Shown here in pieces: positions 1 through 21,416 of a stretch of 21,416 bases of DNA (position 1 is its first letter; every line of letters begins with the position of its first letter). The DNA comes from a virus. Where the stretch lies: the IMG/VR virus record IMGVR_UViG_3300025122_000194, positions 1-21,416 of that record; one strand, written 5' to 3'. The notes beneath the pieces are model-generated. The model had not been told where the DNA came from. It saw nothing but the letters and a program-made list of their open reading frames with translations, and did no database searches. The position numbers and the translations under genes were made by a program.

Positions 1-20
1 ACTCTCTCTTCTTTTGTCAT
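1..20 (-). CDS. Start of a possible gene running off the left edge
   Basis: An ATG at 20..18 on the minus strand opens a reading frame of six full codons (MTKEER) that leaves the window. A purine-rich stretch containing AAAGAG lies just upstream and could serve as a ribosome site. The ATG lies 17 bases beyond the CCA end of the tRNA gene. Too little is visible to say what it encodes or to be sure that it is a gene. Confidence 0.35.
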
Positions 21-36
21 AATTGCTCTTTTTTTT

Positions 37-113
37 TGGTGCGCCCGGCTGGACTTGAACCAGAGACCTCCACCTTATAAGAGTGGCGTTCTAACCTACT
101 GAACTACAGGCGC
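37..113 (-). tRNA. tRNA-Ile (anticodon UAU)
   Basis: The minus strand folds into a complete cloverleaf. The acceptor GCGCCTG pairs with CGGGCGC, the D stem is GTTC/GAAC, and the anticodon stem is CCACT/GGTGG. The loop CTTATAA carries anticodon TAT (77-79), and the T loop is TTCAAGT. There is one mismatch at the base of the T stem. The discriminator A and the CCA end are encoded (37-40). The anticodon UAU reads the AUA isoleucine codon, which is common in AT-rich phage genes and often rare in hosts, so the tRNA probably supports translation of phage genes. It lies downstream of the modification cassette and shares its strand. Confidence 0.93.
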
Positions 114-119
114 AGAATA

Positions 120-293
120 CTAGCTGTAATAATACTTTATATTGTAATCATACACCTTTTTAATTTTTCTAATAATTGCTCTTGCGATAAGCTTTCTAGA
201 AGCTTCTGAGGAAATATTCGTTGAAAATTTATTAAACTCTTCGAGTGTTTCAATAATAAGCTCCTCCATTTTTTTATCATTTTTGTTAGTCAT
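120..293 (-). CDS. Small hypothetical protein, 57 aa
   Basis: An open frame runs from ATG 293..291 to TAG 122..120 and begins 14 bases after the stop of the methyltransferase gene. The product (MTNKNDKKMEELIIETLEEF onward) is charged. It is predicted by eye to be mostly helical, with an acidic N-terminal half and a basic C-terminal half (RAIIRKIKKV) ending in a tyrosine-rich tail. No clear Shine-Dalgarno sequence precedes the ATG; a second in-frame ATG is at 269..267. The function is not recognised. Its place between the methylase gene and the tRNA, and the way it fills the gap exactly, favour a real gene, but the call rests on position and frame only. Confidence 0.5.
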   Translation of the reverse strand: MTNKNDKKMEELIIETLEEFNKFSTNISSEASRKLIARAIIRKIKKVYDYNIKYYYS

Positions 294-307
294 ACTGTTA
301 TAATAAC

Positions 308-1195
308 TTATTCTTTATCTTTTGTCAAGATCATTCTTTCCATGGACTTGTCATAATATTCCTTGTCCATCTCGCATCCAATAAATTTTCTCCCCGTATT
401 GCGAGCAGCTAATGCTGTCGTACCGGATCCGAGAAAGCAATCTAAAATAATATCATCTTCATTTGAATGTTTATTGATCAAATTTTCAAACAGTAGTAGG
501 CTTTTCTGTGTGGGATGAAATCTATCCTTTCCGCCATAAATTGGGTACTCGTAGATTCCTTTGTCGTATTTACTATTAAATGTGGGTTTACTCTTCTTGA
601 TTCCAAGCAGTGCAATCTCCCTACAATTAGTAAGATAATTAACACTACTATTGACTGGCTGTGGGTTGGTCTTAATCCATTCGATATATCTTATTTGCTT
701 AAATTTAGCATTTTCAAGCTGTTCTTTAAGGTAAGAAATTTTCCAAAGATCGAAGAATATTATACATGTACCCCCGTCCTTGAGAACACGATGGAAATGG
801 TCGACAAACAATTCAAGCCTCTCCATAGTAAATTCAGAGTCCCATTTTCCGTAGTCGGTTCTAACTGCATATTTCTTCCCATAAATACTACCGTATTTAA
901 GATAATTCTTTTTTAAGTCTTTTAACTTTTTATCTCTTTTCGCTTCGGGAATGTCGCCTTTATCAAACCAGCCGTTCCATTGTTCTTTGGTTTTATATTG
1001 GCCCCAATCCTCTTCGGTCATAACGTCAAGAGAGTCAGCACTATCTTGCTTGGCAACATGATCGACCCACTTGTCCATACCAGTTTCTCTGGATGTTATA
1101 TAAGGAGGATCAGTTAGAATAAGATCTATAGAATTGTCTGGAAGCTCAGAAAGAAATTCTAAGCCTTCTTTGTTGAAAATCTTAATGTCTTTCAT
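308..1195 (-). CDS. DNA methyltransferase, N6-adenine type (beta class)
   Basis: The 295-residue product carries the amino-methyltransferase catalytic motif DPPY (29-32) near the N-terminus. The S-adenosylmethionine-binding motif FLGSGT (254-259) is near the C-terminus, followed by an E-M-D acidic segment. This order (motif IV, target recognition, motif I) defines the beta class of the N6/N4 methyltransferase family (PF01555). DPPY, rather than SPPY, favours adenine N6 methylation. The middle 60-230 would hold the target recognition region. No CcrM-type C-terminal extension is present. The ATG follows the TAA of the ParB-like gene with no gap, so translation is probably coupled. It is the last gene of the nuclease/ParB/methylase cassette. 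It may protect phage DNA from the neighbouring nuclease or from host enzymes; the recognition sequence cannot be read from the protein. Confidence 0.9.
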   Translation of the reverse strand: MKDIKIFNKEGLEFLSELPDNSIDLILTDPPYITSRETGMDKWVDHVAKQDSADSLDVMTEEDWGQYKTKEQWNGWFDKGDIPEAKRDKKLKDLKKNYLKYGSIYGKKYAVRTDYGKWDSEFTMERLELFVDHFHRVLKDGGTCIIFFDLWKISYLKEQLENAKFKQIRYIEWIKTNPQPVNSSVNYLTNCREIALLGIKKSKPTFNSKYDKGIYEYPIYGGKDRFHPTQKSLLLFENLINKHSNEDDIILDCFLGSGTTALAARNTGRKFIGCEMDKEYYDKSMERMILTKDKE

Positions 1196-2338
1196 TTACT
1201 TTTCTACAAAATTCTTACTTCTAGCGTATTCTCCTTTTAGAATGAGTTTTTGTTCACTTTCCCTCTGAGGAACAAAGCAAATTTTATGAACTGAGGGAGT
1301 ATTATTTCCATTTTTATCAAATAAAATTTTATTCCAACTCTTGAAGCTCTCGATTATGGTATCTCTAATGCTTTCAATTCCTTGATCGTTAGACCAATTA
1401 ATCGCAGCGACAACCACAACCTTGTCGGCCTTGTTGGAAGAACATTTTTCATGGGTAGAACTTTTCCACGTTCCGCCTGTCGTCTCGCCTTTGCCGTTCA
1501 AAAACCAAACGCAAACTTTGCCATGATTTTTAGTGTCAAAAATTTCTCCGGATTCAAACACCTCCTTGATGTCTTTTCCACTTTTGCCTTGAGACTCTTG
1601 CTTTTTCTTCCATTGGTCTCGCGTAATTTCATAAGAATTGTGTGAGAAAAAATATTCACACTGCTCATTTTTGTCCCAGGTTCTAAACTTCTTTTGAATA
1701 TCCGGAATACTTTTTCGAAGCTTACCCCAGAGGCCTCTAAATTTTCGACCTCCCCAGGAAGGTATTTCCTTTTTAACGAATTCTTTTATTTTCTCTTTTT
1801 GATCTTCATCGTTTAGATCCTTGAATTCTTTATCTTTTTCGTCAAATGCCTTGGCAGAAATTAACTTTTTGATATTAAAGACAACATCTTCCGGGGTCGC
1901 TGGTGATTGAGGTCTCTTATTCGCGTTCTCCTTGAGTCCGAGCACTATTTTTTGAACTTCGTTGCCTCTAAATACTCTAACCCAAATGTGATCATCTTTA
2001 ATATGGGGGATCGATTCATTGTTATCAAATACTTGACTCGAAGCTCTAAATCTCGTATGTCCAAAAATTATTTCTCCGGACGGAGTAACACATATTGGAT
2101 AAAGCTGTCCTACTGCAGCCAAATCGTCTGCCATTTCGGTAACTTTATTTGCATCGCAATCTTTTACCCTTGCTTGGTTGGCAATCAAACGAATCAACAC
2201 ATCCAAAGGAAGTTGATAGCATTTATGCGAAACACCATCAACTTCGCAGTGCATATTCTTTGTGCCATAACCTCCGAAATGAAAATCGATTTTCCCTTCT
2301 GTGTTCTTTTTGAGAATTTTCAAATTAGTTTTATTCAT
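1196..2338 (-). CDS. ParB-like domain protein, 380 aa
   Basis: Residues about 42-165 resemble the ParB/Srx N-terminal fold. A helix after NQARVKD is followed by a strand and then the signature GHTRFRAS (93-100), the counterpart of the GERRYRA-type motif of ParB proteins. A second motif, ENANKRPQSPATPEDVV, resembles the helical part after it. The C-terminal 200 residues are lysine-rich and then beta-rich, and match no family I recognise. No ParA ATPase is nearby, so plasmid-type partition is unlikely. ParB-type domains also occur beside or fused to phage DNA methylases, and that fits this context. ATGA overlaps the stop of the nuclease-like gene, and TAA abuts the methylase ATG. A GGAG ribosome site lies 11 bases before the ATG. 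It may bind or nick DNA, or control the cassette; the role is inferred. Confidence 0.75.
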   Translation of the reverse strand: MNKTNLKILKKNTEGKIDFHFGGYGTKNMHCEVDGVSHKCYQLPLDVLIRLIANQARVKDCDANKVTEMADDLAAVGQLYPICVTPSGEIIFGHTRFRASSQVFDNNESIPHIKDDHIWVRVFRGNEVQKIVLGLKENANKRPQSPATPEDVVFNIKKLISAKAFDEKDKEFKDLNDEDQKEKIKEFVKKEIPSWGGRKFRGLWGKLRKSIPDIQKKFRTWDKNEQCEYFFSHNSYEITRDQWKKKQESQGKSGKDIKEVFESGEIFDTKNHGKVCVWFLNGKGETTGGTWKSSTHEKCSSNKADKVVVVAAINWSNDQGIESIRDTIIESFKSWNKILFDKNGNNTPSVHKICFVPQRESEQKLILKGEYARSKNFVEK

Positions 2339-2967
2339 ATTAGTTTTACTCCATATTTTTTAATTTCTTTTTCAGTCAGACTCACTCCAAAACGAGGATC
2401 TGCGGGAATTTTTCCATTTTCCAACTTTTCTTGTAATCCATAAAATTGTCTTTTGACCTTTGGAATTAAAATATCTAAAACTTTTGTTGCAGGCATTACC
2501 CATAATTCGACTGGGAAACCTTTTTCCACGCGTGCAAGATAGTGCATATGGTATTTGCCAATTTTTTCCTCTCTAAGATATTTTTCCTGCTCAGGCCAAG
2601 TATCCTTGTTGGATATTCCATTATAAGTGGCCTGAAGTTTGGGTTGAATTGTCGATTTAAACTCAACACCTCTGTCTTCAGTGTCAAAACCATCGGCGCC
2701 ACTCTTGGTGGGCGCAATAGTAAACCCTAAGATGTTAGCTATGATAATTTCTCCTCCTCTATTATAATTTGTAGGATCCCCCCAATTGTTATCATCGCAT
2801 CTGTTAGCAGCTGCGCTCCACTCAAAGGCAAACCTATCTTCTTCCGTATCAAAGTGACATTCCATGAACTCATTGTACTTTTTCAACGTTTCTTCATCAA
2901 TTATCAAAATTTTCTTGTTATGCTGCACCAACAACCTCTCATTTATATTATGAACACCATTGTACAT
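2335..2967 (-). CDS. Putative PD-(D/E)XK nuclease, restriction-endonuclease-like
   Basis: The product of 210 residues has the segment G-A-D92-G-F followed ten residues after D92 by E102-F-K104-S-T. This is the spacing of the D...ExK catalytic core of PD-(D/E)XK nucleases. An upstream helix with E73 could supply a further metal ligand. The ATG at 2967..2965 overlaps the TGA of the exonuclease gene and has a good GAAGGA ribosome site seven bases upstream. It is therefore preferred over a TTG at 3024 that would add 19 residues inside the exonuclease. The gene overlaps the ParB-like gene by ATGA, and a methylase follows, so a type II restriction role is plausible. Other PD-(D/E)XK functions (repair nuclease, host DNA degradation) remain possible. 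The family assignment rests on the motif only. Confidence 0.6.
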   Translation of the reverse strand: MYNGVHNINERLLVQHNKKILIIDEETLKKYNEFMECHFDTEEDRFAFEWSAAANRCDDNNWGDPTNYNRGGEIIIANILGFTIAPTKSGADGFDTEDRGVEFKSTIQPKLQATYNGISNKDTWPEQEKYLREEKIGKYHMHYLARVEKGFPVELWVMPATKVLDILIPKVKRQFYGLQEKLENGKIPADPRFGVSLTEKEIKKYGVKLI

Positions 2968-3932
2968 CACTTTTCCTTCGTTGTCAAGCAAATTCTTTTC
3001 ATTGTTGCAAACATTTCTGACCAATCGTATGCACCAATGCCATCTTCAATCATCAATCCAATGCACTGAGTCTTATTCAGTTCTGGTGTCATCTCTTTGA
3101 TCGCGTATTTGACCTTTTGACTTGCTTGCACTGAAACCAGTGGCGTGTACAGCTGCATCATCTTATAATTTCTTATTATTTTCTTCTCGCCACTCAAAAT
3201 ATTATGATGAACTTTTAGAGGGTTTTCGACGTCTTCGCATGCTTTCAAGAGCGTCCCTATCTCGTGCGTATTTGCCTCTGAGAGGAACGGAAACCGCTTA
3301 GCAACGGTCTTTAAGCCGGCTCCCCCTACACCGTCTAGATTGTCGCTCTTATCGCCGCAAATGGCCCTTGCAAGGGCGAAGTTGTTAGGGTGTATACCAA
3401 ACGTCTCAACTAGTCTTTTGACGTTTATGAACTCAATTTGGACCGGCCTATAAACTACTGTTTTATCATTACAGAGTTGATAGAAGTCTTTATCACTTGA
3501 AATTATAACCTTCTGAGCGTCCTTGAAGTGCTGCATTTGTGCGACATAACTAATGATGTCATCTGCTTCTATTTGCTCAATCATGATCTGAGAAACTGGC
3601 AAACAATTGAGATAAGTTATCAGTCTCTGCTGTTGCCATACTTTATTTCTAAATTCTTCTTCCTCGGACATGGTTCGCACATTCCTATTGAGACGAACAG
3701 GTTTTCTGCCGTCTTTATAGCCTTTGTGCATTATCTTTCTTTTTCTGCTTCCATCAGGTCCATCCCAACAGATCACAATATGATCAGGCTTCATCTCTCT
3801 ACAATATTTTTGGAGAGATTTCAGAAAACCAAATGCGCCGCCGATGGGCTCACCATTCAAAGCAATCGAAGGATTTGATATGTAAGCTCTCAAATAAATG
3901 TTGAGGGCATCAATTATTAATACTCTTTTCAA
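2967..3932 (-). CDS. 5'-3' exonuclease / flap endonuclease (T4 RNase H / T5 FEN family)
   Basis: The 321-residue product has the full set of FEN-family metal and DNA sites. These are VLIIDALN (D8), WDGP (56-59) with the following basic arch (SRKRKIMHKGYK), EADD (122-125), SSDKDF (145-150), GDKSDN (193-198) and the helix-hairpin-helix loop GVGGAG (201-206). Enzymes of this family remove RNA primers and flaps during phage replication. The preferred start is TTG at 3932..3930, which forms a TTGA overlap with the stop of the preceding gene and has AGGTGG as ribosome site. A longer frame from TTG 3977 would add 15 unmatched residues. The product is a stand-alone exonuclease; the polymerase in this window lacks a fused 5'-3' domain, so this protein probably supplies that activity. 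Confidence 0.92.
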   Translation of the reverse strand: MKRVLIIDALNIYLRAYISNPSIALNGEPIGGAFGFLKSLQKYCREMKPDHIVICWDGPDGSRKRKIMHKGYKDGRKPVRLNRNVRTMSEEEEFRNKVWQQQRLITYLNCLPVSQIMIEQIEADDIISYVAQMQHFKDAQKVIISSDKDFYQLCNDKTVVYRPVQIEFINVKRLVETFGIHPNNFALARAICGDKSDNLDGVGGAGLKTVAKRFPFLSEANTHEIGTLLKACEDVENPLKVHHNILSGEKKIIRNYKMMQLYTPLVSVQASQKVKYAIKEMTPELNKTQCIGLMIEDGIGAYDWSEMFATMKRICLTTKEK

Positions 3933-4225
3933 AACCACCTTTTTTTTGGATAAAGTTTGTTGATCTCGTCCATGCAATCGCCCAACAAACGTTGATAAAA
4001 TATTTCATCTGTAATGTCTGATATTGGAGGAGTCCAAGATAATTTAAGTTTCCTTCTTCCTGCTTTAAGAGTTTGTCTTTCGTTGCAACCAAAAAGCGGA
4101 CCAGGAAGCTCTACGTTGATGAGTCTAAATTTCATTTTTGGGAAACATCCCGCGAGATCCTCTAAAAACCTATCTTCCATACTGTAATTAGAATCACAAT
4201 TTATAACATTCAAGCTTGCCGTCAT
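3929..4225 (-). CDS. Unknown protein, 98 aa
   Basis: I do not recognise this protein. It begins MTASLNVINC and ends KLYPKKRWF. A proline-rich middle (ELPGPLFG, SWTPPISD) is followed by a helical C-terminal part (DEIFYQRLLGDCMDEINKLY). No signal peptide, membrane segment or nucleotide-binding motif is visible. The ATG at 4225 lies inside the end of the deaminase gene (32 bases of overlap). An alternative ATG at 4180..4178 would start 14 bases after that stop and give 83 residues; neither has a clear ribosome site, so translational coupling is likely. The sequence AGGTGG near its stop doubles as the ribosome site of the exonuclease. Its place between nucleotide metabolism and replication genes suggests a DNA-related role, but this is inference. 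Confidence 0.65.
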   Translation of the reverse strand: MTASLNVINCDSNYSMEDRFLEDLAGCFPKMKFRLINVELPGPLFGCNERQTLKAGRRKLKLSWTPPISDITDEIFYQRLLGDCMDEINKLYPKKRWF

Positions 4226-4601
4226 CTGTAGTATAATATATCCTTTTTATTCCAACATGTTTTAAAGCTGTTTCGCACATAGAGCAAGGTTTACTCATTT
4301 TAAATTCACCTGCTCGATTAACTCTAACAACGTAAATATCTGTTCCTTGTGTTATAGATCTGTCTAAATTAAGTACCGCTGCCAATTCAGCATGCAGTGT
4401 TGATATTCCCTTGTCTCTTTCCCGAAATCTTTTTCCAAAAGAAGAGTAAGACCATTTATTATGAGCGGCATTAATGATGTTGCCGCCTTTAACCAAAACT
4501 GCGCCATGGCACGTTCGAGCTTCATCACTCTGTTGCGCCATCCGTTTGGCCAACGACAGATAACTTTGTATCTTCTTCGATATTTTCGTTTTCGATATCA
4601 T
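4194..4601 (-). CDS. Deoxycytidylate (dCMP) deaminase-like enzyme
   Basis: The product has the zinc-dependent cytidine/deoxycytidylate deaminase signature. HAE (70-72) supplies the zinc histidine and the catalytic glutamate, and PCSMC (105-109) gives the two zinc cysteines. A CHGAVLVKGG strand pair (31-40) comes before them. dCMP deaminases convert dCMP to dUMP and feed dTTP synthesis. At 135 residues it is slightly shorter than T4 Cd and lacks its extra zinc insertion. Other nucleoside deaminases of the superfamily cannot be excluded. The ATG at 4601 is chosen because it keeps the N-terminal helix (QSYLSLAKRMAQQSDEA) that the fold needs. A TTG at 4634 and an ATG at 4541 are possible. Its first 77 bases overlap the end of the recombinase gene. 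Confidence 0.8.
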   Translation of the reverse strand: MISKTKISKKIQSYLSLAKRMAQQSDEARTCHGAVLVKGGNIINAAHNKWSYSSFGKRFRERDKGISTLHAELAAVLNLDRSITQGTDIYVVRVNRAGEFKMSKPCSMCETALKHVGIKRIYYTTDDGKLECYKL

Positions 4602-5718
4602 AAAAATCTGCTGCTTCGCCTTGCCGCTTGTCAAATTTGAGGATGATCTCTTCCTCCATTATTTCTAATACTCTATCACGAAATTTCTGATTTGTCAACA
4701 TATTTTTCCATTTTGATGGTTGAAATTTCTCTTCTGTACCATCTTTGTATTGGAGAGAATACCATGCTCCACTTTGCTTAAGATACTCAGAACCTTTGAT
4801 GGCCTCAAACCAACTTTCTTCATCTTGGATGCCAATATCATCGCCCCAAAGAATTTTAAAACTGGCTTGTCTACCTTGAGTCCCAAAACGACTTTTTTTG
4901 AGAGTAGCTTTGATCTCTGATCCGACTCTAAACCCTCTTTCGTCAAGTACAAAACTTGCTTTTGCTTTACGTCCTGTAAGCCAAATACGAAGAGAATAGG
5001 AATAGATCATGGCTTTTCCTCCAGGCGTCATATAAGGTTCAACCATCGCTTCAGAAGGGCTTCTGGTGATGTTTGTCTTAAGTTGATTAAGAACTAGAAA
5101 TGTAGATTGACTATTCGCAATTGGAACAGTTAATTTGGACATTCCTTTGGCAAGAATACGAGCTTTAACAGCCATTGAGGATAGCGGATTAAAGTCGCCT
5201 TCGACATCACTAACGGATGGAGTCAGAGCAAGACTATCCCAGATAAAGAGCATACGATTATCATTATTAGCAAGAAGATCTTCAATTGTTTCAAGAACGA
5301 ACTCCACGCTCTGTGCCTGAATATAAAGCAGCTCTTCTAAATCGCAACCAGTTCGTTCTAAAAACGTTGGATCGATTGCTGATTCAGAATCAAAATAGAT
5401 TACATCGATGCCCATTTTTTGAGCATTGGCAGCAACCTGAGCAGCCATGTAAGACTTTCCAGTTGATTCTAATCCGGCAATTTCAACAACCTTTCCTACT
5501 GGTACACCTGTTAGGCGGCCGCGACAAATAATTGAATCCAACCACCGTGATCCGGTTGGAATCCAATCCTTTACCTCTGTTGGGTTAGCATCGTTTAAAT
5601 TGTGTGCAACAGACATGCCAGCCTTTTTATTGATAAGACTTCGCATGTCTGACATAGAAAGTTTGCCTGCTTTAGTTTTTGTTTTTCTTGCCATTTTATT
5701 TCTATTTTTATTCGACAT
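4525..5718 (-). CDS. RecA/UvsX-type DNA recombinase
   Basis: The 397-residue product has a RecA core. The Walker A motif is GLESTGKS (82-89), the catalytic glutamate sits in YFDSE (E112), the Walker B segment is MLFIWD (156-161), and the L2-like loop is KTNITRSPSEAMVEPYMTPG. The N-terminal 45 residues are basic (KMARKTKTKAGK) and the C-terminus is acidic (NENIEEDTK), a usual arrangement for recombinases that interact with a single-stranded DNA-binding protein. It would form filaments on single-stranded DNA for recombination-dependent replication and repair. The Walker A is closer to bacterial RecA (GPESSGKT) than to T4 UvsX. The ATG at 5718 overlaps the end of the FKBP gene by 11 bases; a second ATG at 5694 is possible, and neither has a strong ribosome site. 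It is the third gene behind the promoter at 7052-7080. Confidence 0.93.
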   Translation of the reverse strand: MSNKNRNKMARKTKTKAGKLSMSDMRSLINKKAGMSVAHNLNDANPTEVKDWIPTGSRWLDSIICRGRLTGVPVGKVVEIAGLESTGKSYMAAQVAANAQKMGIDVIYFDSESAIDPTFLERTGCDLEELLYIQAQSVEFVLETIEDLLANNDNRMLFIWDSLALTPSVSDVEGDFNPLSSMAVKARILAKGMSKLTVPIANSQSTFLVLNQLKTNITRSPSEAMVEPYMTPGGKAMIYSYSLRIWLTGRKAKASFVLDERGFRVGSEIKATLKKSRFGTQGRQASFKILWGDDIGIQDEESWFEAIKGSEYLKQSGAWYSLQYKDGTEEKFQPSKWKNMLTNQKFRDRVLEIMEEEIILKFDKRQGEAADFYDIENENIEEDTKLSVVGQTDGATE

Positions 5719-6181
5719 TCAAAAGTTCAATTTCAAAATTCAAATTTTTGCCGGCAAGAGGATGATTAAAATCCAAAATAACAGTATCCTCGTTGACTTT
5801 GTCAATCCTCGCAATCACTGACTGGCCCTCGGCATCTTGTCCACGCACCATATTGTCAACCTCGAATTCAAAACCATTTGGGAAATTCGTTTGCGGTACA
5901 GTTTGAAAATTTTCAGGATTAATTTCCCCATATGCTTCTTTCGGCTCTACTTTAACTTTTTTAACTTCACCAATTTTCATCCCAGACAAAGCTGCGTCAA
6001 AACCAGAAATCAGTTCGCCGGAGCCCACCTCGAAAGATACGGCTTCTTCACGAACTCTGGAACTGTCAAATTCAGTACCATCATCAAATGTGCCAACGTA
6101 GTGTACACTTACCGTCTGCCCACTCTTAACCTTTTTACTTTTTGTTTTTTTACTTTTTGTTTTTTTACTTTTTGTACTCAT
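5708..6181 (-). CDS. FKBP-type peptidyl-prolyl isomerase, SlyD-like
   Basis: The 157-residue product has the FKBP core in two parts, about residues 20-88 (VHYVGTFDDGTEFDSS, FEVGSGELISGFDAALSGM) and 125-157. An insert-in-flap region lies between them. The SlyD hallmark NHPLAG (139-144) is present. Such enzymes are combined prolyl isomerases and chaperones in the cytoplasm. The C-terminal metal-binding histidine tail of E. coli SlyD is absent. The N-terminus instead has three copies of T-K-S-K-K/T-type repeats (residues 3-19), giving a strongly basic tail encoded by a 15-base tandem repeat. An AAAGGA ribosome site precedes the ATG. The gene sits between the single-stranded DNA-binding protein and recombinase genes, so its clients may be replication or recombination proteins. 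That is inference. Confidence 0.92.
   Translation of the reverse strand: MSTKSKKTKSKKTKSKKVKSGQTVSVHYVGTFDDGTEFDSSRVREEAVSFEVGSGELISGFDAALSGMKIGEVKKVKVEPKEAYGEINPENFQTVPQTNFPNGFEFEVDNMVRGQDAEGQSVIARIDKVNEDTVILDFNHPLAGKNLNFEIELLNVE
6131..6175 (-). repeat. 15-base tandem repeat, three copies
   Basis: Three consecutive 15-base units (6161-6175, 6146-6160, 6131-6145) encode the lysine-rich N-terminal tail of the SlyD-like protein. On the minus strand each reads ACAAAAAGTAAAAAA, and the last copy differs only in its final base. They are in frame, so copy-number changes would lengthen or shorten the tail by five residues without breaking the gene. The A runs also make the site prone to slippage. 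Confidence 0.9.
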
Positions 6182-6215
6182 TATAATATCATCCTTTTAT
6201 TATTTTAATTTGAGA

Positions 6216-6245
6216 CACCTGTAACCCCGTGCCTCCCTGCGGGTG
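6216..6245 (-). other. GC-rich structured spacer after the ssDNA-binding protein gene
   Basis: The 74-base gap between the ssDNA-binding protein and FKBP genes holds a GC-rich patch in otherwise AT-rich sequence. On the transcript, ACCCG (6244-6240) can pair with CGGGGU (6229-6224) with one bulge. UCUCUC just upstream can alternatively pair with GGGAGG. No U tract follows, so this is not a standard intrinsic terminator. It could be a processing or stabilising hairpin that sets the ratio of the ssDNA-binding protein to downstream products. Confidence 0.3.
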
Positions 6246-6255
6246 AGAGAGAATT

Positions 6256-6993
6256 TTACGAAAGAAGCTCACTGAAAGCTTTATCTACCGAATCTCCCGA
6301 TTCGGTGTTATACTTCTCCACATCAGAAGAATTATCGTCAACATTGCCCGATAAATATTCATCGAGAATGGTTTCAACGTCTCCCGGTGTTTTCCGCTCA
6401 AAGAGCGAGTCAAGATCCGGAATTGTATCCAGCCATTCAGCACATTGTGATTCTTCCTCACAAAGTGGCGAAGGGCGCCGGCGAGGAGTAATCTCCGTTT
6501 GAGGGAAGGATGCTCCTGCAGGCTTTCCATAGCGAATCACCAGATCAGTTCCAGTTTCATGATCTGTAATATCGCCATATTCAGGATTGAGGACAAGATT
6601 AAGTAGCTTCTCATAAGCCATCTTGCCAAACCCCCAAATACGCACACCTTTATCTTCTTCACCGCGTACTACCACAGGAGCGAAGAAGCGCTGACGTGCT
6701 GACAAAGACTTTGCCATCTTAATACTCTCTTCCGTTCCCTCCTTATAGAGTTTGCGAACAAAATTATCGAGTGCATCGTCTTCTCCAAAGTTCTTTTTCG
6801 GACTCAAGAACCCGGGGGCGTTTCCTACGTTGTAGTGAAACCAATAATCCTTGAAAGGATCCCCATCGGGAGTAGGAACGATGCGAATCGTTGTCTCCCC
6901 ATCTTGAGGGCGCCAGAAGTTCTCCCGTCCGCCACCGTTTTTATTATCTAGTTCGCTGCGTCGTGAACGCATTTTTTCCATATCAATACTCAT
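6256..6993 (-). CDS. Single-stranded DNA-binding protein, T4 gp32-like
   Basis: The 245-residue product begins MSIDMEKMRSRRSELDNK and continues with FWRPQDGETTIRIVPTPDGDPFKDYWFHYN. This is the opening expected of gp32-type OB-fold proteins of T4-related marine and environmental phages, including the short basic N-terminal segment used for cooperative binding. The core ends near residue 180 (PRRRPSPLCEEESQC). The C-terminal tail is acidic (GNVDDNSSDVEKYN onward, ending DKAFSELLS), which in this family recruits replication and recombination partners. The T4 zinc ligands are not evident; only two cysteines are visible in the C-terminal half. A near-perfect AAGGAG ribosome site lies seven bases before the ATG. 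It is the first gene after the promoter at 7052-7080 and its leader contains an 8-bp hairpin, so strong and possibly self-regulated expression is expected. Confidence 0.9.
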   Translation of the reverse strand: MSIDMEKMRSRRSELDNKNGGGRENFWRPQDGETTIRIVPTPDGDPFKDYWFHYNVGNAPGFLSPKKNFGEDDALDNFVRKLYKEGTEESIKMAKSLSARQRFFAPVVVRGEEDKGVRIWGFGKMAYEKLLNLVLNPEYGDITDHETGTDLVIRYGKPAGASFPQTEITPRRRPSPLCEEESQCAEWLDTIPDLDSLFERKTPGDVETILDEYLSGNVDDNSSDVEKYNTESGDSVDKAFSELLS

Positions 6994-7019
6994 TAATTTC
7001 TCCTTTTGTTGAGTAAAGT

Positions 7020-7043
7020 CAGAATGACCAATTTCTCATTCTG
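7020..7043 (-). promoter_or_regulatory. Leader hairpin upstream of the ssDNA-binding protein gene
   Basis: A perfect 8-bp inverted repeat (CAGAATGA at 7020-7027 and TCATTCTG at 7036-7043) encloses an 8-base spacer. It falls at the very 5' end of the transcript expected from the promoter at 7052-7080 and about 15 bases before the AAGGAG ribosome site. In the RNA the loop bases UUGG could also pair with UCAA (7012-7009), giving a possible small pseudoknot. T4 gp32 represses its own translation through a leader pseudoknot, so an analogous role is possible. It could instead be an operator or a 5' stabilising stem. Confidence 0.55.
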
Positions 7044-7051
7044 CTATATTC

Positions 7052-7080
7052 ATAGTAACACAATGAATTCTGTTTGTCAA
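7052..7080 (-). promoter_or_regulatory. Sigma70-type promoter for the replication/recombination operon
   Basis: On the minus strand a perfect -35 TTGACA (7080-7075) is separated by exactly 17 bases from a -10 TACTAT (7057-7052). The -10 is preceded by TG one base upstream, an extended -10 element. Transcription would start near 7045 and read into the ssDNA-binding protein gene, then FKBP, recombinase, deaminase and exonuclease. The -35 overlaps the stop codon of the preceding gene. It is the best promoter match I see in the window and suggests early expression by host RNA polymerase. Confidence 0.8.
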
Positions 7081-7973
7081 GTGTTTTTTTCACTTTTTTG
7101 TCGTTGAATTTCTGATGAATGAGCGATTACGTATGAATAATCTTCTGCATATTTTGTTGCGAATATTCCGTAACCAGTCTTAACATCATTTTTAACTTGC
7201 TCTTTAATTTTTTTAAACAAATCACCGTCTTCTTCTAATTTTTTTTTGTTTATGGCATAATAGTAGCACAATTCTTTTATTTCGTCAAGGGAATAAAAGA
7301 ATTTTTTTTCTCCGGTCTCAAAGTTAATAAATCCGATAGTAGAAATCCTATTAATTTTGTCAGGTTCTGAAAATGTAGAAACTTCTGGCTCATTATGATT
7401 ATAAACGTTTATCATATGAAACGTTGAGACAATCATTTCGTTTAATCGATCATAATAGCCAATAACTGGAACTTCACCCAAATGCTTTTCAATTTCAGAG
7501 TTATTCACAAGATAAATCCTTTTAAAAACTCCAGATCTAGCATATTCTTGTAAAACGTTAAAAACAACCCACTCATGTTTAATTTTATCCGGTGAAAGAG
7601 ATTCTAATTCCGGCTTAATATATAAAATACTTATATCACAATCTTTTATTTGTTGTAATATGGCTAATGTGGCAGCAGAAACAGAATCAGATCCACTAAC
7701 AACAAAAAGTACTTCACCTTTTATGTTTCTAAAGAAATGACCCAAATTTGGACAATTTTTTTCATATTGTTCCGGGCTGTCTTGCTTTCTAAACCTGTAA
7801 ACACCGTCCTTCTCATATCCGCTATTTTCATCAACATCATAAGAAGCCCATGACCAATCGGTCTGGTCTAGATCATTGTCTACATTAATTTTATAAACTT
7901 TATACTGACTATAATTTAAAAACCCATCAGCAATATTGCAGCCTATCTCCCCTATACCAACAACACTATCCAT
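7077..7973 (-). CDS. Divergent tubulin/FtsZ-superfamily-like protein, 298 aa
   Basis: The order of elements follows the FtsZ nucleotide-binding domain. The segment SVVGIGEIGCNIADGF (3-18) matches the glycine-rich T1 loop (IGVGGGGGNAV in FtsZ), and YKVYKINVDN (24-33) matches FFAVNTD. GEVLFVVSGSDSVSAATLAI (86-105) lies where FtsZ has the T4 signature GGGTGTG, but only glycine and serine remnants are left. ISILYIKPE (114-122) corresponds to VAVVTKP, IYLVNNSEIEKHLG (153-166) to ITIPNDKLLKVLG, and YYDRLNEMI (173-181) to helix H7 with its guanine-contacting asparagine (N178). The catalytic T7 loop NxDxxD is not found. A small C-terminal domain (210-298) follows. ATG overlaps the polymerase stop as TAATG. 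The superfamily call is by eye; a Rossmann-type protein without GTPase activity is the main alternative. Confidence 0.55.
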   Translation of the reverse strand: MDSVVGIGEIGCNIADGFLNYSQYKVYKINVDNDLDQTDWSWASYDVDENSGYEKDGVYRFRKQDSPEQYEKNCPNLGHFFRNIKGEVLFVVSGSDSVSAATLAILQQIKDCDISILYIKPELESLSPDKIKHEWVVFNVLQEYARSGVFKRIYLVNNSEIEKHLGEVPVIGYYDRLNEMIVSTFHMINVYNHNEPEVSTFSEPDKINRISTIGFINFETGEKKFFYSLDEIKELCYYYAINKKKLEEDGDLFKKIKEQVKNDVKTGYGIFATKYAEDYSYVIAHSSEIQRQKSEKNT

Positions 7974-9172
7974 TATGAGAATAACTCCTTTAACTCTCCA
8001 AAATTTTTACCAGTTTTAATATTACTTTTAAACTTGCCAAATCTCGTATTGGTAAATTCATCTACAATATCTTTCATAAGATGTTTATCATCTTTGTGTA
8101 AATCAATAACTATGCTGTCATGTATACAAAAAGAAATATTAGACTTTCTATCTTTTAGTATATCATAAATTTTAATCATTTTTTGCAAAATAAGATCAGC
8201 ACATGTACTCTGAATGATATAATTTAATGCATGATGCTTATCTGCTGGAATTTCTCTGTTAAAACAAGTCCTTACCATTTTTCCATCCCAATATTCATTT
8301 AAAACTTTATCTTTGTCATACATCTTTCTTAACATTTTCTCATTCGAATGTTCTTTTGAATTATAAAGCCAAGCAAAAATAGAATTTTTAACTTCCTGTC
8401 GTGACAAAACTTTATTCTCAAACAAAAATCTTCTATTCCATTCGTGAATATCAATTGCCGGCTGATTCTTGTCTGACAGAGCTAACAAAGTTCTTAGTTC
8501 TGCTCCATTATAATCTAGCTCGACAAATAAATCATTATTTGGCTTGATAATAGAGCGGTACCTTTTCGGAAAAGTAAGAATTGGAAAACTATATTTTTTT
8601 GTTGTTAATCTTCCTGTTTTTGTGCCAAAGATATCGTATCTCACGTATGGCGAAATATTCTGAACTTTCTTTCTCCATTTTCTTGCTTCATGTTGAGTTA
8701 AAAAGGGTTTAAACTCGTCTATATCAATATTGAGTTTTTGTTGATTTATATCTTCAACCACTTTCGTTAACAAAGTTAAAAATCTCAAATTTCTGGGCGG
8801 CAAAAAATTTTCAAAAACGTGTTTTGTAATTCGATTCTTAATTTCACAGTATTCCAAAAGAAATTTTTCCGGAACCAAGTCATAGAAGCAATTATCGTCT
8901 AATGAAACCTTTGCTAAGTGAATCGATCTCATAAAAGCTTTTAGCTTATTATTAATCTTATCCCAGTCATCTTTTATACCGGAGGGGCAAACACTGTCAA
9001 GAGATTCGCCACCACATTGCAAATGGCCGTATCTAATTTCTCTATTCCTGAGAGAAGATGAGTAAGACCATGTTTTACTAATTCCTTCAGGAAGTTTGTC
9101 ATCAAAGTAAAGATTTCCGTCATAATATACTCCTGCACATTTATATTTATTATCCAATGTTTGAAATAACAT
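7973..9172 (-). CDS. Family A DNA polymerase, short form without exonuclease domain
   Basis: The 399-residue product contains the Pol I palm and fingers. FGTKTGRLT (182-190) corresponds to TATGRLSS, motif A is LDYNGAELR (219-227, catalytic D220), and motif B has R258, K262, F266 and Y270 at the exact four-residue spacing of the Pol I O helix. HHALNYIIQSTCADL precedes motif C, which reads CIHDSIVID (D352). The glutamate that usually follows this aspartate is a serine. No 3'-5' proofreading motifs and no 5'-3' exonuclease are present. Residues 1-100 match nothing I know. At 399 residues it is much shorter than the roughly 600-residue Klenow-type module. AAGG precedes the ATG by eight bases. It probably replicates the phage genome with the nearby exonuclease and ssDNA-binding protein, and would need a separate proofreading subunit or lack proofreading. 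Confidence 0.88.
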   Translation of the reverse strand: MLFQTLDNKYKCAGVYYDGNLYFDDKLPEGISKTWSYSSSLRNREIRYGHLQCGGESLDSVCPSGIKDDWDKINNKLKAFMRSIHLAKVSLDDNCFYDLVPEKFLLEYCEIKNRITKHVFENFLPPRNLRFLTLLTKVVEDINQQKLNIDIDEFKPFLTQHEARKWRKKVQNISPYVRYDIFGTKTGRLTTKKYSFPILTFPKRYRSIIKPNNDLFVELDYNGAELRTLLALSDKNQPAIDIHEWNRRFLFENKVLSRQEVKNSIFAWLYNSKEHSNEKMLRKMYDKDKVLNEYWDGKMVRTCFNREIPADKHHALNYIIQSTCADLILQKMIKIYDILKDRKSNISFCIHDSIVIDLHKDDKHLMKDIVDEFTNTRFGKFKSNIKTGKNFGELKELFS

Positions 9173-9184
9173 TAATTAACCTTG

Positions 9185-10750
9185 TTAATATCCTCCGCCA
9201 GCCGTGCCCATGCCTCCAGGGGAGGCGCCTTCGCCAGTAATTTCTCGGGAGCGTTGTAGCGTTTCTTCAACTGCTGTTTCATATTCTTCCGAACCAATTC
9301 TAGCGCCGGCTAATTCTTCTTCAGACAGGCCAAGATATTTTGGCAGTTGTCTTGAAGGTACTTGTGGTACTCTTTTTGGGAAACCTTGCACTGCTTCATT
9401 AATATACATTATTGCGCTATCTTTGTCAAGTCTTTCTAAAACAGAATAAGCGCTATTCAGCAAACGTGTAAATTTTGAATTCGACCAGTGGCCAGTGCCA
9501 TCCTCAAGTACTCTAATACGAAAATATATTTTAAGCCAATATCTAATGTCATATTTATCATCGACCTCTTTGGATTTAATTTTTTCTCTGACCATAACCT
9601 GTAAACGTTTCTTATTCATCTTAAAACCGTATGCGCACTTTTTCACATCTACTACTTTAACGCGAGGTTTTTTTTCAACAAATTTATTATAGTATAAAAT
9701 CAAATTATTTTTTAATTCATCAATATCGCCCATACACGCTCTCACAAAATATGTTTTAAAAAGCCCCCTCACTGTTATTGGCAACAAATATTTTTCAAAA
9801 GTCTGTTTCACCTCCTCTGGAACAGTAGTCGTAATAATTTCACCCGTCTCATCATCGATTTCGACTGTTACTCCATATGGTAAGCTAGCCATACTTTTAA
9901 TCTTCTCGACAACTTTCACAGGAGCACATCCTGGTCCGAGAATCTCTTCAATATTCTCAATTGGATCCTTTTTGACTGCCGGCTTGAGAAGACGCTGGTG
10001 CCACCAATATTTTTGCATCATGGGCGACGCCAAATTAGCAATTAGGCGCCATGGCGCATGTTCATCATGTCGAAATCCAAATTTTCTGGCTGTTCTGACA
10101 TAAAATTCAAAATTAGGATCTTTAATCCATCTTGCGCGCGCGTCATCATCATTAAAATCCTCTGAAGACAATTCTATTATTAAACCACTTACCAACGGAG
10201 TACAAGAACTGGCTTTTAGAAAAGGAGTTCTAGTAATTGACATGGTGGAGCCATATTCCTCAATAAAATTTAAAAACATTTTAAAATAACTATCAAAATC
10301 TAATACTTGTCTAGCTCTTTCGGGGCGATTTAAATAAACATCTGAAAAAATAGAGAATATCCCTTCTACATGTGTTTCATACAATATATCCGGATCCACG
10401 AGGCCGGCCACTGGTTTTATATTTGGTATTAAACCATTTCTATTCAAACGACCGAATGCCATGGCGCGCCTGATGTTTTCCTGAAATCCAGAGAATGCCG
10501 TAGCAACGAAATCCAACACAGGAATATAATTAGATGATTGCGCATCAGATTTTATAAATTTGAGGCGACGTCTTTTTGTCTCTTCACTAACCTGTACTAC
10601 ATTATATTGTTGATCGACTCGTCCAAACAGAACTTTTGGCCCGTACCACATATCGATGGGGAACGGTATATCAAAACCGTCCATCGGATACAAACCGACT
10701 CTTTCATCATAATACCTCTTGTTGAAAAGCTCTCTAGTTGTTTTTGCCAT
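9185..10750 (-). CDS. Unknown, probably virion-associated protein, 521 aa
   Basis: I do not recognise this protein. It is soluble-looking, without signal peptide or membrane segments. It has aromatic-rich N-terminal sequence (GFDIPFPIDMWYGPKVLFG), a basic middle (KKPRVKVVDVKKCAYGFKMNKKR) and a flexible glycine-rich end (GEGASPGGMGTAGGGY). Motifs such as FGFRHDEHAPWRLIANLASP are distinctive but do not point to a function. It follows the hub-like gene with a 20-base gap and an AGGAG ribosome site, and its stop lies 12 bases before the polymerase start. Neighbouring tail genes suggest a baseplate or other structural role. Being the junction gene next to the replication block, it could also be a non-structural protein. 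Confidence 0.7.
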   Translation of the reverse strand: MAKTTRELFNKRYYDERVGLYPMDGFDIPFPIDMWYGPKVLFGRVDQQYNVVQVSEETKRRRLKFIKSDAQSSNYIPVLDFVATAFSGFQENIRRAMAFGRLNRNGLIPNIKPVAGLVDPDILYETHVEGIFSIFSDVYLNRPERARQVLDFDSYFKMFLNFIEEYGSTMSITRTPFLKASSCTPLVSGLIIELSSEDFNDDDARARWIKDPNFEFYVRTARKFGFRHDEHAPWRLIANLASPMMQKYWWHQRLLKPAVKKDPIENIEEILGPGCAPVKVVEKIKSMASLPYGVTVEIDDETGEIITTTVPEEVKQTFEKYLLPITVRGLFKTYFVRACMGDIDELKNNLILYYNKFVEKKPRVKVVDVKKCAYGFKMNKKRLQVMVREKIKSKEVDDKYDIRYWLKIYFRIRVLEDGTGHWSNSKFTRLLNSAYSVLERLDKDSAIMYINEAVQGFPKRVPQVPSRQLPKYLGLSEEELAGARIGSEEYETAVEETLQRSREITGEGASPGGMGTAGGGY

Positions 10751-10770
10751 AATTATTAATCTCCTGCGGC

Positions 10771-13700
10771 CTAATCTGACTCTGGCTTCGACGCGAGCGC
10801 GGCCAGAGGGTTATCCATTTCTTCCTTGGTTAGGCCGCCGCCGGCGGCCGTCTCAAAGACGTCTTTTTCAGGAGCCTTACTCGCATAAACTTCCGTCGCC
10901 TTCTGGGCTTCGGATGCGGCTTTCGCTTCTTCTCGGCGAAGTTTTCTGATAGAGGCCGCTTCCGCGTCACTAACTCCCCGGTGAGACACCTCGTTAACCC
11001 AGACGAATGCGGCGTCTAGACCGTATTCCTTTTCGTAGGCAATGCGTTGGGCTTCCGTCGCTGCGGCGTTGGCTTGTTTTTCCGCGAGAACGTCCATGCG
11101 GGCTCTCCCCACCTCCAACGACGCTGGTTCTCCGGCCGGTACCGACTCGGCGAGGGCTTCAAGATCGGCGAAGCGTTCAGTTCTTGCGCCCAACGTGTCG
11201 TTCACCAGTGGAGCGGAGCTATCCGGTGTCTCCACGGCGAGTTCGTGTGTGGGCTTTTCCGGCTCTATTTTCGGAGTATACATTGGACTTGGCATCTTGT
11301 TTTCGTTACCAAAGGATTCCCACAAACACTCGAGTTGAGTTGTCCATTCTAATCTAGACTCTGATGCTTTCATTTCATTTTTGGTTTTGAGAATAAAAAA
11401 ATAACCACCCAAACCTAATCTTCGTGCCGCAGAATTTTTATTATAAGGTTTCCCAAAATGACTGTGAGGAAAAGAAATATGTAGATGTTTGCCAGGAAGT
11501 ATAATACTATTTCCATACATTGTGATAGAACAATTATAAGGTTCACTAAAATGTACCGTATCATCTAGCACAGCGCCTTGTTCTGCTTTCGTCTCTAAAT
11601 AATATGGTTGATTAGCTTTGTTAAAGCTTGCTGCTATAATTGGACTATTTTCAGCTCCGAGAACTATATGATGAACACCCCTACCAAAATCTTGCTTTTT
11701 CTTTTGTGGGTCAAACCACCTGGAAGAACTACTTGGCGCATGAAGATATATTAATTCTGTTCCTACAGCTTCTTTCTCGTTATCTGATGGTTTTTTTAGA
11801 TCTTCAATTATGGGTTCCGTAGTCAAAGAATGGTAATATGCTTTATCGGCGGCTGGGCCTTTTTTTTGTGCAAACTCCAGTTTTGTGTTGCTCCTTAATG
11901 ATTCATAATGTATCCCCGTTCTCACAACAAGTTGTGGCGACCCTATACGTTTACATTTATTTGTCAAAGCTGCAACAATTAATTCTGATAGCGTATCATG
12001 CAGAAATGATCTTAAAAGGTACTCTGTCTTAAGGGGGGAGACTACTTTATCAAGCCAGAAACGTTGCCATGTATCCAACGTTATCGGTATCCTCGCTAGA
12101 TTTTCTTTTATTCTCTCACCTGTTTTAGGATGAGGAAGTTCTATTTCTCCTAATAATATTTTTACATTACCATTTGTGTTTGTTGCAGACCAAAAGTTTA
12201 AATCTAAGAATTTTTTCATCTCAGACATCACTTCTAAAACTGTGTCCAACAAGTCTCCATAATAAAAATAATATATATCACGATTAACTATAGGTGTTGG
12301 TGTAGCTTTCTTGGCCTCAGAATCAACATCACTTGGTTCCTCGTCTGAGTCTTCAGCCTTTTTCTTCGCCTCTGCTTCCTCTTTCTTTTTCTCAGTCTCT
12401 GCTTTTACGGCATCGATACTTTTACTAGCGGCCTCGCCTGTGGATACAGAGGTGGTTATATTTTCAGTCGCTCTTTTAGATATGTCGGCGTACATCCTAT
12501 CTTGTGAACTTTTATCTTTCATTAACAACTCTAATTCGTCTCTTTTTTTGATCAACCGTTGTTTCTCTTCATTCGTGTCCGCTTCATCAATTTTATCACT
12601 TAGTTCTTGTAATTTTCTTTCGTTAGTTGATATGTCGTCTTTTTTAGATTTGTCAAAAAATAAAAACCAATTTTCAAAATCTGCATTTCTAAGTGTTGAT
12701 ACATATAATCTGGATTTATCGTTTAGTCTTGTTACAATTCTACTGTATATGTCAGCTAACTTGACAGCCGGTCCAGTTTTTCCTTTATACGACGCATGCT
12801 TATCTCGCCATTCCAAGTAACTAGTTACCTTATCTATGTGGTTGGGCAGAAGTTTTGAGCCCATCCTTTCAGTGAGAACGTTGGCGGCTACATCTTTGAT
12901 ATTATCAGCGCTCGATGCTCTGGTGCGGGCAGCCATTTCTTTCTCTCCACCGCCGGCGCGTTTGGCGCCTGGATCAATGGCATCCCAGCCCAACCACTCG
13001 CTCTCGTATGCCATGGCCCAAGAAAGCGCGCGGAAAGTTGCTCTGGTCGCCGCCCCATCCACATTTTCAGCAAGAATGGCCTCTGCCTCCTCGGAAAATT
13101 CTTTATTATATTCCTTTTCAACTTCTTCACTGAAATCTCCCCTTCCGGCAATTGCTTCAATTTTAGCCCTAGTTGCAGAGCCGATACCACCAAAAGCCTC
13201 CTGCCTTTTTTTGGCTAACGTTAATTCCCAGGCGCGCATTTCGGCCGCCTTTTTGGCATCGGTTGGATGAGCTAAAATATCTGCACTTTTAGAACGAAAT
13301 GTAGTTTCAAGTGAACCCACATATGTTATATCTAATTCATAGCCGCCATCAGGAGAATCAAATCTTGGCGTAACGGTATGCTTTAACAACGTTAAGAATA
13401 ACTCAAATTTACTATTCCTTAGAGCAGTGATTAACGCTTCTGCTTTACCCTTCGGATCACTAACCCTTGATAATCTGTAGGCTTCTGTCAAGCGCTGAAC
13501 AGAAGGAGGAACATAGCCAATAACCATTTTAATTCTAAAATACTTATCATCGTATTCAAGATGATCGTGCGATATAGCGTTGGAGGCAATAAAAGGTCTT
13601 GCAATTAAATCTGAAAAAGCAACGGCTCTAGGCGGGGTTCCATATCTATGCATTAAAGCCTCCGGAGACTCGAAATATAATCTTAAATTACACATTACAT

Positions 13701-14154
13701 ATGCATCAACTTCAATGGGTCTTTTCCCTTCAAAATCAAAAGAAAAGGATCTAAATGCCACTCCTAATTTTTTATTACGGCCGCTGGCGGTTATTTGCGT
13801 GGGGTCGAAACTAAGATTATTAAACGGAAGATCAACAGTCATGTCTTTAAAAGAATTGGACTCTCCTACTTTAAATGGTATTACTTTATATAATTTAATA
13901 TAAGGTTGCATATCAGCAGCGATGCTTTTCGGTAAATTTTCAAAGAATCTTTGCCCTTCTTCGCCTAAGCCACGTATTTTATTGAGGAAAATAATTGAAT
14001 CACTCTCGGTTGGATTTACAAGACCAATATGTGAGTAGTCTTGTGTAAGAGTGGTTCCTTTTTTTAAAGTAAACCTGTCAAGATTTTCTACAAGAAAACA
14101 CTGTTCAGCATGAGCAGGTATTCTTTTACTTGATTCTGTTGTTATGTCCGCCAT
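10771..14154 (-). CDS. Large baseplate protein with hub-like region, 1127 aa
   Basis: Residues about 620-945 resemble phage baseplate hub proteins. The segment SITMYGNSIILPGKHLHISF is followed by GLGGYFFILKTKNEM and by LEWTTQLECLWESFG, the pattern of a hub beta-domain that ends with a tail-tube contact. Ahead of it are an N-terminal globular part (1-270), an alanine-rich helical block (about 300-415), a long coiled-coil stretch (about 500-600, NERKLQELSDKIDEADTNEE) and an acidic/lysine linker (585-620). The last 150 residues are alanine/glutamate-rich, low-complexity, and encoded by clearly more GC-rich DNA. It follows the LysM-like gene, the usual place for a gp27-type hub, but at 1127 residues it is about three times T4 gp27. 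The hub call is inferred from pattern and position; the N-terminal domains are unassigned. The ribosome site is weak. Confidence 0.6.
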   Translation of the reverse strand: MADITTESSKRIPAHAEQCFLVENLDRFTLKKGTTLTQDYSHIGLVNPTESDSIIFLNKIRGLGEEGQRFFENLPKSIAADMQPYIKLYKVIPFKVGESNSFKDMTVDLPFNNLSFDPTQITASGRNKKLGVAFRSFSFDFEGKRPIEVDAYVMCNLRLYFESPEALMHRYGTPPRAVAFSDLIARPFIASNAISHDHLEYDDKYFRIKMVIGYVPPSVQRLTEAYRLSRVSDPKGKAEALITALRNSKFELFLTLLKHTVTPRFDSPDGGYELDITYVGSLETTFRSKSADILAHPTDAKKAAEMRAWELTLAKKRQEAFGGIGSATRAKIEAIAGRGDFSEEVEKEYNKEFSEEAEAILAENVDGAATRATFRALSWAMAYESEWLGWDAIDPGAKRAGGGEKEMAARTRASSADNIKDVAANVLTERMGSKLLPNHIDKVTSYLEWRDKHASYKGKTGPAVKLADIYSRIVTRLNDKSRLYVSTLRNADFENWFLFFDKSKKDDISTNERKLQELSDKIDEADTNEEKQRLIKKRDELELLMKDKSSQDRMYADISKRATENITTSVSTGEAASKSIDAVKAETEKKKEEAEAKKKAEDSDEEPSDVDSEAKKATPTPIVNRDIYYFYYGDLLDTVLEVMSEMKKFLDLNFWSATNTNGNVKILLGEIELPHPKTGERIKENLARIPITLDTWQRFWLDKVVSPLKTEYLLRSFLHDTLSELIVAALTNKCKRIGSPQLVVRTGIHYESLRSNTKLEFAQKKGPAADKAYYHSLTTEPIIEDLKKPSDNEKEAVGTELIYLHAPSSSSRWFDPQKKKQDFGRGVHHIVLGAENSPIIAASFNKANQPYYLETKAEQGAVLDDTVHFSEPYNCSITMYGNSIILPGKHLHISFPHSHFGKPYNKNSAARRLGLGGYFFILKTKNEMKASESRLEWTTQLECLWESFGNENKMPSPMYTPKIEPEKPTHELAVETPDSSAPLVNDTLGARTERFADLEALAESVPAGEPASLEVGRARMDVLAEKQANAAATEAQRIAYEKEYGLDAAFVWVNEVSHRGVSDAEAASIRKLRREEAKAASEAQKATEVYASKAPEKDVFETAAGGGLTKEEMDNPLAALASKPESD

Positions 14155-14165
14155 ATATCATATTC

Positions 14166-14504
14166 TCACAAATTAAAATAAGTCAACGCTTCTTCCAAGG
14201 GCTGCGGCACAAGAACAGTATCGCCAAGTGCGAAGTCAGACTCCAAAGCCTTTTGATTGAACCATGGTATAACCCACCACACTCTCGGATCCCCATAATA
14301 GTGATTCGACAATTTAAAAAACCTATCTCCAGTTGACCACACGTGTGTTATAATAGCAAATGCTCCCACTTCTTCCGGAGTTGGATATCTAATAACTGAT
14401 GATCTAAACTGTCTTATGCGGCTAATCTTTCTATTAAGGAATTGTTCTTTATACATCCTATTGTTGTTAATACTAATTGTCCTGTTATCATATCTAGAAG
14501 TCAT
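14166..14504 (-). CDS. LysM-like baseplate protein (gp53-like)
   Basis: The 112-residue product ends in a LysM-like module. STGDRFFKLSNHYYGDPRVWWVI is followed by PWFNQKALESDFALGDTVLVPQP, that is, a GD turn, a YGD-aromatic helix, an N-x-x-L turn and a closing strand with VP. Baseplate wedge gp53 of T4-related phages and gpX-type tail proteins share this module. The N-terminus is basic (SRKISRIRQFRSS type). It probably helps join the baseplate around the end of the tail tube. An AGAGGA ribosome site overlaps the stop of the preceding gene. Its position between tube initiator and hub supports a structural role over cell-wall lysis. Confidence 0.8.
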   Translation of the reverse strand: MTSRYDNRTISINNNRMYKEQFLNRKISRIRQFRSSVIRYPTPEEVGAFAIITHVWSTGDRFFKLSNHYYGDPRVWWVIPWFNQKALESDFALGDTVLVPQPLEEALTYFNL

Positions 14505-14510
14505 TTTATA

Positions 14511-15287
14511 TCATCCTCTTTGATGTTGTTTTAACAAAGTTTGTCTTCGGCTCTCTTGAACATTCGAAGGCATACTGGATAGGTCTGTTAACGCAGAGGG
14601 CCTACTTGAATATCCCCTTTTTTCCCTATCAGCATTTTCATATGCGATAACTCCTTCCGGATAAGGATATCCTTTGTATCCTTCCATCCCTCCTTCGATC
14701 CACGCTGGACTTTTTTCATGAACAGGATAATAAGTAAATGTTGTCTTAATGTTTTTTGGCAAAGATCTACCACCTCCAAATAAAAAGAAGCCGGCCTCCT
14801 GATCAAATTCCCAACTAAACCCATCTATATATCCTAAAAGGCCGCTTTTGCTTGCTGCAGAATAGCTACCAACTGCAACTCTATCGTTTGCTGGATTTCT
14901 AACAAAGTTCATTAACCTCATTTTAAATATAGGGCTGCCACCAACTTTAGGGATATAAAGTTCCCCTTGCTTAACTTGTTCAGGATAAAGCATGTTTGCC
15001 AACATTGAAACCTTGCCTAAGTTTTCTTCTGCTTCCACAATGGAAGCAGCAGGGTTATCCCAACCAATGTTGATTTGTCTCATTGTGCTCTTTAGTTTTC
15101 GTATTGGTTCTTGATTCATCACAAAGTGTTGAACATCATACGACGTATTTATTGCTTCAGAATAATTTGTTAGAAATGCTTTAAATTTTACTCCTTTGTT
15201 GCTGTTGATGTGGTGTATGTCAATAAAAAGTTGATGACTATTAGCAAGAGCATCAGCGGCGACAATACTATGATTTTTTTCTGCCAT
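14511..15287 (-). CDS. Baseplate tail-tube initiator-like protein (gp48/gp54-like)
   Basis: The 258-residue product has the layout of tube-baseplate junction proteins. An N-terminal strand region carries FKAFLTNYSEAINTSYD. A helical middle (IVEAEENLGKVSMLANMLYP) follows, and then a beta-domain with PIFKMRLMNFVRN, GLLGYIDGFSWEFDQEAGFF and LPKNIKTTFTYYPVHEKSPAW. That last pattern (a strand introduced by GYI-GFSW, then a pro-lys strand ending in a VH segment) recurs in phage tail-tube-like and initiator proteins. The C-terminal 45 residues are polar and probably disordered. The gene lies directly after the tape measure, where T4 has genes 48 and 54. AAGGA provides the ribosome site. The exact equivalent (48 or 54) cannot be decided. 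Confidence 0.6.
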   Translation of the reverse strand: MAEKNHSIVAADALANSHQLFIDIHHINSNKGVKFKAFLTNYSEAINTSYDVQHFVMNQEPIRKLKSTMRQINIGWDNPAASIVEAEENLGKVSMLANMLYPEQVKQGELYIPKVGGSPIFKMRLMNFVRNPANDRVAVGSYSAASKSGLLGYIDGFSWEFDQEAGFFLFGGGRSLPKNIKTTFTYYPVHEKSPAWIEGGMEGYKGYPYPEGVIAYENADREKRGYSSRPSALTDLSSMPSNVQESRRQTLLKQHQRG

Positions 15288-15300
15288 TTTAATTTTATCC

Positions 15301-17673
15301 TTATGCTAGTCTAAGCCCAATTGCATCTTCCAACAGCTCTGTAGAAATTTCACCAAGCAATCTTTTCACTCCCTTATAATCTATAACGAGTTGGACAGGT
15401 TGTTGTGATTGGGTTTGAGTTCTTGTGGGAGTTAAAGCAGTCGTCTCTCGTTTTGCTGTATCATGTTTCGCGCCGGCACCGAAATCAGGGCCCGACATAA
15501 CGGCAGTTCGGCGCTCATGGAATGATAATTGGTCCTGTGCCACTTTCTCCATACGAGGAATTACTTTGACTTTAACTCCTTTTGCGACACCTTTAGAAAG
15601 CAGATCAGGTATAGCTTCACCTGATTTTTCTAAACCTACCAATGGCCCAAATTTTACAGGAGAGCTTGGAAGCATATCCGCGATATCTTGAAAAGTGTCT
15701 GCAACAGCGTCGATGACGTTATCGAAGGAGAGGTACCCTATAAAGGTGTCCCACCCTTCTTTAACCCAGGCCCATCCGGCGGTGAAGGATGCCTTAATTT
15801 CATCCCAGAAATACCATATTGCTGCTCCGGCAAGAACAACAACCGCAATTAATCCCCAAACAGGAGCAGATATACCGGCGAGAAAAGCCATGGCGGAGCT
15901 GGCGAAGAGTTTCAGTTTGATCAGGGCCCCGATCGCTGCATTGCCGGCGAAGACCGCGGCGTATTTCAATAAATTCCAGGCCTTGGTGAGTAACTTCAGG
16001 GCGCCCGAGGCTAATTTCGCGCCGAAGGCGGCGGATTTACCTGCGGTGCCGGCCGCGGCGCCGAATATTCTAGCTTTTATCGTCATGGCGATGTACCATC
16101 CAATAATCTTAAGCGCCACGCCGGCAAAAATTATTCCAAAGAAAGTCTGCTTTTTCTCCAACTCACTCAGACCCTTGACCCAGTTAGAGAAACTTTCAAC
16201 AAGATCGACTACCATCTCCAAAGCAGGGCCAAATGCAATGACAAGGCCGTTCATGGCATGTTGAAATTTTTCCGTAATCTTTGTGGCTTTCAGGGCAGTT
16301 TCCTCAAATTTCTTTTGTTGTTCAGCTGCAGCTTTAGCCTTTGCCTCTGCTTTTTCATATTCTTCTGTTGATGTGCCAAATAATCTATTAGCTTCTTCCA
16401 AATCTTTGACGCCGGCGGCGGTCATAACTGCCATTTTTTCAAACTTGCTCATACTAGACCATTGTTTTCCAGACATTGTGATAGAATTACGCATAGCTTC
16501 AATTCTTTTTTCTTCTGACATATATACCATTTCAATACTGTTCAAATATGGGCCGCCCAATATACCATTTAATCCCGCAACAGCTTTAGCTGATCCTTCA
16601 AATGTATCAAATTGGCCAACAATGCCAAGTAAACTATCCATTGAGACACCGGTCGCATATGCTTGTGATTGAAGGCCAATAAACACCTTTTCCATCTTGG
16701 GGCCATTATATGCTAATTTCTTTGAGGCCGCGACGAATGATTTCGAAAAATCTTCCATAGACATGTCTAGAGACTCTGCTATGCTGCCAAATTTGGCCAA
16801 ACTTTTTGTCGCAGAAGGGACGTCGCGACCCAAAACCTTAGTTAAAACATCAAAAGCTTTGACAGATGTTTCACCTGAAACGCCGGCCTGCTGTAAGACA
16901 CCTACAGTTACTACCATCGATTCTTGCATATCTTTATTAGCGTGTTTGAATGCAGTGGAATTCTTGCGAAGATCCTGCGCGGCCTTGCCAGCTAATTCAA
17001 AATTAAGGCCCATGTGTTGTAATTTTTCTGATGCTCCCACCATAACAGCGCCCATTTCTTCACTGGCTTGTGTATTTTTATAAAATTCTGAGCGCATCTC
17101 ATCCGCTTTTGTGACCACGTTTTCAAATCGTTTAATCATTCCTCCTGCGAGAGTATCACCAAATTGACTAAACCTGGAGGCGGCTCTCTGGATCATTACC
17201 ATCTTTGCGGCCGCCGAACCGATCTGCTTCTCGAGTTTCTTAAAGTTATCCCTGGCCTTGAGAATAGCGAACCCAGCATTGATCCAACCTCCTGTCATGG
17301 TTGAGCTGAGTTTTGCACTCATTTTCATGGTGTTAGACATCATGCCAGTATATGATTTAAAATCTGAGGCATATTCTGCCATGAGGTCAGCTTCTCTCTC
17401 GAGAAGCTTTATTTTATTTATTCGGAGTTTGTTTTCTTTTGAGAAAGTCTCCAGCGCTTCTCTCCCGGAATCGAGCTGAAGATCAATTATATTCTGTAGT
17501 ATTTGTTTTTCTTGTTCGTACTGTTCAAGCTTCATAGCGCCTGATTTGTGTGCGCGTTCTAAGGCAGAGTTTTTTTTCTCCACGGCTTCGGCGCCGCGAA
17601 GTACAGTTTCGGCCATGGCCCTTTCTAGTTCAAGTCTTTCTAAGGTTTTATTAATATCTTCGTCAGTGGCCAT
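15301..17673 (-). CDS. Tail tape measure protein
   Basis: The 790-residue product has the typical tape measure build. An N-terminal charged coiled coil (1-105) is followed by long alanine/lysine-rich helices (110-500). Hydrophobic segments are at about 511-532, 571-590 and 595-622, and a polar C-terminal domain follows (about 640-790). The hydrophobic helices fit the family's role of entering the host membrane when the tail ejects. At about 1.5 angstrom per residue the length predicts a tail near 120 nm, longer than that of T4. An AGGGGA ribosome site lies nine bases before the ATG, and a 6-bp inverted repeat (17690-17709) lies upstream. The gene follows the chaperone-like ORF, the standard order. 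The composition is more GC-rich in 15780-16080, where the alanine-rich membrane region is encoded. Confidence 0.9.
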   Translation of the reverse strand: MATDEDINKTLERLELERAMAETVLRGAEAVEKKNSALERAHKSGAMKLEQYEQEKQILQNIIDLQLDSGREALETFSKENKLRINKIKLLEREADLMAEYASDFKSYTGMMSNTMKMSAKLSSTMTGGWINAGFAILKARDNFKKLEKQIGSAAAKMVMIQRAASRFSQFGDTLAGGMIKRFENVVTKADEMRSEFYKNTQASEEMGAVMVGASEKLQHMGLNFELAGKAAQDLRKNSTAFKHANKDMQESMVVTVGVLQQAGVSGETSVKAFDVLTKVLGRDVPSATKSLAKFGSIAESLDMSMEDFSKSFVAASKKLAYNGPKMEKVFIGLQSQAYATGVSMDSLLGIVGQFDTFEGSAKAVAGLNGILGGPYLNSIEMVYMSEEKRIEAMRNSITMSGKQWSSMSKFEKMAVMTAAGVKDLEEANRLFGTSTEEYEKAEAKAKAAAEQQKKFEETALKATKITEKFQHAMNGLVIAFGPALEMVVDLVESFSNWVKGLSELEKKQTFFGIIFAGVALKIIGWYIAMTIKARIFGAAAGTAGKSAAFGAKLASGALKLLTKAWNLLKYAAVFAGNAAIGALIKLKLFASSAMAFLAGISAPVWGLIAVVVLAGAAIWYFWDEIKASFTAGWAWVKEGWDTFIGYLSFDNVIDAVADTFQDIADMLPSSPVKFGPLVGLEKSGEAIPDLLSKGVAKGVKVKVIPRMEKVAQDQLSFHERRTAVMSGPDFGAGAKHDTAKRETTALTPTRTQTQSQQPVQLVIDYKGVKRLLGEISTELLEDAIGLRLA

Positions 17674-17689
17674 TAGAAATTTCCCCTAT

Positions 17690-17709
17690 AAAGGTCATAC
17701 TAAACCTTT
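17690..17709 (-). other. 6-bp inverted repeat in the tape measure leader
   Basis: AAAGGT and ACCTTT flank an 8-base spacer in the 76-base gap before the tape measure gene. In RNA the hairpin would end eight bases before the AGGGGA ribosome site. It may be a translation-control or processing stem; no U tract follows. The stem is short, so chance is possible. Confidence 0.3.
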
Positions 17710-17749
17710 CCACAATAAATAGTCTTACGAAAGTAAAATTATTGATCAA

Positions 17750-17962
17750 TTAACGACCAGATCTAGACTTTTCTGCTTGCTGTTGTTCGTTCTCAAGCTG
17801 GGTAATTAACCTTTTAATAAACCAATTTCGAATTTTAACTGGTAAATTATAGGCCTCGATGAAACTCCAGCCACCATGATATTTTAAAAAGAAAAACGTT
17901 TCATATACATGCTCTATATAATCATCACTTAGGCCAAAAAAACTGTACCGTAAAGGGTACAT
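17750..17962 (-). CDS. Small tail-assembly-chaperone-like protein (second ORF of a pair)
   Basis: The frame encodes 70 residues from ATG 17962 (MYPLRYSFFGLSDDYIEHVY onward) and ends in a charged tail (ENEQQQAEKSRSGR). It is helical and aromatic-rich, with a conserved-looking NLPVKIRNWFIKRL segment. GGAGG lies three bases before the ATG; an in-frame GTG at 17983 would add seven residues. It overlaps the end of the gp26-like gene by 38 bases in another frame and sits immediately before the tape measure. That is the place of the second tail assembly chaperone ORF (T4 has gene 51 next to gene 26). A T7 run in the overlap could allow it to be made as a fusion with the upstream protein. The function is inferred from position. 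Confidence 0.65.
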   Translation of the reverse strand: MYPLRYSFFGLSDDYIEHVYETFFFLKYHGGWSFIEAYNLPVKIRNWFIKRLITQLENEQQQAEKSRSGR

Positions 17963-18782
17963 CAACCTCCGTGGTATTGCCACATTCTAAGCATGAAAAA
18001 TACTCTTGCATTTCAATATTTGGTGTGATGTTTGTGTATATGTTTCTTAAGTACCTTGAATCATAAGCCGGCATATTATCGATGAAAGAAGAAACAGCTT
18101 TTTCTTGATCGTTGCCATTTACTGACACAATAAAAGATTTAAACTGATCGGTTAACACGGCTTCTAATAATTTATGTTTTTTTCGTTGTTCGCTTTTGAC
18201 CATTAAGTGTCTCTCATCTCTTCCGTTTAATAATCGAACCTCAACGTTAACTTTAGATTTTGGTAACGTAATAATAAATGTGTTATTGCCCGTTTTATCG
18301 ATATTGAACTCTGTTAATATATTATCATCCACATAATTTGTTCTCAACTCAGATAAATTAACTGTATGTGGATTAGATACATTACAAACTGGGCATGTAA
18401 TATTGATATCATATTCTTCTCCATATCCAGTAATTCTGGCTGCTACAATTAGAGCATTCTTATCGCCAACAAGAAGTTCATCAATTCTAATACTTTTATC
18501 AACAATTATATTCTGTAATAATCGTTCAATCGCAATACCTTTTTTCAAAAGAGTTTGCGAAGTTAAAATATCTTCATCTTTTGCCGTCATATAACGTATT
18601 TCTACTGATTCGGCGTCATTCAAAGGATGTCCTTCCGGATAAAATTTACCTTTAGATGGTAAGTCCACAAATTCAGTGGGGGTAACAAAGGAAAAGCTAT
18701 CGCTTTCACTTAGTTTCTCAATAGGAGCGTCCGCATCCGGATTTTTAATTCCCAGACGTTCCTCATTATTTCTAGCTGACAT
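17925..18782 (-). CDS. T4 gp26-like baseplate/tail assembly protein with zinc site
   Basis: The 285-residue product matches the T4_baseplate (gp26) pattern. The segment FVDLPSKGKFYPEGHPL (38-54) is followed by VEIRYMTAKDEDILTSQTLLKKG (60-82), a strong family signature, and IERLLQNIIVD. Two CxxC pairs (C130/C133 and C264/C267) probably bind one zinc ion. In T4 this protein belongs to the baseplate hub. In many phages proteins at this position, between tube and tape measure, act as tail assembly chaperones. A GAGGT ribosome site precedes the ATG. The last codons run through a T7 stretch (17942-17936) nine bases before the TGA, in the overlap with the next frame. Confidence 0.85.
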   Translation of the reverse strand: MSARNNEERLGIKNPDADAPIEKLSESDSFSFVTPTEFVDLPSKGKFYPEGHPLNDAESVEIRYMTAKDEDILTSQTLLKKGIAIERLLQNIIVDKSIRIDELLVGDKNALIVAARITGYGEEYDINITCPVCNVSNPHTVNLSELRTNYVDDNILTEFNIDKTGNNTFIITLPKSKVNVEVRLLNGRDERHLMVKSEQRKKHKLLEAVLTDQFKSFIVSVNGNDQEKAVSSFIDNMPAYDSRYLRNIYTNITPNIEMQEYFSCLECGNTTEVDVPFTVQFFWPK

Positions 18783-18794
18783 TATTTACCTCAT

Positions 18795-19304
18795 TTAAAG
18801 TGTTGCGTAGTCATATTGAATTGTCATGGTGACTTCTACCATATCGTCACTAGTATAATCTAAGTCTCCAAACTTAACTGACGTAATCCATGGATTCCAC
18901 AGCTTGAAAGTTTCGATGGGGTCATTATCAGGACCTAATTGTTCCAACTTAATTTGACCGTTTAAAACTTTCGTAGCTTTAAATTTGGATGTCGTAAAAG
19001 CAGCGCCGCCTTCAGTAACATCTGGAGTTTCGTAACCGCTTCTTTGCAAAGCTTTCATAAGATTCTTGGAAACGTTAGGATCAACTGGATCAACTAAAGT
19101 TATATCAATTGGATCCCAAGTGACATTACCAGGATAGTAAAATTTATGACCAAAAAATTGGTGCTCTGCAGGATTAATTGTAAATCCAGGTTTCTTAACC
19201 GTCTTAATAACAAAAACGGGAATATCCGTATTTCCCAAGTACAGAAGCCATCTATGTTTTCTTTTTGGTTCTAGCGCGCTATTTGCCCAAAATTTTTCTG
19301 CCAT
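18795..19304 (-). CDS. Tail tube protein (gp19-like)
   Basis: The 169-residue product reads as a T4 gp19-type tube subunit. KHRWLLYLGNTDIPVFVIKTVKKP is followed by FYYPGNVTWDPIDITLVDPVDP, a helical insert (NLMKALQRSGY), and a closing VKFGDLDYTSDDMVEVTMTIQYDYA. This final stretch is typical of tube proteins that form stacked hexameric rings. Its length equals that usual for the family (about 160-170). It follows the sheath gene after a 63-base AT-rich gap and has a GAGGAG ribosome site about 11 bases before the ATG. High expression is expected. Confidence 0.93.
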   Translation of the reverse strand: MAEKFWANSALEPKRKHRWLLYLGNTDIPVFVIKTVKKPGFTINPAEHQFFGHKFYYPGNVTWDPIDITLVDPVDPNVSKNLMKALQRSGYETPDVTEGGAAFTTSKFKATKVLNGQIKLEQLGPDNDPIETFKLWNPWITSVKFGDLDYTSDDMVEVTMTIQYDYATL

Positions 19305-19367
19305 TTGTTTACTTTCTCCTCAGTATATTATTAAATAGTAAATAATTTAAAATTTGTTTCTTTTTTA
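19305..19367 (-). other. AT-rich spacer between sheath and tube genes
   Basis: This 63-base gap holds the tube gene's GAGGAG ribosome site. Otherwise it has only A/T runs (such as AAATTATTTACTATTTAAT). I see no convincing hairpin with U tract and no clean promoter. A late promoter of T4 type (TATAAATA) is not present exactly. Confidence 0.4.
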
Positions 19368-21416
19368 TTAATCAGCGAAGGACGCTCCACTATCAGTTAT
19401 GACAAAATCAAGAGCAATAAATTCAATCGCTCTAGCCGGCTTCAGGAAAACTTTGGCATACATGATATTTCTATCAATCATTTCGGGAGTTGTAGTCGTT
19501 TCATCAAGTACAACCTTGAAGTCCATCAACCCAAATCCAGCTTTAATATCGTTAAGGAAAGTTTCAACTTGAGAGCTGAAAGCATTCCAAGTGGAACGAA
19601 CATTCTGTTCAAACAACGTTGTTGCTGCGATTCTTGATACTTCCTTTTTCGTAAAGATGAGTAGTCTACGAACATTAATTCTATCAAGAGCAGAAGGCGT
19701 TACTTGAAGTGTCTTTTGTCCAAAAACCACAATTCCTTCAGCTGGGAATGACGCGATTGGATTGACATTAGCTGCGTAAAGTCTATCTCTGTCTTGTGAA
19801 GTAAGATGCTGGCGGACGCCTACAACGTTAAGTCCAGAAGAACCCATCGTCAGTCCACCTCTCGTGAAACCAGCTGGAGCGAACCAAAGCGCTCTTTGTG
19901 TTTCACTGAAAGACATCGTGCCCAAGGCAACAACAGACGGCGGCATCCAAACGATAGCGTTGGTGAATGAATCTCTAACCTGTACCCACGGATAGTAAGC
20001 ACATCCGTAGCTGCTATTGATATTTCTGTTTCTCAAAGAATTTACAGCCGACTCGACAGAACCACGTCTAGCTGATTCAGACGAAAGATTTTCAGTACTT
20101 GGTACATAATCATTTTCCAGGTCGATAATTGCTAGAGCGTCGCCTCGATCCTCACATGTGTGAATCAAATGTTCAGTAAGAGCTGTGTTTGTCAAGCCGG
20201 GCATCGTAGCCAGATTATACTCAACTACTTCAGCGTCATGAAGGGCATCAATTGCTCTATGAACCGAATGATAAGCATAGTTGTTATCTTCTGTTCCAGC
20301 AAGGCCAGAATTTCTGAACGGTTCCTTCTCCGTAATATCAACACCATCAAATCCATGAGCGAAGAATGTCGTAAACTTATTAAGTCTCTGAGTTTCCAGA
20401 AGAGTATTAAGATCGTTTACGGCGGTAATCGAAGTCCCAGCTCGGCGGCTACCAGATAGGTAATGTGCGCCATGGCCGGTGTCGCTTCCACTCAAATCTT
20501 CAAGAGTGAAGATCCACGCATCTTCAGTATAAGTTGAATCTTCTGAAGAAGGTCCAACACCCGTAGAAAATGCTCCTAAAGCTTCTGGAAGGGCGCGAAG
20601 AGGTTCACGAACACTAGGATCAAACTTTGTGGTGCCACTTTGATATGTAGTCGGACCCCAATAAGCCCTTCTTGGTGAAGTCAATTTTCCCTGAAGGCCG
20701 GACTCTCTAAAAGCAACAGTTGGCCAATAGAAGGAAGCTGTGAAGTTTGCTCCGCCGCCGGTGGAGGCGCCGGCGGTGCCAGTTACATGAGCCATATACC
20801 AGCCACCGTCTCCGGGAGATAACAGTATGTCATCTTCACCACCCTTTAAGAAAGCATTTGCCCCTACAGAGGCGATGTTAGAGGTGCCTGCATCCGTGTG
20901 GCTCGTCTCGGCTATTCCGATATGTCCTGCGGCAGCCACCACGCCCGTTTTGTTGCTCCCCTTGAGGCTCTTAACTGATTTCGGTCTTTTATGACCATAA
21001 ACGCCAACAGGAATATATCTTGGATCTGTTACGCCGGCGTCTACGTCCTCATTCATTTCAACATACATAAATCTTGAAATATTTGTATATTTTCCAAACT
21101 CTTTATAAGCTTTAATGTCCTCGTCCCAAGTTCTAAATTTGTCTCCAATCTTCCTTGCGACATAATTTGTTGAATTTGGGTTCATAGTGCAATTTGAGAA
21201 TACTTCAACGAACTTAGGCGCATTATCAGTATCATTCATTTTACGAAGAACAACAGTAAACGATCCGTAGGGATCGCTATCATTGGTAGACGGTATGACA
21301 TCTTGAATTGAAACTTTAAGATTATTCTGTGCCCATTCGCCGCCGTCTAGAGTTCTGAGTCTGAACAATTTTTGCATGTTCTCAGGACTATAAGCGCCGG
21401 CGTTGCCAAGATCTTG
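19368..21416 (-). CDS. Tail sheath protein (gp18-like), 5' end outside the window
   Basis: The visible 682 residues include the sheath core. NAGAYSPENMQKLFRLRTLD and GGEWAQNNLKVSIQDV lie near the N-terminus, and a middle protruding region carries glycine/serine-rich loops (GTAGASTGGGANF). The conserved C-terminal domain has INVRRLLIFTKKEVSRIAA, FEQNVRSTWNAFSSQVETFL, FKVVLDETTTTPEMIDRN and FLKPARAIEFIALDFVITD. The frame stays open through the right edge (13 codons before the ATG at 21377), so that internal methionine is not the start. Sheath subunits contract around the tube during infection. The size is within the range of gp18-like proteins (about 650-750). The stop is TAA at 19370..19368. 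Confidence 0.94.
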   Translation of the reverse strand, partial: QDLGNAGAYSPENMQKLFRLRTLDGGEWAQNNLKVSIQDVIPSTNDSDPYGSFTVVLRKMNDTDNAPKFVEVFSNCTMNPNSTNYVARKIGDKFRTWDEDIKAYKEFGKYTNISRFMYVEMNEDVDAGVTDPRYIPVGVYGHKRPKSVKSLKGSNKTGVVAAAGHIGIAETSHTDAGTSNIASVGANAFLKGGEDDILLSPGDGGWYMAHVTGTAGASTGGGANFTASFYWPTVAFRESGLQGKLTSPRRAYWGPTTYQSGTTKFDPSVREPLRALPEALGAFSTGVGPSSEDSTYTEDAWIFTLEDLSGSDTGHGAHYLSGSRRAGTSITAVNDLNTLLETQRLNKFTTFFAHGFDGVDITEKEPFRNSGLAGTEDNNYAYHSVHRAIDALHDAEVVEYNLATMPGLTNTALTEHLIHTCEDRGDALAIIDLENDYVPSTENLSSESARRGSVESAVNSLRNRNINSSYGCAYYPWVQVRDSFTNAIVWMPPSVVALGTMSFSETQRALWFAPAGFTRGGLTMGSSGLNVVGVRQHLTSQDRDRLYAANVNPIASFPAEGIVVFGQKTLQVTPSALDRINVRRLLIFTKKEVSRIAATTLFEQNVRSTWNAFSSQVETFLNDIKAGFGLMDFKVVLDETTTTPEMIDRNIMYAKVFLKPARAIEFIALDFVITDSGASFAD

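What the first reader, a model, noticed from the sequence alone, without database searches (positions are those of the whole stretch)
308..2967. Three-gene nuclease / ParB-like / adenine methylase cassette in a phage early region
A putative PD-(D/E)XK nuclease, a ParB-like-domain protein and a beta-class DNA methyltransferase are joined by ATGA and TAA-ATG junctions and probably translated together. A restriction-type nuclease with its methylase inside a lytic-type phage operon would be unusual. The ParB-like protein between them is an extra, unexplained partner with about 200 C-terminal residues of unknown type. It could be a phage-borne restriction unit against rivals or host DNA, or a DNA-marking system.
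Basis: partly seen in the sequence, partly recalled or inferred. Interest (0 to 1): 0.65.

Follow-up and report, generated by a model that had tools for sequence, protein, structure and literature searches.

The report
Phage-borne restriction cassette with ParB-like partner
A marine virus of bacteria carries its own small "cut unmarked DNA, mark own DNA" kit (a PvuII-like nuclease, a matching methylase and a ParB-like partner), and close relatives carry different such kits or none at the same place in the genome, so these viruses probably use exchangeable restriction systems against rival or host DNA.

Summary
In detail: nuclease (210 aa), ParB-like protein (380 aa) and beta-class DPPY methylase (295 aa), joined by TGATG, ATGA and TAAATG junctions. 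The nuclease family has an invariant D-x9-E-x-K triad and a PvuII fold by profile and by model. Relatives are common in marine viral contigs and present in isolates P-SSM2, P-SSM5 and P-TIM68, annotated hypothetical. A methylase lies within 2.5 kb in 112 of 119 nuclease loci (34 of 37 nonredundant), though its class varies. A very divergent ParB-like protein recurs as third gene; in other cassettes a DUF262-like/HNH protein, a GHKL ATPase or a DEAH-box-like protein takes its place. In close relatives the site between exonuclease gene and tRNA-Ile is empty, holds a reordered cassette, or holds other nuclease+methylase sets (one Hpy188I-like). Best explanation: an exchangeable type II-like restriction-modification cassette used against competing phage (or host) DNA, with a nucleotide-regulated ParB accessory. 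Virus-borne R-M pairs are known (chloroviruses, marseilleviruses); this modular ParB-containing phage form is a new variant. No activity was tested; the target sequence, the shared specificity and the ParB role are inferred.

The parts
2335..2967 (-). PvuII-like PD-(D/E)XK nuclease (putative restriction endonuclease), 210 aa; catalytic D92, E102, K104. Residues 1-40 are not conserved, so the true start may lie downstream
   Evidence: Triad invariant in 37 nonredundant homologs; profile A2 hits PvuII 9.6e-6; AF2 model pLDDT 89 with PvuII top PDB match E 8.8e-6; isolate homologs P-SSM2/P-SSM5 51%, P-TIM68 43%
1196..2338 (-). ParB-like accessory protein, 380 aa: ParB/Srx-type N-terminal half (Q-x-R at 55-57, G93-H-T-R96, E137-N138) and a C-terminal alpha/beta region of unknown type
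   Evidence: Family alignment A3; profile hits ParB/KorB/Noc from 2e-6; fold match to CTP-bound ParB and Noc; ParB-box residues
308..1195 (-). Beta-class DNA methyltransferase, 295 aa (DPPY at 29-32, FLGSGTT at 254-260), predicted N6-adenine
   Evidence: PF01555 5e-33; 47 viral relatives up to 84% identity; motif residues conserved in 45 sequences
120..293 (-). 57-aa ORF at the far edge of the insertion site; directly follows the exonuclease gene in cassette-free relatives
   Evidence: L135, L136, L137
37..113 (-). tRNA-Ile (anticodon TAT), fixed edge of the variable site
   Evidence: ARAGORN, Rfam; follows the variable interval in the relatives examined
2967..3977 (-). 5'-3' exonuclease gene, fixed other edge of the variable site (true start may be internal)
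   Evidence: PF02739 3.6e-28; 88-96% identical in close relatives
2959..2987 (-). Promoter-like TTGACA-17-TACAAT (11 of 12) across the nuclease start; possible own promoter of the cassette
   Evidence: Consensus scan only; weak evidence

Best explanation
The cassette is a phage-borne type II-like restriction-modification module. The methylase marks a specific sequence in the phage's own DNA; the PvuII-like nuclease, probably a dimer like PvuII, cuts the same sequence where it is unmarked, that is in DNA of co-infecting or superinfecting phages and possibly of the host. The ParB-like protein is a nucleotide-binding (probably CTP) DNA-engaging accessory that tunes or licenses the nuclease/methylase pair; its place can be held by other predicted NTPases or by nuclease-fused proteins. 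The module sits in an exchangeable slot between the exonuclease gene and tRNA-Ile. Shown by sequence: the families, catalytic residues, linkage, recurrence and exchange at one site. Inferred: activity, a shared target of nuclease and methylase, use against rivals (favoured over host degradation because near relatives differ at this site), and the ParB role.
For: Nuclease: invariant D/E/K triad across 37 sequences, PvuII by profile and by fold. Linkage: methylase within 2.5 kb of the nuclease in 112 of 119 loci and 34 of 37 nonredundant; 74 of 80 in the nuclease-centred set versus 8 of 80 exonuclease-centred background loci carrying any methylase model (Fisher 2e-28, not corrected for relatedness). 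The nuclease is paired with different methylase classes: NPPF type, beta DPPY, large NPPY. Reverse sampling from the methylase finds the nuclease in 34 of 47 loci; about half of the rest are cut by contig ends. ParB family in 25 of 47, any accessory in 35 of 47. Same-site exchange in close relatives (exonuclease 88-96% identical): empty L132, L133, L142-L146; nuc-MT-ParB L138; DUF262-like/HNH-MT L140, L141, L151, L157; nuclease-like 205 aa-MT-ParB L139; HNH-MT L150; GIY-YIG (Hpy188I 2e-6) plus Eco57I-like MT L134. Precedent: chlorovirus R-M degrades host DNA (PMC7019647); marseillevirus R-M proposed as a weapon against other viruses (PMC7253447).
Against: No biochemical or methylome data; target unknown. 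The case for the ParB function rests on analogy and gene displacement. Seven loci lack a nearby methylase (in P-SSM2 it lies 7 kb away; in the other, fragmentary contigs none of the searched type was found). L085 has methylase and ParB but no nuclease. Distances of nuclease and methylase correlate only weakly across cassettes (Mantel r 0.21, p 0.054; nuclease with ParB -0.12), as expected if parts are shuffled but no positive sign of co-evolution. Many cassettes have no recognised accessory (82 of 119 loci), so ParB is not essential to nuclease-methylase pairs in general.
Confidence: 0.72

Rival explanations
1. Host-genome degradation kit: the nuclease cuts unmodified host DNA early in infection to feed nucleotides to the phage while the methylase protects phage DNA, as in chloroviruses. 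(Overlaps with the best explanation: same enzymes, other victim.)
For: Chlorovirus precedent (PMC7019647). The cassette sits among DNA-metabolism genes next to the exonuclease. The methylase gives a way to tell self from host DNA.
Against: Nearly identical relatives lack any cassette at the site, so it is not needed for replication; diversity between close relatives fits competition better. In marseilleviruses host DNA was not degraded (PMC7253447).
Confidence: 0.3
2. Anti-restriction module: the methylase masks phage DNA against host restriction, and the nuclease and ParB have separate jobs or are remnants.
For: Phage methylases are common (925 phage records match the methylase); L085 keeps methylase and ParB without nuclease.
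Against: The nuclease stays open with a 100% conserved catalytic triad and is linked to a methylase in 34 of 37 nonredundant loci; at the same site unrelated methylases also come with unrelated nucleases.
Confidence: 0.12
3. Free-standing homing or selfish endonuclease whose gene spreads with neighbouring genes.
For: T4-like cyanophages carry homing endonucleases (PMC3037559); the cassette is an insertion absent from relatives; nuclease relatives in the P-SSM2 group lack an adjacent methylase.
Against: PvuII-type fold and strong methylase linkage across different methylase classes. Homing endonucleases do not need a methylase.
Confidence: 0.05
4. The ParB-like protein is a second, non-specific or nicking nuclease rather than a regulator.
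For: A ParB-methylase fusion (Bce_0392) is reported to nick DNA, and GmrS-type ParB domains are tied to nuclease activity (PMC5512222). In other cassettes the slot holds a DUF262-like protein with an HNH motif.
Against: No conserved catalytic acidic cluster was seen in the C-terminal half; in other cassettes the slot is held by a GHKL ATPase or a DEAH-box-like protein, which are not nucleases.
Confidence: 0.25

Closest known systems
PvuII type II restriction endonuclease
   Same: Fold, order of elements, D-x9-E-x-K spacing; best profile and structure match
   Different: Identity only 15-18% in the structural alignment; the stretch aligned with PvuII's His83-85 recognition residues reads YNGIS instead, so the target is probably not CAGCTG (inference; PvuII residue roles from general knowledge)
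Chlorovirus and marseillevirus restriction-modification pairs
   Same: Virus-encoded adjacent nuclease and methylase (PMC7019647, PMC7253447)
   Different: Viruses of eukaryotes, two genes only, no ParB-like or other NTPase partner mentioned in the passages read
ParB-methylase fusion proteins (Bce_0392) and GmrSD
   Same: ParB/Srx-fold domain working with a methylase or nuclease (PMC5512222)
   Different: Here ParB is a separate gene in a three-gene cassette with a PvuII-like nuclease, with a long C-terminal region of unknown type
MORC/paraMORC-containing bacterial R-M operons
   Same: R-M operons in which an accessory ATPase is displaced by unrelated ones (PMC2292703); a GHKL ATPase also fills the slot in L111, L126 and L131
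   Different: Those are bacterial, mostly with superfamily II helicases; here phage cassettes with a small type II nuclease and usually ParB-like proteins
Synechococcus phage S-RIM2 three-gene unit
   Same: 179-aa nuclease-like protein, ParB-like (DUF6551-related), adenine methylase in the same order
   Different: Nuclease resembles EcoRI by eye only (no database confirmation); methylase is D12 class; ParB belongs to a different branch

Membership tests
Type II restriction-modification system | Endonuclease of a restriction fold with intact catalytic residues | tested here: met
   Fold and triad met; sequence-specific cutting itself not testable
Type II restriction-modification system | DNA methyltransferase encoded with it | tested here: met
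   Adjacent in the window and near in 34 of 37 nonredundant nuclease loci; that both share one target is not shown
Type II restriction-modification system | Methylation protects DNA from the nuclease | not testable with these tools
   Needs enzyme assay or methylome
PvuII family (PF09225) | Score above Pfam gathering cut-off | tested here: not met
   No hit for the window protein; 12 of 36 relatives hit weakly, best 1.3e-4. PvuII-like, not filed as a member of PF09225
PvuII fold group | PvuII topology with D-x9-E-x-K | tested here: met
ParB N-terminal domain (PF02195) | Score above Pfam gathering cut-off | tested here: not met
   16.6 bits against 26.3
ParB/Srx superfamily | ParB fold and G-x-x-R and N box residues | tested here: met
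   Invariant G93, R96, N138; ParB and Noc are the top fold matches
ParB/Srx superfamily | NTP binding and hydrolysis | not testable with these tools
   Inferred from box residues only
Beta-class N6/N4 DNA methyltransferase (PF01555) | Score above cut-off, DPPY before F-x-G-x-G | tested here: met
   115 bits against 26.7; motifs
Known defence-system models (PADLOC) | Nuclease or ParB match | tested here: not met
   Only the methylase matches, as MTase_II

The most novel reading that the evidence does not exclude
Marine T4-like phages carry a distinct class of three-component restriction systems, in which a ParB-fold nucleotide-binding protein (or a substituted NTPase) is a functional third subunit that gates a small type II nuclease, exchanged as whole cassettes at tRNA-adjacent slots as an inter-phage weapon.
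Probability: 0.3. Interest if true: 0.82.

Novelty: new variant of a known kind. Interest (0 to 1): 0.62.

Why it matters
It suggests that many 'hypothetical protein' plus 'DNA methylase' pairs in marine T4-like phages, including cultured ones (P-TIM68, P-SSM2, and possibly S-RIM2 and P-SSM7), are restriction systems carried by viruses that are themselves the usual targets of restriction. That would give a mechanism for exclusion of rival phages, or for telling host from phage DNA, and it can be tested directly in isolates. The repeated presence of ParB-like or other NTPase proteins beside simple type II enzymes raises a new mechanistic question.

Tried and rejected
Single-protein scans of viral contigs with the nuclease and the ParB found nothing; a three-sequence profile and the methylase were needed. 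The ParB protein has no tblastn match in phage records or plasmids, nor do two relatives in phage records. The RE_MjaI hit and the late restriction-enzyme fold matches to the ParB protein are at chance level and were not used. Co-evolution by distance correlation was tested and found weak. Cellular origin of the nuclease: only one short contig of a Flavobacteriales MAG in GTDB and none of 296 other genomes of that phylum; cyanobacteria were not surveyed in this way. EcoRI identity of the S-RIM2 protein was not confirmed by search. Homing endonuclease considered and set aside. No phage-borne PvuII-like or ParB-containing R-M was found in the paper searches, but REBASE and subscription journals were not searchable.

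Full report
Observation. The window is a virus record of 21,416 bases with T4-like genes. On the - strand a 5'-3' exonuclease gene is followed by the three genes of the finding, then a 57-aa ORF and a tRNA-Ile. The junctions are TGATG, ATGA and TAAATG. The methylase is a clear beta-class enzyme. The nuclease and the ParB-like protein have no single-sequence match above a curated cut-off, so they needed relatives.

The nuclease. Cyanophage isolates P-SSM2, P-SSM5 and P-TIM68 hold homologs annotated as hypothetical proteins. A profile of three sequences found 148 viral loci, 80 of them kept. In 37 sequences less than 80% identical to each other, D92, E102, K104 and eleven other positions never vary. 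The spacing equals that of PvuII. A 36-sequence profile hits PvuII first among solved structures (single-chain PvuII 9.6e-6, inflated by its two copies; ordinary chains 0.014-0.07). The model (pLDDT 89) matches PvuII first (E 8.8e-6, TM 0.52 by query and 0.69 by target), then Eco15I and NhoI, which the PDB titles describe with methylated DNA. A methylation-dependent nuclease is therefore a residual possibility, but PvuII fits better.

Linkage to methylases. In 112 of 119 loci with the nuclease a methylase lies within 2.5 kb on the same strand; in the nonredundant set 34 of 37. The methylase is most often a short NPPF enzyme, otherwise the beta-class DPPY enzyme of the window or a large NPPY enzyme (L029). 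In P-SSM2 the NPPF methylase lies 7 kb from the nuclease. Searching instead from the window's methylase gives 47 loci, of which 34 hold the nuclease; about half of the others are cut by contig ends.

The ParB-like partner. Iterated profiles join the window protein to about 27 proteins, nearly all lying between nuclease and methylase or directly after the methylase. In the compared cassettes they are only 22% identical on average, whereas their nucleases are 55% and methylases 66% identical. The 17 aligned members all keep G-x-x-R and the N of the third ParB box; a few drift in the first box. The profile hits ParB, KorB, Noc and sulfiredoxin structures, and the model matches ParB and Noc structures bound to nucleotides. 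Over much of its length it resembles cyanophage proteins such as a 400-aa protein of P-SSM7; a 400-aa gene, most likely that one, lies close to a nuclease-like gene and two methylases in that isolate. In four loci a different, DUF6551-related ParB-like protein takes the middle place with the NPPF methylase, and in S-RIM2 the same branch lies between a nuclease-like protein and a D12 methylase. In other cassettes the place is held by proteins read as DUF262-like with a C-terminal HNH (by eye; HNH only weakly supported), by a GHKL ATPase (PF13589 5e-23), or by a protein with DEAH-box-like motifs (by eye). Many nuclease-methylase pairs have no recognised accessory.

Exchange at one site. Among the closest relatives by exonuclease (88-96% identity) the interval between exonuclease and tRNA-Ile is empty in seven loci, holds only the 57-aa ORF in three, and in the rest holds a nuclease plus methylase set of at least five different make-ups, plus one methylase-ParB remnant. 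One nuclease there matches Hpy188I (2e-6); the HNH of L150 is a weak match and the 205-aa protein of L139 is a nuclease by eye only. The window's methylase is 82-83% identical to that of L138 at the same site, while the nucleases are only 39% identical. The whole set is best read as restriction cassettes exchanged at a hotspot.

How it works, and what is shown. Shown: gene content, catalytic residues, fold, recurrent linkage, exchange. Inferred: the methylase marks phage DNA; the nuclease cuts unmarked DNA; the ParB-like protein binds a nucleotide and DNA and regulates the pair. Use against rival phages is favoured because near relatives differ in what they carry, as proposed for marseilleviruses (PMC7253447); host degradation as in chloroviruses (PMC7019647) remains possible, and both may apply. 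The displacement of ParB by other NTPases mirrors what was described for accessory ATPases in bacterial R-M operons (PMC2292703), which argues for an NTP-dependent role, but this is analogy.

Novelty. Virus-borne R-M pairs, ParB-methylase fusions (PMC5512222) and R-M operons with accessory ATPases are each known. A PvuII-like nuclease, separate ParB-like protein and methylase as an exchangeable phage cassette was not found in the literature that could be searched. I rate it a new variant of a known kind. Limits: statistics are not corrected for relatedness, most loci are fragments, and some domain calls are by eye and marked so.

Noticed in passing
L212:2857-3396 (S-RIM2): 179-aa hypothetical protein with an EcoRI-like reading (PDGG...FEGKK...GNAIER), directly before a ParB-like gene and a D12 adenine methylase; likely another kind of phage-borne R-M. 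No hit in solved structures.
   Followed up: partly
L029:11853-13239: A second nuclease-like protein (201 aa) next to a beta-class methylase in a contig that already has the PvuII-like nuclease with a large methylase: perhaps two R-M systems in one phage.
   Followed up: no
L134:5625-7510: GIY-YIG nuclease similar to Hpy188I followed by an Eco57I-like methylase at the same exonuclease/tRNA-Ile site.
   Followed up: yes
L222:2941-5214 (P-SSM7): 178-aa protein with a D...E-I-K pattern before two methylases in a cultured phage, annotated hypothetical.
   Followed up: partly
L003:5003-7033 (P-TIM68): The nuclease is flanked by two methylases, one SPPY type (possibly N4-cytosine) before it and the NPPF type after it.
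   Followed up: partly
window 300-328, - strand: Promoter-like TTGACA-17-TATTAT before the 57-aa ORF and tRNA-Ile; with the one at 2959-2987 it brackets the cassette.
   Followed up: no
window 7973-9172: Short (399 aa) family A DNA polymerase ORF, with an uncharacterised 298-aa gene behind it.
   Followed up: no
window 5708-6181: ORF reading as an FKBP-type peptidyl-prolyl isomerase (by eye) in a phage DNA-metabolism gene cluster.
   Followed up: no

Follow-up and report, generated by a model that had tools for sequence, protein, structure and literature searches.

The stretch of DNA analyzed here, which we call the window, is the whole of a virus fragment of 21.4 kb (21,416 nucleotides). In the direction of transcription, genes for the tail sheath, tube and baseplate are followed by a family-A DNA polymerase gene (polA), by the gene that concerns us here, and by a gene for a gp32-type SSB; beyond these come genes for FKBP, UvsX, a deaminase and FEN, and then ParB-like and methylase genes. 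The polymerase gene (7973..9172, minus strand) encodes 399 amino acids, matches PF00476 at E 2.1e-15, and is the neighbor of our gene in all informative loci. On the downstream side the conserved neighbor is the SSB (phrog_1192, E 1.8e-24; 6256..6993, minus strand). The UvsX-like recombinase (phrog_97, E 1.2e-56; 4525..5718, minus strand) and the 5'-3' exonuclease FEN (PF02739, E 3.6e-28; 2967..3977, minus strand) belong to the same replication/recombination cluster, and synteny supports all three of these assignments. An FKBP-type peptidyl-prolyl isomerase, which many but not all relatives have, is encoded between SSB and UvsX at 5708-6181.

The gene under study occupies 7077..7973 of the minus strand, an open reading frame of 298 amino acids that starts with an ATG at 7973. 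A sequence-only reading of this DNA, which stated no strand, had proposed that the product is a divergent tubulin/FtsZ relative and that its gene is coupled to the DNA polymerase gene by TAATG. The junction is indeed of this kind: the polA stop and the start of our gene share one base, an AAGGAG-like ribosome site lies ahead, and the polA-TUB order (TUB being the gene under study) is conserved across the family.

The window protein alone gave no Pfam match and did not reach the cut-offs of PF00091 or of the NCBIfam ftsZ model; its single-sequence matches in PHROGs (an unknown family, E 0.012) and, by phmmer, in the PDB (UvrC, E 0.034) were judged to be due to chance. A tblastn search of 50,697 phage records with this protein found no match, and pattern and tblastn searches of GTDB genomes found neither a cellular source nor a provirus copy. 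Relatives came instead from IMG/VR. Of the 27 found first, 22 sequences make up the alignment of what we call family A1; a profile search extended the set to 155 relatives, and a profile that includes the most divergent members to at least 589 IMG/VR stretches. The family has no significant match in Pfam, PHROGs or NCBIfam. One relative matched Vibrio phage GR11A (E 0.02), but the matching stretch, IGVGASITDG, lies in an unrelated, probably hydrolase-like protein, and we regard this match too as chance. The UvsX of the window is at best 33% identical to any phage record. The lineage, one of uncultivated T4-like marine phages, has no close cultured member.

In every listed locus that spans the neighbors, the A1 gene lies between polA and SSB, in relatives that range from 96% down to 33% identity. 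The order conserved among the listed loci is polA-TUB-SSB-(FKBP)-UvsX-FEN, with UvsX and FEN usual, and all 11 of the 11 large contigs that encode a close homolog of the window polymerase carry A1. In a sister lineage with divergent polymerases the polA-SSB slot is filled by other genes (L249-L254), and A1 is therefore clade-specific. The occupant of that slot in several sister-lineage contigs is an ORF whose start (PAVVLDVETTGL) resembles a 3'-5' exonuclease.

A1 is a real gene under purifying selection: dN/dS is 0.09 against the 96%-identical relative and 0.09-0.16 against relatives of 57-66% identity. Averaged over 65 loci, identity is 48% for A1, 55% for PolA, 69% for SSB and 80% for UvsX. 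A1 thus diverges faster than its operon neighbors, and yet purifying selection holds.

What kind of protein occupies this slot? A template-free AF2 prediction on the A1 family alignment gave a model with a pLDDT of 87.6 and a pTM of 0.88. Structure prediction followed by a Foldseek search was the check that the sequence-only reading had named, and the outcome bears out the kinship that it proposed: the best 50 matches in the PDB are all FtsZ, TubZ, CetZ or tubulin (E 1.5e-11 to 2.3e-9), with TM-scores by query of 0.57-0.68 and 10-13% identity in the structure alignments. The model has the two domains joined by helix H7. Among viral structures (BFVD), the eight matches at E <= 1e-3 are phage FtsZ, PhuZ or tubulin, or are uninformatively named, and Rossmann-type folds appear only from about E 8e-3. 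By its predicted structure, then, the A1 protein is a compact (~280-300 amino acids) member of the tubulin/FtsZ fold superfamily.

The support that sequence comparison lends to this fold is weak but in register. Three of the 22 aligned members match the NCBIfam ftsZ model (TIGR00065) weakly, with a best E of 0.049, and two of the 22 match PF00091 (best E 0.15); when whole contigs were searched, PF00091 matched three relatives at their T1 region (E 0.007-0.04). In hhalign comparisons, T1, T4, T6 and H7 of A1 align in register with those of a canonical phage family, A2 (see below), at E 2.6e-4, while T4 and T6 are in register with E. coli FtsZ alone at E 0.45.

The motifs quoted in the sequence-only reading, GIGEIGCN, SGSDSVSA, NNSEIE and LNE, are all present and stand in the order of FtsZ. 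We counted conservation over 147 distinct A1 members, consisting of 82 close relatives and 65 members of a second clade (L295-L374). Loop T1, GIGEIGCN (residues 6-13; 7935..7958, minus strand), provides in GIGEIGC the glycine-rich nucleotide loop of the superfamily, with G6 and G8 97-98% conserved (n=147). A KINVDN segment follows at residues 28-33, and the T3 region is replaced by a clade-specific insert (residues 34-54; 7812..7874, minus strand) that is gapped in most relatives and coincides with a low-confidence part of the model (pLDDT blocks of 65 and 54). This insert of about 20 residues, after strand S2 and where loop T3 would be, is seen only in the clade of the window. The T4 position, SGSDSVSA (residues 93-100; 7674..7697, minus strand), is degenerate, G94 being its sole glycine.

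Beyond T4, the family signature QEYARSG (residues 142-148; 7530..7550, minus strand) lies at the end of a helix that spans residues 128-146, and Q142, R146 and S147 are invariant. The T6-like NNSEIE (residues 157-162; 7488..7505, minus strand) contains N158, which is 97% conserved, and the central helix H7 (residues 173-192; 7398..7457, minus strand) contains N178, also at 97% and within the LNE of residues 177-179, along with the invariant H186 and N189. N158 and N178 are the T6 and H7 asparagines of the superfamily, the latter of which is predicted to contact the base. The T7/H8 region (residues 193-209; 7347..7397, minus strand) has no NxDxxD and no helix H8; neither H8 nor H9 is seen as a helix in the model. 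The residues conserved at 97-100% over the 147 members are G6, G8, G94, P121, Q142, R146, S147, N158, N178, H186, N189 and T273. By region, conservation is 0.72 for T1 and for H7, 0.66 for the QEYARSG helix, 0.48 for T7/H8 and 0.21 for T3 and the insert, which leaves T7/H8 second-lowest after the T3 region.

Neither hallmark of an active GTPase, the GGGTG[ST]G of T4 or the NxDxxD of T7, is found in the window protein. The loss of T4 glycines claimed in the earlier reading holds for the window copy but not for most of its close relatives: 60 of the 82 keep G94, G96 and G100, as a GGSGxxSG of the GxGxxxG type. The window copy is a degenerate member of a group in which most close relatives retain a T4-like GxGxxxG. 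None of the 65 second-clade members has the three glycines; in that clade T4 reads GSSxSSNY and T1 reads GxGNAASAI, motifs that are constrained rather than random and so may bind something else. A tree built without the T4 columns shows nine or more changes in the glycine state of T4, and T4-dependent catalysis therefore cannot be what keeps the A1 gene.

The absence of NxDxxD, also claimed earlier, extends beyond the window, since the motif is conserved nowhere in A1 and no column among residues 193-209 shows a conserved acid. In 42 of the 82 close relatives, though not in the window, residues 203 and 206 form an acidic pair that could be a residual DxxD; most members of the second clade have Lys or Arg at 203. 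The degenerate hydrolysis loops of the window protein are in this way a recurrent feature of a family of at least 589. Retention of the fold, loss of the hydrolysis residues and selection are seen together, by sequence, in the window and in the second clade, while many close relatives retain some of the residues. Both faces of the canonical longitudinal interface that sense the gamma-phosphate are relaxed, while the putative base-binding asparagine and the end of the QEYARSG helix are not.

A second, more conventional tubulin-like family, likewise uncatalogued, occurs in some of the same genomes. PF00091 identified a separate ORF in the contigs of two relatives, with AGGGGGTGS and a T7-like FDSKDLE, and this ORF defines family A2, found in at least 107 IMG/VR contigs of up to 281 kb. 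Its members include L104 (G002:C1:103389-104480, minus strand) and L109 (10001-11092), and the T4 and T7 of the family look intact. The A2 profile matches E. coli FtsZ at E 4.3e-9, and an AF2 model of A2 (pLDDT 88.8) matches CetZ, TubZ and FtsZ at E ~3e-20; no match to A2 was found in the phage records. The N terminus of the A2 proteins is extended by an acidic stretch in which FDFVxxY is conserved. A1 and A2 occur together in 7 of 40 large contigs. However, two near-complete genomes collinear with G002, namely G006 (184 kb) and G007 (193 kb), have A1 and lack A2, and the genes on either side of A2 in G002 are immediate neighbors in G006. These genomes rule out an obligatory A1-A2 heterodimer: A2 is an optional companion, not an obligatory partner.

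What, then, does A1 do? The best explanation, to which we assign a probability of roughly 0.5, is that A1 is a structural or adaptor protein associated with replication, for which GTP hydrolysis is not required. Translated together with the replication enzymes as a core gene of the lineage, such a protein may still bind guanine nucleotide, would have little or no hydrolytic activity toward it, and would form no canonical dynamic filament of the FtsZ type. Its place of action would be the site of phage replication, where it might form a static assembly or bind a partner that takes part in replication, presumably through the family-specific segments (QEYARSG, the HxxN of H7 and the C-terminal YYYAIN region). 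A replication role is favored by the fixed slot in the replication operon, although operon position is not proof of such a role. The near-complete genomes that have no canonical tubulin gene and still carry A1 also speak for this explanation. The relaxed T3 and T7 loops argue against a canonical dynamic filament, and either treadmilling or dynamic instability of the canonical kind seems unlikely for the window protein and the second clade. Considering that T4 is plausible in 60 of the 82 close relatives and that a possible T7 acidic pair is present in 42 of them, part of the A1 family may still be GTPases. A more specific version of this explanation, which we offer tentatively and at somewhat less than even odds, is that the tubulin fold has been exapted as a component of the replisome or replication site, with GTP hydrolysis dispensable, a new conserved surface, and the GSSxSSNY clade loop binding another ligand or none.

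Could A1 instead be a true filament-forming phage tubulin, similar to PhuZ or TubZ, that positions phage DNA or capsids by slow GTP-dependent assembly in spite of its unusual loops? The complete two-domain fold would suit such a protein, as would the GxGxxxG in most close relatives, the acidic pair at 203/206 in half of them, and the Foldseek matches to PhuZ-type phage proteins. We nonetheless think it unlikely: no T7 acid is strictly conserved, the T3 region is replaced, the model has no helix H8, the second clade combines GSSxSSNY at T4 with Lys or Arg at 203, and a canonical tubulin-like GTPase is encoded separately in some of the genomes. Furthermore, when the shell protein of the phage nucleus, 201phi2-1 gp105, was compared by phmmer with four near-complete genomes from this lineage, nothing matched at E <= 10, a search that a very distant homolog could escape, and this result makes a PhuZ-like nucleus role unlikely.

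Another alternative is that A1 is a decoy that binds host FtsZ and caps or poisons its filaments, thereby blocking division early in infection; it might, for example, offer host FtsZ the nucleotide-side face while the T7 side is missing. The pattern of losses is compatible with this proposal (T7 gone, T1 and the H7 asparagine kept), and A1 outpaces its operon neighbors in divergence, as expected of a protein that tracks a host target. Phage inhibitors of FtsZ are also common, as exemplified by lambda Kil (PMC3961180), T5 Hdi (PMC10714956) and T7 Gp0.4 (PMC13423816), but the known inhibitors are small, unrelated proteins without an FtsZ fold. Moreover, a gene for host takeover would not usually keep to one slot, as A1 does between polA and SSB in the listed loci; the faces needed for FtsZ mimicry, T3 and T7, are the least conserved, and the dN/dS values give no sign of positive selection. 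On balance, a decoy role seems doubtful.

Perhaps A1 is the non-hydrolyzing partner subunit of A2, either within a heteropolymer or as a cap, given that seven large contigs hold both genes and that several of these show the most degenerate T4 loops; with G006 and G007 getting by without A2, we consider this highly improbable. A link between T4 decay and the presence of A2 looked striking in a simple table (1/6 vs 6/7), but the tree leaves at most 2-4 independent pairs, so that the comparison has no significance and the link no support. Finally, single sequences give weak Rossmann-type Pfam matches (TrkA_N, E 0.0098, in 5 of the 22 members), but the idea that A1 is not a tubulin at all, and is instead a plain Rossmann protein that binds nucleotides and has a GxGxxG loop similar to T1, is already contradicted by the modeled fold and its PDB and BFVD matches and is hardly credible.

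How does A1 compare with known systems? The protein resembles FtsZ in its two-domain fold with H7, its T1 of the GxGxxGxN type, its T6 and H7 asparagines and its best PDB matches, and differs in having no T3 loop of the GxGxNP type, a degenerate or rewritten T4 and no conserved NxDxxD. With PhuZ and phiKZ TubZ it shares a phage-encoded tubulin fold, and the search among viral structures matched PhuZ of phage Noxifer at E 1.3e-6. A catalytic Asp in T7 and a C-terminal tail for polymerization are features of PhuZ-type proteins (PMC3678025); unlike the PhuZ phages, those of the A1 lineage carry sheath, tube and baseplate genes of the T4 type together with UvsX. The likeness to TubZ, which serves plasmid and phage DNA segregation, is one of fold only (4ei7 and 2xka are among the Foldseek matches), whereas A1 has no sequence family match, sits in another gene context and has lost T7. 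FtsZl1 (Makarova and Koonin 2010, PMC2875224) is likewise a divergent branch of the superfamily in which parts of the canonical machinery went unrecognized, but it is cellular, is encoded beside vWA and kinase genes, and has an unrecognizable T6-H7, whereas the phage-borne A1 keeps T6 and H7 and loses T3, T4 and T7. AlpC of prophage CGP3, an actin-like protein with a co-transcribed adaptor, is needed for efficient phage DNA replication (PMC4446434). It is a functional analog only, which shows that a cytoskeletal protein of a phage can serve DNA replication, and differs from A1 in its actin fold, its active nucleotide hydrolysis and its lack of homology.

Phage tubulins and divergent FtsZ families such as FtsZl1 (PMC2875224) are thus already known kinds; the libraries and the open-access literature searched yielded no tubulin-fold family that resides in a replication operon and recurrently loses its hydrolysis loops. 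The phage tubulins of the cited literature, PhuZ and TubZ, are active GTPases that move things, and the A1 family, with its at least 589 environmental members, offers a natural series for learning what the tubulin fold does without hydrolysis. A gene with no family entry in Pfam, PHROGs or NCBIfam, from a phage group widespread in the ocean, can now be assigned a fold. It appears that a dynamic filament protein was turned into a core replication-associated part while its GTPase machinery was repeatedly worn away. If the exaptation version is true, A1 would be the first tubulin from a replication operon and would form a viral pseudo-GTPase branch of the superfamily. The A2 companion makes the role of each protein testable inside one genome.

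The polymerase next to A1 has peculiarities of its own. At 399 amino acids, the PolA of the window (7973-9172) is very short, with FEN encoded separately and no recognizable proofreading domain, and a tblastn search of the 50,697 phage records gave no match to it, though the whole lineage conserves PolA. G002 also encodes a DnaE-type DNA polymerase III alpha of 1135 amino acids (L275:1853-5257), which is about 66% identical in four genomes, so that two polymerase families, the DnaE type and the small PolA, are found in one phage. Because the DnaE-type polymerase III alpha is present in these genomes, the PolA adjacent to A1 need not be the main replicase.
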